From assembly GCA_018671895.1 (NCBI GenBank), contig JABHGV010000070.1:62001-126000 (forward strand): 64,000 bases of DNA, in the 5' to 3' direction. How positions within the stretch are numbered: the first letter of the stretch is position 1; the number at the start of each line of letters is the position of its first letter. The position numbers and the translations under genes are program-made. Below the pieces are notes generated by a model that was given only the letters and a program-made list of their open reading frames with translations, was not told where the DNA came from and did no database searches. Below, piece after piece: positions 1-64,000 of the stretch. The DNA is from Rhodospirillaceae bacterium (GTDB lineage Bacteria; Pseudomonadota; Alphaproteobacteria; Rhodospirillales; JABHCV01).

Positions 1-1259
1 AGGTCATCAGGCGCGGTGACATGTACCGGCTGCATATAAGGGCTGCGCCCGACCATTTGTCCCAGATGCCGTCCGGGACGGTCGAGCAGGACCGGCATTA
101 CGGAGTCGACACAGGATTTATTGAAGGCGGACTGCTGTTCGCCAAGCAGCGCTTGCAGGCGCGCCAGACGTTCGTCTTTGACGGCTTCTTCTATTTGCTC
201 GTCGGATCCTGCTGCCGGGGTGCCGGGACGCGGGCTGTACTTGAATGAATAGGCCTGCACGAAGTTGATCTCGCGAACCAGCTCGAGCGTGTCTTCAAAG
301 TCGGACTCGCTTTCACCAGGAAAACCGACGATGAAATCCGAAGACAGGGCAATGTCCGGCCTTGCATCGCGCAAGCGCTGAACAAGCTGGCGATAGTCGC
401 CAGACGAATGACGGCGATTCATCGCCTTCAAGACACGGTCCGATCCGGATTGTACCGGCAGATGCAAAAACGGCATCAATTCAGGGATATCTCCGTGGGC
501 TGCAATCAAGGTGTCGTCCATCTCGGCCGGGTACGACGTGGTGTAGCGCAGCCGCTCGATGCCATCCATATCGGCAAGCGCGGCGATCAGGCCGCCCAGT
601 CCTTTGTCGTGGCCGTGATAATTATTGACGTTCTGGCCCAGCAGCGTCAGCTCGGTAACACCAAGATCAACAAGACGCTGCGCCTCGACGATGACATCGG
701 CGGCGGGCCGGGAGTATTCAGATCCGCGCGTATAAGGCACCACACAAAAGGCGCAGAACTTGTCGCAGCCTTCCTGCACTGTCAGGAACGCAGAGCGCCC
801 TTCGATGGCGACGCTGTCGGCCGATGCCTGGGGCAACTGGTCGAACTTGTCTTCTGTCGGGAAGTCAGTTTCCAGCACCGCGCCCGAGGCACGGGATGCA
901 CGCGCCACCATTTCCGGCAACTTGTGATAGGCCTGTGGCCCAAAGACCATGTCCACATACGGCGCACGGGCAAGAATCTCGTCGCCTTCGGCCTGAGCGA
1001 CGCAGCCCGCAACGGCCAGAATCATATCATCGCCACGGGCCTGTTTTTTCTCGCGCAACAGGCGCAGGCGTCCCAGCTCCGAATAGACTTTTTCGGCGGC
1101 CTTTTCACGGATGTGACAGGTATTGAGGATGACCATGTCGGCGTCGTCGGGCTCGGTTGCACTTTCGTAGCCCAGCGGTGCCAGGACATCGGTCATGCGG
1201 CCCGAATCATAGACGTTCATCTGACAGCCGTAGGTCTTGATATATAGTTTTTTCGCCAA
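1..1259 (-). CDS. miaB: tRNA-2-methylthio-N6-dimethylallyladenosine synthase MiaB (partial, C-terminus beyond window)
   Basis: Radical-SAM methylthiotransferase that adds the 2-methylthio group to i6A37 in tRNAs reading UNN codons. About 419 residues are visible. The N-terminal UPF0004 domain starts at [10 protein letters not shown] (residues 6-15); Cys12, Cys48 and Cys86 would bind the auxiliary cluster, and the radical-SAM CxxxCxxC is at Cys164/168/171 ([10 protein letters not shown]). The sequence runs off the window in what should be the TRAM domain. An in-frame TAA lies immediately upstream, so the start is the TTG at 1259 or an internal codon; TTG is preferred because the conserved first motif begins five residues later. 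It is the last visible gene of a mucR-fur-miaB run on the minus strand, the usual alphaproteobacterial neighbourhood. Confidence 0.95.
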
Positions 1260-1261
1260 TT

Positions 1262-1301
1262 AGGGTTCAAGCTCACTCAATTTATGGCTTTCGCAAAAGC
1301 T
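1262..1301. repeat. Degenerate copy of the his-operon inverted-repeat end, upstream of miaB
   Basis: These 40 bases, just before the miaB start, match 55031-55070 at about 31 of 40 positions by eye, including the shared blocks CTCACTCA and GCTTTCGC. In both places the sequence abuts the start codon of the downstream minus-strand gene (miaB here, hisA there). I read it as a decayed end of the same mobile or structural repeat; a shared leader motif is the alternative. The rest of the fur-miaB gap (1302-1352) shows nothing else I recognise. Confidence 0.5.
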
Positions 1302-1352
1302 TTAAATAAAACAGTTGCTCTCGTGCACGATAACACACCTCTTGTGATCAAG

Positions 1353-1775
1353 CTATTTCCCGGATTTCAACGGGACGCCATAAAGTTCCAGGCGATGCCC
1401 AACCAGCTTGAAGCCGTGCTCGGCGGCAATTTTTCTTTGCAGCTGTTCGATCTCGTCGTTCGTAAATTCGATGATCTTGCCGCCCTGGACATCAATCAGG
1501 TGATCATGGTGATCGTCCGTCGCTTCCTCGTAACGTGCACTGCCGTCGCCAAAGTCGTGCTTTTCGATGATGCCGGCTTCTTCCAGCAAGCGGACCGTTC
1601 GATAGACGGTGGCGATGGAAATTTTCTCATCAATTTCTGCCGACAGACGATGCAGCTCCTCGACCGTAGGATGGCTGCTGGAATCAGACAATATCCGGGT
1701 AATGACGCGGCGCTGGCCGGTCATCTTCATCCCCTTGTCGATGCACATTTTTTCTATTCTGGATACCGAAGACAT
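1353..1775 (-). CDS. fur: Fur-family metal-responsive transcriptional regulator
   Basis: A 140-residue ferric-uptake-regulator family repressor. The winged helix spans roughly residues 1-80 (TGQRRVITRIL, and the recognition helix near ATVYRTVRLLEEAGII); the dimerisation and metal-binding half contains the histidine cluster DDHHDHLID. There is no C-terminal CxxC pair, which is usual for the alphaproteobacterial Fur/Mur group, often manganese-responsive; which metal it senses cannot be told from sequence. I chose the ATG at 1775 because GGGAGC lies eight bases upstream; the GTG at 1781 is too close to that site. It follows mucR by a few bases and precedes miaB, as in many alphaproteobacteria. 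Confidence 0.93.
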   Translation of the reverse strand: MSSVSRIEKMCIDKGMKMTGQRRVITRILSDSSSHPTVEELHRLSAEIDEKISIATVYRTVRLLEEAGIIEKHDFGDGSARYEEATDDHHDHLIDVQGGKIIEFTNDEIEQLQRKIAAEHGFKLVGHRLELYGVPLKSGK

Positions 1776-1787
1776 CAACACCGCTCC

Positions 1788-2207
1788 CTAGCGGGCCTTA
1801 CGCTTGCCCTTGCGTGGCTTGGTGCCAAGACCGATTTTTTTGGCCAGAGCCGAGCGATGCTTGGCATAGTTCGGCGCAACCATCGGATAGTCGGCAGGCA
1901 AGCCCCAGCGTTCGCGATATTCGGCAGGCGTCATATTGTAAGACGTCATCAGGTGGCGTTTCAGCATTTTCAGCTTCTTGCCATCCTCCAGACAGACGAT
2001 GTGATCCGGGAAAATGGATTTTTTAATCGGAACCGCCGGCCGCGGACGATCGGCAGCAGCCTCGGTGCCAAGGCCACTCAGGGTCTTGTGAACGTCCTGA
2101 ATCAAGCTCGGAAGGTCGCTGACCGCGACCGAATTGTTGCTAACGTGGGCGGCGACGATTTCAGTTGTCAGTTCTAAAATCTCACCGGCATTGGGCTGAT
2201 CGGTCAT
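1788..2207 (-). CDS. MucR/Ros-family transcriptional regulator
   Basis: A 139-residue member of the Ros/MucR family, global alphaproteobacterial regulators that bind AT-rich DNA and silence genes for exopolysaccharide, motility and virulence. The DNA-binding core is at about residues 71-120: VCLEDGKKLKMLKRHLMTSY followed by NMTPAEYRERWGLP. The zinc-finger pattern C-x2-D-x9-H is present, but no histidine follows at +4 or +5, where classical members have the fourth ligand (here T-S-Y). The tail is strongly basic (KPRKGKRKAR). It is transcribed with fur and miaB and diverges from the TusA-like gene across a very AT-rich gap that could itself be a MucR target. Confidence 0.9.
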   Translation of the reverse strand: MTDQPNAGEILELTTEIVAAHVSNNSVAVSDLPSLIQDVHKTLSGLGTEAAADRPRPAVPIKKSIFPDHIVCLEDGKKLKMLKRHLMTSYNMTPAEYRERWGLPADYPMVAPNYAKHRSALAKKIGLGTKPRKGKRKAR

Positions 2208-2245
2208 TTTAAATCAATTCCTCAGTAACTTCTTAATTACTACAG

Positions 2246-2295
2246 TTTAGAAATACTATTTCTTTTTATATAATAAACATCCCTGTTAATAGCAA
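2246..2295. promoter_or_regulatory. Divergent promoter region between mucR and the TusA-like gene
   Basis: On the plus strand, TTTAGA (2246-2251) is followed after 17 bases by a perfect TATAAT (2269-2274), about 41 bases before the TusA-like ATG. On the minus strand, TTGCTA (2295-2290) is followed after 17 bases by TATATA (2272-2267), placing a start for mucR within the same AT-rich stretch. The two -10 boxes overlap, so the promoters may compete. This is pattern matching only. Confidence 0.4.
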
Positions 2296-2315
2296 ATTGA
2301 CTGCAAGTCGGCGTC

Positions 2316-2609
2316 ATGAACAAAAATCCGAACACCTTAAACCCAGATGTCCCAGAGACGATTGACTGCTCGCTGGATATTACCGCCGACACATGTCCGA
2401 TTACCTACGTCAAAACCAAACTAAAGCTTGAGACCATGGCGGAAGGCGAGATTCTGGAAATTCGCCTGATTGGTGCCGAGCCGCTTGATAATGTGCCGCG
2501 CACGGCAACGACAGCCGGGCACACGGTCCTCGACATCAGGCCAGAGGTTGAAGGCGGCGGTAAAAACGACGTCCATCGCCTGTTAGTCCGCAGGGGGGCG
2601 ACCGCCTAA
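2316..2609 (+). CDS. TusA/SirA-family sulfurtransferase-like protein
   Basis: A 97-residue protein of the TusA-like family, small carriers of persulfide sulfur for tRNA thiolation, cofactor synthesis or sulfur oxidation. The active-site motif is CPITYVKTKL at about residues 28-37, with the catalytic Cys28 and proline; the ladder EPLDNVPRTATTAGH follows. The CP-x-T(Y/F)VKTKL form differs from E. coli TusA and marks a subgroup of unknown partner. Its stop overlaps the rimI stop on the other strand. Two DsrC-family genes lie about 8.5 kb away; TusA and DsrC act in one relay in sulfur oxidisers, but no dsrE or hdr genes are in view, so a link is only inferred. Confidence 0.75.
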   Translation: MNKNPNTLNPDVPETIDCSLDITADTCPITYVKTKLKLETMAEGEILEIRLIGAEPLDNVPRTATTAGHTVLDIRPEVEGGGKNDVHRLLVRRGATA

Positions 2610-3064
2610 TCCACAGGTTCCAGCCGCATGACCAAGGCGTCTACACGACCGTTCTTGCGCCGATAGTAATCCTTGCGCCGCCCACAGGCCTTGAAGCCAT
2701 GGGACACATAGAATGCCTCTGCCCCGGAATTGTCCGTCGCCACCTCCAGAAACAGGTGCCGACTTTCCTTGGCCTGCACGCGTTGGCGCACGGCCGCCAG
2801 AAGGTCTGATGCCAAGCCCTGTCGTCTGGCTTGTTCGACAATGCCGATGCTGATGATTTCCGCCTCGTCAGCAGCTAGTCGGGCGAGAATGAACCCGGCG
2901 GGCTGCCCATCAATATCGATCAGCAACCCGAACGCACCCGGCATGGCGAGGATCTCGGCGACAGATTTTTCATCCCAGTGGTCGCCCGAGGCATCGAACG
3001 ACATTTCATGAAGGGCGGCGATGACACCTGCGTGGGCCGGTGTCGCATCAATTATTGTCGTCAT
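2606..3064 (-). CDS. rimI: Ribosomal-protein-alanine N-acetyltransferase RimI
   Basis: A 152-residue GNAT acetyltransferase expected to acetylate the N-terminal alanine of ribosomal protein S18. The acetyl-CoA motif is ISIGIVEQARRQGLASDLL (about residues 77-95, R/Q-x-x-G-x-A type), and the C-terminal half has the typical AEAFYVSHGFKACGRRKDYY. The start is the ATG at 3064, which overlaps the tsaB stop as ATGA, so the two are translationally coupled. A longer upstream start would extend into tsaB and is unlikely. The tsaB-rimI pair is a standard arrangement. Confidence 0.92.
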   Translation of the reverse strand: MTTIIDATPAHAGVIAALHEMSFDASGDHWDEKSVAEILAMPGAFGLLIDIDGQPAGFILARLAADEAEIISIGIVEQARRQGLASDLLAAVRQRVQAKESRHLFLEVATDNSGAEAFYVSHGFKACGRRKDYYRRKNGRVDALVMRLEPVD

Positions 3065-3753
3065 TGGGCAGGGCGCAAGCATCCGCCATCTTTCGGCGGC
3101 GTCGCATCAGGCGGGCGCAGGTAAACCGGCGAGGGTGCCGCCGGGTGCTCATCACCCGGTTGCCAACGTCCGGCGGCCAGGGCGGCGACAACGGCAGCAT
3201 CGGGAGTGCCCGGCGCATCGACCAAGTGGGTTTCAACTCCGGCATTCTTCAGTGCGCAAATGGCGACGTCTGCGGCGTCTCCAACCACCGCCAGCGGACC
3301 TTTCGGCATATCGGCCGCCAGGTCTTCTGGCGCGACCGCAGCTGGACCGGCCAGCGATTTTCCGTCGCCTGAAAAGACCTCGATAAAAATATCGGCGCGT
3401 TTACTGTCGAGCGCCACCAGCAAGGTCGTGCCACTTTCGTCGTTAACATTATGGGCGATGGCGTCTGTGGTGGTGACACCAACCAGCGGCAATCCGGTTG
3501 CCAACGACAGACCGCGCGCCGCCGCCAGACCGATGCGAATTCCGGTAAAGGCGCCGGGCCCGATGGTCACCGCCAGCAAGTCCATATCGCCAGTTTTGCA
3601 TCCAGCGTCCCTTAGAACATCGCCGATCATCGGCATCAGGAATTCTGCCTGACCGCGCGACATCGCCTCGAAGCGCCGAGCAATAACGTCACCGTCTTGC
3701 CAGATCGCCACCGAACAGGCGCTCGTCGCCGTATCGATTGCCAGAACTTTCAC
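3061..3753 (-). CDS. tsaB: tRNA threonylcarbamoyladenosine biosynthesis protein TsaB
   Basis: A 230-residue member of the ASKHA-fold TsaB family, the scaffold partner of TsaD in making t6A37 on ANN-decoding tRNAs. It opens with LAIDTATSACSVAIW and has the diagnostic VTIGPGAFTGIRIGLAAARG at about residues 63-82, followed by GLPLVGVTTTDAIA. Length fits the family. It leads the tsaB-rimI pair and diverges from ddpX across a 72-base gap. Confidence 0.94.
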   Translation of the reverse strand: MKVLAIDTATSACSVAIWQDGDVIARRFEAMSRGQAEFLMPMIGDVLRDAGCKTGDMDLLAVTIGPGAFTGIRIGLAAARGLSLATGLPLVGVTTTDAIAHNVNDESGTTLLVALDSKRADIFIEVFSGDGKSLAGPAAVAPEDLAADMPKGPLAVVGDAADVAICALKNAGVETHLVDAPGTPDAAVVAALAAGRWQPGDEHPAAPSPVYLRPPDATPPKDGGCLRPAQ

Positions 3754-3825
3754 CTACAGGCCTTTCGTGTCATGTCCTGCCGGTTATACTGTTTCCGTCG
3801 CAAACAACAAAGTGTCGCTGAATAA

Positions 3826-4389
3826 ATGTCGCTGATCGAAATCACACCCGAAACCCATAATGTTGAATTGACGATCGCCTATGCGACGCCTGACAACTTC
3901 ACTGGCAAGCCCGTTTATGCCCGGCCCGGATGCTATCTGCACGCCGATGCCGAGGCGTTGCTTGTTCGCGCCATCGGCCTTGCTGCCCGGCAGGGCTGGC
4001 GATTTCGCATCTTCGATGCCTTCCGCCCGTCTGAGGCCCAGTGGAAACTGTGGGAACATACCCCCGACCCGGTTTTCCTTGCCGATCCGCGAAAGGGATC
4101 TCCCCATTCGCGCGGCGTCGCCATTGACCTGACGCTGATTGATGCCGCAACGAACAGGCCGCTCGCCATGGGCACGCCGTTCGATAGCTTCACCGCCATG
4201 GCCCATCACGGCAACACTGATGTGCCGGAAAAAGCGCAGGAAAATCGCTATCGGCTGCTCGGGCTAATGACGGCGGCGGGCTGGGACTGCTACCTGAAAG
4301 AATGGTGGCACTATCAAATGTTCAGCCCACGGGATTACAAGGTGCTCGGTGACGATGCTCTTGATTCACCAATGATGACAAAACCCTGA
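3826..4389 (+). CDS. ddpX: D-alanyl-D-alanine dipeptidase (DdpX/VanX family)
   Basis: A 187-residue peptidase M15D zinc enzyme that cleaves D-Ala-D-Ala. Metal ligands and catalytic residues are visible in SPHSRGVAIDLTLID (SxHxxGxAxD, about residues 88-102) and EWWHYQ (about 158-163); the upstream block IFDAFRPSEAQWKLW is also characteristic. No signal peptide, so cytoplasmic, fitting a role in recycling wall dipeptide rather than vancomycin resistance; there are no vanHA-like genes nearby. Part of an accessory block of wall-related genes between tsaB and nfuA. Confidence 0.85.
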   Translation: MSLIEITPETHNVELTIAYATPDNFTGKPVYARPGCYLHADAEALLVRAIGLAARQGWRFRIFDAFRPSEAQWKLWEHTPDPVFLADPRKGSPHSRGVAIDLTLIDAATNRPLAMGTPFDSFTAMAHHGNTDVPEKAQENRYRLLGLMTAAGWDCYLKEWWHYQMFSPRDYKVLGDDALDSPMMTKP

Positions 4390-4400
4390 CTCTTGTTAGA

Positions 4401-4445
4401 AATTAAAGTCAGACTTCCAGAAGCCTCGCCATCCGAAGGATGCGC
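4401..4445. repeat. CTTCCAGA palindromic repeat, solo copy
   Basis: Fills the convergent ddpX/rutE junction. The arm AAAGTCAGACTTCCAGA is followed by a hairpin CATCC-GAA-GGATG (4430-4442). Same family as the copies near 33.6, 35.2, 41.3, 51.8 and 59.7 kb. Its position between two converging stops suggests a bidirectional terminator or a mobile palindromic unit tolerated there. Confidence 0.75.
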
Positions 4446-5036
4446 TTATAAAATTTCACACGCTTCACCGAATTCGAAGCGAGGGCTGCGCGGGAAGACA
4501 TTCTCGCCACTGCCATAACCGAGGCTACACAGGAAATTTGATTTTATTTTAGTGCCTGCAAAGAATGACGCATCGGCCATGCCATTGTCGAACCCCGACA
4601 GCGGGCCACAGTCGAGGCCCTTGGCGCGCGCCGCCAGCATAAAGTATGCCGCCTGCAAGGTGCCGTTGCGAAATGCGGTATCGGCGATCAGTTCATCGTT
4701 GCCGACGAACCATGCGCGAGCATCCGTATGGGGAAACAGCTGTGGCAGTTTTTCGTAGAATTCCATGTCATGGCCGATGATCGCCGTTACCGGAGCGGAC
4801 ATGGCTTTATCGACATTGCCTTCCACCAGCATCGGCAGCAGCCGTTCTTTTGCATCAGCCGACTGAACGAAAACAATGCGGGCCGGACTGCAATTAGCGC
4901 TGGTCGGACCCATGCGGGCCAGATTCCAAATTTCATGTAACAACGCTTCGTCGACAGGCTTATCTGTCCAGCCGTTTTGGGTGCGTGCTTCAAGAAACAT
5001 CATATCGAGAGTTTCTTTGCTGACGGTATGGGGCAT
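4446..5036 (-). CDS. RutE/HadB-type nitroreductase (malonic semialdehyde reductase-like)
   Basis: A 196-residue FMN-dependent nitroreductase-fold protein closely resembling E. coli RutE, which reduces malonic semialdehyde to 3-hydroxypropionate in pyrimidine degradation. Diagnostic stretches are EARTQNGW, MGPTSANCSPARIVFV, FPHTDARAWF and TAFRNGTLQAAYFMLAARA. I chose the ATG at 5036; a TTG at 5057 would add seven lysine-rich residues. No other rut genes are in the window, so it may act as a general aldehyde or nitro reductase. It diverges from the polysaccharide deacetylase gene. Confidence 0.85.
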   Translation of the reverse strand: MPHTVSKETLDMMFLEARTQNGWTDKPVDEALLHEIWNLARMGPTSANCSPARIVFVQSADAKERLLPMLVEGNVDKAMSAPVTAIIGHDMEFYEKLPQLFPHTDARAWFVGNDELIADTAFRNGTLQAAYFMLAARAKGLDCGPLSGFDNGMADASFFAGTKIKSNFLCSLGYGSGENVFPRSPRFEFGEACEIL

Positions 5037-5146
5037 GATTTTTTTCGATTTTTCCAATTCATTGATGTTGTTTGTATTAAATGGGAAATAATGAAAAAAT
5101 GTACAGTACTGGTTTCGCCGGGGGGCGATTTATTAGGGGAGCGCGC

Positions 5147-6193
5147 GTGCAGTTACTTTTTATTTCAATATTGCTTGGCTTGTTTATGGGCCTTGTCCCG
5201 ACATCAGGGGCGCTGGCCGGACAATCGGCTGTTGTCTTCATGTACCATCGTTTTGGCGAGGAAGACCTTGCATCTACGAACATACGTATAGAGCAATTCG
5301 AGGCGCACCTTAAAGAATTGCAGACCGGTGGTTTCACGGTCGTGCCCCTGGATGACGTTGTCGATGCTCTGAAGACGGGCAAGGAATTGCCTGACAAGGC
5401 CGTCGCCATCACCATCGATGACGCCTTTCAGTCCGTCTATACAGAGGCATGGCCAAGGCTAAAGGCCGCCGGGTTTCCGTTCACCATTTTCGTATCGACC
5501 GACATGGTCGACCAACGCATAGCCAATTACATGAACTGGGAACAGTTGGTTGAAATGAAAGCTGCCGGTGTCGGCATTGGCCACCACACGGCAACACACC
5601 TGAAAATGGGCACATCAGGCAGCGTCACCAATCGAGATGATGTCGAACTTGCCAGCCAACGCTTTACCGAACAGCTCGGCTTCGTGCCCAGGCTGTTCGC
5701 TTATCCTTATGGTGAAGTCAGTTCCGACGTTATGCAGCTTGCCCGTGATCAAGGGTTCACAGCCGCTTTCGGTCAACATTCTGGCGTCGCTGGGCCGAAT
5801 CCCGAAATGTTCTATCTGCCACGTTTTTCCATGAACGAGGCCTATGGCAATATCGAACGGTTTCGCCTTGCCGCCAATGCGCTGCCATTTCCCACCACCG
5901 ACATTACACCGTCAGATCCGCTGATCGGGCCGGGCGACGACAACCCGCCGGTGTTCGGATTTACCATCGTTGGCGATAAACAATTAAGGGATAGCCTCGA
6001 CGCACTGAACTGTTTCGCGTCGCACGAAGGCGCCGTCGAAATCAATCGACTGGATGGCGGCGATGCCGGAACCCGTATTGAAATCCGCATGAACAAGGCC
6101 ATGCCCAAAGGCCGGACACGGGTCAACTGCACCCTGTTGGGCAACGATGGTCGTTGGCACTGGTTTGGAAGACAGTTTCTGGTTTCTGAATAA
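5147..6193 (+). CDS. Secreted polysaccharide deacetylase (NodB/PgaB-like)
   Basis: A carbohydrate esterase family 4 protein of 348 residues with a signal peptide (about residues 1-24, ending SGALA). The NodB motifs are present: ITIDDAF with Asp91/Asp92, HTATH (His147, His151) for metal binding, and AYPYGE (185-190). The opening VVFMYHRF resembles PgaB and other poly-N-acetylglucosamine deacetylases. About 110 residues after the catalytic part (from roughly 235) are not recognised. I prefer the GTG at 5147, preceded by GGGGAG at five bases and giving a clean signal peptide, over the ATG at 5081, which has no binding site and a poor leader. Substrate is unknown. Confidence 0.85.
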   Translation: MQLLFISILLGLFMGLVPTSGALAGQSAVVFMYHRFGEEDLASTNIRIEQFEAHLKELQTGGFTVVPLDDVVDALKTGKELPDKAVAITIDDAFQSVYTEAWPRLKAAGFPFTIFVSTDMVDQRIANYMNWEQLVEMKAAGVGIGHHTATHLKMGTSGSVTNRDDVELASQRFTEQLGFVPRLFAYPYGEVSSDVMQLARDQGFTAAFGQHSGVAGPNPEMFYLPRFSMNEAYGNIERFRLAANALPFPTTDITPSDPLIGPGDDNPPVFGFTIVGDKQLRDSLDALNCFASHEGAVEINRLDGGDAGTRIEIRMNKAMPKGRTRVNCTLLGNDGRWHWFGRQFLVSE

Positions 6194-6218
6194 TTGCTTT
6201 TGTGAGCGCGCCTAACGG

Positions 6219-6236
6219 CGGGCCGCCGACCGCCCG
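6219..6236. terminator. GC-rich hairpin in the deacetylase/bax convergent gap
   Basis: CGGGC (6219-6223) pairs with GCCCG (6232-6236) in an 83-base gap between converging genes; a second GC-rich motif, GAGCGAGCGTAGCGAGG, lies at about 6256-6272. No run of T follows, so termination is only suggested. This gap lacks the CTTCCAGA repeat found at other convergent junctions. Confidence 0.3.
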
Positions 6237-6276
6237 GCGATTGAGGGGCAATAACGAGCGAGCGTAGCGAGGGGAG

Positions 6277-7314
6277 TTAAATAGTCGGGCCCACGAGACG
6301 CGCGTCATCCAGGCTGCTGAGGCCATTGCTGTCAATCAGGCCACGCAGACCGACGATATACGCTTCGCCCCGTTGTGAATAACGTTTCAGAGTACCCGCC
6401 AGAATGCGCCCGTCGATGGCGTTGCCATTGCGGCGCAGCTGTGCGCGTTCCCGGCGCAGTTCCCGATAGGCCCGGTTGCTGTTCAGGTTCAGCGCGTATG
6501 CACGAACCGAATCGATCAGACTGTCAAAGGCGCGAACCTTGTGGGTCTTGCCTTCTTCGCGATCAGTGGGAACCAGTCCTTTTTTGCTCGAGAACGTCCA
6601 TTGACCGAACATGGCGTTTCCTTCGCGCACGAAGCGTGAGGTTCCCCAGCCGCTTTCTTCGGCAGCCTGGGCCAGCGCCAGGGACGGCGGCACGATATCG
6701 ATACGCGTCAACAGGGCGTCAATGTCGCCACGTTTGACGCGATACATTTCGCCCATCACCTGCAGCCACAAACGATCAGCAGGGCCTGCCTTTTGACCAA
6801 GGCGAGTCTGATAGCGCAGCTTCCACAGGCGGCGGCGGTCGGCGAGGATTTCCTCGTTCGCCTGTAACACCAGCGGCAGCACAGAGCGGAAAAAGATTTC
6901 TTTGCGTTCACTATTTTCCGCAACCTGGGAAAGGTCATTGGGCAGGCTGGACAGGAACAGCCGCGGAACCGGCTGGCTGCCTTCGATAACACTGTCGAGC
7001 TTATAGCCCATGCGACCAAAGGCGTCCGACAGGCTGCTGGCGCTCGCCACGACATCGGTCGGGCCAATGTCGGTGTCGCCCGACGCAACGTCCATGTCTA
7101 TCAAATCGCCCATGGAACGCTCGGGCTCGGCGGCGGCGATCATCGCACGCGGCAACAGACCCGAAGACAGCACCAAAGCCTCGGCACGCTGCAATACCGA
7201 ATAAACGGGCTTGGCAGTGCCGGCGGCGGGCGGGTGGAGGGCGGCGACGGAGACGAGCGCAATAACAAGGCCGCCGACGAGGCTTAATGCCCCACGTTCA
7301 AAGGTCATGTTCAT
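6277..7314 (-). CDS. Bax-like peptidoglycan glucosaminidase, membrane-anchored
   Basis: A 345-residue protein with an N-terminal hydrophobic segment (GALSLVGGLVIALVSVAAL, about residues 8-26), a poorly conserved middle, and a C-terminal glucosaminidase domain of the Bax/FlgJ type. The domain shows PPSLALAQAAEESGWGTSRF with the catalytic glutamate, NAMFGQWTF, and the terminal LKRYSQRGEAYI. It should hydrolyse beta-N-acetylglucosaminyl bonds in peptidoglycan from the periplasmic side. The start is the ATG at 7314; an upstream frame adds 45 residues without a plausible leader. Adjacent deacetylase and dipeptidase genes also act on amino sugars or wall peptides. Confidence 0.85.
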   Translation of the reverse strand: MNMTFERGALSLVGGLVIALVSVAALHPPAAGTAKPVYSVLQRAEALVLSSGLLPRAMIAAAEPERSMGDLIDMDVASGDTDIGPTDVVASASSLSDAFGRMGYKLDSVIEGSQPVPRLFLSSLPNDLSQVAENSERKEIFFRSVLPLVLQANEEILADRRRLWKLRYQTRLGQKAGPADRLWLQVMGEMYRVKRGDIDALLTRIDIVPPSLALAQAAEESGWGTSRFVREGNAMFGQWTFSSKKGLVPTDREEGKTHKVRAFDSLIDSVRAYALNLNSNRAYRELRRERAQLRRNGNAIDGRILAGTLKRYSQRGEAYIVGLRGLIDSNGLSSLDDARLVGPTI

Positions 7315-7568
7315 AACGGAAAACTGTTTCAAAAATCCGACTCGCGTCGGTTTTTCTGATCCTGTCTGCTTTTGCAAAGGGCCACCCCATTCCGAATCGA
7401 CTGCCGATAAACTACTAAATATCGTAGTAAAAATCAACTTTAGCCCCATATCTTGTTGAAAATATGGTGCTTTATTGCCCAGTCAATTTTGAAACGAAGT
7501 CGTGGCCAGCTATTAGCGATTACTAATATACAAATTACATTCGAGAGTCACGCTTTTTTTCACGCCCC

Positions 7569-8111
7569 CTATTCGACGGCGCGCACCTCGGAGACTTCCG
7601 GGATGTAGTGCTTGAGCATGTTCTCCACCCCGTTCTTCAAAGTCGCCGATGCCGACGGGCAACCCGAACAGGCACCCTGCATGCGCAGATAGACGATACC
7701 GTCCTCGAACGACTGGAAGGTAATGTCGCCGCCATCCTGAGCGACGGCCGGGCGCACCCGGGTGTCGAGCAGTTCGCGGATCTGGCCTTCTATACTGCCG
7801 TCGGCAATATCGTCGTCATCGTCGGTAGCATTGATCACAGGCTTGTCAGCCGACAGGTGCTCCATGATGGCGCCCAGGACCAGCGGCTTTAATGCTTCCC
7901 ATCCGGTCGCATCAGATTTGGTGATGGTGATGAAATCGCTTCCCAGAAAAACACCGCTTACGCCTTCGACCTCGAACAGGCGCTGCGCCAACGGCGAATT
8001 GCCTGCACTGGCGGCGTCACTGAAATCGGCGGTGCCACGGGTCATCACGGCGCGACCGGGCAGGAACTTGACGGTCGCCGGATTGGGGGTGTTTTCGGTC
8101 TGGATAAACAT
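7569..8111 (-). CDS. NifU-like Fe-S cluster scaffold/carrier (NfuA type)
   Basis: A 180-residue protein with an N-terminal Nfu_N domain (MFIQTENTPNPATVKFLPG, residues 1-19) and a C-terminal NifU domain with the cluster-binding CSGC at Cys148/Cys151. It receives and transfers 4Fe-4S clusters. A short acidic linker (DDDDDIADG) joins the domains. This is the alphaproteobacterial and mitochondrial Nfu1 architecture. It sits downstream of murJ and trpS on the same strand. The 120-base gap to bax (7450-7568) is AT-rich and holds no further gene. Confidence 0.94.
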   Translation of the reverse strand: MFIQTENTPNPATVKFLPGRAVMTRGTADFSDAASAGNSPLAQRLFEVEGVSGVFLGSDFITITKSDATGWEALKPLVLGAIMEHLSADKPVINATDDDDDIADGSIEGQIRELLDTRVRPAVAQDGGDITFQSFEDGIVYLRMQGACSGCPSASATLKNGVENMLKHYIPEVSEVRAVE

Positions 8112-8168
8112 GTCTCTTCGCCTTTTCCTATATTTGAGCCCTGTAAATGGGCCTAATCCGAATAAATA

Positions 8169-9167
8169 TCAAGGCTTCAGGTAGCCAACGGTGGCCTTGA
8201 CCTCGTCGATAATCGGCTGGGCCATGTTACGGGCCTTTTGGGCACCACCCCTGAGCACCCCGTCGACATAGGCCGGGTCCGCCATCAGGCGACGCATTTC
8301 ATCTTGAATGGGGGCCAGCTTGGAAACAGCCAGATCAGCCAGATTTTGCTTGAATGTCGAGAACTGTTCGCCACCGAAGTTGGTGCAGACCTCGTCAAGC
8401 GTGGTGTCGGACAGGGCCGCATAAATGCCCATCAGGTTGGCGGCTTCCGGACGGCCCTCGAGGCCCTTTTCGTTTTCAGGCAGCGGTTCCGGGTCGGTCT
8501 TGGCCTTGCGGATTTTCTTGGCGATGGCATCAGCATCATCGGTCATGGTGATGCGCGACAAATCCGACGGATCGGATTTGCTCATTTTCGACGTTCCGTC
8601 CCTGAGCGACATCACCCGCGTTGCAGCACCGAAAATCAGTGGCTCGACAACGGGAAACATGTCGCACTTAAAGTCATTGTTGAACTTCTGGGCGATGTCA
8701 CGGGTCAGTTCCAGATGCTGCTTCTGGTCCTCGCCGACAGGCACGTGGGTGGCTTTATATAAAAGAATGTCAGCCGCCATCAGGTTCGGATAGGCATACA
8801 GGCCAACCGAGGCGTTCTCGCGGTTCTTGCCGGCCTTTTCCTTGAATTGGGTCATCCGGTTGAGCCAGCCCATGCGGGCCACGCAGTTGAAAATCCACGC
8901 CAGCTCGGCATGTCCGGGAACCTGGCTTTGATTGAACACGGTGTGTTTATCGGCATCGATACCCGATGCCAGCAGGGCGGCCGTTACTTCGCGGGTCGAA
9001 GCCTGCAGGCCATCGGGGTCCTGCCATGTGGTAATGGCGTGCATGTCGACAACGCAAAATATGCATTCATAGTCGTCCTGCAAGCGGACCCAGTTGCGGA
9101 TTGCGCCCAGGTAGTTGCCGAGGTGCAGATCGCCGGTTGGCTGTACGCCTGAAAAAATTCTGCTCAT
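8169..9167 (-). CDS. trpS: Tryptophanyl-tRNA synthetase
   Basis: A 332-residue class I aminoacyl-tRNA synthetase that charges tRNA-Trp. The HIGH-like motif is [11 protein letters not shown] (residues 11-21), and the KMSKS loop is present literally ([10 protein letters not shown], about 192-201). Length is normal. It lies between murJ and nfuA, as in many alphaproteobacteria; the uspA-like gene often found there is absent. Confidence 0.97.
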
Positions 9168-9232
9168 GTGTCACTCACAGGTTGCCTATGGCTTGTGTAT
9201 GGCCGGTGTTATGGAGCTTAAGCCCCGAAGGG

Positions 9233-10786
9233 TCAAGATGCCGCCTTGCCCCGGTACAAACTTTTAACGTCGGCGATGCGCGCCGCGCCCGTAACCTGGG
9301 CCAGCACGGCGAACACCAAGGCGCCGCCCGCGACCAGTCCGGCCAGCCCGATGGCACGTTCGACCTCGGCCCCGCCAAGCCTGTCGGCAAGATGGGGCAA
9401 GGCGAAATACAAGGCCGCGCCCATGCCGATGCTCGCCAGCAACGTCTTCGCAGCGCGTGATTTCAGGCGGGCATCAAAGACAAGGTGCCCACGCCGATAC
9501 AACACGGTGGCCATCAGCCCGGCATTGAGCCAGCTCGACACCGCCGTCGCCATGGCAATGCCCACATGCAGGAACGGTCCCATCAGAATCAGGTTGAGCA
9601 CCAGATTGACGACCATCGCGGCAATCGCAATTTTCACCGGCGTTGAGGTGTCGCCGCGCGCAAAGAAGCCCGGCGCCAGCGCCTTAACCAGCACATAGGC
9701 CGGAAGGCCGATGGCATAAATGCCCAAGGCCGCCGCCGTCGCCGCCGCCTGAATATCGCCAAATGCGCCGCGTTGGAACAGCACCGTGACCACCGGCTCG
9801 GCAATCACCATCAGGGCAATGGCGGCAGGCAGGGTCAGTAGCAAAGAAAATTCCAGCGCCCGGTTCTGGCTGCTGGCCGCCGCCGCTTCGTCGTCGGCAC
9901 GAATTTGTCGGCTCAACAGCGGCAGCAGTGCCGTGCCGACAGCAACGCCGACAACGCCCAAAGGCAACTGATTGACCCGATCGGCAAAAAACAGATACGA
10001 GATCGAGCCTTCAGGCAACAGCGATGCAATGATGGTATCGATCAGCAGGTTGATTTGATAAATCCCCGCCCCCAATGCCACCGGCAGGGCGCGCATCAGC
10101 AACAGTTTGACGTTTTCATTCATCCGCGGGCGCTGCCAACGGGGCCGGAACCCGGCCTTCGACGTGTGCACCATCAGCCAGACGAACTGCACGATGCCGG
10201 CGGTGAACACGCCCCAGGCCAGCGCATGGCCCGGCGTTTCGGCCGCCTGGGCAAACCCCAGCACCGCGCCGATCAGGCAGATATTCAACAGAATTGGCGT
10301 CGCTGCGGCAGCCGCGAACTTGCCGACGGAATTCAGGACGCCTGCAAAAAGCGAGACCAGCGAGATAAACAGCAAATAAGGAAAGGTGATGCGGGTCAGT
10401 TCAACAGCGAGCCCGAATTTTTCCGGATTGTCCAAAAACCCCGGCGCGAACGCCATCATCAACCACGGCATCGCCAGCTCAACAACAATGACGAACCCGA
10501 ACAACGTCCACAGCAGTACCGCCAGTGCCTGATCGGCAAAGCGCCTTGCCGCTTCTTCGCCCTCGGCTTCAAGAATTCCGGCGAACAGGGGCACGAAAGC
10601 CATATTGAAGGCGCCTTCGGCAAACAGGCGGCGGAACAGGTTGGGAAATTTGAAAGCGACGAAAAACACATCGGCCAGCATCCCCGCGCCAAGCACGGCA
10701 GCGATCAGAATATCGCGCACGAACCCGAACAGGCGCGACACAAGCGTCAGCGAACCGACAGTAACGATGGATCGAAGCAAAACCAT
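9233..10786 (-). CDS. murJ: Lipid II flippase MurJ
   Basis: A 517-residue MOP-superfamily integral membrane protein with about 14 hydrophobic segments, flipping lipid II to the periplasmic face. The start region MVLLRSIVTVGSLTLVSRLFGFVRDIL and the next block DVFFVAFKFPNLFRRLFAEGAF are strongly MurJ-like; charged residues in the cavity helices (RDIL, RRLF) are present. I chose the ATG at 10786; an upstream frame adds 29 unrelated residues. It is followed by trpS and diverges from the dsrC cassette. Confidence 0.95.
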   Translation of the reverse strand: MVLLRSIVTVGSLTLVSRLFGFVRDILIAAVLGAGMLADVFFVAFKFPNLFRRLFAEGAFNMAFVPLFAGILEAEGEEAARRFADQALAVLLWTLFGFVIVVELAMPWLMMAFAPGFLDNPEKFGLAVELTRITFPYLLFISLVSLFAGVLNSVGKFAAAAATPILLNICLIGAVLGFAQAAETPGHALAWGVFTAGIVQFVWLMVHTSKAGFRPRWQRPRMNENVKLLLMRALPVALGAGIYQINLLIDTIIASLLPEGSISYLFFADRVNQLPLGVVGVAVGTALLPLLSRQIRADDEAAAASSQNRALEFSLLLTLPAAIALMVIAEPVVTVLFQRGAFGDIQAAATAAALGIYAIGLPAYVLVKALAPGFFARGDTSTPVKIAIAAMVVNLVLNLILMGPFLHVGIAMATAVSSWLNAGLMATVLYRRGHLVFDARLKSRAAKTLLASIGMGAALYFALPHLADRLGGAEVERAIGLAGLVAGGALVFAVLAQVTGAARIADVKSLYRGKAAS

Positions 10787-10915
10787 GTCCGCCTGAATAG
10801 CCGTTAATTGCGGCGCTGAAAAGGCGCGGTCTTCAGATATTTCCTGCTTGCAATGGAGTGCCGCCGCCATCATATGACCGTCATTACGGTTTTAAATTTA
10901 GAAAGCGAGACGATT

Positions 10916-11206
10916 ATGGATTTGAATCTGGATGGTGAAGGCTTCTTGGTGAACCGCGACGACTGGACCCCGGAAGTGGCCCGCGAAATCGCATCCCGTG
11001 ACGACCGCGACCTGACCGAAGAGCACATGAATTATATTCTTGCCGCGCGCAAGATGTTCGATACTGAAGGCACCGTTCCGCCGTTACGCAAATTCTGCAA
11101 GGCACAAAATGCCTCCAAGGCCGACATGTTCGCTTCGTTTCAAACCGGCCCGATGAAGCTGATTTGCAAATGGGGTGGTTTACCGAAACCGACCGGCTGC
11201 GTATAA
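10916..11206 (+). CDS. DsrC/TusE-family protein with both conserved cysteines
   Basis: A 96-residue DsrC-family sulfur carrier. The C-terminal arm has both signature cysteines 11 residues apart, Cys84 (KLICKWGGLP) and the penultimate Cys95 (KPTGCV), the DsrC rather than the TusE pattern. In Dsr systems these cysteines carry a trisulfide or persulfide. A third cysteine (Cys61) lies in the core. No dsrAB, dsrEFH or hdr genes are in the window, so the partner is unknown. It starts at the ATG at 10916 and leads a plus-strand cassette that sits between genes usually adjacent in alphaproteobacteria (murJ and glnD). Confidence 0.88.
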   Translation: MDLNLDGEGFLVNRDDWTPEVAREIASRDDRDLTEEHMNYILAARKMFDTEGTVPPLRKFCKAQNASKADMFASFQTGPMKLICKWGGLPKPTGCV

Positions 11207-11212
11207 CAACGC

Positions 11213-11881
11213 ATGGTTCTTTCCCAGTTAACGGAACAGAAAGCGCTGGTCTTTCACAGGGCAGTTCTGGGTCTGCTTGAGCAGCACCCGAATGTGCGCG
11301 CCCGTGCGCTTGACCAACTTGAACACCTTCGCGCCGACACCGACTCAAACAACGAACTTTGTGACCGCTGGGCAGCGCTTCTTGACTTGCCCATCGACGA
11401 GATGGCCGGGGTTGTTCTGGCCGACACGCCCGACGGCGGCCTGTTGCGCGCCAATTCGCCCTTTACCGACGCCCTTACGCCGGGCGAGCGCAATTCTATC
11501 TGGCGGCGCATCGGACTGGTACAGTTCATGGGATACTATCTGGATGCCGCCGCCGACCTGGCGTTGGAGCTTTCCGATCAAGCCGCCATTACCGGCATCG
11601 CCATCGAAGAGCTGACCATTTGGCAATCCCGGGCACCATTGGAAATCGACAAGGAACACTTGCAGCGCCTGAAGCTGGTCGTCGCCCTGCACAAGACTCT
11701 GGTTGAGCTGGCACCGGACCGCGATGTCCGGCGTCGTTGGTTGCGCGAAGAAAGCGCGACGTTCAAGGCGACGCCCCTGACGTTGCTGAGCGAAGGCAAG
11801 GCGGGCGATGTTCTCGACAATCTTGCGGGCTCGACAAAACTGACATTGGGCCCCGACAACCTGCCCCGCATGGGCAACTGA
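11213..11881 (+). CDS. Putative MbcA/ParS/Xre antitoxin-like protein between two dsrC genes
   Basis: A 222-residue protein. The C-terminal 60 residues look like the toxin-binding domain of MbcA/ParS/Xre antitoxins (DUF2384): LKLVVALHKTLVELAPD, then RRRWLREES, then TPLTLLSEGKAGDVLDNL. The N-terminal half (RWAALLDLPIDEMAGVVLAD, then NSPFTDALTPGERNSIWRRI) recalls a helical domain seen beside such antitoxins, but I cannot name it, and no canonical helix-turn-helix is obvious. No RES-type toxin gene is adjacent; the neighbours are DsrC-family genes six bases upstream and 27 bases downstream. Assignment rests on remembered family patterns and could be wrong. Confidence 0.5.
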   Translation: MVLSQLTEQKALVFHRAVLGLLEQHPNVRARALDQLEHLRADTDSNNELCDRWAALLDLPIDEMAGVVLADTPDGGLLRANSPFTDALTPGERNSIWRRIGLVQFMGYYLDAAADLALELSDQAAITGIAIEELTIWQSRAPLEIDKEHLQRLKLVVALHKTLVELAPDRDVRRRWLREESATFKATPLTLLSEGKAGDVLDNLAGSTKLTLGPDNLPRMGN

Positions 11882-11908
11882 TAAAAAAATCAAAGGAGAC
11901 GCACCCTC

Positions 11909-12238
11909 ATGGCATATGCAGACGTTGAAAAAACCGACAACGGCTTTCTGGTCAATCTGGAAGACTGGAACGAAGATCTGGCGAAGGAAATCGCAACCCT
12001 GGAAGATATTGCGGAATTGTCGGACCGCCACATGGACCTGATTAATTACCTGCGCGATCAGTACATCAACAATCAGGGTGTGCAGCCCAACGAGCGTAAA
12101 ATGGTCAAGGCCATGTCGGCCGAGTGGGACGAGAAAATTTCGACCAAGGAGCTGTACGCCCTGTTTCCCATGCAGCCATCGAAACAGGCCGCCCGCATCG
12201 CCGGTCTGCCGGAAACCAAACGCAAGGGCGGCTATTAA
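11909..12238 (+). CDS. Cysteine-free DsrC-family paralogue (RspA-like)
   Basis: A 109-residue DsrC-family protein with the fold-defining stretches NGFLVNLEDWNEDLAKEIA, RQ-like RDQYINNQGVQPNERKM and YALFPMQPSKQAARIAGLP. The position of the first arm cysteine is alanine (Ala95), and the tail ends PETKRKGGY instead of PKPTGCV; there is no cysteine anywhere. It therefore cannot carry sulfur and may be regulatory or a partner of the first DsrC. A strong AAAGGAG lies nine bases before the ATG. It ends six bases from the converging acidic-tail gene. Confidence 0.85.
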   Translation: MAYADVEKTDNGFLVNLEDWNEDLAKEIATLEDIAELSDRHMDLINYLRDQYINNQGVQPNERKMVKAMSAEWDEKISTKELYALFPMQPSKQAARIAGLPETKRKGGY

Positions 12239-12244
12239 ACGGGC

Positions 12245-12961
12245 CTAGTAATTGTCCCAACTGTCGTATTCGTCGTCATCGTCGTCTTTTACTTCTTCGT
12301 CGTCTTTGAAAACCGGCTCAGATTCATTTTCCTTCATGGCATGCAGATCGTTGTCCTGCCATTCGGTAGGACCGCCACTGTCGTCGACATAGGCATCCTG
12401 CTGGAAGTAGACATCTTCGTCGTCATCATCGTCTCGTTTGTTTTGTTCGATGACTTCTTCCGGCCCCTCATCAATGGGGGCTGATTTTTTCGTCTTTCCG
12501 GCACCCACCGCCTTAACCGCGAGTGCAGATAGCAGAGCGAGGGAGTCGAGGCTTCGCCTGAAAAAGCCGACGATGCGACCGGGACGTCGATTGTTCTTCT
12601 TTTTCGGCTTTCCCTGCTTTGACTTTTTCTCGGAGAAGACCGCAGCCCTTTTGATCCGGCTGTCTTTGGCTTTCCGGAGCATCTTGATGACATTGTCCTG
12701 CATCGCGCCCAGGCGGTCGTTTGTCGCGCCGTCGGGTATCAGCTTGTCAATAACCGGCATGACCTTGTCGATAATCGACTGGTCGCGCTTGCGCGAAAAT
12801 ATCAGCCGAATAATGGCGTCGCTCTGTTGTTTTAACTGCGCTGGTGTCTCGGTGCGTGAAACGATGGCGATCAGGCCCGTCTTTTGGTTTTCAAATAATG
12901 CTTCCCAGTCCGTCGTACCGTCGGCGTTCTGCGGCCATACGCTCTTGTCTGGAATGTTCAT
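12245..12961 (-). CDS. Uncharacterised protein with basic middle and very acidic tail, coupled to glnD
   Basis: 238 residues, not recognised. The N-terminal 100 residues (WEALFENQKTGLIAIVSRTET, trimmed here to its flavour: soluble helical) are followed by a basic block KKSKQGKPKKKNNRRPGR at about 113-130, a hydrophobic stretch SLALLSALAVKAVGAG that might be a membrane segment, and a tail rich in Asp and Glu (RDDDDDEDV and KDDDDDEYDSWDNY). It starts within the glnD stop codon (TAATG), so it is translated as the second gene after glnD. The coupling suggests a role near nitrogen signalling or simply shared expression. Confidence 0.7.
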   Translation of the reverse strand: MNIPDKSVWPQNADGTTDWEALFENQKTGLIAIVSRTETPAQLKQQSDAIIRLIFSRKRDQSIIDKVMPVIDKLIPDGATNDRLGAMQDNVIKMLRKAKDSRIKRAAVFSEKKSKQGKPKKKNNRRPGRIVGFFRRSLDSLALLSALAVKAVGAGKTKKSAPIDEGPEEVIEQNKRDDDDDEDVYFQQDAYVDDSGGPTEWQDNDLHAMKENESEPVFKDDEEVKDDDDDEYDSWDNY

Positions 12962-15720
12962 TACTTTTCCACGCCGTTCGCATCAGATGTGCCTGGCGGC
13001 CTGATCGTCGCAAGCAGGGCGGCGCGTACTGCCTCAAGCTTGTTGTCATGGGCAATTTTCAGTCCGAACACATCCTTGACGTAAAACACGTCGACGACAC
13101 GCTCGCCATAGGTGGCGACGTGGGCCGAAGCGATTTGCAGGCCATTGTCCATCAGAGTCTGGGTAATGTCGCTCAGGAACCCGAGGCGGTCACGCCCGTT
13201 CAGTTCGATCACAGTGTGCTTGGCGCTGACGGCATTGTCGATCAGCACGCGGGGTGCGACCTTGAACACCCGGGTGCGGCTGGGCAACGCCCGGCTGCGA
13301 ACCTCGGCCAGCTCCTTCGTCGCGTTGATGCTGCCTTTCAGGGCCCCCTCGATTCTGTCTTTCAGGCGTTTCAGGCCCTCTTGGCTGGCGAATGCGCCAC
13401 CGTCCGCGTCCTGAATACGAAAGGTGTCCAGCGCCATACCGTTGGACATGGTGGCGACACGGGCATCGACAATTTTCGCCGACGACAACGCCATGGCGGC
13501 CGCAATCCGCTGAAAGACACCGGGATGATCGTGGGTATGAATAATGACTTCAGTGGCGTCTTGTTCGAGGTCGATTTCGGTAACGATATGAACGTTCAGA
13601 TTGTCCTGTTCCGACTTGCGCATGATTTCGGCATAACGAACATGGGCCTCGGTGTCATAGCCAAGCCAGTAATCGTCATAACCAAGGGTGATTTGGTTTT
13701 CTATTTCTTCCCCTGACCAGCCGGGAAGGGAGCTACGAAAGGCGTCCTTGGCGCGTTCGACCTGCTCCCTGTAGCGTTCGCCTGGAATACCACCGGCCAG
13801 AACCTCTTGTGTGCGATAATAGAGTTCGCGCAACAATGTTGCCTTCCAGCCGTTCCAGACGCCGGGACCGACGGCACGAATATCGACGACTGTCAGAATC
13901 AGCAACAGGCGCAGCCGTTCCGGCGACTGCACGACTTCGACAAAGTCGCTGATGGTTTGCTGGTCTTCGATCTCGCGCTTGAAGGCGCTGTGGCTCATCA
14001 ACAGGTGATGGCGCACCAGCCATGCCACAGTTTCCGTTTCCCAGTCATTCAGGCCCATGCGCGGACACACACGTTCGGCAATTTCGGCCCCCAGTTCGGA
14101 ATGATCACCGCCCCGGCCCTTGGCCACGTCGTGCAGCAGCACCGCCAGATAAAGCACGCGGCGCGATTGCACTTCGTGAATGACGCTTGAGGCCACCGGA
14201 TGGTCGTCTCTCAGGACGCCAGCCTCGATGCGCGACAGGATTCCAATTGCCCGGATGATGTGCTCGTCGACCGTATAGACGTGATACATGTCGTATTGCA
14301 TCTGGGCGACGACGCGCCCGAAATCAGGAATGAAGCGACCCAGAACACCCGCTTCGCTCATCCGGTTGAGAGTCGTACGCGGATCCTTTTTTGACGTCAG
14401 AATATCCAGAAAGACGTCGTTCGCCGCCCCGTCTTTGCGTAAATCCACATCGATCAGGCGCAGGTTCTGGGTTACAAGTCGAAGGGCGTTGGGGTGAATA
14501 TCAAGACCGTTGCGCTGGGCCTCGGCGAACAGAGTCAGAATTTTCAGCGGGTCAGCCTTAAGTGCCTCCTTAGTGGAAAAATTCAGGCGGTCGCCATCGA
14601 CGCTGAATCCGTCGATGTTCTGGCGCATGAATGACAGGCTGGGCAGCCGGAAGTGCTGTTTTTTCTGTTCGGATTCCAATACCGCACACAGGATTCGGGT
14701 CAGGTCACCGACATCCTTGGCGACCAGAAAATAATGCTTCATGAATCTTTCTACGGCGCGCGCGCCGGGCCGCGTGACATAGGACATGCGCGTGGCCAGG
14801 TCGTCCTGAACGTTGAAGGTCAGTCGTTCTTCGGGGCGGGCGGCGAGATAATGCAGGTGACAGCGCACCGTCCATAAAAAATTCGCCGCCTTGGCAAAAC
14901 GGCTGGCATCGCGCTTGGTCAACACGTCTTTTTCGACCAGCCCGGAAACGTCTTCGACCCGATAGGTATACTTGGCGATCCAGTAAAGCGTTTGCAGGTC
15001 GCGCAGGCCGCCCTTGCCTTCCTTGATGTTGGGTTCCAGCACATAACGGGTGTCGCCCATTCGTTCGTGGCGGTCATCGCGTTCGGCCAGCTTGGCGGTA
15101 ACGAACGCGGCGGCACTGCCGGCGACGACTTCATCGCTGAATTTGTCCTTGAAACGTTTGAACAGGTCCTTGTCGCCCCATAGCCAGCGTGCTTCCAGCA
15201 GCGACGTGCGAATGGTCAGATCTTCTTTCGACAGCTTCACCACTTCGTCGGCCGTGCGTGTGGCATGGCCGACCTTGAGGCCTAAATCCCAGAGCATATA
15301 GAGCATGTACTCAATGACCTGGCTGGTCCTGGACGTGCTTTTCGGGTTAAGCAGAAACATCAGATCGATATCGGAAAACGGCGCCAGCTCGCCACGCCCG
15401 TAGCCACCGGTAGCGACGACGGAAATCGCATCGCCGGAAGATTTCTTGCTCGTCGGAAAGACGCACTCTTCGATAAAATCGAACAGGATGCGGATCAACT
15501 GGTCAATCAGGAACGACTGGGCATGGACCGTCTGCATGCCGGTCGCACCATCATCTTCGAAACGGCGACGCACCTCTGCCGTACCGGCAGCCATCGACTG
15601 CTTGAGCACACCAAGCACTTGTCTGCGGTCAACTTCACCACCGGATTGAACGACACCTTCGAGGGATGCCATAAGCGTTTTACGATCAATAATGTCACGC
15701 TGTTTGGGTATGCTTGCCAT
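12961..15720 (-). CDS. glnD: Bifunctional uridylyltransferase/uridylyl-removing enzyme GlnD
   Basis: A 919-residue nitrogen sensor that uridylylates PII proteins when glutamine is low and removes UMP when it is high. Domain order is an N-terminal nucleotidyltransferase (ATGGYGRGELAPFSDIDLMF, about residues 106-125), a helical PII-associated region, an HD hydrolase (VLLHDVAKGRGGDHSELG, about 515-532), and two C-terminal ACT domains (EVIIHTHDHPGVFQRIAAAM and TVIELNGRDRLGFLSDITQT) that sense glutamine. Length and motifs are complete. It follows mutS by 14 bases and precedes the acidic-tail gene. Confidence 0.97.
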   Translation of the reverse strand: MASIPKQRDIIDRKTLMASLEGVVQSGGEVDRRQVLGVLKQSMAAGTAEVRRRFEDDGATGMQTVHAQSFLIDQLIRILFDFIEECVFPTSKKSSGDAISVVATGGYGRGELAPFSDIDLMFLLNPKSTSRTSQVIEYMLYMLWDLGLKVGHATRTADEVVKLSKEDLTIRTSLLEARWLWGDKDLFKRFKDKFSDEVVAGSAAAFVTAKLAERDDRHERMGDTRYVLEPNIKEGKGGLRDLQTLYWIAKYTYRVEDVSGLVEKDVLTKRDASRFAKAANFLWTVRCHLHYLAARPEERLTFNVQDDLATRMSYVTRPGARAVERFMKHYFLVAKDVGDLTRILCAVLESEQKKQHFRLPSLSFMRQNIDGFSVDGDRLNFSTKEALKADPLKILTLFAEAQRNGLDIHPNALRLVTQNLRLIDVDLRKDGAANDVFLDILTSKKDPRTTLNRMSEAGVLGRFIPDFGRVVAQMQYDMYHVYTVDEHIIRAIGILSRIEAGVLRDDHPVASSVIHEVQSRRVLYLAVLLHDVAKGRGGDHSELGAEIAERVCPRMGLNDWETETVAWLVRHHLLMSHSAFKREIEDQQTISDFVEVVQSPERLRLLLILTVVDIRAVGPGVWNGWKATLLRELYYRTQEVLAGGIPGERYREQVERAKDAFRSSLPGWSGEEIENQITLGYDDYWLGYDTEAHVRYAEIMRKSEQDNLNVHIVTEIDLEQDATEVIIHTHDHPGVFQRIAAAMALSSAKIVDARVATMSNGMALDTFRIQDADGGAFASQEGLKRLKDRIEGALKGSINATKELAEVRSRALPSRTRVFKVAPRVLIDNAVSAKHTVIELNGRDRLGFLSDITQTLMDNGLQIASAHVATYGERVVDVFYVKDVFGLKIAHDNKLEAVRAALLATIRPPGTSDANGVEK

Positions 15721-15734
15721 GCCGCTTTCGCCGG

Positions 15735-18437
15735 TTAATCCGCCAACGTCTTCAGGCGGTATATAAGTTCAAGCGCGTCTTTTGGCGACAACTCATCGGG
15801 ATGAATGTCCTCCAGCGCCTCCTCCAGCGCCGATGGCCCGGTGTCTTCAGACCTGACTTCCAGAGAACCAGAGAATAACGGTAAGTCGTCGGCCAGCTTC
15901 GACAGCGCCGATGTCTGCTCGCCTTCTTCCAGAGTTTTCAGAATTTCCTCGGCACGGGCAACGACGACACCCGGCAGGCCCGCCATCTCGCCGACGTGAA
16001 TGCCGTACGAGCGGTCCGCCGCACCCGGTCCGACCTCGTGCAAAAAGACCACATCGCCCTGCCACTCCTTGACCTTCATGGTATGGCAGCCAAGCGCATC
16101 AAGACGCGACGTCAATGCCGTCAGTTCATGATAGTGGGTCGCGAACAAGGCCCGGCAGCGGTTCTCCTCGTGCAGGTGTTCAATCACCGCCCAGGCGATG
16201 GACAGGCCATCGAAGGTCGCCGTGCCACGCCCGATTTCATCAAGAATAACCAGTGCACGCGGCCCGGCCTGATTAAGAATGGCCGCCGTTTCGACCATCT
16301 CCACCATAAACGTCGAGCGCCCGCGGGCCAGGTCATCGGCGGCCCCGACGCGACTGAACAGCTTGTCAATAACGCCAATATGGGCGCTGGCAGCAGGTAC
16401 GAACGAGCCCATCTGCGCCATCACCGCAATCAGTGCGTTCTGGCGCAAGAAGGTGCTCTTGCCGGCCATGTTCGGGCCGGTCAGCAACCACAGTCGGCCA
16501 CTTTTATCGTCGCTACCTTCCGCTTCGAGGCGACAATCGTTGGTGACGAAATCCGGCTCGTTGCGCGCCGCCAACGCGGCTTCGACGACTGGATGGCGAC
16601 CGCCTGAAATATCAAACCCCGTTCCATCATCAATGGCCGGGCGCAGGTAGCGGCGCTTGACGGCAAGTGCGCCAAGACCCGCCGAAACATCCAGCCGGGC
16701 GAGTGCATCGGCGGCGGTGGCGATGTCATCGGACCGGCCAATGGTATCTGTGGCCAGGTCTTCGAACAGTTTCATTTCCAGTGCCAGCGCCTGATCGGCT
16801 GCGCGCGCGATACGGCCTTCCAGATCGCCAAGTTCGACCGTCGAATAGCGAACCGCATTGGCCATGGTCTGGCGATGGATGAAAGCGTCTTCCGGGCCGG
16901 ACGGCATATTGTCGGCCTGTTTCGCCGAAACCTCGATGAAGTAGCCCAACACATTGTTGTGTTTGACCTTCAGGTTTGAAATTCCGGTTACCTCGGCATA
17001 CTGACTTTGTAGCCCGGCGGCGAGGCGGCGGCTCTCGTCGCGCAGGGTGCGGAATTCATCCAGTTCCGGGCTGTAACCGGGCGCGATGAAACCACCGTCG
17101 CGGGTCAGCATCGGCAAGTCCGGGCCCAGCGCCCGGCGCAATCGTTCAACAAAATCGCCATGATGACCAAGGTCGGAAACGGCGACGGCGACACCGCCGC
17201 TGGCCGTAGCCTTCAAGGCGGCGCGCATATCAGCGCCGGCCTCAAGACCGGCTGCAATGGCTTCCAGATCGCGGGGTCCACCGCGTTCCAGCGTCAGCCG
17301 CGAAAACGCGCGCTGCATATCAGGACAGCGCCCGAGAATACCGCGCGCCGTCTCGCGCACGGCTTCGCCATCAACGAAGAACTGCACCATGTCCAGACGT
17401 TCTGAAATCGCACCAACGCCAGTCAACGGGGCCGAAAGGCGGCTCGCTAACAAACGCGCCCCGGCCCCGGTCAGGGTTTCGTCCATAACGCTGAGCAGGC
17501 TTCCCTTGGCGTCACCGGCCAGCGTCCGGGTCAGTTCCAGATTGCGCCGGGTGGCGGCGTCGATTTCCATGGTTTCGGTCGTCGCTAACCGACGCGGCGG
17601 GGCGAGGCGCGGCAGGCGGCCTTTTTGCGTCAGGTCGATGTAATCCACCAGCCCCCCGGCGGCGGCCAGCTCGGACCGACCAAAATCGCCAAAGCCATCA
17701 AGGGCTGTGACCGAAAATAGTTCCTTCAGCCGCTTCTCGCCGTTGGCGCTGTCGAAGCGACCAGCAGGCATTGGCACCAGAACCTCGCGCCAGTCGGCCA
17801 GGGTCTCGAACAGGTCGGGGTGTTGCATCAGTTTATCAGAAATCAGCACCTCGCCCGGGCCGATGCGCGCCAGTGCCGCGCCAAGACCCGCGGCCTGTAT
17901 TGATTGGGACAGGAACTCGCCGGTCGAAATTTCAATCCAGGCAACGCCGATATCATCGCCCGCGCCGGTCGCGGCAACGGCGCACAAATAATTATGGCGC
18001 CGCGCGTCCAGCAGCGTGTCTTCCGTCAGGGTTCCCGGCGTGACAACCCTGACAACGGCGCGATTGACGACGGATTTTGCGCCCCGCTTTTTCGCTTCCG
18101 CCGGGTTCTCGGTCTGCTCGCACACGGCAACCCGAAAGCCTTCGGATATCAAACGTTCCAGATAGCTGTCGTGGGAATGAACCGGCACTCCGCACATGGG
18201 AATATCGTCGCCATTATGTTTGCCGCGTTTCGTTAAGGTAATGTCCAGCGCGGCGGACGCCTTGACCGCATCATCGAAGAACAGCTCGTAAAAATCGCCC
18301 ATCCGGTAAAACAAAAGACAATCGGGATGTTCGGCCTTTATATCGAGAAACTGCGCCATCATCGGCGTCACGGAGGCAGATTGTTTGGGGGCAAGTTGTT
18401 GCACAGGCGTTTTCCGGTTCGATGAAGGCCGCACCAT
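15735..18437 (-). CDS. mutS: DNA mismatch repair protein MutS
   Basis: A 900-residue mismatch-recognition ATPase. The N-terminal mismatch-binding domain contains the Phe-x-Glu motif in [14 protein letters not shown] (about residues 44-57). The C-terminal ABC-type ATPase has Walker [20 protein letters not shown] (about 660-678), Walker [20 protein letters not shown], and the conserved [11 protein letters not shown]. It starts at the ATG at 18437 and leads the mutS-glnD run, diverging from the small stress-like gene. Confidence 0.97.
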
Positions 18438-18525
18438 ATCATAACTTTACGGCGTTTCAGACTAGGAATTCGCCGCCGCCTTCGTCACAATGGAATGACG
18501 CATTCTGGGATAAAGGGCAAAAACA

Positions 18526-19035
18526 ATGACCGATGATAACAACGCAACAAGCCCGACACGCGAAGTGGTGGGGCTGTTCGCAGAACGCACCGCTTTCGAG
18601 GCCGCCATTGGCGGCCTGATGGACGCCGGTTTCGAGCGGTCTGACCTGAGTGTTCTTTCAAGCCATGAATCCATCGACGCCGCAGGCAGCCCAGGCAAGC
18701 CATGGAGTGATGCGCTGACGGCAATGGTCGGTGAGCTGAAATTCGAAGCGCCGCTGGTCGCATCAGGCGCCATATTTCTGGTCGGTGGGCCTATGGCGGC
18801 AAGCGTCGCCGGGATTATCGGGGCGGCAACCGGCGTTGTTGCGGCCAAGGAAGTTCTGGAAAGCGTGACCTCGACCCCGCACACCGAAGACTTCGCCCGT
18901 TCGCTGGAAGCAGGCAGCGTGATTTTGTGGGTGCGCGCATCAAGCCCGGAAAAAGAAGCAACGGCGCAACAGATTCTACAAGACAATGATGCCTGGAATG
19001 TCCACGTACACGAGGCCACCGGGCAGGAGGGATAG
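18526..19035 (+). CDS. Uncharacterised protein with glycine-rich amphipathic/membrane segment
   Basis: 169 residues. The N-terminal part (EVVGLFAERTAFEAAIGGLM, then DAGFERSDLSVLSS) resembles the small alpha/beta domain of general-stress-type proteins. The central segment, about residues 78-112, is rich in Gly and Ala (LVGGPMAASVAGIIGAATGV), of the glycine-zipper type that could insert in or lie on a membrane. The C-terminal part returns to a mixed fold. It ends three bases before maeB and is probably cotranscribed with it. Function is not known. Confidence 0.65.
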   Translation: MTDDNNATSPTREVVGLFAERTAFEAAIGGLMDAGFERSDLSVLSSHESIDAAGSPGKPWSDALTAMVGELKFEAPLVASGAIFLVGGPMAASVAGIIGAATGVVAAKEVLESVTSTPHTEDFARSLEAGSVILWVRASSPEKEATAQQILQDNDAWNVHVHEATGQEG

Positions 19036-19038
19036 ACT

Positions 19039-21309
19039 ATGAGCGACAACCCCCATGACAACGCAATCACCGACGAAGAGGCGCTGCGCTTTCACGCCGA
19101 AGGACGACCCGGCAAGTTGGAAATCCAGGCGACCAAACCGCTGACGACGCAGCGCGACCTGTCGCTCGCCTATTCGCCCGGCGTCGCCGTGCCCTGTCTT
19201 GAAATAGAACGCGATCCGGCGCTGGCTTATGACTACACGGCCAAGGGCAATATCGTCGCCATCATATCGAACGGTACCGCGGTGCTGGGGCTCGGCAACC
19301 TGGGCGGGCTGGCATCAAAACCGGTGATGGAAGGCAAGGCCGTTCTGTTCAAGCGATTCGCCGATATCGACGGCATCGACCTTGAACTCGATACCGAAGA
19401 CGTCGATGAGTTCATCAATGCGGTCAGGTATCTGGGGCCCAGCTTTGGCGGCATCAATCTGGAAGACATCAAGGCACCGGAATGCTTCATCATCGAACAG
19501 CAGTTGCGCGAGATGATGGATATCCCGGTGTTCCACGACGATCAGCACGGCACCGCCATCATTACCGCGGCCGCCCTGATTAATGCAATCGACCTGACCG
19601 ATCGCGACATTTCCACAATCAAGGTTGTCTCCAGCGGCGCCGGTGCGGCGTCGATTGCGTGTGTCGAGCTGATCAAGCGTCTGGGCGTCAAACACGAGAA
19701 CGTCATTCTGTGCGATTCCCACGGCGTCATCTATCAGGGTCGCGAAGATGACATGAACCAATGGAAGTCAGCGCACGCGGTTAAAACCAAGGCGCGGTCC
19801 TTGAGCGATGCCATGGATGGCGCCGACGTTTTCCTGGGCCTGTCGGTCAAGGACATCGTTTCCCAGGACATGATTTCATCAATGGCAGACAGGCCCATCG
19901 TCTTTGCCATGGCCAACCCGGACCCGGAAATCAGACCCGAAGATGTCAAGGCGGTCCGCCCCGATGCCATCTGCGCCACCGGCCGTTCCGATTATCCCAA
20001 TCAGGTCAACAACGTCCTCGGCTTTCCCTATATTTTCCGGGGAGCGCTCGACGTTCGTGCCTCGACCATCAACGACGAGATGAAGCTGGCCGCCGCCCAC
20101 GCCATCGCCGAGCTGGCCCGCGAGGACGTTCCCGACGAAGTCGATGCCGCCTATTCGGGATCGCACCTTATGTATGGACCCGATTACATCATTCCGGCCC
20201 CGTTCGACCCGCGGCTGATCCACGCCGTGCCACCGGCGGTTGCCACAGCCGCCATGGAATCCGGCGTCGCCCAAAAACCGATTATCGATATGGAGGCTTA
20301 TGAGCGCGAGTTGTCGGCCCGCCTCGACCCAACCGCAGCCAGCATGCATGCGATTTTCGATAAGGTACGCAGCAATCCCCGGCGCGTTGTCTTCGCCGAG
20401 GGCGAAGAAGAAAAGAGTATTCGCGCGGCGGTTTCTTTTCACAACGCCGGTTACGGCACGCCCATCCTGCTGGGACGTGAAGACCGTGTATTGAAGGCAA
20501 TGGACCGCCTTGGTCTGCCCGCCATCGACGGGCTTGAAATTCATAACGCCAAGCTGAGCCAGTCGAACAAGGATTACACGGATTTCCTGTATGAGCGCCT
20601 GCAACGCCAAGGTGCGCTGTATCGCGATTGCCAGCGCATGGTCAATCAGGAGCGAAATATTTTCGCCTCGTGCATGGTCGCCATGGGCGATGCCGACGCC
20701 ATGGTTACCGGCCTGACCCGAAATTATTTCGTGGCGCTGGAAGAAATCACCAAGGTGCTGGACCCGAAACCCGAAGAACATGTCTTCGGACTGTCGCTGG
20801 TATTGTCGCGTGGCAAGACGCTGTTTGTTTCTGACACCGCCGTGCACGAGCTGCCGAATCCGGAACAACTGGCCGATTTTGCCCAGCAAACGGCGGCCGT
20901 CGCCCGGCGCATGGGTCACGAGCCGCGCGTCGCGCTGCTTTCATTTTCCAACTTCGGCAACCCGATGCTGTCGCGATCCGAAGTTATCCGCGACGCCGTC
21001 AAGGTTCTGGATGCCCGTCAGGTGCCCTTTGAATATGATGGCGAAATGGGCGTCGATGTGGCGCTGAATCCCGAAGTCATGGAACTGTATCCGTTCTGTC
21101 GATTGTCGGAACCGGCCAATGTGCTGATCATGCCGGGCCTGCATACATCGCAGACGTCAACGAAGCTGCTCGGCGAACTGGGCGGTGGAACGGTCATCGG
21201 GCCGATGTTGATGGGCTTATCGAAGCCAGCCCAGATCGTTCCCATGGGCGCGACCGTATCCGATATGGTCAACATGGCGGCGCTTGCTGCGCACGATGCG
21301 ATCGCTTGA
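19039..21309 (+). CDS. maeB: NADP-dependent malic enzyme, MaeB type with phosphotransacetylase-like domain
   Basis: A 756-residue enzyme that oxidatively decarboxylates malate to pyruvate. The N-terminal malic enzyme half has RDLSLAYSPGVAVPC, the substrate region near YTAKGNIVAII, LEDIKAPECFIIEQQLRE, FHDDQHGTAII and the NAD(P) fold at VVSSGAGAASIACVEL. The C-terminal 330 residues form a phosphotransacetylase-like domain (RVVFAEGEEEKSIRAA to the end), which in this family binds acetyl-CoA as a regulator rather than catalysing. AGGAGG lies nine bases before the ATG. It supplies pyruvate and NADPH. Confidence 0.95.
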   Translation: MSDNPHDNAITDEEALRFHAEGRPGKLEIQATKPLTTQRDLSLAYSPGVAVPCLEIERDPALAYDYTAKGNIVAIISNGTAVLGLGNLGGLASKPVMEGKAVLFKRFADIDGIDLELDTEDVDEFINAVRYLGPSFGGINLEDIKAPECFIIEQQLREMMDIPVFHDDQHGTAIITAAALINAIDLTDRDISTIKVVSSGAGAASIACVELIKRLGVKHENVILCDSHGVIYQGREDDMNQWKSAHAVKTKARSLSDAMDGADVFLGLSVKDIVSQDMISSMADRPIVFAMANPDPEIRPEDVKAVRPDAICATGRSDYPNQVNNVLGFPYIFRGALDVRASTINDEMKLAAAHAIAELAREDVPDEVDAAYSGSHLMYGPDYIIPAPFDPRLIHAVPPAVATAAMESGVAQKPIIDMEAYERELSARLDPTAASMHAIFDKVRSNPRRVVFAEGEEEKSIRAAVSFHNAGYGTPILLGREDRVLKAMDRLGLPAIDGLEIHNAKLSQSNKDYTDFLYERLQRQGALYRDCQRMVNQERNIFASCMVAMGDADAMVTGLTRNYFVALEEITKVLDPKPEEHVFGLSLVLSRGKTLFVSDTAVHELPNPEQLADFAQQTAAVARRMGHEPRVALLSFSNFGNPMLSRSEVIRDAVKVLDARQVPFEYDGEMGVDVALNPEVMELYPFCRLSEPANVLIMPGLHTSQTSTKLLGELGGGTVIGPMLMGLSKPAQIVPMGATVSDMVNMAALAAHDAIA

Positions 21310-21330
21310 GACACGCGAATAATTAAACAT

Positions 21331-21369
21331 GCGAATCCCTGTTGCCTGATGGCAACAAACGGGAATCGC
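21331..21369 (+). terminator. Hairpin downstream of maeB
   Basis: GCGAATCCC (21331-21339) pairs with GGGAATCGC (21361-21369) with one mismatch, topped by GTTGCC-TGAT-GGCAAC (21341-21356). An AT-rich stretch (TTCTTTATTAAAAT) follows. This is a plausible intrinsic terminator of maeB. Confidence 0.55.
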
Positions 21370-21400
21370 GAGATTCTTTATTAAAATCATACTGTTGTGG

Positions 21401-21440
21401 GAGTTTCGACACGGCCTTGTAACGACGGCGTCGGAAACTC
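21401..21440. other. Second stem-loop in the maeB-pit gap
   Basis: GAGTTTCGAC (21401-21410) pairs with GTCGGAAACTC (21430-21440), leaving a one-base bulge and a loop of about 19 bases. It lies about 100 bases before the phosphate transporter start and may belong to its leader or be a second terminator. No phosphate-regulon box could be identified by eye in the rest of the 232-base gap. Confidence 0.4.
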
Positions 21441-21541
21441 TGAACCTAACACTCACAATTTAAAATAAATAGCCTTGTTTTCTGCTTCAGATTGCTGTCA
21501 AAAGACCGCGAAATTTTAAACAAGCACAAGAGAGAAAACGC

Positions 21542-23086
21542 ATGAATGAGCATGCCTTCAAAAAGAAAACATCACTCGATAAAGATTTAAAAAGAATAGG
21601 TATCCTGGAACAAGCGACCCAGGCGACCGGTCAACAATTCGTCAAAATCGGACTCAGCGTCCTGTTCCTGGTTGCCGTCTGGGTCTTCGCCTCGATGCAA
21701 GCAGGCGACATTGATAACTCCGCTTACATCGTTGCCGCCGGAATCATCGGCGGATACATGGCCCTGAACATCGGTGCCAACGATGTTGCCAATAACGTCG
21801 GCCCGGCGGTCGGATCAAAAGCCCTGACCATGGTCGGCGCAATTATTATCGCCGCCGTGTTCGAAACATCGGGCGCGATCCTTGCCGGTGGCGATGTTAT
21901 CAAGACCATCAAGAAAGGCATCATCGATCCAAGCCTGATGCCGAACGAGCAAGTTTTCATCTGGGCGATGATGGCGGCACTGCTGGCTGCCGCCCTGTGG
22001 CTCAATCTGGCGACCTATGTTGGTGCGCCGGTTTCGACCACGCACTCAATCGTCGGCGGCGTTATGGGCGCCGGCATTGCGGCAACCGGTATGGCTGCCG
22101 TTAACTGGCCGACCATGGGCAAGATCGCCGCCAGCTGGGTTATTTCCCCGCTTATGGGTGGCATTATCGCAGCCCTGTTCCTGGCCTTCCTGCAATACAC
22201 GGTGATGAACCAGAAAGATAAAATAGCCGCCGCCCGTCGCTGGGTGCCGGTCGTCGTCGCCGTTATGGGCTCTGCCTTTGCCATGTATCTGTCGTTGAAG
22301 GGTTTGAAGAAAATCTGGAAGTTCGACATTGTCGAGATCATGATCATCGGCGCGATTGCTTATGTGTCATCGTTCTTCATCGTCAAGATGTACGTCGACA
22401 AAAGCTCCCGGACCATGGAAAACAGAAAAAAATCCGTTCACAAGCTGTTTGTGGTCCCGTTGATTTTCTCTGCCGCACTGCTGTCGTTCGCCCACGGTGC
22501 CAACGACGTGGCCAATGCGGTCGGGCCGCTGGCCGCCATCGTCAGCGCCTCGGAAACCGGCGATATCTCATCAAAAGTTGGAATACCCCTTTGGGTGATG
22601 CTGGTCGGTGCCGCAGGCATATCGGCCGGACTGGTGCTGTTCGGGCCGAAACTGATTCGAACGGTCGGCGAAAAAATTACCAAGCTGAACCCGGTTCGCG
22701 CCTTTTGCGTGGCACTAGCCGCCGCCATTACGGTGATCATCGCCTCGTACCTGGGGCTGCCGGTATCATCGACCCACATAGCGGTCGGTGGTGTCTTCGG
22801 TGTCGGGCTGTACCGGGAATACATTTCCAACCGCAAAAAGCGAACCGTCAAACCGAGTGCGCTGGGTCGCAGCGCCAGTGAAGAAATCACGAAAGCGGCT
22901 GAAGGCGTCGACGAGATGCTGATGGACGGTACTCCAAAGAAGAAGCTGAAGCGATCGACCAAGCGCAAGCTGGTGCGTCGTCAACACCTGATGACCATTG
23001 CCGCTGCCTGGGTGATTACGGTGCCCGCCGCAGCCGGTCTGGCGGCCTTGCTGTTCAAGCTGTTCCAGTACGTCCAGACCAGCTAG
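21542..23086 (+). CDS. PiT-family inorganic phosphate transporter
   Basis: A 514-residue membrane protein of the PHO4/PiT family, importing phosphate or metal-phosphate with a cation. The duplicated signature is clear: GANDVANNVGPAVGSKAL (about residues 78-95) and GANDVANAVGPLAA (about 319-332), each with further repeats of PVSTTH (APVSTTHSIVGG and LPVSSTHIAVGG). A cytoplasmic loop of about 60 basic residues before the last helix (KKRTVKPSALG to KLVRRQHL) is typical of the long PiT form. No PhoU-like gene (DUF47) is adjacent. Confidence 0.93.
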   Translation: MNEHAFKKKTSLDKDLKRIGILEQATQATGQQFVKIGLSVLFLVAVWVFASMQAGDIDNSAYIVAAGIIGGYMALNIGANDVANNVGPAVGSKALTMVGAIIIAAVFETSGAILAGGDVIKTIKKGIIDPSLMPNEQVFIWAMMAALLAAALWLNLATYVGAPVSTTHSIVGGVMGAGIAATGMAAVNWPTMGKIAASWVISPLMGGIIAALFLAFLQYTVMNQKDKIAAARRWVPVVVAVMGSAFAMYLSLKGLKKIWKFDIVEIMIIGAIAYVSSFFIVKMYVDKSSRTMENRKKSVHKLFVVPLIFSAALLSFAHGANDVANAVGPLAAIVSASETGDISSKVGIPLWVMLVGAAGISAGLVLFGPKLIRTVGEKITKLNPVRAFCVALAAAITVIIASYLGLPVSSTHIAVGGVFGVGLYREYISNRKKRTVKPSALGRSASEEITKAAEGVDEMLMDGTPKKKLKRSTKRKLVRRQHLMTIAAAWVITVPAAAGLAALLFKLFQYVQTS

Positions 23087-23096
23087 GGCTTCACCC

Positions 23097-23621
23097 TTAG
23101 GCGTCGAGCGCGGCCAGTGCCGCCTCGTGCGCCTTTATGGAGACCTCGCCGAAACAACAGAAGACTACTTGTTTCAGGCGGTCGTCGGGCCTGAGAAAAT
23201 CAGCCACCGTGTTAACCGCAATTTCAGCGGCGCGGTCGGCGGGAAATCCGTAGATGCCGGTCGAGATCGCCGGAAAGGCGATGCTGGTGAGGTTGTTGCC
23301 GACACACAATCCCAGAGCTCGGCGATAACACTGTGCCAGCAGATCTGGCTCGCCCGCCACCCCGCCAGACCAGATCGGGCCGACGGCATGAATAACGTAA
23401 GGGGCCTTCAGGTCGTATCCGTGGGTGATGCGGGCTTCGCCAGTCGGACACCCGCCCGGTATTTGGGCACATTCCGCCGCCAGCCCAGGACCTGCCGCAT
23501 CATGGATAGCGCCACAGACGCCGCCACCCGGCAGCAGTTCAGGATTGGCGGCGTTAACAATCGCATCCACATCAAGGCCGGTAATGTCGGCACCGATAAT
23601 GTTTATGCGTTGTTCAGTCAT
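23097..23621 (-). CDS. Macrodomain O-acetyl-ADP-ribose deacetylase (YmdB-like)
   Basis: A 174-residue stand-alone macrodomain. The ADP-ribose binding loops are present: GADITGLDVDAIVNAANPEL (about 10-29), LPGGGVCGAIHDAAG and FPAISTGIYGFPADRAAEIA (about 120-139). Such enzymes hydrolyse O-acetyl-ADP-ribose or remove mono-ADP-ribose from proteins. It ends ten bases from the converging phosphate transporter and begins nine bases after ppa, so it is probably cotranscribed with ppa. Confidence 0.9.
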   Translation of the reverse strand: MTEQRINIIGADITGLDVDAIVNAANPELLPGGGVCGAIHDAAGPGLAAECAQIPGGCPTGEARITHGYDLKAPYVIHAVGPIWSGGVAGEPDLLAQCYRRALGLCVGNNLTSIAFPAISTGIYGFPADRAAEIAVNTVADFLRPDDRLKQVVFCCFGEVSIKAHEAALAALDA

Positions 23622-23630
23622 CGCCGTCCG

Positions 23631-24158
23631 CTAGTCCTTGGCCCGCTCGATACCGGCGCGGATCAGGTCGTTCGCGGATTCCGGGCCTTCCCAGCCCTGA
23701 ACCTTGGCCCATTTACCTTTTTCCAGATCCTTGTAGTGGGTGAAAAAGTGGGCGATCTGTTCGATCAGGACCGGGCGTAAATCACGATAGGAAACGACGT
23801 TCTGGTAGTACGGGTGCAGTTTGTCGACCGGAACGCAGAGGATTTTTTCGTCAATCCCGCTTTCGTCTTCCATCATCAGAACGCCAATAGGACGCGACGG
23901 AATAACACAGCCCGGCGTTACCGGAATTTGCCCCAGTACCGCGGCGTCGACCGGGTCGCCATCATCGGACAGGGTGTGCGGAATAAACCCATAGTTACAC
24001 GGATAGTGCATGGCGGTGTGCAGGAAGCGATCGACGAACATCGCGCCGGATGCCTTGTCGAGCTCGTACTTGACCGGGCTGCCGCCCATGGGAATTTCGA
24101 TGATCACATTAACGTCGTAGGGCGCATTCTCGCCGATGGCTATTTTGCTGATGTCCAT
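23631..24158 (-). CDS. ppa: Inorganic pyrophosphatase
   Basis: A 175-residue family I soluble pyrophosphatase, hydrolysing PPi to two phosphates. The signature DDGDPVDAAVL (about residues 65-75) holds the three metal-binding aspartates; other active-site stretches are VIIEIPMGGSPVKYELDK, YPCNYGFIP and HFFTHYKDLEKGKW. It lies close to the phosphate transporter and a macrodomain gene. Confidence 0.97.
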   Translation of the reverse strand: MDISKIAIGENAPYDVNVIIEIPMGGSPVKYELDKASGAMFVDRFLHTAMHYPCNYGFIPHTLSDDGDPVDAAVLGQIPVTPGCVIPSRPIGVLMMEDESGIDEKILCVPVDKLHPYYQNVVSYRDLRPVLIEQIAHFFTHYKDLEKGKWAKVQGWEGPESANDLIRAGIERAKD

Positions 24159-24201
24159 TGTATCTACGTCCTGTTCGGGTTGTTCAAATGTGTCCCGCTA
24201 C

Positions 24202-25509
24202 TTAACGCTCTTCATGTTGCACTGCAACAGAATTTCCATCCGGCGGCCCGGCGATGGGCAGTCTTTTCATCAGCCAGTACAACACCACCAGGCCCGGAAC
24301 GGCAGCAAAGGTGGTCAAAATAAAGTAGCTGGTCCAGTCCATATTATCGGCCAGCCAGCCACCGCCGGACGCAAACATGGTGCGCGCGAAGCTCATGATC
24401 GATGACAGCAGCGCGTACTGGGTCGCCGTGTAAGCAACGTTGCACAGGCTGGACAGGTAAGCGACGAACGCCGTCGTCGCCATGCCAGCGGTCAGGTTTT
24501 CGATGGAAATGGTGACGGCCAGCATCGGGATCGAATAGCCGACCTGGGCCTGGGCAGCAAAGGCCAGATTGGCGACGCACTGCAAAAGCCCGGCGTACCA
24601 CAGCGCCCGCATGATTCCATATCGTGCAACAAGCACGCCGCCCATGAAGCCGCCCAGTATGGTCATGGCAAATCCGTAGCCCTTGGAAACGGCGGCGATT
24701 TCAGATTTCGAGAAACCCATATCCAGATAGAACGGGTTGGCCATGACGCCAAGCAGCGCCTCGCCATATTTGTACAAAGCCACAAACAACAGGATCATGA
24801 TCCAGTGCGGGCGGGTCATGAAATCGACGAACGGGTTGATGATCGCATCCCTGATTTGCGCCCCGAGGCTCTGGTCGTGATCGACAAATGAAATTTCCCG
24901 ATCCGGTTCCGGGCTCAACAGAACCGTCAACAGGCCAACGCCCATCAAGGCTGCCATCGCCACATAGGCCCAGTACCAGCTGTACCCATCGGCGATGAAT
25001 AAAGCCCCGGCACCAGCGACCAACATGGCAATGCGATAGCCGAATACATAGTTGGCCGAACCGGCACCCAGCTGGTCCTCGTCCAGGCTTTCGATGCGAT
25101 AGGCATCGACGACGATATCCTGGGTCGCCGATGCAAAAGCCAACAGCACCGCCCACAGAGCCGTCCACCACAATTCGGTTGCAGGGTCGGTGCCGCCAAG
25201 GCCAACCATCGTCACCATGGTCGCGGCTTGCGACAAGACCAGCCAACTGCGGCGTTGCCCCAACAGTCGCGTCAGGACCGGCAGTGGGATGCTGTCGACG
25301 ACGGGTGCCCACAGAAACTTCAGCGCATACGCGGTCGATGCCCAGCTAAACAGGCCGATCATGGTCAGAGATACGTCGGATTCCTTGAGCCACGCCGACA
25401 AGGTCGAATAGACCAGCAACAACGGCAGACCACTGGAAAACCCGAGCAGAAGAATCACGAACACACGGCGTTCCAGATAGACCTTCGATGCGTCGAGCCA
25501 GGTTCTCAT
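24202..25509 (-). CDS. AmpG-like MFS transporter (muropeptide permease family)
   Basis: A 435-residue major-facilitator protein with about 12-14 transmembrane segments. The start ERRVFVILLLGFSSGLPLLL, then TLSAWLKESDVSLTMIGLFS and FLWAPVVDSIPLP are characteristic of the AmpG family, which imports anhydromuropeptides for wall recycling. The C-terminus is cytoplasmic and polar. Substrate is inferred from family only. It overlaps the preceding glycosyltransferase stop as ATGA. Confidence 0.87.
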   Translation of the reverse strand: MRTWLDASKVYLERRVFVILLLGFSSGLPLLLVYSTLSAWLKESDVSLTMIGLFSWASTAYALKFLWAPVVDSIPLPVLTRLLGQRRSWLVLSQAATMVTMVGLGGTDPATELWWTALWAVLLAFASATQDIVVDAYRIESLDEDQLGAGSANYVFGYRIAMLVAGAGALFIADGYSWYWAYVAMAALMGVGLLTVLLSPEPDREISFVDHDQSLGAQIRDAIINPFVDFMTRPHWIMILLFVALYKYGEALLGVMANPFYLDMGFSKSEIAAVSKGYGFAMTILGGFMGGVLVARYGIMRALWYAGLLQCVANLAFAAQAQVGYSIPMLAVTISIENLTAGMATTAFVAYLSSLCNVAYTATQYALLSSIMSFARTMFASGGGWLADNMDWTSYFILTTFAAVPGLVVLYWLMKRLPIAGPPDGNSVAVQHEER

Positions 25510-26708
25510 GGGCGCGCGTCCAACAACTGTTCTGCGGCATCCCAGACTGCATCCATGCTAACGGCCTCGACACAGGGAAACGAGTCCGTGTTGGTTGCGC
25601 GTTTTGGGCAATTCCAGAAACAGTGATAGCAGTCCATTTTTTCGTACACGAAGCGTGCGGTATCGGGGCAGGCCTGATCCGGATAAGGCACGAAGCAGCC
25701 GAAATGACCGCCGCCGACAATCACCACTGACGGTGTGCCGAGCGCGATGGACAAATGCGCCGGGCCGGTGTCGTTACTGACCACCAGTGCCGCGTGATTG
25801 AGGATGTCGAGCAGTTGCGCCAGCGTCGTCTTGCCGGAAAGATCGATGATATCGTTATCGCCTGTGGCCGCCACTTCGCCTTTGCCGCCGACAAGCACCA
25901 CACCCAAGCCCTTGTCGCGTAATCGTTTCGCCAGTTCGAGATACTTTGCCATCGGCCAACGTCTGCCGTATTCGTTGGAACCCGGGTTGAGCACCGCGTA
26001 TGGCGCGCCGGGGTCCAACAAATCGACCGGCGGTGTATCGTCACGCCAGTTGATGCTGGGCGGTGCGGGCGCAATTTCACGCCCCGTCAATTGCGAAACG
26101 AAACGCGCATGGCGGGCAATCTCGTGGTCCGGATAGTCACCCGTCGCGATCACATCTGTGTTTTGTGACATGTAGTATAAATATTCTGACCGGGTTTTTT
26201 CGTTGATGAACGGCAGCGAGGAAACTGCGCGTGGCGCGCCCGACACCCAGACCAGACTGTCGGCCATCATGGCGCGGCGCAAATACTGGTCGCAGACTGC
26301 AATCGCCGGATTAAGGCCGCGTACCATCAGCGAAATACGAAACCGGTAAAACACCCGCTTGGCAAACCGGTGTTCGTTGATGGTGATGACACGGTATCCG
26401 GCAAAGACCTCGGGTGCGATTGACCGCCAACTGTCGCAACCCAGTACCGTTATGTCGGATTTATCTACGCCAAAGGCCTCGGCGTAATAATCAAGGCTAT
26501 TTCGAAACAGCACCATGTCGCCGATGCCGTCCATACGCACCACCAGCACCCCGCGGCGACGGGCCGGGACCGGCAGCAGCCGCGCGATCAGGTCAAACAG
26601 GCGAAACAGCCACCAGCGCCTGCGCATGCCCGCGGGCAACACACGCCAAAAGGCGTTGCTGATCAGGCGATGCCCGGCGATGGATGATTGTTGGTCGTTG
26701 GCGGCCAT
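25506..26708 (-). CDS. Glycosyltransferase family 9 (heptosyltransferase-like)
   Basis: A 400-residue ADP-heptose:LPS heptosyltransferase-type GT-B enzyme. The N-terminal start of the fold is VLVVRMDGIGDMVLFRNSL (about 53-71). The nucleotide-sugar half shows VLNPGSNEYGRRWP, VLVGGKGE and the clear VVSNDTGPAHLSIALGTPSV. A cysteine-rich segment near the end (MDCYHCFWNCPKRATN) is typical of some members. The acceptor is unknown; no other LPS core genes are in the window. It is translationally coupled to the AmpG-like gene. Confidence 0.85.
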   Translation of the reverse strand: MAANDQQSSIAGHRLISNAFWRVLPAGMRRRWWLFRLFDLIARLLPVPARRRGVLVVRMDGIGDMVLFRNSLDYYAEAFGVDKSDITVLGCDSWRSIAPEVFAGYRVITINEHRFAKRVFYRFRISLMVRGLNPAIAVCDQYLRRAMMADSLVWVSGAPRAVSSLPFINEKTRSEYLYYMSQNTDVIATGDYPDHEIARHARFVSQLTGREIAPAPPSINWRDDTPPVDLLDPGAPYAVLNPGSNEYGRRWPMAKYLELAKRLRDKGLGVVLVGGKGEVAATGDNDIIDLSGKTTLAQLLDILNHAALVVSNDTGPAHLSIALGTPSVVIVGGGHFGCFVPYPDQACPDTARFVYEKMDCYHCFWNCPKRATNTDSFPCVEAVSMDAVWDAAEQLLDARP

Positions 26709-26747
26709 GCTTACTTGTAAATGGACACAGCCCTGGATGCCAGTACC

Positions 26748-28574
26748 CTAGCCGCGTTTTTCAGCACCACGTGCAATACGCTTGCGTTCGTGCGGGTCAA
26801 GATGGCGCTTGCGCAGACGAACGTTTTCCGGTGTCACTTCGACCAGTTCGTCATCGTCGATGTAGGCGACGGCCTCTTCCAGACTCATCCGTGTTGGCGG
26901 CGTCAGGCGTACCGCGTCGTCGGTGCCCGATGCGCGAACGTTGGTCAGCTGCTTGGCCTTCATTGGGTTGACTTCCAGGTCACCTGCCTTGGCGTGCTCG
27001 CCGATAATCATGCCTTCATAAACCGGAATGCCTGATGTCACCATCAGCGCGCCGCGGCCTTCCAGATTGGCCAGCGCATAAGCGACGGTCTTGCCAGCGG
27101 CATTGGAAATCAGCACACCATTGCGTCGACCGGGAATAGCACCAGCATGGGGACCATAGGAATTGAACATCCGGCTCATCACTCCGGTGCCCCGCGTTTC
27201 GGTCAAGAACTCGCCGTGATAACCGATCAGGCCACGCGCCGGAGCAATAAAGATAAGCCGCACCTTGCCGCCGCCCGACGGATGCATTTCCGTCATCTTG
27301 CCCTTGCGCACCGAAATTGCCTCAACAACAATGCCGGAAAATTCTTCATCCACATCAATTTGAATTTCTTCGTAGGGCTCTTCCCTGGCCCCGGTGTCGG
27401 GGTTGTCACGGAACAGCACCCGAGGGCGAGAAATCGACAGCTCGAACCCTTCGCGGCGCATTTGTTCGATCAGCACGCCCAGTTGCAGCTCGCCACGCCC
27501 GGCGACTTCAAATGAATCCGTATTGTCGGCTTCAGAAACACGCAAGGCAACGTTGCCTTCGGCTTCAGCCATCAAGCGGTCGCGGATCATGCGCGACGTC
27601 ACTTTCGAGCCTTCTTGCCCGGCCATCGGCGAGGAGTTAATCGAAAACGTCATCGCCAGGGTCGGCGGGTCAACCGGGTCGGCCTTTAGCGGCTCGGTAA
27701 TTTCAGGCGCACACAGGGTGTCGGCGACGGTTGCCTTTGATAATCCGGCAATGGCGACAAGATCGCCTGATGCGACGCTGTCGACCGGCACCCGGCGCAG
27801 GTCGCGGAATGCCAGCAGCTTGGTAATACGGCTTACTTCGACTTCCTCGCCATCCTGGTTCAGTGCGTGGATGTTGTCACCCACACTCAACACACCGTTT
27901 TCGATCCGACCGGTCAGAATACGACCCAGATAGGGATCCGATTCCAGCGTCGTCGCCAGCATCGAGAACGGCTGGTCAGGATGACTTTCCGGTTCCGGTA
28001 CGTGGCTGAGGATTTGTTCGAATATGACATCCATATTTTCTTGTGGGCCGTCGGGTTCCGACGCCGCCCAGCCGTTCTTGGCCGATGCAAAGACGGTCGG
28101 GAAATCGAGCTGTTCTTCGTTGGCGTCCAACGCCGAGAACAGATCAAAACATTCATCCTGCACCTCGTAAGGGCGCCCATCGGGGCGGTCTACCTTGTTG
28201 ATAACGACGACCGGCTTCAAGCCCAGCTTCAATGCTTTGGCGGTAACGAACTTGGTCTGCGGCATCGGGCCTTCGGCGGCATCGACCAGCAGCAAGACGC
28301 CATCAACCATGCTCAGGATACGTTCGACCTCGCCGCCGAAATCGGCGTGGCCCGGTGTGTCAACGATGTTGATACGGGTATCGCCCCAATCGACAGAGGT
28401 ACACTTGGCCAGAATGGTAATGCCGCGCTCGCGCTCCAGATCGCCGGAGTCCATGGCGCGTTCCTCGACCTTCTGGTTTTCACGAAAGGCTCCGCTTTGT
28501 TTCAGCAGGGTATCGACAAGTGTGGTCTTGCCATGATCGACGTGAGCGATAATGGCGATATTGCGTAATTTCAT
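26748..28574 (-). CDS. typA: Ribosome-associated translational GTPase TypA/BipA
   Basis: A 608-residue EF-G-like GTPase that helps 50S assembly, especially under cold or other stress. G1 is [10 protein letters not shown] (about residues 10-19), G3 [12 protein letters not shown], and G4 NKVD. The TypA-specific C-terminal domain is complete ([20 protein letters not shown]). Its ATG overlaps the stop of the upstream PfkB kinase by one base (TAATG). Confidence 0.96.
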
Positions 28575-29590
28575 TAACCGAGTTTCTTCCGTACAAGATC
28601 TTTAAATGAAACGTCGGGCCGCGCACCGACGTGAGAGATGACTTCTGATGCGCAAATGCTGCCGATGCGCGCGCAGGTATCAAGGCTTTCACCGGTGGTC
28701 AGGCCATACAGGAAACCCGCCGCATAGGCATCACCGGCACCTGTGGTATCGGCAACGACGTCAATCGGCTCGGCGTCAACAATATGGACTTCATCGCCGG
28801 ACAACACGACAGAGCCCTTTTCGCTGCGGGTCAACGCCGCGATGGAACAATGGGCGCGGGCAGCTTGTAAGGCATCGTCGAAGCTTTCCGTCTGGTACAG
28901 GGACATGATTTCTTCTTCATTGGCGAACAGCACATCGACGTGGCCTTCGACCAGATTCAGGAAATCGTCCCGGTGACGATCAACGCAGAACGGGTCGCTG
29001 AGCGACAGCGACACCAGCCGCCCGGCATCTGTCGCCGCCTTGGCAGCCTTAACAAAGGCTTTCTTGGCCTGTTCCGGGTCCCACAGATAGCCTTCCAGAT
29101 AGGTTACTTGCGAAATTGAGATCATGTGTTCATCAATGTCATCGGGCCCCAGATTCACACATGCGCCCAGATAGGTCTGCATGGTGCGTTGGGCATCGGG
29201 TGTCACATGGATCATACAACGCGCCGTCGAGGCACCATCCGTATCGGGTGCGGTATTATAAGCGATCCCCATGGATGTGATGTCATGGCGAAAGACTCCA
29301 CCCAACTGGTCGTCCTTGACCTTGCCGATAAAGGCACCGTCGGCCCCCAGCGATGCCAGCCCGGCAATGGTGTTGGCGGCCGACCCGCCGGAACACTCGA
29401 TTCCGGGGCCCATTTTGGTATAGACGCTTTCGGCGGTTTCCTCGTCAATCAGGCTCATGGTGCCCTTGGTCAGCCCGGTCTCGTTAATGAACTGATCATC
29501 GGCGTGGGCCAATACATCGACAATGGCATTGCCGATGCCGACAACGTGATATCGCGTTTCGGTCATGGAAGCGGTCGGGGAATTAGTCAC
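28574..29590 (-). CDS. PfkB-family kinase, adenosine kinase-like
   Basis: A ribokinase-family sugar/nucleoside kinase of 338 residues. It opens YHVVGIGNAIVDVLAHADDQ; SGGSAANTIAGLASLG is the substrate lid region and DTTGAGDAYAAGFLYGL carries the catalytic aspartate and anion hole. Many alphaproteobacteria have this type annotated as adenosine kinase. I chose the GTG at 29590 because AGGAG lies eight bases upstream; the ATG at 29566 lacks a site, and a still longer frame to 29767 has no homologous look. Coupled to typA. Confidence 0.88.
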   Translation of the reverse strand: MTNSPTASMTETRYHVVGIGNAIVDVLAHADDQFINETGLTKGTMSLIDEETAESVYTKMGPGIECSGGSAANTIAGLASLGADGAFIGKVKDDQLGGVFRHDITSMGIAYNTAPDTDGASTARCMIHVTPDAQRTMQTYLGACVNLGPDDIDEHMISISQVTYLEGYLWDPEQAKKAFVKAAKAATDAGRLVSLSLSDPFCVDRHRDDFLNLVEGHVDVLFANEEEIMSLYQTESFDDALQAARAHCSIAALTRSEKGSVVLSGDEVHIVDAEPIDVVADTTGAGDAYAAGFLYGLTTGESLDTCARIGSICASEVISHVGARPDVSFKDLVRKKLG

Positions 29591-29782
29591 AGGGATGTCT
29601 CCTGCCTGAAAGAACGAATGGGGTATGAAAGCGCGCGCAGTATAGCCACGCGGGCAGCGACCGCAAGGAGTGAAATCCACACCCTGGCTTAATTGCCCGG
29701 ATATGTAAGTTTCAGCCTGTTCTGGAATTCTGTCGGCGATGCCCCGTATAGTATTGCTGGGGCTCACCGGATACGGGTTTTA

Positions 29783-30343
29783 ATGGCTTTGGCACGGGTA
29801 CTATTGATCGCCGCGACACTCGCCATGCTTTCAGGCAAGGCATGGGCGCTTGATCTTGGCCTGACCCCAAGTCACGTTTATTCCCTGTGGACCAACATCA
29901 ATCGAACGGTCATCGAGTGTGTCAACCTTACGGTCAAGGACACCACCATCGTCAGCGGCGTAAAAGCCATGGCGACAAAAAAATTCACCGGGAAAAAGCC
30001 TGCCGACGTGCTTGCCCTTGCGCTTCACGTTGAGGGCTTGTGGAACACCCTTCGCATCCAGTCTGACTTGCCGCCAACCCTGCAAGCGATCGCGCCCGAA
30101 TCAATGACTACACCGACGGACGTGTATCTGGAATCAAGCAAGATTCTGGCCTCGTCGGTCGAATGGATTATCGGCAACACCGATTCCAGCCATCTGGTTG
30201 CCGGATATTTTGTCCGTCATACCTTCAAGGACAAAACGCCCAGCGACGTTTATGCCCTTGTCGATCTGGCCCAACGACGCATGCAATTCGCCTTCGACCA
30301 CAGCGGACTTGCGACACAATCGGGCGAAGGGTCCGGCCAATGA
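29783..30343 (+). CDS. Exported protein with four internal P-x-x-V-Y repeats, coupled to a sensor kinase
   Basis: 186 residues with a signal peptide (about 1-22, cleavage after AWA). I do not recognise the family. Four copies of a short motif occur: TPSHVYSLW (28-36), KPADVLALA (72-80), TPTDVYLES (110-118) and TPSDVYALV (152-160), spaced about 45, 37 and 42 residues. Copies 2 and 4 share a longer lead (FTGKKPADV, FKDKTPSDV), so the protein looks like a duplicated two-repeat unit, probably helical. Its TGA overlaps the kinase ATG, so the two are translationally coupled; a periplasmic ligand-binding or accessory role for the kinase is an inference. Confidence 0.7.
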   Translation: MALARVLLIAATLAMLSGKAWALDLGLTPSHVYSLWTNINRTVIECVNLTVKDTTIVSGVKAMATKKFTGKKPADVLALALHVEGLWNTLRIQSDLPPTLQAIAPESMTTPTDVYLESSKILASSVEWIIGNTDSSHLVAGYFVRHTFKDKTPSDVYALVDLAQRRMQFAFDHSGLATQSGEGSGQ

Positions 30344-31899
30344 GTCCCTTGTCGTTCCTGAAAATCAAAACGCTGACCGTTATCGTCGCAATTGTACTGG
30401 CCACTTTTGCCGGGATGACCGTTCTGTCCAGCTATTATATAAACCGCCAGGTGTCTTCGGTCGGCGATCGCTGGCAGGAGTTCCGCGAGGGCCCGGCGAA
30501 AAAAGTCGCCATTTTGTCAGACCTGCGTAATGCCCTCGGTTATGGCGGCATGATTCACAATTTCAAAAACCTGATCCTGCGCCAGGACCGAAAATATATC
30601 CTCAAGGCCTCGCTTGATATCCTGAACATCACCGCCCTGTTAACGTCATACCAGAATATCGGGCTGAGCGTCCGCGAGAAGGCCGCCATGGACATTCTCG
30701 ACAGCCGCCTGACCAAATACGAAAAAGCGATTGCCGTCGCCGAGAAAATGGCGGGCGAAGGCCGGACCTCGAAAGAAATTGACGCCGTCGTACACGTTAA
30801 TGACGATCTGGCCATCAGCGCCATGCTGGCCATTGTCGGTGAACTGGAGCAAGCCTATGCCGACGAAGGAAGTCGCGTCGAACAGCTTGTGGCGGAAACC
30901 AACCGGACATCAAACACGGTATTTATCGCTTCGCTGGTGCTGGCTTTCGGGTCGATCGGTTTTACCCTGTGGTTCATGTATCTCCGGGTGCTGGCGCCGA
31001 TCCGGGTGCTGAGCGAATCGATGCAGGAAATTTCCCGCAGGAACACGTCCGAGCCCGTTCCGGGAACCATGCGGGATGACGAGATTGGCGATATGGCACG
31101 AACCGTCGAGGTTTTCAGGAATGTTATTGTCGAGCGCAAGAGTTTTGAAGCATCACTGATTGAATCCAGAGAGTTGGCAGAATCATCAAACCGGGCAAAA
31201 ACCGATTTTCTGGCCAACATGAGCCACGAACTGCGCACCCCGCTGAACGGGATAATCGGTCTTTCGGAGGTTATTCGCGAAGGAACGTTTGGACCTCTGG
31301 AAAACGACAAGTACGCCGAATACATAAATGAAATCCATGATTCGGGAAGCCACCTTCTTGCCGTCGTGCAAAACATCCTTGATGTTTCGGAAATTGATTC
31401 CAGCTCTGTCGCCCTTAAAGAAGAGAGCGTCAATTTAGGCAGCGTCATCCAGGACTGTCTGAGAGAGCTCGCGCAGAATGCCGAGGCCCGAAACATCAGC
31501 CTTCGCAATCATGCGGACCCGAGCGGGCCGATGGTCCATGCGGACCCGGGCCGCATCACCCAGATATTCAACAATGTTCTAACCAACGCAGTGAAGTTCA
31601 CACCGGACGGCGGCGATGTCAGCATTGACAGCTTTTTTGAAGAAGGTGGCACCTTGGCAATCAGCATTACCGACACCGGCATCGGCATGGCGCGTGACGC
31701 CATCAACGAAGCGCTATCCCCTTTCGGACAAGTCAACCGTGGACATTTTGCCAAACACGAAGGAACCGGGCTTGGTTTATACCTGACGCGCATACTTGTT
31801 GAGATGCATGGCGGGGTCTTGAAGGTTAAAAGCGCCGTCGACAGGGGAACCCGCGTTACCGTCATATTGCCCAAAGAACGGATCATCGACAGCGAATAG
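30340..31899 (+). CDS. Membrane-bound hybrid-less sensor histidine kinase (orphan)
   Basis: 519 residues. Two transmembrane helices (about 12-33 and 194-215) enclose a periplasmic helical region of about 160 residues containing GYGGMIHNFKNLILR (68-82). A HAMP-like linker (LRVLAPIRVLSESM) is followed by a HisKA domain with phospho-acceptor His296 (FLANMSHELRTPLNGIIG) and an HATPase domain with an N-box FNNVLTNAVKFTPDG, DTGIGM and GTGLGLYL. No receiver domain and no response regulator gene is adjacent, so its partner is elsewhere; the PleC/DivJ-like core is common in alphaproteobacteria. The start overlaps the upstream exported protein. Confidence 0.88.
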   Translation: MSPLSFLKIKTLTVIVAIVLATFAGMTVLSSYYINRQVSSVGDRWQEFREGPAKKVAILSDLRNALGYGGMIHNFKNLILRQDRKYILKASLDILNITALLTSYQNIGLSVREKAAMDILDSRLTKYEKAIAVAEKMAGEGRTSKEIDAVVHVNDDLAISAMLAIVGELEQAYADEGSRVEQLVAETNRTSNTVFIASLVLAFGSIGFTLWFMYLRVLAPIRVLSESMQEISRRNTSEPVPGTMRDDEIGDMARTVEVFRNVIVERKSFEASLIESRELAESSNRAKTDFLANMSHELRTPLNGIIGLSEVIREGTFGPLENDKYAEYINEIHDSGSHLLAVVQNILDVSEIDSSSVALKEESVNLGSVIQDCLRELAQNAEARNISLRNHADPSGPMVHADPGRITQIFNNVLTNAVKFTPDGGDVSIDSFFEEGGTLAISITDTGIGMARDAINEALSPFGQVNRGHFAKHEGTGLGLYLTRILVEMHGGVLKVKSAVDRGTRVTVILPKERIIDSE

Positions 31900-31997
31900 T
31901 CGTTTTGGTTTTGAAATGCCGTCTTTTTGATTGGCGATGATGGTCCCGAGCGGCTACACATCCTGTACCTTGTTTTGTTTGGTTCAGGAGACCCACC

Positions 31998-32663
31998 TTG
32001 ATAAAAGCCTTCTTTATATCGGCTCATCAAATTACCGACCCGGCGGCGCGGCGCGTCGTCTGGTTGTCTATATTTTTAGCCATTGGCGTGTTTATCGTCC
32101 TGTGGCTGTCGGTCGGTTTCCTGTTGGCATCAACATCGCTGTTTGCCCTTGGCTGGCTTGAAGCCGCCATCGATATTCTTGGTGGACTGGCAACCGGTGT
32201 GTTGACCTGGCTGTTGTTTCCCGCCGTCATCAGCCTAGTCATCGGCTTTCTGCTTGATGATATCTGCGCCGCTGTTGAAGCTCGCCATTACCCGGACCTG
32301 CCCGCCGTGCCGCCTCTTAAAATCTCAGTTGCCCTGCCGGCAATGCTGAAATTCGTGCTGATCCTGATTGCATTAAACATTCTGATGTTGCCGTTTCTAC
32401 TGACCGGGCCGCTTTTCCCTTTTGTTTTCTATGCCGTGAACGGCTATCTTTTGAGCAGGGAATATTTCGAACTGGTGGCGTTTCGGCGAATGGCCCCAGG
32501 TGATGCCCGGACATTGCGCAAGGCCAACGGAACCCGGTTGTTTATGGCGGGTGTGGTAATCACGTTTTTACTGACTGTGCCGGTTGTTAATTTGCTGACG
32601 CCAATTATCGCCACCGCGGTTATGGTTCATTTGTTCGAAAAATTCAGGCGCAGCCAAGGGTAA
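31998..32663 (+). CDS. EI24/CysZ-family membrane protein
   Basis: A 221-residue protein with about four to six hydrophobic segments and the EI24 look: an N-terminal amphipathic start, then long helices, and FYAVNGYLLSREYFELVAFRR near the middle, followed by a last pair of helices. The E. coli member CysZ imports sulfate, but many alphaproteobacterial members have no assigned role. The start is the TTG at 31998, with AGGAG nine bases upstream; no ATG is suitable. It is followed by bactofilin. Confidence 0.75.
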   Translation: MIKAFFISAHQITDPAARRVVWLSIFLAIGVFIVLWLSVGFLLASTSLFALGWLEAAIDILGGLATGVLTWLLFPAVISLVIGFLLDDICAAVEARHYPDLPAVPPLKISVALPAMLKFVLILIALNILMLPFLLTGPLFPFVFYAVNGYLLSREYFELVAFRRMAPGDARTLRKANGTRLFMAGVVITFLLTVPVVNLLTPIIATAVMVHLFEKFRRSQG

Positions 32664-32688
32664 CGGTAAATCAGGTAGGATTAATCAC

Positions 32689-33219
32689 ATGTTGCTGAGA
32701 CAAAAGGACGATGGAAGCAACGGTGGCGGCTCAAACGGAGATACCGCGCCGCCCCTGAAGCCGTTTTCCAGCATGGGTGGACACGCCCCGTCGAAGCCGC
32801 CAACCAAGGCGCCGGCCATCGCCGCGTCGCCGCCACAACATTCCGCAGACATCCCCTTTAGCGCGGCGCGCGCCGATTCCAAAACCCTGATTGTCGGGCG
32901 CGACATTCGCTTGTCCGGCGAGATCACCGAATGCGACCGCCTGATTGTCGAAGGCCACGTCGAGGTCGCCTTGTCTGATGCCCGCCTGATTGAGGTGTCT
33001 AATAATGGATTCTTCGGAGGCAGCGCCGATGTTATTGACGCCGATATCAGCGGTCATTTCGAAGGTAAATTGATGGCCAAGAACAAACTGACAGTGCGCG
33101 CCGGTGGGCGCATCAGCGGCATTATTCGTTATGGCAGCATCATCATTGAAGCCGGTGGTGAAGTGTCCGGCGATATGCAGGCCCTGCCTTCGGCTGACAG
33201 GGATACGAACGAGACGTGA
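32689..33219 (+). CDS. Bactofilin (polymer-forming cytoskeletal protein)
   Basis: A 176-residue protein with a disordered Pro/Ser/Ala-rich N-terminal tail (about 1-60) and a bactofilin beta-helix core (KTLIVGRDIRLSGEITECDR to GGEVSGDMQ), in which hydrophobic residues recur with glycine about every six positions. Bactofilins polymerise without nucleotide and scaffold wall enzymes or stalk formation. The downstream lipoprotein GTG overlaps its stop (GTGA), so the two are coupled. Confidence 0.9.
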   Translation: MLLRQKDDGSNGGGSNGDTAPPLKPFSSMGGHAPSKPPTKAPAIAASPPQHSADIPFSAARADSKTLIVGRDIRLSGEITECDRLIVEGHVEVALSDARLIEVSNNGFFGGSADVIDADISGHFEGKLMAKNKLTVRAGGRISGIIRYGSIIIEAGGEVSGDMQALPSADRDTNET

Positions 33220-33608
33220 TTCCATACCGCCTGATTGCCCTGTTGCCAGTGGTCTTGGCGCTTGCCGCTTGTCCTGCGGCGACGCAAAAAACGCCGACGA
33301 CGGCAACCCCGATAATCACCGTAACCAGCCCCCCGGCCCGACCAGCCCTGCTCGGCAGCCAGTTAATGGGGCTGGATCAAAGTGGGCTCGCAGCATTGGT
33401 CGGCGAACCCAGCTTTCGCCGCGTTGATGCCCCGGCAGAATTGTGGCAATACCGCAGTGACGATTGCCTGCTTGATGTCTATCTGTATCGGGGCGAGGAG
33501 AAATCAAGCGCCCATGCGGTCACTCATATCGCGGCGCGACGACACGACGAGACGGCGATTAGCGCCGATGCCTGTGTCGCCACCATGGACATCCCGCCAC
33601 AAAATTAA
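33216..33608 (+). CDS. Small lipoprotein of unknown function
   Basis: 130 residues with a type II signal: MIPYRLIALLPVVLALAAC, lipobox LAAC with the lipidated Cys at residue 19. After a short Pro/Thr linker, a compact domain contains GLAALVGEPSFRRVDAPAEL and WQYRSDDCLLDVYLY, a pattern like small outer-membrane-lipoprotein SmpA/OmlA-type domains. Two cysteines (DDC and DAC) may pair. GTG start at 33216, overlapping bactofilin. Confidence 0.7.
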   Translation: MIPYRLIALLPVVLALAACPAATQKTPTTATPIITVTSPPARPALLGSQLMGLDQSGLAALVGEPSFRRVDAPAELWQYRSDDCLLDVYLYRGEEKSSAHAVTHIAARRHDETAISADACVATMDIPPQN

Positions 33609-33645
33609 AACTTGGCTTCCAGAGGCGCTGCCCCGCAGGGCATAA
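33609..33645. repeat. CTTCCAGA palindromic repeat, solo copy
   Basis: Exactly fills the 37 bases between the lipoprotein stop and the converging nth stop. The arm AACTTGGCTTCCAGA is followed by GCCC-CGCA-GGGC (33630-33641). Confidence 0.75.
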
Positions 33646-34281
33646 TTAAAGGCTGGTCTTTCCCTTAAAACCGCAAACGTCTTTCACCACACAGCGATAG
33701 CATTCCGGTTTGCGCGCCTTGCACACGTACCGGCCCAGCAGAATCAGCCAGTGGTGGGCATGACGCATAAATTTTTTCGGCGTCACCTTGAGCAGTTTTT
33801 TCTCGACCGCCAATGGCGTTTTGCCCTTCGCCAGTCCGGTACGATTGCCGATGCGAAAAAGATGCGTATCAACGGCAATAGTCTCGGCACCGAAGGCGAT
33901 GTTCATGACCACGTTGGCGGTTTTGCGACCAACGCCGGGCAATGCCTGTAAGGCTGCGTGATCATCGGGAACCTTGCCGCCGTGTTCCGATATCAACAAC
34001 TCGCTTAAACGAATGACGTTCTTCGCCTTGGTATTAAACAGGCCGATGGACTTGATGTATTCCTTCAGCGTTCCTTCGCCCAGCTTGACCATCGCCGCCG
34101 GGGTCTTGACCTTTTTGAACAACGGGCCGGTCGCCTTGTTGACACCGACGTCGGTTGCTTGGGCCGACAGCACGACGGCGACCAGCAGCGTATAGGGGTT
34201 AACCCAGTCCAGTTCACCCTTCGGTTCCGGGTTGTCGTCGTGCAAGGCTTGATAGAAGACTTCGACGTCTGCTTTTTTCAT
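33646..34281 (-). CDS. nth: Endonuclease III
   Basis: A 211-residue base-excision-repair glycosylase/AP lyase for oxidised pyrimidines. The helix-hairpin-helix is LPGVGRKTANVV (catalytic Lys in that loop), the catalytic Asp lies in AVDTHLFRIGNR, and the 4Fe-4S cysteines follow C-x6-C-x2-C-x5-C (CKARKPECYRCVVKDVC). The start at 34281 is eight bases after the dapB stop; an upstream frame inside dapB adds 23 unrelated residues. Confidence 0.95.
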   Translation of the reverse strand: MKKADVEVFYQALHDDNPEPKGELDWVNPYTLLVAVVLSAQATDVGVNKATGPLFKKVKTPAAMVKLGEGTLKEYIKSIGLFNTKAKNVIRLSELLISEHGGKVPDDHAALQALPGVGRKTANVVMNIAFGAETIAVDTHLFRIGNRTGLAKGKTPLAVEKKLLKVTPKKFMRHAHHWLILLGRYVCKARKPECYRCVVKDVCGFKGKTSL

Positions 34282-34289
34282 CAGAGGCT

Positions 34290-35090
34290 TTACTTGAAGC
34301 CAAGCACATCGCGCATGGCATACAGGCCGGGAGCCTTGCCTTCGCACCAACGCGCGGCGCGGACCGCACCGTTGGCGAAGATACTGCGCGATGATGCTTT
34401 GTGGGTCAGCTCAATGCGCTCGCCCTCGGCCGCAAAAATCACCGAATGGTCGCCGACCACATCGCCGCCACGCAGCGTCGCAAAACCGATATCGCCATCC
34501 TTGCGCGCGCCGGTATGACCGTCGCGGACCCTGTCAGATACGTCGTCAAGATTAACGCCGCGCCCCGACGCCGCAGCCCGACCCAGCGCCAGCGCCGTAC
34601 CTGAGGGGGCGTCAACCTTGTGGCGATGATGCATTTCCAGAATTTCAATATCGTTGTCAGCACCCAGCACACCCGCCGTCTGTTCGGTCAGGCCAAGCAG
34701 CAGATTGACGCCAATGGAAAAATTGGCCGCCTGTACGACGGCGACAGACCGCGCTGCGGCCTCGATGGTGGCCTGTTGGGGGCTCGACAATCCGGTCGTG
34801 CCGACCACGAAAGCCGTGCCATGTTCACCCGCAAGTTCCGCGTGATGAGTGGTGGCTTCGGGCAGGGTAAAATCAATAACCGCGTCAGATGCAGCAAACA
34901 GCGCCGCGGTATCGGTCGTCACCATCGGTCCCGCCGGGTGCAGGCCGGATAATTCAGAGATGTCGGCGCCGATAAATTCGCTGCCGTCATATTCGGTGCC
35001 GCCGACCAGTTCGAGCCCGTCGCCCGCCATCACTTCCTTGCACAACATGCGGCCCATGCGTCCGGCACAACCGACAATTCCGATTTTCAT
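34290..35090 (-). CDS. dapB: 4-hydroxy-tetrahydrodipicolinate reductase
   Basis: A 266-residue enzyme of the diaminopimelate and lysine pathway, reducing the dihydrodipicolinate intermediate with NAD(P)H. The nucleotide site is VGCAGRMGRMLCKEV (residues 5-19) and the substrate motif is HHRHKVDAPSGTALALG (about 156-172). AGGAAA precedes the ATG at 35090. It is followed by nth and preceded by a composite repeat element. Confidence 0.96.
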   Translation of the reverse strand: MKIGIVGCAGRMGRMLCKEVMAGDGLELVGGTEYDGSEFIGADISELSGLHPAGPMVTTDTAALFAASDAVIDFTLPEATTHHAELAGEHGTAFVVGTTGLSSPQQATIEAAARSVAVVQAANFSIGVNLLLGLTEQTAGVLGADNDIEILEMHHRHKVDAPSGTALALGRAAASGRGVNLDDVSDRVRDGHTGARKDGDIGFATLRGGDVVGDHSVIFAAEGERIELTHKASSRSIFANGAVRAARWCEGKAPGLYAMRDVLGFK

Positions 35091-35129
35091 GGTCGTTTCC
35101 TTTTTTATGCCGCCCCTCAGTCGCCGGGC

Positions 35130-35261
35130 GGGGCTATTCGCCCCTTGGCTTTTGGGGCTTCTGGAAGTCAAAACAAGTTTGGCTAAAGGAGTTGGATTCT
35201 GCAAGGCCTAGCTCCGGGTTCCAATTTTAACTTGGCTTCCAGAGGTGTTGCCCCGAAGGGC
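35130..35261. repeat. Composite CTTCCAGA element (two inverted arms)
   Basis: A full-length-looking element in the dapB-dnaJ gap. Left: hairpin GGGGC-TATTC-GCCCC (35130-35144) and arm TTCTGGAAGTC (35159-35169). Interior: AGGAG...GCTCC with TTGGATTC between. Right: arm AACTTGGCTTCCAGA (35229-35243) and hairpin GCCC-CGAA-GGGC (35250-35261). The arms are inverted relative to one another and the interior matches the 41.4 kb element. Confidence 0.75.
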
Positions 35262-35275
35262 ATTATATATGCACC

Positions 35276-36430
35276 TCAATCCTTGAGGTCTTCCCACAGG
35301 TCCTTGACCTTGTCGAGAAAGCCATGTGATTCAGGATGGTGCTTCTCGTGGCTGGTTTCGGTCTCGAATTCTTTCAACAGTTCTTTCTGTTTTTTCGTCA
35401 GGTTGACCGGCGTTTCAACGGCGATCTGAACGAACATGTCGCCGCGCGAAGAAGCGCGCAGAATATTCATACCCACCCCACCCAGGCGGAATTGCTGGCC
35501 CGATTGCGACCCTGGGGGAATGGTGACGCGTGTGCGTGAGCCATCGACCGTCGGCACCTCTATTGAGCCACCCAGCGTTGCCGTCGTCATTTGAATTGGC
35601 ACCCGGCAATAAATGTTGGCCCCGTCGCGACGGAACATGCGGTGCGAATCGATGCTGAGAAAAATGTAAAGGTCGCCCGCGCCAGCTCCGCGCAATCCGG
35701 CTTCGCCCTCACCACTCAGGCGAATGCGGGTGCCGTCTTCGACGCCGGCCGGAATATTGACCGACAGCGTCTTTTCCTGGTGCGTTCGGCCCTGGCCGCC
35801 ACACGAACGGCACGGCTCTTTAATCACCTGGCCGGTGCCTTGGCACGACGGACAAGTACGTTCGACCGTGAAAAATCCTGACTGACTGCGAACCCGGCCA
35901 TGGCCGCCACAGGTCGCGCATGTCACAGGCGCAGAACCACCGGCTGCGCCCGAACCGGTACAGTCGTCGCATGTTACTGATGTGGGAACGCGAATGTTGG
36001 TTTTCTTGCCCTCGAAGGCTTCTTCCAACGTGATATCCATATTGTATCGCAGGTCCGAACCGCGACCCGGACCGGCACCTGGTCCCTGTCCCGGGCCACC
36101 GCCGCCGCCAAAGTCGCCGAACATTTCATCGAATATATCGGCAAAGCCGCCAAAACCACCGCCACCGCCACCGCCAAAGCCGCCGGGACCGCCCGGACCG
36201 CCTTGTTCAAAGGCGGCATGACCAAAGCGGTCGTAAGCCGCGCGCTTTTCCTCGTCCTTGAGGACTTCGTAGGCTTCGTTGGCTTCCTTGAACATACGCT
36301 CGGCTTCGGCATCATCCGGATTGCGGTCGGGATGGTGCTTCATCGCCAGCTTGCGGTAAGCCTTTTTGATGTCGTCGCCCGAGGCGTCCTTGTCAACGCC
36401 AAGAACGGCGTAAAAGTCTTGCTTGGACAT
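35276..36430 (-). CDS. dnaJ: Chaperone protein DnaJ
   Basis: A 384-residue type I Hsp40 co-chaperone that stimulates DnaK ATPase. The J-domain carries the HPD tripeptide ([11 protein letters not shown], about 30-40); the Gly/Phe-rich linker is very rich in Gly (about 78-118); four zinc-binding repeats follow ([32 protein letters not shown]); and the substrate-binding domain completes it. It follows dnaK by about 43 bases on the same strand. Confidence 0.98.
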
Positions 36431-36473
36431 GTGACAATAAACCCCGTGCGTTAGTGCGGCTCAGAACAGAATA

Positions 36474-38417
36474 TTATTTCTTGTCGTCTTCCGCGTCAGG
36501 TTTGCTCGGGTCTATTTCCTCGAATTCGGCGTCGACGACATCGGCGTCGTCATCGGCGGACTTGGCTTCTTCGCCCTCTTCAGGGGCCTCGCCTTGCTCG
36601 CCGGCTTCGGCCTGCTGGGCTGCATACATGGCTTCGCCCAGTTTCATGGAAGCCTGTGTCAGCGTCTCGGTTTTCGCCGTGATTTCTTCGGCGTCTTCGC
36701 CTTCAAGCGCCGTCTTCAATTCGGCGATGGCCGTTTCGATGGCGGTCTTGTCATCATCGGAAATCTTGTCACCGAATTCGCTGAGGTTCTTTTCAGCCGA
36801 ATGCACAAGGCCGTCGGCGTTATTGCGTGCCTCGACCCCTTCCTTGCGTTTCTTGTCTTCTTCGGCATGGGATTCAGCGTCGTTGACCATAGACTCGATG
36901 TCATCATCGCTAAGACCGCCGGACGCCTGGATGCGAATCTGCTGCTCCTTGCCCGTCGCCTTGTCCTTGGCCGACACATTGACGATGCCGTTGGCATCAA
37001 TGTCGAAGGTCACCTCGATCTGCGGAATGCCGCGCGCCGACGGCGGAATGCCGACAAGGTCGAACTGTCCGAGAATCTTGTTATCAGAGGCCATTTCACG
37101 TTCACCCTGGAAGACCCGGATGGTCACCGCCGTCTGGCTGTCCTCGGCGGTCGAAAATACCTGCGACTTGCGTGTCGGAATGGTCGTGTTGCGATCGATC
37201 AGGCGTGTAAACACGCCGCCGAGCGTCTCGATGCCCAGGCTCAGCGGTGTCACGTCGAGCAGCAGCACGTCCTTGACGTCGCCTTGCAGGACGCCACCCT
37301 GAATGGCCGCACCAAGCGCCACCACTTCGTCGGGGTTAACGCCCTTGTGCGGTTCGCGACCGAAGAAATCTTTTACCGTTTCGTGCACCTTTGGCATGCG
37401 GCTCATGCCGCCGACCATGATGACTTCCTTGATGTCGCCAGCCGATACGCCAGCGTCTTTCAAAGCTTTTTTGCACGGCTCGACGGTGCGCTGAATCAAA
37501 TCGTCGACCAGCGCTTCCAGCTTTGCCCGCGTCAGCTTGATGTTCAGGTGCTTCGGCCCGGACGCATCAGCGGTAATAAACGGCAGGTTGATTTCCGTCT
37601 GCACGGCGCTCGACAGTTCAATTTTGGCCTTTTCGCCTTCTTCTTTCAGGCGCTGCAGGGCCAGCTTGTCTTCACGCAAGTCGATGCCATTGTCCTTTTT
37701 GAACTCGTCGGCCAAATAATCGACGATGCGGGCATCGAAATCTTCGCCGCCCAGGAAGGTGTCGCCGTTGGTCGATTTGACCTCGAACACGCCGTCACCG
37801 ATTTCCAGGATCGAAATATCGAATGTGCCGCCACCAAGGTCATAAACCGCGATGATACCGGACTCGTCTTTTTCCAAACCGTAAGCAAGGGCGGCTGCCG
37901 TCGGCTCGTTAATAATGCGCAACACTTCAAGACCGGCGATCTTGCCGGCGTCTTTGGTTGCCTGACGCTGTGAATCATTGAAATAGGCCGGAACCGTAAT
38001 CACGGCTTGCGTGACGTCCTGACCGAGATAGCTTTCCGCCGTCTCTTTCATTTTGCCAAGGATGAAGGCGCTGACCTGACTGGGGCTGTATTTTTCGCCA
38101 TGGGCCTCGACCCAGGCATCGCCGTTATCGCCATCTATGATGTTGTACGGCACCAGGCCCTTGTCCTTTTCAGTCAGCGGATCATCAAAACGACGACCGA
38201 TCAGGCGCTTGATCGCGAACAGGGTGTTTTCCGGGTTGGTCACCGCCTGGCGCTTCGCCGGCTGGCCGACCAGTCGTTCGCCGGATTCCGTAAAACCGAC
38301 GATGGACGGCGTTGTGCGCACACCTTCTGCGTTTTCAATCACCTTCGCATCCTTGCCATCCATAATGGCGATGCAGGAATTGGTGGTCCCAAGGTCGATG
38401 CCGATAACCTTACTCAT
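36474..38417 (-). CDS. dnaK: Chaperone protein DnaK (Hsp70)
   Basis: A 647-residue ATP-dependent chaperone. The ATPase domain opens [31 protein letters not shown] and [14 protein letters not shown] follow. The substrate-binding domain starts at about residue 390, and the lid ends in an acidic tail ([12 protein letters not shown]). Length and signatures are full. Upstream (38418-38593) is a 176-base leader; no CIRCE repeat is seen there. Confidence 0.98.
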
Positions 38418-38556
38418 GGCTTAGTCCTTCTTGTTTCATAAACGATCAAAAATTCTGTTATGCGGCCCTGAACCGTCCGCTCCGGCGTTATATATGCCGG
38501 TGTGGTTAGCCGCGCAACCTCTCAGCGGTAAAAAAAATCCGCATTTTTCTGGGGTT

Positions 38557-38573
38557 CGCAGCCTTCGGCTGCG
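38557..38573. terminator. Perfect hairpin between grpE and dnaK
   Basis: CGCAGCC-TTC-GGCTGCG, a seven-base perfect stem, lies 20 bases after the grpE stop. No T-tract follows in the minus-strand direction, so it may attenuate or protect RNA ends between grpE and dnaK rather than terminate strongly. The remaining leader (38418-38556) shows no recognisable heat-shock promoter. Confidence 0.45.
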
Positions 38574-38593
38574 TTGGCCAAGGCGCAAATACC

Positions 38594-39361
38594 CTAAAGT
38601 TCCTCATCCAGCTGGCTACCGGTCTGATTCGGCGCTTCGTAGGCCTTGGCCGCGCCTTCGCTTTCGTCCGTTGTCGCGTCGGATTCAGGGGGTTGAGCCG
38701 CATCTTCGGGTGCCGCCTTTGGGCCGCCCTTCGATACCCCGACCTTGGCCGGGCGCAGCAGGCGATCACGAATGGTGTAGCCCGCCTGAATAACCTGAAC
38801 GACGGTGCCTGTCGGCTTGTCCGGGTCTTCCATTTCAAACATCGCTTCGTGCAAGTTGTGATCAAACCGCTGGCCTTCGGCCTCGATCAGCTTGATGCCG
38901 ACTCTCTCGAACGTATTCAGCAATTCGCGCTGGGTCATCTCGACGCCGGTGCACAGGTTGTCGACGGCCTCGTCAGAATCACGCGTCGTGGAATCGACAC
39001 TGTCCAGGGCGCGCCCCAGATTATCGGCAACGGAAACCATCTCGGCGGCAAAAGACTGAATGGCGTATTTCGATGCGTCTTCCTTGTCGCGCTGGGCGCG
39101 GCGGCGGACATTTTCGGTTTCAGCGACGGCACGCAACAGCTTGTCGTTCAGGTCGGCAATCACGTCTTGCAGTTCGGCCAGGCCATCGCCGCCTTGCAGC
39201 AATTCCAGCTCATCGTCCGATGCTTCAGGGCCCATCAGGGGCTCATCTGCACCCTCTTGTGGGACCGCATCGTCCTCTTCATCCGCCGGGGTCTGTTCAG
39301 GCTCCACATTATCTGCGGTCTGTTCTTCTTCGGGCTGTTCGTTTTCGGTGTCTTCGGACAT
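38594..39361 (-). CDS. grpE: Nucleotide exchange factor GrpE
   Basis: A 255-residue dimeric exchange factor for DnaK. An acidic N-terminal tail of about 80 residues precedes the long helical region (AELQDVIADLNDKLLRAVAE to RAQRDKEDASKYAIQSFA); the C-terminal beta domain contains FDHNLHEAMFEMEDPDKPTG and QAGYTIRDRLLRPAKVGVSK. A further C-terminal extension of about 40 residues is low-complexity. Start ATG at 39361, 28 bases after the hrcA stop. Confidence 0.95.
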   Translation of the reverse strand: MSEDTENEQPEEEQTADNVEPEQTPADEEDDAVPQEGADEPLMGPEASDDELELLQGGDGLAELQDVIADLNDKLLRAVAETENVRRRAQRDKEDASKYAIQSFAAEMVSVADNLGRALDSVDSTTRDSDEAVDNLCTGVEMTQRELLNTFERVGIKLIEAEGQRFDHNLHEAMFEMEDPDKPTGTVVQVIQAGYTIRDRLLRPAKVGVSKGGPKAAPEDAAQPPESDATTDESEGAAKAYEAPNQTGSQLDEEL

Positions 39362-39389
39362 GGTCGTCGTGTTCTCCAAAATCTTCTTT

Positions 39390-40463
39390 TTAAGTGTTTG
39401 CACCGACATGCGGTGTGGTCGTTGTGCCAACAAGGCGTCCGACCAGTTTCGCTGTGTAATCGACCATCGGGACGATACGGGCATAGTTCATTCGGGTCGG
39501 GCCAATAACACCAATCGCCCCGACCACCTGTTCTTGGGCGTCGCGATAAGACCCGATGATCATCGAGCATCCGGCCATGCTGGACAGTTTATTATCAGAC
39601 CCGATGAATATCTGCACCCCTTCTGCGCGTTCGGTCAGCGACAGCAGATTGAGCATGGTTTCTTTTGTCTCCAAAGCCTCGAACAGGCTGCGGATATGTT
39701 CCAGATCGGTGGCCGCCTTGACGTCTTCCAGCAAATTGGCTTGCCCACTGACGATCAGAGTGCCGTCGGTGGTCGAATCTCCTTCGGCCCAGCTGGCGAT
39801 CCCGGCGGCGACCACAGAGCGGGTCAGCTCATCCAGTTGCACGCGGTGTTGATCAAGTTCAGCCATGATCCCATCATAGGCTTCACCCAACGTGCGGCCA
39901 ACCAGGCGGGCGCTTAGGTAATTGCTCGCCGCGACCAATGCCGACGGCGGCAGGTCGGCAGGAATTTCAATAAAGCGATTTTCAACGATGCCGTTTTCCG
40001 TCACCATGACGACCAGCGCACGACCCGGATTAAGAGACACCAGTTCGATGTGTTTCAGCGGCGTATCGGTTTTCGGTGCCGTTACCAGCCCGGCGCAGTG
40101 GGACAAGCCGGACAGTACAGAGGTCGCTTCTTTTAATACACCTTCAACGCTGGACCCCGACGCCTGACAGTGGGCCTCGATGCTGTCGCGTTCGGACTTG
40201 GTTAAATTGCCGACCTGCAACAGACCGTCGACGAACAGTTTCAAGCCTGCATCCGTCGGCAGCCTGCCGGCCGATGCATGCGGGCTGAACAGCAGTCCGG
40301 CGTCTTCCAGGTCGGCCATGACATTGCGCACGGTCGCCGGTGACAGAACCGATCCCAGCCGTTTCGAGACAGTGCGCGAGCCAATCGGCTCGCCGGTCAA
40401 AACATAGGCGTCGACAATCTGTCGGAATATTTCGCGTGATCGCTCGTTCAGTTCGGAAATCAT
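39390..40463 (-). CDS. hrcA: Heat-inducible transcription repressor HrcA
   Basis: A 357-residue repressor whose usual operator is the CIRCE inverted repeat at groESL and sometimes dnaK or hrcA. It has the N-terminal winged helix (RSREIFRQIVDAYVLTGEPI, then SKRLGSVLSPATVRNVMADL) and the GAF-like dimerisation and inserted domains ending VGAIGVIGPTRMNYARIVPM. It is the first gene of hrcA-grpE-dnaK-dnaJ and diverges from rph. No CIRCE is visible in the window, so its targets lie elsewhere. Confidence 0.95.
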   Translation of the reverse strand: MISELNERSREIFRQIVDAYVLTGEPIGSRTVSKRLGSVLSPATVRNVMADLEDAGLLFSPHASAGRLPTDAGLKLFVDGLLQVGNLTKSERDSIEAHCQASGSSVEGVLKEATSVLSGLSHCAGLVTAPKTDTPLKHIELVSLNPGRALVVMVTENGIVENRFIEIPADLPPSALVAASNYLSARLVGRTLGEAYDGIMAELDQHRVQLDELTRSVVAAGIASWAEGDSTTDGTLIVSGQANLLEDVKAATDLEHIRSLFEALETKETMLNLLSLTERAEGVQIFIGSDNKLSSMAGCSMIIGSYRDAQEQVVGAIGVIGPTRMNYARIVPMVDYTAKLVGRLVGTTTTPHVGANT

Positions 40464-40580
40464 GCCGTTAACTCTTAGCCATTATCTTCCGGGAATGTAG
40501 TCACCGGACCTTGCCCCGTCAACGAGGGTACTATAGCTTTCGCCGACCATCGAAACTGAATCAATAAACAGGATTATAAA

Positions 40581-41297
40581 ATGAGACCATCGGGTCGCGC
40601 TACTGATGAACTTCGTTCGGTCCAGCTTGAAACGGGCGTCAATAAACATGCCGAAGGCTCGTGCCTGATTAAAATGGGCGACACCCACGTGTTGTGTCTG
40701 GCCAGTGTCGAGCAGCGGGTTCCGCCCTGGATGCGAAATTCCGGAAAAGGCTGGGTAACGGCGGAATACGGCATGCTGCCCAGAGCCACCGGAGAGCGCA
40801 TGAGTCGCGAAGCGGCGCGTGGAAAGCAATCGGGCCGGACCCAGGAAATTCAGCGCCTGATCGGTCGTTCTCTGCGTGCTGTCACCGATCTTGAAGCCAT
40901 GGGTGAAATGCAGGTTTCCGTCGATTGCGACGTTATTCAGGCCGATGGCGGCACCCGCACAGCATCCATCACCGGGGCGTATGTGGCGCTGCATATGGCG
41001 TTTCAGCGCATGGTCGATCTGGGTGTGTTGACCGAAATTCCACTGACCGATGCGGTGGCTGCTATTTCATGCGGACTTTACAATGACGCCGCTGTGCTTG
41101 ATCTGGACTATGACGAAGACAGTACCGCACAGGCCGACGCCAATTTCGTGCTGACGGCAGCGGGCGGCATCGTCGAAGTGCAGGGCACCGCAGAAGACAA
41201 ACCGTTCACGCCGGAGCAATTCGCCGAACTGATGAGCCTGGCGCGCAAGGGCGTCGATGAACTGGTGGTGGCGCAGAAAGAAACGCTGCATATTTAG
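40581..41297 (+). CDS. rph: Ribonuclease PH
   Basis: A 238-residue phosphorolytic 3'-5' exoribonuclease that trims tRNA 3' ends. It begins [20 protein letters not shown]; the active-site region [20 protein letters not shown] and the C-terminal [20 protein letters not shown] are complete. Full length, unlike the frameshifted E. coli K-12 copy. It diverges from hrcA across 117 bases. Confidence 0.97.
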
Positions 41298-41298
41298 T

Positions 41299-41338
41299 GC
41301 CCTGCGGGGCAACGATTCTGGAAGTCAGACTTAAATTA
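41299..41338. repeat. CTTCCAGA repeat arm downstream of rph
   Basis: Hairpin GCCC-TGCG-GGGC (41299-41310) then ATTCTGGAAGTCAGACTTAA, starting two bases after the rph stop. It is a direct tandem neighbour of the longer element that begins at 41341, with the same hairpin and arm. Confidence 0.75.
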
Positions 41339-41340
41339 TT

Positions 41341-41465
41341 GCCCTGCGGGGCAAGGCCTCTGGAAGTCTGACTTAAATTGGGTATAGGAGATTAGATTCT
41401 TAGAGGGTTTAGCTCCTGCCAAAATTTGAACTTGGCTTCCAGAAACCGCGCCACCCGCAGGGTGC
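41341..41465. repeat. Composite CTTCCAGA element (two inverted arms) before rdgB
   Basis: Left hairpin GCCC-TGCG-GGGC (41341-41352) and arm TCTGGAAGTC (41359-41368); interior with AGGAG paired to CTCCT around TTAGATTCTTAG; right arm AACTTGGCTTCCAGA (41429-41443) and hairpin CACCC-GCA-GGGTG (41452-41464). Interior and arms match the 35.1 kb element. The rest of the rph-rdgB gap (41466-41502) shows nothing further. Confidence 0.75.
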
Positions 41466-41502
41466 GAGAACAAAAAGAGCGTGCGCGTAATCAGAGGTTT
41501 GA

Positions 41503-42099
41503 ATGAGCAGAAAAATTTCAGAGAGCACGCTCGTTATCGCCAGTCACAACCCGGGCAAGGTGCGCGAGATTGCCGACCTGCTGGCCCCGTTTGATGTCGA
41601 GGTCGTCTCTGCTAGTGAAATGGGACTGGACGAGCCCGTCGAAGACGGCCTGACCTTTGCCGCCAATGCCGAGATTAAGGCGCGCGCCGGAACCGAAGGA
41701 TCAGGATTGCCGGTACTGGCCGATGATTCCGGGTTGTCTGTGGACGCACTGGATGGTGCACCCGGCATCTATTCCGCCCGCTGGGCCGGGCCGAACAAGG
41801 ATTTCGATCTGGCCATGCAAAAGGTCGAAGATGAAGTCGGCGACGCCACCAACCGCCGGGCGCATTTTGTCTGCGCCCTGACGCTGGCATGGCCGGACGG
41901 CCATATGGAGACGTTTGAAGGCCGTTTCGACGGCTCGCTGGTCTGGCCGCCGCGCGGTGATAAAGGGTTTGGCTATGACCCGATCTTCCAGCCTGATGGC
42001 ATGGACGTTACCTGCGCCGAAATGCCGCCGGAAGAAAAACACCGCATCAGCCACCGCGCTCAGGCCTTTAAATTGCTCGTTGCAGCGTGTTTTAAGTGA
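41503..42099 (+). CDS. rdgB: Non-canonical purine NTP pyrophosphatase RdgB/HAM1
   Basis: A 198-residue house-cleaning enzyme that hydrolyses dITP, XTP and ITP to monophosphates. It opens [20 protein letters not shown] (residues 9-28), has [21 protein letters not shown] with the catalytic acidic residues, and ends [31 protein letters not shown]. Its stop overlaps the hemW start (GTGA). Confidence 0.96.
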
Positions 42100-43235
42100 C
42101 TGAAGCCATGGAAACTGGACTTAAGCCCCTTTCTTTGTACGTTCACTGGCCTTTTTGCCTGTCCAAATGCCCATATTGCGACTTTAACAGCCATGTTTCC
42201 GAAGAAGCCATAGATCATGGCCGGTGGCGCGACGCGCTGCTGAGCGAAATGGCACATTTCGCGAGCGAGACAAAAAATCGGGCGTTATCGAGCATCTTTT
42301 TCGGCGGCGGCACCCCGTCATTAATGCAGCCAGATACCGTTGCTGCGATCATTTCAGAAGCAAAACGCCACTGGAGTGTGGCGGATATCGAAATCACCGC
42401 GGAAGCAAACCCAACATCGGTCGAGGCCGACAAGCTGGAGGCCTTTCGCGACGCCGGAATTAACCGTTTGTCGCTGGGCGTTCAGTCATTTGATGATAAT
42501 GCCTTGAAATATCTGGGCCGTGAGCATTCCAGCGATGATGCAACGAATGCTATTTCGCTAGCGAAAAGACTGTTCCCGGCCTTTTCTTTCGACTTGATTT
42601 ACGCGCGGGCCGAGCAAACCGCCGATGATTGGCAGGCCGAATTGGAACAAGCGTTCAGTTTTGAGCCGCCTCATATTTCCCTGTACCAGCTGAGCATCGA
42701 GCCGGGAACACCGTTTCACAAACGAAATGTCGAGGTGCCTGAAAATAATGCCGCCGCCAGGCTGTTTGAGCTGACCCAGACACTATCCGAAGCGGCCGGA
42801 TTGCCGGCGTATGAAATTTCAAACCATGCCCGGCCCGGATACGAATGCCGTCACAATCTGGGTATCTGGGACGGTCAGGACTACATCGGCATTGGCCCCG
42901 GAGCACACGGTCGCTTGGGCGATGCTGATGATGCAACCGACGCCATTTATCAGATCCACGACCCGGCACGCTGGCTTTCAGCCATCGATGAAAAGGGTCA
43001 TGCCACCGCCAAGCGTCAGCGTTTAAGCCCACGCGAACGGCTGGAGGAGCGGGTGATGACGGGCCTGCGCACGTCTGTCGGCATTGGCCCGAAGCTGACC
43101 CAGTTTATCAATGGCGAGTTGCTGGCTGAAATGATACAGGGCGGCTTCCTGGCGTGGGCTGACGGAAAGCTCAGCGCAACACCAACCGGTCGTCTGGTCC
43201 TTGATGCGGTAATACATCGGCTATTGAGCGATTAA
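42096..43235 (+). CDS. hemW: Heme chaperone HemW (coproporphyrinogen oxidase-like radical SAM)
   Basis: A 379-residue radical-SAM protein; family members bind and insert heme rather than oxidise coproporphyrinogen. The cluster motif is [16 protein letters not shown] (Cys21/25/28 region), with [13 protein letters not shown] and [20 protein letters not shown]. The HemW form KCPYC is seen rather than the HemN PRYTSYPT start. GTG start at 42096 overlapping rdgB; an ATG at 42108 is an alternative. It converges on lppC. Confidence 0.92.
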
Positions 43236-44860
43236 TCGGTAAAGGATTCAGGGGCCTTGCTGATGATCTTCGGGCCATCCGGCGTCAGGCGCAAGACGGC
43301 GAGGCCGCGCTCGACACCGCCGTCGGCGGCGAACCGGAAAATACCGTCGCGGCCCCAGAAGCCGCTTTTTACCGCCATTGCCTCGGCCTCGAACTTGGCA
43401 AGAACCGGGGACTTTGACATCACCGCGGCCAGCGCCGTCGCGTCATAAGCCAGCGTCGCCAGACGGTGCGGCAACGCGCCATAGGTTTTCCTGTACTGAT
43501 CGACGAATTCTGCGCGTGCTCGCGGCGGCGGCCCGGCGTACCAGCCATTCAGCAACGCCGGTTCAGAACCAAGCCCCGGTGCATCCCATTGCCCGGTTCC
43601 CAGCATGCGAACCTTTTTCGGATCAATATCGTAAAACGGCAGCAAGGCTGCGACGGCCAACAACCGCTTGCCACCATCGGCCAGCAGAAGGGCGTCATAG
43701 GGAACGTCGCCAATGGTCTGCAGTTTTTCCAGTCGTTCCAGCACCCGCCTCGACAAGTCGCTATCCCGCCTGGCCAGGTCGGCGCGTTGGTCCAGCAGGG
43801 CTTGACGGCGAATTTCATAATCAGCCATTTCCTGCACGACACCTGAGAAATCGTCGCTATCGGGGTCATAGAACTGCACCCGTGAAACCTCTGCACCCAG
43901 CATCATCGCCGTTTGCTTCAGGGTTTCGACAACGGCCTGACCATAGGCGTTGCCCGGTGCCAGCGCCGCGAACCGCTGAATGCCGCTAGACCGGGCATAG
44001 GCAACGACCCGCTCGACCTCGGTTTCAGGGAAGAACCCCATGGTATAGACGCCATCACCGGTAATGGTCCGGTCCGATGAAAAGCCAACGACGGTAACGT
44101 TAGCGGCGCGCGCCATCGGAGCGACTGCGCGCACGGATGGTGCCAGCAGCGGGCCCAGCATAATTGATGCACCATCACCGATAGCGAGTGAGGCCGCGCC
44201 CATCGCCCCTTCCGGGGTGCCCTCGGTATCAAATATCAACAGCTCGAAAGACATGTCGGAAAAATCGAACAGCGCCATCTGGGCGGCGTTCAACATGGAC
44301 CGGCCAAGCTTGGCGTTTGGCCCGCTCAACGGCACCAGCAGGGCGACGCGCACAGTTGACGATGGTGCCAGCGGCGTCACCGGGCGTGGTTCCTGGGTTG
44401 GCATCGCCATCGGGACGGTCGGGGCCTGACGGGTCAACAGCGGAATCAGCGACGGCGTCTTGGCTTCGGGCTGTTCCGGAGTGGGGGGCGCGGGTGGCGC
44501 CGTTGCGGTCTCTGTCACAGGGGCCGCATCGGAAGTCGGAGCAGTCGCGGTTTCTACTGGGCGCGGCGGTGTGGTCGCAAATGTGCTTGTCGACGGCAGC
44601 GCGGACGTTTTCGAGCTCGGCGGCTCGAACACAAAACTGTCGCTAGCGGCGCTTTGTTTTTTTACCGCCGGGGCCTCAGGTGCACTCGTGGGCTGCTCGT
44701 CTTTGGTGCGATCAGTACTGGTCCGGGGTTCGACCGGAACCGTCTGTCCTTGCAACAACGACGGGAGTCGTGAAGACTCACATCCCGCGAGCACCATCAC
44801 CGCCGCGACAAGCATAATATAAGACACGGACCGGACGGCCAGCCATGACGAAACGCGCAT
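43232..44860 (-). CDS. LppC-like lipoprotein, penicillin-binding-protein activator family
   Basis: A 542-residue outer-membrane lipoprotein. Signal peptide with lipobox LAGC (about residue 27). After a disordered Pro/Ser/Thr/Ala-rich linker of about 140 residues, a periplasmic-binding-type fold starts RVALLVPLSGPNAKLGRSML and has FSSDRTITGDGVYTMGFFPE. E. coli LpoA has the same C-terminal fold and activates PBP1A; the partner here is inferred. I take the ATG at 44860; its first 16 bases overlap the start of rsmI on the other strand. Confidence 0.85.
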   Translation of the reverse strand: MRVSSWLAVRSVSYIMLVAAVMVLAGCESSRLPSLLQGQTVPVEPRTSTDRTKDEQPTSAPEAPAVKKQSAASDSFVFEPPSSKTSALPSTSTFATTPPRPVETATAPTSDAAPVTETATAPPAPPTPEQPEAKTPSLIPLLTRQAPTVPMAMPTQEPRPVTPLAPSSTVRVALLVPLSGPNAKLGRSMLNAAQMALFDFSDMSFELLIFDTEGTPEGAMGAASLAIGDGASIMLGPLLAPSVRAVAPMARAANVTVVGFSSDRTITGDGVYTMGFFPETEVERVVAYARSSGIQRFAALAPGNAYGQAVVETLKQTAMMLGAEVSRVQFYDPDSDDFSGVVQEMADYEIRRQALLDQRADLARRDSDLSRRVLERLEKLQTIGDVPYDALLLADGGKRLLAVAALLPFYDIDPKKVRMLGTGQWDAPGLGSEPALLNGWYAGPPPRARAEFVDQYRKTYGALPHRLATLAYDATALAAVMSKSPVLAKFEAEAMAVKSGFWGRDGIFRFAADGGVERGLAVLRLTPDGPKIISKAPESFTD

Positions 44861-45810
44861 CAAAAAAGGGGAACGCCCCGAAGGGCCGGTCTTTGTCTGC
44901 AAAATTGCCTCTCAAAATCAGTGGTCGCGAACCCGCCGAGACTAGTCCCGGCGCACGTCCAAGTAAACCCGGACAGGCACCGACGCCGGGCCTGTATCTT
45001 GTCGCCACACCCATCGGCAATGCGCGCGATATTACGCTGCGCGCCCTTGATATCCTGAACCAGGCCGACGTCATCGCGTGTGAAGATACCCGCGTAACAT
45101 CAAAGCTGCTGTCCATTCACGGCATCAGGGTGCCGTTGCTGGCCTATCACGAACACAATGCCGAGCGTGTCAGGCCAGCCATTATTGAACGCCTGAAAGG
45201 TGGCGAAATCGTGGCCCAGGTATCAGATGCCGGAACGCCGATGATTTCGGACCCGGGGTTCCGGCTGCTGAAATCATGCATCGACAATGATATCGATGTC
45301 ACCCACCTGCCCGGCGCATCGTCGGTGTTGATGGCGTTGGTGTTGTCCGGACTGCCAACGGACCGGTTCCTGTTCGCCGGTTTCCCGGCCACCAAACAGG
45401 GCAAGCGGCGGACGGGCTTCGACGAGCTGAAAGCCGTTCCGGCAACGCTGGTGTTTCTGGAAAGCCCGAAACGGCTGGCCAAATCCCTTGCCGATATGAC
45501 CCATGTGTTCGGGGGGCGCGACGCCGCCATTGGTCGCGAGCTTACCAAGATGTTCGAAGAAGTTCGGCGCGGTACGTTGGATGAGCTGGCGGCGCATTAC
45601 GCCGAGGCCGGAGCACCAAAGGGCGAGGTGACGGTTGTCGTCTCGGCCCCAAGCGACGACCGCGCAGTCATTTCCGACGATGAGCTGGATGCCCTGCTGA
45701 ACGCAGCCCTTGAAACCGATAGCGTGCGCGATGCCGCCCAGCGCGTCGCCAGCAAAACCGGGCTTGCGAAACGCACCGTCTATAACCGGGCGTTGGAATT
45801 GTCCTCTTGA
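44845..45810 (+). CDS. rsmI: 16S rRNA 2'-O-ribose C1402 methyltransferase RsmI
   Basis: A 321-residue SAM-dependent methyltransferase of the tetrapyrrole-methylase fold. The core opens PGLYLVATPIGNARDITLRA at about residue 47; CEDTRVTSKLL, QVSDAGTPMISDPGFRL and LPGASSVLMALVLSGLPTDR are signature blocks. A basic 45-residue N-terminal extension (KKGNAPKGRSLSAKLPLK) precedes the domain. A later start is possible, but no good alternative with a binding site was seen. It is the first gene of a plus-strand operon. Confidence 0.95.
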   Translation: MTKRASKKGNAPKGRSLSAKLPLKISGREPAETSPGARPSKPGQAPTPGLYLVATPIGNARDITLRALDILNQADVIACEDTRVTSKLLSIHGIRVPLLAYHEHNAERVRPAIIERLKGGEIVAQVSDAGTPMISDPGFRLLKSCIDNDIDVTHLPGASSVLMALVLSGLPTDRFLFAGFPATKQGKRRTGFDELKAVPATLVFLESPKRLAKSLADMTHVFGGRDAAIGRELTKMFEEVRRGTLDELAAHYAEAGAPKGEVTVVVSAPSDDRAVISDDELDALLNAALETDSVRDAAQRVASKTGLAKRTVYNRALELSS

Positions 45811-46184
45811 ACGACGCCGGGAATGACAAAAAGAAAAATGCCTGGCTGTTTGGGCGGACGTCTGAATCCCTGGCCGTGTGGATGTTGCGGCTGAAGGGCT
45901 ATCGCATTATTGCGCGGGACCACCGGACCGGGGCCGGAGAAATCGATATCATTGCCAAGCGCGGAGGCATGCTGGCCTTTGTCGAGGTCAAGGCACGGCG
46001 AGATTTCAATACCGCCGCCGAGGCGCTGGGCCCCGCACAACGCAGGCGCATCGAGCGCGCGGCAGAAGTCTTTCTTTCAACCCGGCCTGAATACAGCACG
46101 TGCGATATTCGCTTCGATGTCGTGCTGGTCGCCCGCCTGGGCCCGCCCCGTCATTTACCCAACGCATGGATATCAGGCGATTGA
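45807..46184 (+). CDS. YraN/UPF0102 endonuclease-like protein
   Basis: A 125-residue protein of the YraN family, predicted Holliday-junction-type endonuclease fold; function not established. The family blocks GYRIIARDHRTGAGEIDIIA and LAFVEVKARRDFNTAAEAL carry the nuclease-like acid and Lys residues. TTG start at 45807 overlaps the rsmI stop (TTGA), a coupling seen in many proteobacteria. Confidence 0.9.
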   Translation: MNDAGNDKKKNAWLFGRTSESLAVWMLRLKGYRIIARDHRTGAGEIDIIAKRGGMLAFVEVKARRDFNTAAEALGPAQRRRIERAAEVFLSTRPEYSTCDIRFDVVLVARLGPPRHLPNAWISGD

Positions 46185-46215
46185 ACACAGGGCTTGAGGC
46201 TCTTACACTGGGCAG

Positions 46216-46833
46216 ATGATTCGCCAGATTCGCGTCCTTGTTTTTACCCTTTTAGCTGCCACACACCTTGGTGCTTGCGAACCGGTCAGCATGGCGATTG
46301 GGGCCGGGGCTGCGACCGGGGTCGCCGCCTATCAGGAACGCGGCATCGAAGGCGTCGCCAGCGATACCCGTATAAAACTTGAAATTCTGAAGAACTGGTT
46401 CGATGCCAACAGCGGCTTGAACAAAAACGCGTCGGTCGAGGTTTATGAGGGGCGCGCCCTGTTGACCGGCGCCATGCCGACCGAAGTATTGCGTGCCGAT
46501 GCCGTCAAGCTGGCGTGGAAGGTCGAAGGCGTCGTTGATGTTTTAAACGAGATTACCATTGGTACATCAGGCGGAATTGGTGAGTTGGCGCGCGATACAG
46601 CCATCACCGCCGAGCTTAAGGCTAAGCTGACCTTCGACGATAAGGTGCTGGCCGTCAATTATACGGTTATTACAACAGCCGGGACCGTCCACCTGATGGG
46701 CATTGCCCAAGACAAGGCGGAACTCGACCGGGTGATTTTGCGGGCTCGGGATATTTCTTATGTCAAACGGGTGCTCAGCCATGTGCGTGTGAAAATCAAG
46801 GACGCGCCAAAGCAAAAGGCCAACGGCCAATGA
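46216..46833 (+). CDS. BON-domain lipoprotein (DolP/YraP-like)
   Basis: A 205-residue lipoprotein. Signal peptide with lipobox LGAC (Cys21). Two BON domains follow: VASDTRIKLEILKNWFD to VDVLNEITIG, then ARDTAITAELKAKLTFDD to HVRVKIK. DolP-type proteins bind anionic phospholipids and support envelope integrity. Position after yraN is the standard context. Its stop overlaps the next ATG (ATGA). Confidence 0.88.
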   Translation: MIRQIRVLVFTLLAATHLGACEPVSMAIGAGAATGVAAYQERGIEGVASDTRIKLEILKNWFDANSGLNKNASVEVYEGRALLTGAMPTEVLRADAVKLAWKVEGVVDVLNEITIGTSGGIGELARDTAITAELKAKLTFDDKVLAVNYTVITTAGTVHLMGIAQDKAELDRVILRARDISYVKRVLSHVRVKIKDAPKQKANGQ

Positions 46834-47687
46834 GGCCGTCTCCCGATATATGCCGTCGCCTGACGGCCATCGGAGCGCTCGCTGACGATGCTGTCGGGCT
46901 AACGGAAACAGCGCTTATTCTGGCCGCCGCTTCCAGGCCCGGTTCTGACGCAATGCCTTATGAGCGGCATTTGGAAAAGCTCACCGATGATGTCGCGGCT
47001 TATGTGGGTGCGGATGCCGACGACCCTGTTTCCGGGCTTGAAATGCGCACCGAGGCCCTGCGTCAGGTGATGGTCAAGCGATATGGTTATGCCGGGTCCG
47101 ATGATGCCTATGACGACCCGGACTGCGCCAATCTGATGCGGGTCATCGACCGCCGTCAGGGATTGCCCGTCACCCTGGGTATTGTCGCCCTGCATATTGC
47201 CCGCGCGCTTGGCTGGCATATGGAAGGACTGGATTTTCCGCCGCGCTTTCTGGTGCGCATGGAATTCGAAGGCAGGCGCGCCATTCTGGATGTTTTCGAC
47301 GGCTGTATCGAACTAACGCCACCGGACCTGCGCGGCCTGTACAAGGCGGTGTCCGGGGCGCATGTGGAAATTTCCCCCAGTCAATATACGGCCATGAGCA
47401 ACCGCGACATTTTGTTGCGCGCGGCTGCTAAAGTGAAAATTCATCATCTGCGTTCCGAACGCCTCGACGAGGCGCTCGATACCATCAAGACCATGTTGTT
47501 GTTCGCACCTGAAAACGCCCCGTTATGGCGCGAGGCCGGAATTCTTTATGCCCGTCTCGACCGCATTCCCGAGGCCATCGCCGCGCTGGAAGAATTTTTA
47601 CGCCACGCCGAGGGCGAGCCATCTGGCGATACGTCGCGCTATAAGACATCGGTTTTGTTGCAGGAACTGCGTGAACGGCTTAATTAA
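46830..47687 (+). CDS. SirB1-like transglutaminase-fold protein with TPR
   Basis: A 285-residue protein of the SirB1 family (transglutaminase-like fold plus a C-terminal tetratricopeptide segment). The core shows RRQGLPVTLGIVALHIARAL, WHMEGLDFPPRFLVRMEF and DVFDGCIELT; a TPR-like helix pair follows (RLDEALDTIKTMLLFAPENA). The biochemical role is not established. It is coupled to the BON lipoprotein and followed by gshB. Confidence 0.8.
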   Translation: MRPSPDICRRLTAIGALADDAVGLTETALILAAASRPGSDAMPYERHLEKLTDDVAAYVGADADDPVSGLEMRTEALRQVMVKRYGYAGSDDAYDDPDCANLMRVIDRRQGLPVTLGIVALHIARALGWHMEGLDFPPRFLVRMEFEGRRAILDVFDGCIELTPPDLRGLYKAVSGAHVEISPSQYTAMSNRDILLRAAAKVKIHHLRSERLDEALDTIKTMLLFAPENAPLWREAGILYARLDRIPEAIAALEEFLRHAEGEPSGDTSRYKTSVLLQELRERLN

Positions 47688-47696
47688 AGAAGCATC

Positions 47697-48638
47697 ATGA
47701 CTTTAAACGTTGCCATTCAGATGGACCCCATTGGGGGCGTCGACATTAACGCCGACTCGACCTTCGTGCTGGCGCTCGAAGCGCAAGTGCGCGGCTATCG
47801 CCTGTTTCATTATCACGTCAACGACATGTCGCTGCTCGCCGGGCGCGTCACGGCCAGGGCGCAAACGCTGGAGGTGCGCCCAACAGTCGGCGATCACTTT
47901 ACCTTGGGCGAGCCCGGAATCATCGACCTGGCCACGATGGACGTGGTGTTGATGCGCCAGGACCCGCCGTTCGATATGGGCTATATTTCGGCCACCCACA
48001 TGCTGGAGCAAATCCATCCAGACACCCTGGTCGTCAACGACCCGGCCCATGTGCGTAACGCACCTGAAAAGGTTTTCGCCACGCTGTTTCCCGGCCTGAT
48101 GCCGCCGACTCTGATTTCCCGCGATGTAGAAACCATCAAGGCATTCAGAGGCGAGCACAAAGACATTATTTTAAAGCCCCTGTACGGCAACGGCGGGGCA
48201 GGGGTATTTCATGTCGCGCCCGGCGACGACAACCTGAACGCCTTGCTTGAGATGTTTGCAGACCTAAATACCGAACCGCTGATGGCGCAAGCCTATCTGC
48301 CTGATGTGCGAGGTGGCGATAAGCGCATAATTCTTATCGATGGCAAGCCCGCCGGGGCCATTAACCGGATTCCCGCTGACGGCGACGTGCGCGCCAATAT
48401 GCATGCCGGCGGCACGCCTGAACCGTCGAAGATGACGAAGCGCGAACAGGAAATTTGCGATGCCATCGGCCCCGAGCTACAGCGCCGCGGCTTGATTTTC
48501 GCTGGCATCGACGTCATCGGCGACTGGTTGACGGAAATCAACGTCACCTCGCCTACAGGCTTGCAGGAAATAAACCGCTTCGATGGGGTCAAGCTCGAGG
48601 CCGACCTGTGGGACGCCATCGAGGCAAAGCTGAAATAA
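47697..48638 (+). CDS. gshB: Glutathione synthetase
   Basis: A 313-residue ATP-grasp enzyme that adds glycine to gamma-glutamylcysteine. N-terminal part starts [22 protein letters not shown]-grasp features are [15 protein letters not shown] (about 157-171), [20 protein letters not shown] and [19 protein letters not shown]. Complete. It is the fifth gene of the rsmI operon. Confidence 0.96.
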
Positions 48639-48654
48639 ATCTCGCGGAGACTCC

Positions 48655-49338
48655 ATGCCCGACGAAGACAGCCCCGCCCGCCTGATGCTCGAGGGACAGG
48701 CCGGTCATGTCGCGGGCTTAGCCCTGTTGCTGGCGGCACTCCATAGCGTGAGCGATATAGCCGGGATTAAGGACGGTGAATTCCTCGGCCTGTTGAGTGC
48801 GTGTTGGGCCACGGCCATCGTTCTTAATGTCGTCTTTCATCAGGTCTATGTCTGGGCCTGCTGGCGCAGTGAATTGCATGCACATACTTTGAGCCGCCTG
48901 TTCGGCAACAGTGCATTTTTGTACTTCACCATTCCTTTCACCGTCTTCATGGTATTGCGGGTGCTGCTGGCCTTTGCGCTGGGCTGGGCCAATCGCGGGA
49001 CGCTGAGCATTGATCCCGTCGTCGGATATGGGGTGGCGGTGGTGATGCTGTTTCCGGTCGTCTGGCTGGCCTATTCCATAAAGCGCTATTTTACGTTCCG
49101 GCGCGCCTTTGGCATCGACCATTTCGATGCACGCTATCGCGGGGCCGAACTGGAGCAACGCGGCATTTTCAGGTTTATTCCAAACGCCATGTACACGGTC
49201 GGGTTCTTGGGTGTCTGGATCCCGGCGTTCCTGTTTCAATCGACGGCGGCGCTGGTGCTGGCCGCCTTTTGCCATGCCTATATCTGGGTGCATTATTTCT
49301 GTACCGAAAAGCCCGATATGAAGCGCATCTATGGCTGA
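48655..49338 (+). CDS. Integral membrane methyltransferase-like protein (ICMT/PEMT type)
   Basis: A 227-residue protein with about five hydrophobic helices. The C-terminal quarter (RFIPNAMYTVGFLGVWIPAF, then HYFCTEKPDMKRIYG) matches the isoprenylcysteine carboxyl methyltransferase or phosphatidylethanolamine N-methyltransferase pattern, with Glu-Lys-Pro-Asp-x-Lys-x-x-Tyr-Gly as the SAM-side motif. Substrate is uncertain: either a lipid head group or something else. It follows gshB closely. Confidence 0.6.
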   Translation: MPDEDSPARLMLEGQAGHVAGLALLLAALHSVSDIAGIKDGEFLGLLSACWATAIVLNVVFHQVYVWACWRSELHAHTLSRLFGNSAFLYFTIPFTVFMVLRVLLAFALGWANRGTLSIDPVVGYGVAVVMLFPVVWLAYSIKRYFTFRRAFGIDHFDARYRGAELEQRGIFRFIPNAMYTVGFLGVWIPAFLFQSTAALVLAAFCHAYIWVHYFCTEKPDMKRIYG

Positions 49339-49360
49339 AGGGGGCCTTTATTGCCGCCCT

Positions 49361-50056
49361 TTAAGCTTTTTCCAGGTCATTATTGCCGCGTTGCGAAGGA
49401 TGAGACTTGCGGAAATCATCGGCTTTTTCGGCATCAATTTCCTGTAGCGCCAGCAATGGGCCAATGCCGATGCTGTGCGCCGATGCGGTGTCCACAACAT
49501 CCGGCCCCGCGGTTGAGGGTGCGCCTAATGCGCCCGTTGTTGCCCCCGCAGCACGACCGGGAACTTCGTGTCCCTGAATGGCATCGGCTTCATTTTTCGC
49601 ATGGTTTTTACCGCCGTTCATCAGCCTTGCGGCCTCCATTCGGCGCTTGATTTCCTCTTCGATCAGGCCTTCGATCAATTGACGTTGTTCGGGCGGCAGC
49701 TCGCTCAGACTGGCCTCGGTCAGGCCCATGGCGCGGAGCAGTTTTTCGCGGATTTCCTCGCGTTTTTCCTGTTTTATATCATCGACAAACAGGCTGAAGC
49801 CGCGCGCCAAAATGCGCTCGATCAGGGTTTCTTCCTTGCCTTTTTCACCATTGGGGTCCTGTTCGGTATCTGCCGTGGATGTCGGAGATACAGGCGGGGT
49901 TGGCACCCCAGAGTTTGGCGGACCATCTGGTGTTCTGTCCGTTGTCACTTGCCCTTTTTTATCGGGCTCTGTGTTCGCAGGCTCTTTCGGCGGAGGGGTC
50001 GGCATACTGTGCCCCGTCGGAGGATAGTTCCACGTATTGGTAATGCTCATGCTCAT
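49361..50056 (-). CDS. Uncharacterised proline-rich soluble protein
   Basis: About 231 residues, not recognised. A disordered Pro/Thr-rich N-terminus (about 1-75) precedes an amphipathic, highly charged helix (EKREEIREKLLRAMGLTEAS, then LPPEQRQLIEGLIEEEIKRR) and a Gly/Ala-rich tail. The start is the ATG at 50056 with GAGG eight bases upstream. It diverges from comM. The helical block is the only part likely to be folded. Confidence 0.6.
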   Translation of the reverse strand: MSMSITNTWNYPPTGHSMPTPPPKEPANTEPDKKGQVTTDRTPDGPPNSGVPTPPVSPTSTADTEQDPNGEKGKEETLIERILARGFSLFVDDIKQEKREEIREKLLRAMGLTEASLSELPPEQRQLIEGLIEEEIKRRMEAARLMNGGKNHAKNEADAIQGHEVPGRAAGATTGALGAPSTAGPDVVDTASAHSIGIGPLLALQEIDAEKADDFRKSHPSQRGNNDLEKA

Positions 50057-50234
50057 GGTTCTGTCCTCTTGCTTGGCATGCGGGCGCACCGATCAACGTC
50101 GCCAAAGGCACCGTTGAACCCAATTCGATGCAAACCACACGCCAAACATGGTGCGGGAAACAGAAACTACTGGCGTTCTTGTTTCGTTCCGACTACACTC
50201 AAGGCTGGTAAATCGCTTGAGGGGCTCATTGGCA

Positions 50235-51794
50235 ATGGTTCAGCGCATCAACACCGTCTCGTTTCAGGGCATCGACGTTTTAGATGTCGACGTGCAGGTA
50301 CAGATGGCGTCCGGGCTGCCCGCCTTTACCATCGTCGGCTTGCCCGACAAGGCCGTGACGGAAGCCCGCGAACGGGTGCGCGCGTCGCTCAACGCCATCG
50401 GCCTGGCCCTGCCGCCGAAACGCATTACCGTCAATCTGGCCCCGGCCGATGTGCTGAAGGCAGGGTCCCATTTCGACCTGCCCATCGCCATTGGCATCCT
50501 GGCCGACATGGGGGTATTGCCCGGCGATGAAATTGGCAACTATCTGGCACTGGGTGAGCTGGCGCTGGACGGAAGCATCAGTGCGGTCAGCGGCGTTTTG
50601 CCCGCCGCCATTCATGCCAGTGCCAAAGACTTAGGATTAATTTGTCCCAGCGCCCAAGGCCCGGAAGCCGCGTGGGCCGGGGATATCGGCATTCTCGCGC
50701 CCGGCGATTTACTAGCGCTGGTCAATCATTTCAAGGGCACCCAGTTATTGTCGGCCCCGAAACCGGGTGCGGCCGAGGCAGCCCATGTTTATCCCGACCT
50801 TGCCGACATCAAAGGCCAGGAAAGCGCCAAACGGGCGCTCGAGGTGGCGGCGGCCGGTGGCCATAATTTGTTGATGGCGGGACCGCCCGGTGCTGGCAAA
50901 TCAATGCTGGCGTCGCGCCTGCCCGGTTTGCTGCCCGAGCTGGACACAGAAGAAATTCTTCAAACCAGCATGATTCAAAGCCTGGCGGGAACATTGGCGT
51001 CAGGCGGGCTGTCGCGCGACAGACCGTTTCGCGACCCGCATCATTCGGCATCCATGGCGGCCCTGGTCGGTGGCGGCCACAAGGTCAAGCCGGGCGAGGT
51101 GTCGCTTGCCCATCTGGGTGTGTTGTTCCTGGACGAACTTCCCGAATTTAATGCCCCCGCGCTGGAGGCTCTGCGCCAACCGCTGGAATCGGGCCGGGTG
51201 ACGGTGGCACGCGCCAATGCCCATGTCTCGTACCCGGCGCGCTTTCAGCTTATCGCCGCCATGAACCCGTGCCGCTGTGGGCATCTGGATGATCCGGGGC
51301 ATGCATGTTCGCGCGCCCCGCGATGCGCCGAAGATTATCAGTCGAAGATTTCAGGCCCTCTGTTCGACCGCATCGACATGCACATCGATGTCGCCGCCGT
51401 TAATGTCGCCGATTTAGGACTGCCACCACCGGCTGAATCATCGCTCGATGTGGCGGCTCGTGTCGCCGCCGGACGCGCCTTGCAAAAACGTCGCTATGCA
51501 TCGCACCCGACCGTCACCACAAACGCCGAGGCCGATGGTACATTGCTGGACGATGTCGCGACGCCTAACGAGGCCGGACACGCGCTGTTGCTGGAAGCCG
51601 CTGAAAGCATGCGACTAACGGCGCGCGGCTATCACCGGGTCATGCGGGTGGCCCGCACGCTGGCCGACATGGATGCGGTTCAAACGGGCGATACGGATGG
51701 GACCGGCGGTTCTGTCACCCGCATTCACATCGCCGAGGCGCTGTCTTATCGCAGGCTGATGCCGGGGCGTGAACAGGTCCGCATGCGGGCTTAA
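50235..51794 (+). CDS. comM: YifB/ComM-family Mg chelatase-like AAA ATPase
   Basis: A 519-residue protein of the ComM family, a hexameric helicase promoting branch migration during natural transformation. An N-terminal LonC-like domain (FTIVGLPDKAVTEARERVRA) is followed by the AAA domain with Walker A LMAGPPGAGKSMLASRLPG (about 213-231), Walker B FLDELPEF, and a Cys-rich loop NPCRCGHLDDPGHAC. Start ATG at 50235; an earlier ATG at 50148 adds 29 non-homologous residues. The neighbourhood rsmI-yraN-gshB-comM is typical. Confidence 0.93.
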   Translation: MVQRINTVSFQGIDVLDVDVQVQMASGLPAFTIVGLPDKAVTEARERVRASLNAIGLALPPKRITVNLAPADVLKAGSHFDLPIAIGILADMGVLPGDEIGNYLALGELALDGSISAVSGVLPAAIHASAKDLGLICPSAQGPEAAWAGDIGILAPGDLLALVNHFKGTQLLSAPKPGAAEAAHVYPDLADIKGQESAKRALEVAAAGGHNLLMAGPPGAGKSMLASRLPGLLPELDTEEILQTSMIQSLAGTLASGGLSRDRPFRDPHHSASMAALVGGGHKVKPGEVSLAHLGVLFLDELPEFNAPALEALRQPLESGRVTVARANAHVSYPARFQLIAAMNPCRCGHLDDPGHACSRAPRCAEDYQSKISGPLFDRIDMHIDVAAVNVADLGLPPPAESSLDVAARVAAGRALQKRRYASHPTVTTNAEADGTLLDDVATPNEAGHALLLEAAESMRLTARGYHRVMRVARTLADMDAVQTGDTDGTGGSVTRIHIAEALSYRRLMPGREQVRMRA

Positions 51795-51804
51795 CATAAT
51801 TTAT

Positions 51805-51850
51805 GGCGCACCCTGCGGTGGCGCGGCCTCTGGAAGCCAGGCTTTATTTG
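51805..51850. repeat. CTTCCAGA palindromic repeat, solo copy
   Basis: Between converging comM and the glycosyltransferase gene, oriented opposite to the 33.6 kb copy. Hairpin GCGCACC-CTGC-GGTGGCGC (51807-51824) precedes TCTGGAAGCCAGGCTTTA. Confidence 0.75.
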
Positions 51851-51860
51851 GCACCAAGAG

Positions 51861-52763
51861 TCAGCGCCGACGAAGATAATCCATAATGCTGGCAAACATG
51901 GCCGGCTGTTGGCGGCGTCCGGTGAAGTGATAAATGCGGGCGTCGGGAAAATCTTCCGGCTCGACATTTTCCATGTCGTAGAAATTATATTCGGCGCACG
52001 GCAACATCCGTACCCTGACATCGACGCCGCCAAGGTTCAGGCTTTCCGTGTGGTAGTTTTTAAACATTTCCTGACCACCGGCGCGTTCCAAAAGCCGCAC
52101 CAGCGCCGTTTGTTCGCGCAGCCATTCCTGATTGACCAGCGTCTCGCCCCACCAGGCATCAAGCAATGCGTCGCGTGCCGGAACGTTAGCGCCAAAATAA
52201 ATGACGCCACTATTCAGCACGAAGCAGAAATTCTGCTGCCAGGAAATATTGTCTATCAGCGTCAACGAGACGTCGGCATCATCGGTAAACACATCGTCGA
52301 TGGGCTTGAACAGCATCGCATCAGAATCCAGAAACACCAGCGGTTCGGCCCCGATGCGCCCGGACGCATCGCGCATGCAGCGAATTTTCTGGGCCAGAAG
52401 ATTTTCAAACCTGAGCGCCCGGTTTTCAGCAGCCTTCGACGCGGCGCTGCCCGGGAAACGTTTCAGAATGAACTTGCGAAATCGTTTTTTAAAGCCACGC
52501 TTGCGCGCATTGAACGCCAGCGCCAGTTTATGGCGTTGTTCCGTCGACGCGTGGGCTGAAAAATCGCCGATATCTTCGATTCTGGATTTCCAGTCGATGA
52601 CTTCAAGTGGCTGAAAGCTGCGTTCCAGTTCCGCCACTTGCGAGCCCGTCAGACCGAAATCGTAAATCAGAATTCGGGCGTCGGGATACAGGGCGCGCAC
52701 TTGTATGCAATTCTGCTTGAGCAGAAAAAAATAATTGGCGTCACCCGCTGCTAAAAAATTCAT
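51861..52763 (-). CDS. Putative GT-A-fold glycosyltransferase
   Basis: A 300-residue protein. A nucleotide-diphosphosugar-transferase fold is suggested by MNFLAAGDANYFFLLKQNCI, ARILIYDFGLTGSQV, and the acidic metal-binding triad LVFLDSDAMLFKPI at about 142-155; the C-terminal part includes CAEYNFYDMENVEP and IYHFTGRRQQP. The family number and acceptor are not known. It begins three bases after the HIT gene, so it is likely the last gene of the his operon transcript. Confidence 0.6.
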   Translation of the reverse strand: MNFLAAGDANYFFLLKQNCIQVRALYPDARILIYDFGLTGSQVAELERSFQPLEVIDWKSRIEDIGDFSAHASTEQRHKLALAFNARKRGFKKRFRKFILKRFPGSAASKAAENRALRFENLLAQKIRCMRDASGRIGAEPLVFLDSDAMLFKPIDDVFTDDADVSLTLIDNISWQQNFCFVLNSGVIYFGANVPARDALLDAWWGETLVNQEWLREQTALVRLLERAGGQEMFKNYHTESLNLGGVDVRVRMLPCAEYNFYDMENVEPEDFPDARIYHFTGRRQQPAMFASIMDYLRRR

Positions 52764-52766
52764 ATT

Positions 52767-53126
52767 CTAGAGCGCCAGCATGCTTCCAAGATTTTTACCG
52801 GCAAACACATGCACATGCAGGTGCGGGACCTCTTGATTGGCATCCGCACCATTGTTGGCAAGAATTCGATACCCGGCATCGACCGTATTCAAATCGCGCG
52901 CTACCTGACCGACAGCACGCATGAAGCCGGTGATTTCGGCGTCTGTTCCATTGGCCGAAAAATCATCCATATCCATGTACGCGCCTTTCGGGATGACCAG
53001 CACATGAGTCGGGGCTTGCGGGTTGATATCCTTAAAGGCCAGCGCGTGGTCATCTTCATAGACCTTGTCGCAAGGAATTTCGCCGCGCAGGATTTTAGCG
53101 AAAATATTGTCGTTGTCGTAAGCCAT
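52767..53126 (-). CDS. HIT-family hydrolase (HinT-like)
   Basis: A 119-residue histidine-triad protein, hydrolysing adenosine 5'-phosphoramidates or similar nucleotides. The triad is VPHLHVHVF near residues 99-107; IFAKILRGEIPCDKVYEDD and FKDINPQAPTHVLVIPKG are characteristic. It follows hisE, a common alphaproteobacterial position. Confidence 0.93.
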   Translation of the reverse strand: MAYDNDNIFAKILRGEIPCDKVYEDDHALAFKDINPQAPTHVLVIPKGAYMDMDDFSANGTDAEITGFMRAVGQVARDLNTVDAGYRILANNGADANQEVPHLHVHVFAGKNLGSMLAL

Positions 53127-53147
53127 ACTTTTGTCCCCACTACTCCG

Positions 53148-53486
53148 TTATTTTTTTGGTCTGGAATTTTTCTCGTCTATACCGGAAATTCCTTCACGGC
53201 GTTGCAGTTCGCCCCAAACGTCTTTCGGGCGCACGCCCATTTCGGCCCACAACACCAGCAGGTGATACAGCAGGTCGGCGCTTTCGTTGACGACTTCTTC
53301 TTCGGTTTCATCCAGCGCCGCAACGATGGTTTCTATTGCTTCTTCGCCCAGCTTGCGAGTGATCTCGCCGCGGCCATCGGCCAGCAGCTTCGCCGTATAA
53401 GATGTCTTTGGGTTTTTTCCGTGGCGGCTATCGATAATCTGAAACAATCCGTCGAGCACGCCACCATCGATAAGTCCGTCGCTCAT
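53148..53486 (-). CDS. hisE: Phosphoribosyl-ATP pyrophosphatase
   Basis: A 112-residue MazG-type hydrolase catalysing the second step of histidine synthesis. The helical core carries the metal-binding ExxE pattern in LGEEAIETIVAALDETEEEV, followed by ESADLLYHLLVLWAEMGVRP. Starts at the ATG at 53486 with GGGAGCT just upstream. HisI (phosphoribosyl-AMP cyclohydrolase) is not in the window. Confidence 0.94.
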   Translation of the reverse strand: MSDGLIDGGVLDGLFQIIDSRHGKNPKTSYTAKLLADGRGEITRKLGEEAIETIVAALDETEEEVVNESADLLYHLLVLWAEMGVRPKDVWGELQRREGISGIDEKNSRPKK

Positions 53487-53509
53487 TTTCAGCTCCCTTA
53501 TCTTCTTTC

Positions 53510-54292
53510 TTATTCGCTCTCTTGGAAAAGGCGCACGGGAATTCCCGCCGCCGCCATGTATGCTTTCGTTTCGGCAATTGTAAAGGTGCCGAAGTGAAAA
53601 ATCGAGGCCGCAAGCACAGCCGATGCATGTCCGTCGCGAACGCCTTCGACCATGTGCTCCAGCGTGCCGACGCCACCCGATGCAATTACCGGCACCGTAA
53701 CGGCGTCCGATATGGCGCGGGTCAAAGGAATATTGAAGCCCTGTTTGGTGCCGTCCCTGTCCATAGAGGTCAGCAAAATTTCCCCGGCCCCCAGCGACGC
53801 CATTCTTTGCGCCCACTCGACCGCATCAAGGCCGGTGGCGTTGCGACCGCCGTGGGTAAAGATTTCAAACTTGTCACCGGACGTCGAGGCAACCGACTTG
53901 GCATCGACAGATACGACAATGCATTGCGAGCCGAACTTTTCTGCGGCCTCGGCAACAAAATCAGGATTGTGAACGGCGGCGGTATTGATCGAGACCTTGT
54001 CGGCCCCGGCCAGCAGCAAGCGGCGAATGTCTTCGGTGTTGCGAACGCCGCCGCCAACGGTCAGCGGCATAAAACAATGTTCTGCCGTTCGCGAGACAAC
54101 ATCCAGAATGGTATCGCGGTTTTCATGGCTGGCGGTGATGTCGAGAAACGTCAGTTCGTCGGCGCCGGCGGCATCATATTTCTGCGCCGCTTCCACCGGG
54201 TCACCGGCATCGACCAGATCAACAAAGTTAACACCCTTGACGACACGGCCGCCTTCGACGTCGAGACAGGGAATGATGCGCGCCTTCAACAT
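53510..54292 (-). CDS. hisF: Imidazole glycerol phosphate synthase cyclase subunit
   Basis: A 260-residue TIM-barrel subunit that uses ammonia from HisH to form IGP and AICAR. It opens [20 protein letters not shown] with the catalytic Asp; the second catalytic Asp is in [15 protein letters not shown]; phosphate loops [10 protein letters not shown] and [16 protein letters not shown] are complete. Nine bases after hisA. Confidence 0.97.
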
Positions 54293-54301
54293 GCCTGTTG
54301 C

Positions 54302-55027
54302 CTAACCTTTCAACAGCTTGATGGCGTCGACAAGCGCAATACGTCCATCATAGACAGCGCGCCCACTGATAACGCCTTCCAGCAATCCGCCACCGGCGCT
54401 TTTCAGGGCCGTCAAATCTTCCATCGATGATACGCCGCCCGATGCAATCACCGGTGTTGAAATCCTGGCCGCCAGCGCCGTCGTTGCCTCAACATTGGGG
54501 CCACCCATGGCACCGTCGCGGCCAATGTCTGTATAGATAATGGCGGCGACACCGGCGTCTTCGAATTTATCGGCCAGATCAACCGCCGTCATTTCCGAAA
54601 CCTCTGCCCATCCTTCAACGGCAACGAAGCCGTCGCGTGCATCGATGCCGACGGCGACGCGGTCCGGGAATTTACGGCATGCGGTCTTGACCAGTTCCGG
54701 GTCGCGCAAGGCCACCGTGCCCAGAATGACACGACGAATACCGGCGTCCAGCCAGTATTCGATGGTATCGAGATCGCGAATGCCGCCGCCCAGCTGAACC
54801 GGGATATCGACGGCATCCAGAATGGAACGTACCGGGTCTGCATTGACCGGCTTGCCTTCAAACGCGCCGTTTAAATCAACCACATGCAGCCATTCGCAGC
54901 CTTGTTCGGCAAACGCGGCTGCTTGTGCGCCAGCATCATCGTTAAACACAGTTACCTGTTCCATATCGCCGTGCACAAGGCGGACACACTGGCCGTCTTT
55001 TAAATCAATGGCAGGAAAGAAAATCAT
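54302..55027 (-). CDS. hisA: ProFAR isomerase HisA
   Basis: A 241-residue TIM-barrel isomerase. Catalytic Asp in [20 protein letters not shown], second catalytic Asp in [18 protein letters not shown]; phosphate loops [16 protein letters not shown] and [15 protein letters not shown]. The start ATG lies six bases from the inverted-repeat element, which thus forms its leader. Confidence 0.97.
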
Positions 55028-55032
55028 CTAAG

Positions 55033-55294
55033 GGTCCAAACTCACTCATTTTGTTGCTTTCGCGGGAGCCATTTTTTTGCCGGACTAGGAGCCAAGGCCG
55101 CCGTGATGCCATCATCACAAGGCTTTTGCAACAACGTCAGGCGAAAAAAGGGCCCCGTCCCGAAGGGATTTGGCTTAAATGCCACGAGCTGTTGTCATTT
55201 TGTCCTCGAATATGTGTACATGTCCTTCGGACAAATTCCTAATCTCGCGGCATTTTTGCTCAAACCAAAGTCACAAAATGAGTGAGTTTGGACC
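55033..55294. mobile_element. 262 bp element with perfect 22 bp terminal inverted repeats inside the his operon
   Basis: The left terminus 55033-55054 (starting GGTCCAAACTCACTCA) is the exact reverse complement of 55273-55294 (ending TGAGTGAGTTTGGACC). It fills the gap from the hisH stop codon to just before the hisA ATG. Inside are small hairpins (TCCC-GAA-GGGA near 55159-55168, and TGTC-CTTCGG-GACA near 55221-55233) but no open frame that looks coding. It resembles a MITE or a large structured RNA leader. A decayed end copy is at 1262-1301. Confidence 0.65.
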
Positions 55295-55939
55295 TTAGGG
55301 CTTCCACTTGAGAAAATTGCCGATCAACTTCAGGCCAAGCGCCTGACTTTTTTCCGGATGAAACTGTGTGCCAACCATATTATCGCGACCGATTACGGCT
55401 GTTACCGGACCGCCATAGCTGGTCGTCGCCAAAACGTTCGCCGCGTTTTCACAAACCATATGATAGCCGTGCACAAAGTAAGCATGGGCTCCGTCATCAA
55501 TATCGTCGAACAACGGGTGGCTTGCGTTATTAATTGTCAGTTCATTCCAGCCCATGTGCGGAATTTTCAATGTCGCGTCGTCCGGTGTCATCGGCTCGAC
55601 CGCGCCCTTGATCCAGCCAAGGCCCGGGTGTTCTCCGTGTTCGTGCCCGACGTCGGCCATCAATTGCATGCCGACACAGATACCCAAGAACGGTGTCGCC
55701 CCGGATATAACGGCTTCACCCAGCGCATCAACCATCCCGTCGAGCGCGCCCAGGCCAGCCCGACAATCACCAAAGGCACCAACACCCGGCAGCACAATGT
55801 GTGACGCGCGACCAAGGTCGCCTGGCTTGTCGCTGACAATGACGTCCAGGCCCAGGCCGTTGTCGTCGGCTGCGCGTTCGAACGCCTTGGCTGCTGAACG
55901 CAGGTTGCCTGATCCATAATCGATAATGACAACGGTCAT
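55295..55939 (-). CDS. hisH: Imidazole glycerol phosphate synthase glutaminase subunit
   Basis: A 214-residue class I glutamine amidotransferase, partner of HisF. The catalytic Cys lies in [20 protein letters not shown] (about residue 88), the His and Glu in [33 protein letters not shown] opens it. The stop codon directly abuts the inverted-repeat element. Start at 55939, overlapping the stop of the upstream membrane gene (ATGA). Confidence 0.96.
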
Positions 55940-56331
55940 GTTTGTGCACCCATCAGGCCAGCGATCCATTCAGGTCGACGATCCAGAATCCGGCGTTCGG
56001 CCATTTCAAGGTTTTCGGCAACAACCACGTCGGCAAACGCATAGCCCCGCTTGCCAAGATTGGCACGGCGAAGCTCGTCGGCCATGCCGCCAATAATGAC
56101 GGCAAGCCCCAAGGCCGCAATTGTTTCTGCCGCTTCGTTTAGCCCCAGCATATAGATCATGCCGCCGAGCACGCCTTGCGCCAACGCAATGACAACGGCT
56201 GCGAGCCACATGCGGTGCCACAAAGCCCACGGCACGGCGAACAGGAACGCCATCCAGCTGAATCCTTCGCGGACCAGCTTCATGTCGGACCCGTCATTGC
56301 CAAGATGCACGCTATACAGTCGTGTCTTCAT
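55936..56331 (-). CDS. DUF2628-like small membrane protein in the his operon
   Basis: A 131-residue protein with about three hydrophobic helices: [40 protein letters not shown], and [20 protein letters not shown]. It starts with [20 protein letters not shown], a DUF2628-like pattern; the end is basic and polar. Coupled to hisH and lying 18 bases after hisB. No known role in histidine synthesis. Confidence 0.7.
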
Positions 56332-56349
56332 CCGATGTACCGATTAATT

Positions 56350-56949
56350 CTAGAGCGAACCGCCGAGCGTGCCCTTCGTCGAGGGGACCGCATCGGCTTT
56401 GCGTGCGTCAATTTCAAAGGCTTCACGCAGAGCGCGCGCCAGACCCTTGAAGCACGATTCAACAATGTGGTGGTTGTTGTCGCCATAAAGGGTTTCGACG
56501 TGCAGGGTCAGGCCCGCGCCTTGAGCGAATGCCTGAAACCACTCTTTGAACAATTCGGTGTCCATTTCGCCGAGCTTGTCGCGGGCAAAATCAACCTTCC
56601 ACACCATGTGTGGGCGCATGGAAGCGTCGACAACAATTCGGCTAAGCGTCTCGTCCATTGCCGACATAGCCTGGCCGAAACGTCGAATGCCCTTGCGGTC
56701 GCCAAGCGCCTGGCTGATCGCCTCGCCAACGGCAATGCCGACGTCTTCTGTCGTGTGGTGGAAGTCGATGTGCAGATCACCCTCGGCTTTGATATCCAGA
56801 TCGATCAGGCTGTGTCTGGACAGCTGTTCGAGCATGTGGTCGAGAAATCCAATCCCGGTCGAAACCGTGTAACTGCCGTCACCATCCAGATTAACGCTGG
56901 CGGTGATTTGGGTCTCGTGGGTGTTGCGCTGCACAGTTGCCTTGCGCAT
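56350..56949 (-). CDS. hisB: Imidazoleglycerol-phosphate dehydratase
   Basis: A 199-residue manganese enzyme. The two histidine-rich metal motifs are [18 protein letters not shown] (about 65-82) and [20 protein letters not shown] (about 155-174). Start ATG at 56949 with AAGGAG nine bases upstream. It is the first gene of the minus-strand his operon; HisG, HisD and HisC are elsewhere. Its upstream gap (56950-57098) holds no recognised element. Confidence 0.97.
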
Positions 56950-57098
56950 GACTGCTAACTCCTTAATCGACTTCATATATACAATCGGACTTGTAGCAGG
57001 TGAGGGGGCCGAAAGGGAAGTCCCGGTTGTACATTCAACGGCTGCCTGTTAGGAATTCTTGACGCTATTTGTCTTAATCGGGAGCCTGGGTACACACC

Positions 57099-57728
57099 AT
57101 GACCGTCACTGTTGCATTCGCGCTTGCGCTCGCGTGTTTTATTGCCATGGCCGCGCCGGGGCCGGGAACCTTTGCGCTGACAGGCCACGCGTTGGCCCAC
57201 GGGTTGCGTCGATCCGTGGGTTTTATCGTCGGTATGCTCGTCGGCGATCTGATCTTCATGGCCTTTGCCATTGGCGGGCTGGCGGTGATTGCGCGCAGCT
57301 ATCAGGATCTGTTTTTGGTCATTCGCATCTGTGGCGCGGCCTATCTGATTTATCTTGGCATAAAGGCATGGCGGGCGGCCCCGAAAATTCTGGCCGAAGG
57401 CCGCAAGCAGATCGAGCGGTCGGCGCGCGCCCACAATATTCGCGGTTTCATCAGCGGCCTGTTGGTCACCCTGTCCAATCCAAAGGTAATCATATTCTAT
57501 ATCGGCATTCTGCCGGCCTTTGTCGATCTAGGCACCCTGACCTTTATTGATGCCGTGATTATGGTTGGCATTGTCACCGGTGTTTTGCTGCCCGTGCTTG
57601 TTTCGTACGGGGCGCTAGCGGAACGTGCGCGCACCATGCTGACAAGTGATCGTGGACAGAAAATGCTGAACCGTGGATCTGGCTCTGTGATGATTGGTGC
57701 CGGAGTGGTCATTGCCACACGCGGCTAA
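57099..57728 (+). CDS. LysE/RhtB-family amino acid exporter
   Basis: A 209-residue protein with about six hydrophobic helices. The opening [20 protein letters not shown] is the family motif (GPGP in helix 1); [20 protein letters not shown] and [20 protein letters not shown] follow. Exports amino acids such as homoserine or threonine; the exact substrate is unknown. It lies divergent from hisB and 77 bases before hslV. Confidence 0.88.
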
Positions 57729-57805
57729 CGCAGTGGGGGTTGACCCGAACGCCTGACAGGCATAAGTCCTCCATTCAGATATTATTTACAGGAAACGTGA
57801 AAAGC

Positions 57806-58354
57806 ATGGCTGACAAACCCTTTCCCAACTGGCATGGCACTACAATTCTTTCCGTTCGCAAGAACGGCAAGGTAATCATTGCCGGTGACGGCCAGGTCAG
57901 CCTTGGCGACACCGTTATCAAGGCCAACGCACGCAAGGTCCGCACTCTTGGCGATGGTTCTGTCATTGTCGGTTTCGCAGGCGCCACGGCCGATGCCTTT
58001 ACCCTGTTCGAACGGCTTGAGGCAAAGCTGGAACAGTACCCCGGGCAACTAACCCGGGCGTGTGTTGAAATGGCCAAGGACTGGCGCACCGACCGATACC
58101 TGCGCCGATTAGAAGCCATGATGGCGGTTGCCGATGCCGACACCTCGCTTGTGCTGACCGGAACCGGCGATGTGCTTGAACCCGAAGACAGCCTGATCGG
58201 TATTGGGTCGGGCGGTAATTATGCACTGGCCGCGGCCCGTGCACTTGTTGATCGCGACGACATGGATGCCGAGGCAATCGCCCGCAAGGCCATGCAGATC
58301 GCAGCCTCGATCTGCGTCTATACCAATGAAAATGTTACTGTTGAATCCCTTTAA
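57806..58354 (+). CDS. hslV: ATP-dependent protease HslV (ClpQ) peptidase subunit
   Basis: A 182-residue proteasome-beta-like peptidase. The catalytic threonine is expected after an 11-residue propeptide in [40 protein letters not shown] and [18 protein letters not shown] follow. The start at 57806 keeps a short propeptide as in other alphaproteobacteria; an upstream frame adds 22 residues. It is followed by hslU. Confidence 0.95.
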
Positions 58355-58368
58355 GGCACCCCACATCC

Positions 58369-59679
58369 ATGACCAGCTTTACTCCCCGTGAAATTGTTTC
58401 CGAACTCGACCGTTACATCATCGGTCAATCTGATGCCAAGCGCGCCGTTGCCGTTGCCCTCAGAAACCGCTGGCGGCGTCAGCAACTGGATGATGATTTA
58501 CGTGAAGAAGTTCTGCCAAAAAATATTCTGATGATCGGACCGACCGGTGTCGGCAAGACGGAAATTTCTCGTCGTCTGGCGAAGCTGGTGCAAGCGCCGT
58601 TTGTTAAGGTCGAGGCGACCAAATTCACGGAGGTCGGCTATGTCGGGCGTGATGTCGAGCAAATGATCCGCGACCTTGTCGATATCGCCATCCACATGGT
58701 GCGCGAAAAAATGCGCAAACAGGTCAAGGCCAAGGCCGAAATCCACGCCGAGGAACGCGTCATCGACGCACTGGTCGGCGACAGCGCATCGAAAGATACC
58801 CGCGAGAAGTTTCGCAAGAAACTGCGGGAAGGTGATCTGGATGACAAGGAAATCGACATTGATGTCACCGATTCCGGCACCGGCGGAATGCCGACCTTTG
58901 ATATTCCCGGCATGCCGGGCGCGCAGATGGGCATGCTTAATATCAACGATATGATGGGCAAGGCATTCGGCACACCGACCAAGCCAAAGCGAATGACCGT
59001 GCTCGATTCCTATGACGTGCTCCTCGGCGAGGAAGCTGACAAGCTTCTGGACGATGAACGCGCGGTGCGCGACGCCATCGACAGCGTCGAGAACAACGGC
59101 ATCGTGTTTTTGGATGAAATCGACAAAATCACGGCGAGGTCTGACCATGGCGGTGCCGATGTCAGCCGCGAAGGTGTTCAACGCGACCTGCTGCCGTTGA
59201 TCGAAGGAACCACGGTATCAACCAAGCACGGCACCGTTCGCACCGACCATATTCTGTTTATCGCGTCCGGTGCTTTTCATGTCGCCAAGCCATCCGACAT
59301 GCTGCCTGAACTGCAAGGCCGCTTGCCGACACGGGTCGAGCTGCGCTCGCTCACCCGTGACGATTTCGTCCGCATTCTGACGGAAACCGACGCCAGCCTG
59401 ATCAAGCAGTACACGGCATTGATGAACGTTGAAGACGTGACCCTGGAATTTTCCGGCGACACTATCGACGCCATCGCCGATATCGCTGCGGAGATTAATT
59501 CCGGCGTCGAGAATATCGGGGCCCGGCGTCTTCACACGGTGATGGAAAAGCTGCTCGAAGACATCAGCTTCGACGCCTCGGAACGTGGCGGTGAAACCTT
59601 CAAGATCACTGCCGACGATGTTCGCGAACGGGTCGGAGAGCTGGCCAAGGACGCAGACCTGAGCAAGTTTATATTGTAG
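58369..59679 (+). CDS. hslU: ATP-dependent protease HslU (ClpY) ATPase subunit
   Basis: A 436-residue AAA+ unfoldase partner of HslV. Walker [20 protein letters not shown] (about 56-74), the I-domain in the middle, Walker [17 protein letters not shown], and the sensor region [12 protein letters not shown]. The C-terminal peptide DADLSKFIL is the HslV-docking tail. Complete. Confidence 0.97.
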
Positions 59680-59718
59680 ATCTGACTTCCAGAATCTTCG
59701 CCGCCGAAGGCGCGCCAA
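59680..59718. repeat. CTTCCAGA palindromic repeat, solo copy
   Basis: Fills the hslU / Xre convergent junction. The arm ATCTGACTTCCAGA is followed by CGCCGCCGAAGGCG (59699-59712). Starts right after the hslU stop and ends at the Xre stop. Confidence 0.7.
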
Positions 59719-60099
59719 CTAATGCGTCGGTCCCTTCGGGGGCTGCGCGCGAGCCTTGATTTCATCGAGCACCCACTCGATGGTTTCATCGTCCAGATCG
59801 CTGATACGTTCAGCCAGCAGGTTGGCCAGCTCCGTCGCCTTCGCCCCCAGCCCCGATGTATCGACCGTAATCTTTGGGTGTGAGCGCAGTGCCAGATGCC
59901 GCAGCTCCTCGGCCTCATCCCAATCGAGTGCAAAATAATCACAGACTTGCCGGATCAAACCGGGCCCTGGCTGGCTGCGGTGGCCGTGTTCCAGTGCCGA
60001 TAAATAGGCGCCTGATACGCCCAGCTCCTCGGCCATGGTTTTTTGCATAATGTCGCGTTCAGCGCGCAACTGGCGGATTTTTTCACCGAACGGGGTCAT
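59719..60099 (-). CDS. Xre-family helix-turn-helix regulator
   Basis: A 126-residue protein with an N-terminal Xre helix-turn-helix (GEKIRQLRAERDIMQKTMAE, then LGVSGAYLSALEHGHRSQPG, about 5-44) and a C-terminal region without a recognised sensor domain (EEAEELRHLALRSHP resembles a Cro-like extension). Its start overlaps the smr stop (ATGA). Targets unknown; it is not next to a phage or toxin gene. Confidence 0.82.
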   Translation of the reverse strand: MTPFGEKIRQLRAERDIMQKTMAEELGVSGAYLSALEHGHRSQPGPGLIRQVCDYFALDWDEAEELRHLALRSHPKITVDTSGLGAKATELANLLAERISDLDDETIEWVLDEIKARAQPPKGPTH

Positions 60100-60695
60100 C
60101 GTTTCCTCTTTAACAGCACATACAGTGCGCCTTCGCCACCATCCTTGGGCGTCGCATAGGAAAAAGCAAGAACCAGCGGGCGCAAGGGCGCCTGGTTAAG
60201 CCAGCGCGGCACCTGTTCGCGCAACACGCCGACGGAACCATCGCCGCGTCCACCTTTGCCGGTAATCACCAGAACACAACGACGTCCGGCGTGGGACGAG
60301 GCGTCGATAAAGGCATTCAGCGCCCGGTGCGCCTGATCCTGGGTCATGCCGTGCAGATCCATGCGTGCCTCGATCGGACGTTTTCCGTCCTTCAGCCTTT
60401 TGGCGCTGCTTTTATCGAGCCCCGGATGGTTGCCATGGCTTAGGTCCGGCACAGCCGTTTGTCGCTGTTTTGGCGCGGCGGCGGTATTGTTATGAGCGCG
60501 TGCTGGTTTTTTCTTTTTCGGTACCGCTGGCTCGGGGCTCGCTGGCGGCTGCCCGGCATCGACTTCCGTCACCAGATTTTTGTGTTCAGCATTCAGCGGC
60601 GTGACGCCCGAAGCGACATGATCCCACAAAGCGCCCTCGTCTACGGGAACGGTTTTGTTGCTGTTTTTGAGGGGCTTGCCGGGCTTTTTTGTCAT
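60096..60695 (-). CDS. Smr-domain nuclease-like protein
   Basis: A 199-residue protein with a basic, disordered N-terminal half and a C-terminal Smr domain. The Smr core is ARMDLHGMTQDQAHRALNAF (about 110-129) then VLVITGKGGRGDGSVGVLRE, with the DLHG and TGKG motifs. Stand-alone Smr proteins nick DNA or cleave RNA, some in ribosome rescue. In many alphaproteobacteria the smr gene is next to mltA near the hsl genes. TAATG coupling to lutC. Confidence 0.88.
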   Translation of the reverse strand: MTKKPGKPLKNSNKTVPVDEGALWDHVASGVTPLNAEHKNLVTEVDAGQPPASPEPAVPKKKKPARAHNNTAAAPKQRQTAVPDLSHGNHPGLDKSSAKRLKDGKRPIEARMDLHGMTQDQAHRALNAFIDASSHAGRRCVLVITGKGGRGDGSVGVLREQVPRWLNQAPLRPLVLAFSYATPKDGGEGALYVLLKRKR

Positions 60696-61366
60696 TAAGA
60701 ATCAGCTAGCAAGATGATGTGCAGGCGGCGCGGTCCGTGTGCCCCCATCAACAGGGTCTGTTCGATGTCGGCCGACCGGGACGGGCCGGTAATCCAGTTC
60801 ACCGTTCGCGGCATAACGCCGCTGCCCATGGTCTGGCGCAGCGCTGCCCAGGCATCCTCGTAGGTTCCGACAATCGATACTTCCGGCAGTAAAACGATGT
60901 TTGTATCGGGCAGAAAGTTCAAGGTTGTCGGGCTTTCCGACCCTGCACATAGAACGAGCGTTCCAGTTTCTGCGATACCTGCGAACGCAGCCGTCAACGC
61001 CACGGTATCCGTGCCATCAGACGGTCCTTCCGTAACCTCAAGGATCGTTTGTTCCGCAAGGCACTCTTTCAATAAGGGGTGTCCGGCGGCGCGCACGGCC
61101 TGTTCTTCGTCGATGCTTTTCAGGTACGCAGTGACGGCCCCGGCCAGCTCTTTTGGGGCCTTAATCCGCTCAATGGTCGCACTGGCTCGTTCCGCTTCTT
61201 CAATAAATATCGCTATCCGGTCTGCATCCGCGCCGGAAACCCGCGCCGGAACCGTATTGATGGCGTGTGCCCGAAGCCGCTCGTCGACCGCCGAGGGTAT
61301 CTCAATATCCTTTTTATTCAAGGCACTGCGAACGTTTGCCAAGATTTCACTTCGGGCCGCTTTCAT
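60695..61366 (-). CDS. lutC: Lactate utilisation protein LutC
   Basis: A 223-residue LUD-fold subunit of the LutABC L-lactate-to-pyruvate oxidation complex. The LUD-fold core includes VALTAAFAGIAETGTLVLCA, LLPEVSIVGTYEDAWAALRQ, and WITGPSRSADIEQTLLMGAH. Start at 61366, overlapping the lutB stop (ATGA). The order lutA-lutB-lutC with overlapping codons indicates one operon. Confidence 0.92.
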   Translation of the reverse strand: MKAARSEILANVRSALNKKDIEIPSAVDERLRAHAINTVPARVSGADADRIAIFIEEAERASATIERIKAPKELAGAVTAYLKSIDEEQAVRAAGHPLLKECLAEQTILEVTEGPSDGTDTVALTAAFAGIAETGTLVLCAGSESPTTLNFLPDTNIVLLPEVSIVGTYEDAWAALRQTMGSGVMPRTVNWITGPSRSADIEQTLLMGAHGPRRLHIILLADS

Positions 61367-62742
61367 CGCTTGCCCCGCTTCCATTGGTCAACGAACGATC
61401 CGCCCTCGGGCCTTGGTAGAATCGGAAAGCGTCGGCCTCCACCGCCACACAATTTCAGAACACTTGTTCCAATTGCCATCAAGGGGCGGTACAGGGCCGG
61501 TCTTTTGGCAAGGAACGCCCAGGCGGCCAAACCAAGGCGGGTTTTGGTGTCTTCGCCGCCCGTCTCGAACCAACGCCTGCGCCATTGCCTGAGCAATCGG
61601 GGCAGGGGAATGCGCATCGGACACACATCCTGACACCGTCCGCACAGGCTGGATGCCGACGGCAAATGATGGGTCTCGCCAAGCCCCAACAGGGCCGGGG
61701 CCAGAACCGCACCCATCGGGCCGGAATAGACCCATCCATAGGCATGGCCTCCGATGGCCTTGTAGACAGGGCAATGGTTCAGGCACGCGGCGCATTTGAT
61801 ACAGCGCAACATGTCTTCAAATTCACCGCCCAGCAGAGACGAGCGGCCATTATCCAGAATGACGACGTGATAGTTTTCCGGTCCGTCTAGGTCGTCCGCA
61901 CGCTTCGGGCCGGTCGAATAGGTGGTATAGACGGTGATGTCCTGGCCGGTCGCCGAACGCGCCAGAATTCGCAGGATGGTCGCAGCGTCCTCCAATGTCG
62001 GGACGACCTTTTCGATGCTGGCAATCACGATATGAGTTTTCGGCAGGGTCTGAGTTAAATCGCCATTACCTTCGTTGGTGACAATCACCGAGGTGCCGGT
62101 TTCGGCAATCAGCATATTGGCCCCGGTGATGCCGACATCTGCCGCCAGGAATTTCTTGCGCAAAATAGCGCGGGCTTCTTCCAGCAAGGTGCGGGGTTCG
62201 CTTAAGTCTCTGTCTGCATCAAGCTCGTCATGGCTTTCCTTAAAAGTATCGGCGACCTGGGCACCGGACAAATGAATGGCCGGGGCGATGATGTGGCTCG
62301 GTGGCTCGTCGCGCAGTTGAATGATGTATTCACCCAAATCCGTCTCGATGGGCTCGACGCCATTATCCGCAAGGAACTCGTTGATGCCGATTTCTTCCGA
62401 CACCATCGACTTGCCCTTGGTGACCGTCTTCGCGCCGGCATCGCGGCAGATGCCCAGAATAATCTCGCGCGCATCGTCGCCATCGCGTGCCCAATGCACA
62501 TGGGCACCTGAGACCTTGGCGTTTTCCTCATATCGTTCCAGATACGAATCAAGATTTTCCAGCGTGTGGCGTTTGATGGCGATGGCGTCATCGCGCAGTT
62601 GCTCGAATTCCGGTAGCCGGGAAATCGTCTCCAGCCGCTTGACAGGAAAGCCTTGCGATAGTCGTCCGAGCGCCGCTTGCAATTTATCATCGGCAAGGCC
62701 GCGCGCTGCATTGTCGACAAAATTGCGGGTCGTCGAGCGCAT
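61363..62742 (-). CDS. lutB: Lactate utilisation iron-sulfur protein LutB
   Basis: A 459-residue protein with a LUD-like N-terminal domain (about 60-300) and a C-terminal ferredoxin part bearing two 4Fe-4S clusters: CIKCAACLNHCPVYKAIGG (about 302-320) and LCGRCQDVCPMRIPLPRLL. With LutA and LutC it oxidises lactate in Bacillus and many proteobacteria; the electron acceptor is unknown. Start overlaps the lutA stop by one base (TGATG). Confidence 0.93.
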   Translation of the reverse strand: MRSTTRNFVDNAARGLADDKLQAALGRLSQGFPVKRLETISRLPEFEQLRDDAIAIKRHTLENLDSYLERYEENAKVSGAHVHWARDGDDAREIILGICRDAGAKTVTKGKSMVSEEIGINEFLADNGVEPIETDLGEYIIQLRDEPPSHIIAPAIHLSGAQVADTFKESHDELDADRDLSEPRTLLEEARAILRKKFLAADVGITGANMLIAETGTSVIVTNEGNGDLTQTLPKTHIVIASIEKVVPTLEDAATILRILARSATGQDITVYTTYSTGPKRADDLDGPENYHVVILDNGRSSLLGGEFEDMLRCIKCAACLNHCPVYKAIGGHAYGWVYSGPMGAVLAPALLGLGETHHLPSASSLCGRCQDVCPMRIPLPRLLRQWRRRWFETGGEDTKTRLGLAAWAFLAKRPALYRPLMAIGTSVLKLCGGGGRRFPILPRPEGGSFVDQWKRGKR

Positions 62743-63527
62743 CAGTCTTTGTCGCCTTCTTCACCAATGGCCGGGGTCTCGGGTGCTGTCCCGGCCAGCA
62801 CTTCCGCCAGATGGCGCGTTTTGATGGCAGACCCGCGCGCCCGCAAGCGCCCGGACATATTCATCAGGCATCCAAGGTCGCCGCCAAGCAACGTCTCGGC
62901 CCCGGTCGCTTCGATGGCGTCGGACTTGGCGTCGACAATGCGCCCGGAAACCTCTGGGTACTTGACCGAAAACAGGCCGCCGAAGCCACAACACGACTGG
63001 GCCTCCCCGGATTCTCGAAGCTCCAGCCCCTTGACTGCCGCCATCAAGGCACGTGGCTGTTCCCGGATGCCCATTTCGCGCAAGCCCGAACATGAATCGT
63101 GATAGGTGGCTGTCGCCTCGAATTCGGCCTCGAATTCCGTTACGCCCATAATATCGGTCAGGAATGACAACAGTTCGTGGGTTTTATTGGACAGGCTCTG
63201 GCAACGCGCCGTCATCGTCGCATCGCCCTCGAACAGGGCCGGATAGTGGTGCCTGATCATCGCCGCACAAGACCCCGACGGCGCGACCACATAATCAAAA
63301 CCTTCGAATGCAGCGATGACATTGACCGCGAGGTTGCGGGCATCGGTATTGTCGCCGCTGTTGTAAGCGGGCTGACCACAACAGGTCTGGGCTTCTGGTA
63401 CATGCAACGTGCATCCGGCACGTTCCAGCAATCGTGCCGCAGCAAAGCCGACCGACGGCCGCATCAAGTCAACAAGACAGGTTGCAAACAGCCCAACATC
63501 AATGGGATTTTTTAGAGCCGTATTCAT
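62742..63527 (-). CDS. lutA: Lactate utilisation protein LutA (CCG-domain)
   Basis: A 261-residue heterodisulfide-reductase-B-like subunit with two CCG domains: AQTCCGQPAYNSGD (about 45-58) and AQSCCGFGGLFSVKYPEVSG (about 176-195). These bind an unusual 4Fe-4S centre in related proteins. Start taken at the ATG at 63527 (MNTALKNPIDVGLF); an ATG nine bases upstream is possible. No lactate permease or LutR-like regulator is adjacent. Confidence 0.92.
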   Translation of the reverse strand: MNTALKNPIDVGLFATCLVDLMRPSVGFAAARLLERAGCTLHVPEAQTCCGQPAYNSGDNTDARNLAVNVIAAFEGFDYVVAPSGSCAAMIRHHYPALFEGDATMTARCQSLSNKTHELLSFLTDIMGVTEFEAEFEATATYHDSCSGLREMGIREQPRALMAAVKGLELRESGEAQSCCGFGGLFSVKYPEVSGRIVDAKSDAIEATGAETLLGGDLGCLMNMSGRLRARGSAIKTRHLAEVLAGTAPETPAIGEEGDKD

Positions 63528-63545
63528 GGCCCCCATAGTGAAGGC

Positions 63546-64000
63546 CTATGAGCGTGGCAGCAACAGGAAATAACGCCCGGACTGTTTCATCAGCCCGGCC
63601 CGTGTCGCAGCCTCATCACCGAAACCCCAGAACAGGTCACCGCGCACCGGTCCGGTAATGGCGCTGCCGGTATCCTGTGCAACGACCAGACGCTGTAATC
63701 TGAGCGACGGGTCAAGTGGGTCCGTGGTATCCAGCCAGATCGGCAACCCCAGCGGCAGGTAACGACGATCAACGGCAAGGCTGCGCCCGGCCGTCAACGA
63801 CACGCCCTGGGCCCCGACCGGCCCGGCATCAGCAGGCAGCGACTTCAACGCGCCGCCGACAACCCGGAAGAAAATAAACGACAGGTTCGATGCCATCAGT
63901 TCGCGTGCACGGCCCGGGTTGTCGACCATCCAGGCACGGATCGATTGCATCGATACGCGCTCCAGGGTCATCTCACCCATATCGACAAGCGCGCGCCCGA
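63546..64000 (-). CDS. Membrane-bound lytic murein transglycosylase MltA (partial, N-terminus beyond window)
   Basis: Only the C-terminal 150 residues are visible. They contain the 3D domain of MltA: SLTAGRSLAVDRRYLPLGLP and VAQDTGSAITGPVRGDLFWG, the Asp triad of the lytic enzyme, and MSLQ-like SMQSIRAWMVDNPGRARELM. MltA cleaves peptidoglycan to 1,6-anhydro ends. The gene starts beyond 64000. It usually neighbours smr; here lutABC lies between. Confidence 0.9.
   Translation of the reverse strand, partial: GRALVDMGEMTLERVSMQSIRAWMVDNPGRARELMASNLSFIFFRVVGGALKSLPADAGPVGAQGVSLTAGRSLAVDRRYLPLGLPIWLDTTDPLDPSLRLQRLVVAQDTGSAITGPVRGDLFWGFGDEAATRAGLMKQSGRYFLLLPRS

What the first reader, a model, noticed from the sequence alone, without database searches (positions are those of the whole stretch)
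10916..12238. DsrC - antitoxin-like - cysteine-free DsrC cassette inserted into a conserved gene order
Three plus-strand genes interrupt the usual alphaproteobacterial mutS-glnD-murJ-trpS block, which runs on the minus strand. The first protein has both DsrC arm cysteines (Cys84, Cys95), the third is a DsrC-family protein without any cysteine, and the middle gene resembles an MbcA/ParS/Xre antitoxin. No dsrAB, dsrEFH or hdr genes are nearby. This could be a sulfur-state sensing unit in which a carrier and a dead paralogue act with a DNA- or toxin-binding protein. The sequence shows the gene content; function is inference.
Basis: partly seen in the sequence, partly recalled or inferred. Interest (0 to 1): 0.75.

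Follow-up and report, generated by a model that had tools for sequence, protein, structure and literature searches.

The report
DsrC-paralogue cassette with antitoxin-fold protein
A sulfur-oxidising marine bacterium carries a small operon that joins two offshoots of the sulfur-carrier protein DsrC (one with its reactive cysteines, one without) to a protein built like a toxin's antidote but apparently stripped of its DNA- and toxin-binding features; relatives of all three occur almost only in bacteria that oxidise sulfur by the same enzyme pathway.

Summary
In detail: D1 (DsrC, Cys84/Cys95) - MID - D3 (Cys-free DsrC) is a tight plus-strand operon inserted, with one further ORF, between glnD and murJ, which are adjacent in four relatives of the same family. 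The genome has a dsr operon on another contig, so the host is very likely an rDsr sulfur oxidiser. D1 and D3 are two distinct, monophyletic DsrC subfamilies (20 and 32 of 317 genomes of the order). MID is a real Xre/MbcA/ParS-fold protein (AF2 pLDDT 89; NatR TM 0.85) with an extra N-terminal helical domain, but its HTH is acidic, it lacks the toxin-plugging tail, and no toxin gene is adjacent. All 21 MID genomes, all 32 D3 genomes and 19 of 20 D1 genomes carry dsrA (107/317 do). The exact triplet was found only here, but rhodanese-MID-D3 occurs in two genomes of another family and rhodanese-MID in a family relative. So a sulfur-carrier gene precedes MID in all four linked loci, and D3 follows it in three. 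I read it as an accessory, probably protein-protein gating, module of rDsr sulfur oxidation. Function is inferred throughout.

The parts
10787..10915 (.). Intergenic region between the probable murJ start (about 10786) and D1; would hold the cassette promoter
   Evidence: murJ homologues align from about residue 24-29 of the long ORF and their ORFs begin there; no promoter above chance; only a weak 5+5 palindrome ACCGTCATTACGGT
10916..11206 (+). D1: 96-aa DsrC-family protein with CysA (84) and CysB (95) in the C-terminal arm
   Evidence: PF04358 E 1.8e-22, TIGR03342 67.9 bits over cut-off 53.5; D1 clade 100/100; arm motif in 20 of 20 orthologues
11213..11881 (+). MID: 222-aa protein; residues about 1-95 a helical domain without match, about 100-210 an Xre/MbcA/ParS-like fold (HTH plus toxin-binding-like domain)
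11909..12238 (+). D3: 109-aa DsrC-family protein without cysteine, arm ending AGLPETKRKGGY
   Evidence: PF04358 E 1.7e-30; TIGR03342 88.3 bits; D3 clade 99/91; tail conserved at 0.95 against 0.73 for the body
12245..12961 (-). 238-aa lysine- and acid-rich ORF of unknown function, also absent from the glnD-murJ junction of relatives; probably not part of the cassette
   Evidence: no acceptable family hit; junction in relatives
9233..10786 (-). murJ (flank)
12961..15720 (-). glnD (flank)

Best explanation
The cassette is an accessory module of cytoplasmic (reverse Dsr) sulfur oxidation. D1 is a second, two-cysteine DsrC-type sulfur carrier. D3 is a cysteine-free DsrC whose body and arm are kept for docking, not chemistry. 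MID is an antitoxin-derived, all-helical adaptor that binds proteins (most likely D3, the carrier or a shared partner such as DsrEFH, DsrAB or DsrMK) instead of DNA or a toxin. I propose that the MID-D3 pair gates carrier traffic: D3 occupies DsrC docking sites, and MID sets its availability according to the state of the carrier encoded upstream, which is D1 here and a rhodanese elsewhere. Shown: gene content, operon layout, predicted fold of MID, family identities, co-occurrence with dsrA, the MID-D3 pair in two families, a carrier-type gene upstream of MID in all four linked loci. Inferred: every interaction and the gating itself.
For: Co-occurrence: 21/21 MID, 32/32 D3 and 19/20 D1 genomes have dsrA over cut-off against 107/317 overall (hypergeometric 3e-11 for MID, 3.6e-6 by genus; 4e-4 stratified by family). 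Full-length MID was not found among about 354 other alphaproteobacterial genomes or in plasmids; only ordinary Xre antitoxins matched. Linkage: window D1-MID-D3; G124 and G138 rhodanese-MID-D3; G004 rhodanese-MID; these MIDs group together (75/95). G000 has only distant rhodaneses, where G001, G002 and G004 have that subtype. Within dsrA+ genomes MID goes with D3 (13 of 21, p 7e-4) and D1 with D3 (p 1.6e-5), without correction for kinship. The D3 arm is more conserved than its body despite having no Cys. Acidic HTH and lost tail argue for a protein-binding role.
Against: D1, MID and D3 are each usually alone: MID is linked to D3, D1 or this rhodanese in only 4 of 21 genomes, two of them sister species; D1 and D3 are otherwise solitary genes. 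AF2 of the MID-D3 read-through gave pTM 0.61 against 0.74 for MID alone, so no confident interface. Co-occurrence with dsrA may reflect shared descent. No expression or binding data exist.
Confidence: 0.35

Rival explanations
1. Chance neighbourhood: three separately useful accessory genes of rDsr bacteria happened to be inserted together between glnD and murJ, without working as a unit.
For: Exact triplet unique; each gene usually solitary; the window D1 is sister to a solitary D1 of the same family (99/94), whereas D3 was not found in the other five genomes of the family, so the cassette is a recent join; another unrelated ORF sits in the same insertion.
Against: Gaps of 6 and 27 nt and one strand; MID-D3 adjacency recurs in another family with a sulfur carrier upstream.
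Confidence: 0.25
2. Sulfur-state transcriptional regulator: MID binds DNA, controls its own operon or dsr genes, and DsrC-type proteins tune it.
For: Xre-family HTH fold; Xre/RES and NatR/NatT complexes bind their own promoters (PMC12204516, abstract; PMC11535050); location of MID inside the operon.
Against: HTH net charge -1 to -6 in 18 of 18 MIDs, against 0 or more in 17 of 18 ordinary Xre antitoxins; no strong palindrome or shared site upstream.
Confidence: 0.2
3. D1 and D3 serve another sulfur relay (for example a TusE-like role in tRNA thiolation) and the tie to dsrA is phylogenetic.
For: The TIGR03342 family includes TusE; D1 and D3 are not in dsr operons.
Against: All 32 D3 and 19 of 20 D1 genomes have dsrA; both fail the TusE equivalog cut-off by far.
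Confidence: 0.1
4. Remnant or variant toxin-antitoxin pair, with MID an antitoxin and D3 (or a distant RES protein) the toxin or its mimic.
For: Antitoxin fold; small two-gene MID-D3 pair.
Against: D3 is a DsrC, not a toxin family; C-terminal plug and positive contact residues lost; 15 of 21 genomes have no RES protein and the window genome only a fragment at a contig edge; no PADLOC match.
Confidence: 0.05

Closest known systems
DsrC/TusE family (TIGR03342, PF04358), e.g. Allochromatium vinosum DsrC (PDB 1yx3)
   Same: D1 has both arm cysteines with the same spacing and ends PTGCV; D3 is related by sequence (62.7 bits to 1yx3)
   Different: D1 forms its own clade and lacks a 7-residue segment present in A. 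vinosum DsrC (also absent in the 1ji8 DsrC); D3 lacks CysB in all orthologues and CysA in most; neither is in a dsr operon
DsrC homologues without the two cysteines outside dsr operons (reported in the Solemya velum symbiont, PMC4287430; viral dsrC_1, PMC4164917)
   Same: Extra, cysteine-poor DsrC genes in or associated with rDsr sulfur oxidisers
   Different: The passages read give no partner; D3 has its own conserved arm and, in three genomes, a MID neighbour
NatR (NatR/NatT) and MbcA, Xre/MbcA/ParS antitoxins (PDB 8qnl, 8qnq, 6fkg)
   Same: MID residues about 100-210 have the same predicted fold (TM 0.85 to NatR, probability 1.00) and detectable sequence similarity (profile E 6.6e-7)
   Different: Extra N-terminal domain, acidic HTH, no C-terminal plug, no RES toxin next door

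Membership tests
DsrC (D1) | Family score over curated cut-off | tested here: met
   TIGR03342 67.9 over 53.5 bits; PF04358 80.2 over 24.9
DsrC (D1) | CysA and CysB 11 residues apart in the C-terminal arm | tested here: met
   Cys84/Cys95; 20 of 20 orthologues
DsrC (D1) | Persulfide or trisulfide carriage between DsrEFH, DsrAB and DsrMKJOP | not testable with these tools
   needs biochemistry
DsrC (D3) | Family score over curated cut-off | tested here: met
   TIGR03342 88.3 bits; PF04358 106.1 bits
DsrC (D3) | Redox cysteines in the arm | tested here: not met
   no Cys in window D3; CysB absent in 30 of 30, CysA in 28 of 30 distinct orthologues; a DsrC-family paralogue, not a functional DsrC
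Xre/MbcA/ParS antitoxin (MID) | HTH plus toxin-binding-domain fold | tested here: met
   AF2 model and Foldseek to NatR, MbcA, VPA0769
Xre/MbcA/ParS antitoxin (MID) | Pfam PF09722 curated cut-off | tested here: not met
   14.6 under 24.5 bits for the window protein; 13 of 18 homologues match at E up to 0.1
Xre/MbcA/ParS antitoxin (MID) | Basic HTH able to bind DNA | tested here: not met
   net charge mean -3.8 against +1.3; a charge count, not a binding test
Type II RES/Xre toxin-antitoxin system | Cognate toxin gene adjacent | tested here: not met
   neighbours of MID are DsrC, rhodanese or unrelated genes; RES in 6 of 21 genomes
RspA-type regulatory DsrC homologues (recalled from the literature) | Subfamily definition in the original review | not tested
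   review not held in the library; a lead only

The most novel reading that the evidence does not exclude
An antitoxin fold has been recruited as a sulfur-carrier adaptor: MID, with the cysteine-free DsrC, forms a protein gate on the DsrC pool of reverse-Dsr sulfur oxidisers, reading the state of an interchangeable upstream carrier (DsrC-like D1 or rhodanese).
Probability: 0.2. Interest if true: 0.75.

Novelty: new variant of a known kind. Interest (0 to 1): 0.5.

Why it matters
DsrC paralogues without cysteines have been seen in sulfur oxidisers without any known role. MID is, as far as the searches here show, an undescribed family confined to dsr-bearing members of one order, and it is sometimes encoded beside such a paralogue and a sulfur carrier. 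It gives a concrete partner to test. If right, it would show an antitoxin fold turned to energy metabolism.

Tried and rejected
Toxin-antitoxin reading: rejected as the main one (no adjacent toxin, lost contact features). Mobile or phage origin: MID not in plasmids, D3 only at 32-38% identity in phages and no relative in viral contigs; cassette GC 0.568, like the window's 0.574. Regulatory RNA: none. Shared operator: none convincing. MID-D3 interface by AF2 of the read-through chain: inconclusive. The search for related loci with the wide MID alignment failed; the narrow one gave only uncultured alphaproteobacterial (mostly Rhodospirillales) MAGs. Literature search for a DsrC regulatory subfamily found no held review.

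Full report
WHAT IS THERE. Three plus-strand genes, 10916-11206 (D1), 11213-11881 (MID) and 11909-12238 (D3), are separated by 6 and 27 nt. D1 and D3 are DsrC-family proteins over curated cut-offs. In the same family of genomes (G001, G002, G003, G004) and in G013, glnD and murJ are neighbours with no cassette between them (in G004 murJ is split over contigs), so the cassette, together with a 238-aa minus-strand ORF (12245-12961), is an insertion peculiar to this lineage. The same genome carries a dsr operon (dsrA, dsrB, dsrEFH, canonical two-Cys dsrC, dsrM and downstream genes) on contig C15. The host is therefore very likely a reverse-Dsr sulfur oxidiser (established pathway knowledge; PMC3397948).

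THE TWO DsrC PARALOGUES. A tree of 84 DsrC-family proteins puts D1 in one clade (100/100) and D3 in another (99/91), both apart from the operon DsrC. In 317 genomes of the order D1 orthologues occur in 20 and D3 orthologues in 32, with a wide score gap to other DsrC proteins (D1 110 against 62 bits; D3 138 against 75 bits). All 20 D1 proteins keep both arm cysteines. D3 keeps a strongly conserved tail (GLPETKRKGGY; 0.95 against 0.73 for the body) without CysB; 2 of 30 distinct D3 proteins have Cys at the CysA place. D3 is thus a maintained, not a decaying, cysteine-free protein. Both are usually solitary genes.

THE MIDDLE PROTEIN. Thirteen of 18 MID homologues match PF09722 (best 4.3e-7), and a profile of the family finds NatR and MbcA in the PDB (6.6e-7, 3.2e-5). 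The AF2 model (pLDDT 89.4, pTM 0.74) matches NatR over about 110 C-terminal residues (TM 0.85 by target length, probability 1.00). About 95 N-terminal residues have no match. Compared with 18 ordinary Xre-type antitoxins, nearly all from elsewhere in the class, MID's HTH region is acidic (mean -3.8 against +1.3; all 18 MIDs negative), and the usual C-terminal 'RQYLDAxRGGW' tail is missing. In NatR the C-terminal helix enters the toxin's active site and positive residues contact the toxin (PMC11535050), so both canonical functions look lost. This is inference from sequence. Fifteen of 21 MID genomes have no RES protein at all.

TIE TO SULFUR OXIDATION. dsrA (TIGR02064) is over cut-off in 107 of 317 genomes. 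All 21 MID genomes, all 32 D3 genomes and 19 of 20 D1 genomes are among them (the exception is a 75% complete genome). Hypergeometric values are 3e-11 (MID, by genome) and 3.6e-6 (MID, by genus). Keeping each MID genome within its own family the chance is about 4e-4 (family counts were taken by hand). Full-length MID did not turn up outside the order in an even draw of about 350 other alphaproteobacterial genomes.

LINKAGE. The exact triplet was found only in the window. In G124 and G138 the order is rhodanese-MID-D3 on one strand; in G004 it is rhodanese-MID. These four MIDs group together (75/95). The window genome has only distant rhodaneses, while G001, G002 and G004 have that subtype. So the slot upstream of MID holds a sulfur-carrier gene of one kind or another, and D3 follows MID in two families. 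The sample is small: four genomes, two of them sisters, and 17 MID genomes without the linkage.

MECHANISM. Best reading (0.35): an accessory protein-protein module of rDsr sulfur oxidation, with D1 (or rhodanese) as carrier, D3 as a docking-competent but chemically dead DsrC, and MID as adaptor. An AF2 run of the MID-D3 read-through chain (stops read as residues, for folding only) gave two well folded parts and pTM 0.61, which does not establish an interface. Rivals: chance neighbourhood (0.25), transcriptional regulator (0.20), another sulfur relay (0.10), toxin-antitoxin (0.05).

NOVELTY. Cysteine-poor DsrC homologues outside dsr operons are known (PMC4287430; PMC4164917), and antitoxin folds are known. 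A dsr-restricted antitoxin-fold family encoded beside a cysteine-free DsrC was not found in the papers searched. New variant of a known kind.

Noticed in passing
window 12245-12961 (-): Lysine- and acid-rich 238-aa ORF without acceptable family hit, absent from the glnD-murJ junction of relatives.
   Followed up: partly
L155 688-1479 and L157 700-1491 (G164, G202): D3 is followed at once, on the same strand, by a glutaredoxin/ArsC-like gene (motif GCSSC), another redox link for D3.
   Followed up: no
L152, L068, L071 (G100, G092, G025): A third DsrC paralogue class with one arm Cys, ending YVQQ(A/T)CKIAGM..PR.WSTG, lies 0.3-3 kb from D3 in three genomes.
   Followed up: partly
L178 and L180 (G004, G002): The MID-associated rhodanese subtype lies next to a SelO-like (YdiU) gene, with or without MID between them.
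   Followed up: no
L107 (G235 C21:3967-4191): A 105-aa stand-alone protein resembles the N-terminal domain of MID (LRATAPFPGVL..RRWAI), hinting that this domain exists on its own.
   Followed up: no
L103 543-914 and 1486-2148 (G151): A weaker rhodanese (68 bits) lies about 570 bp upstream of a MID of another branch.
   Followed up: no
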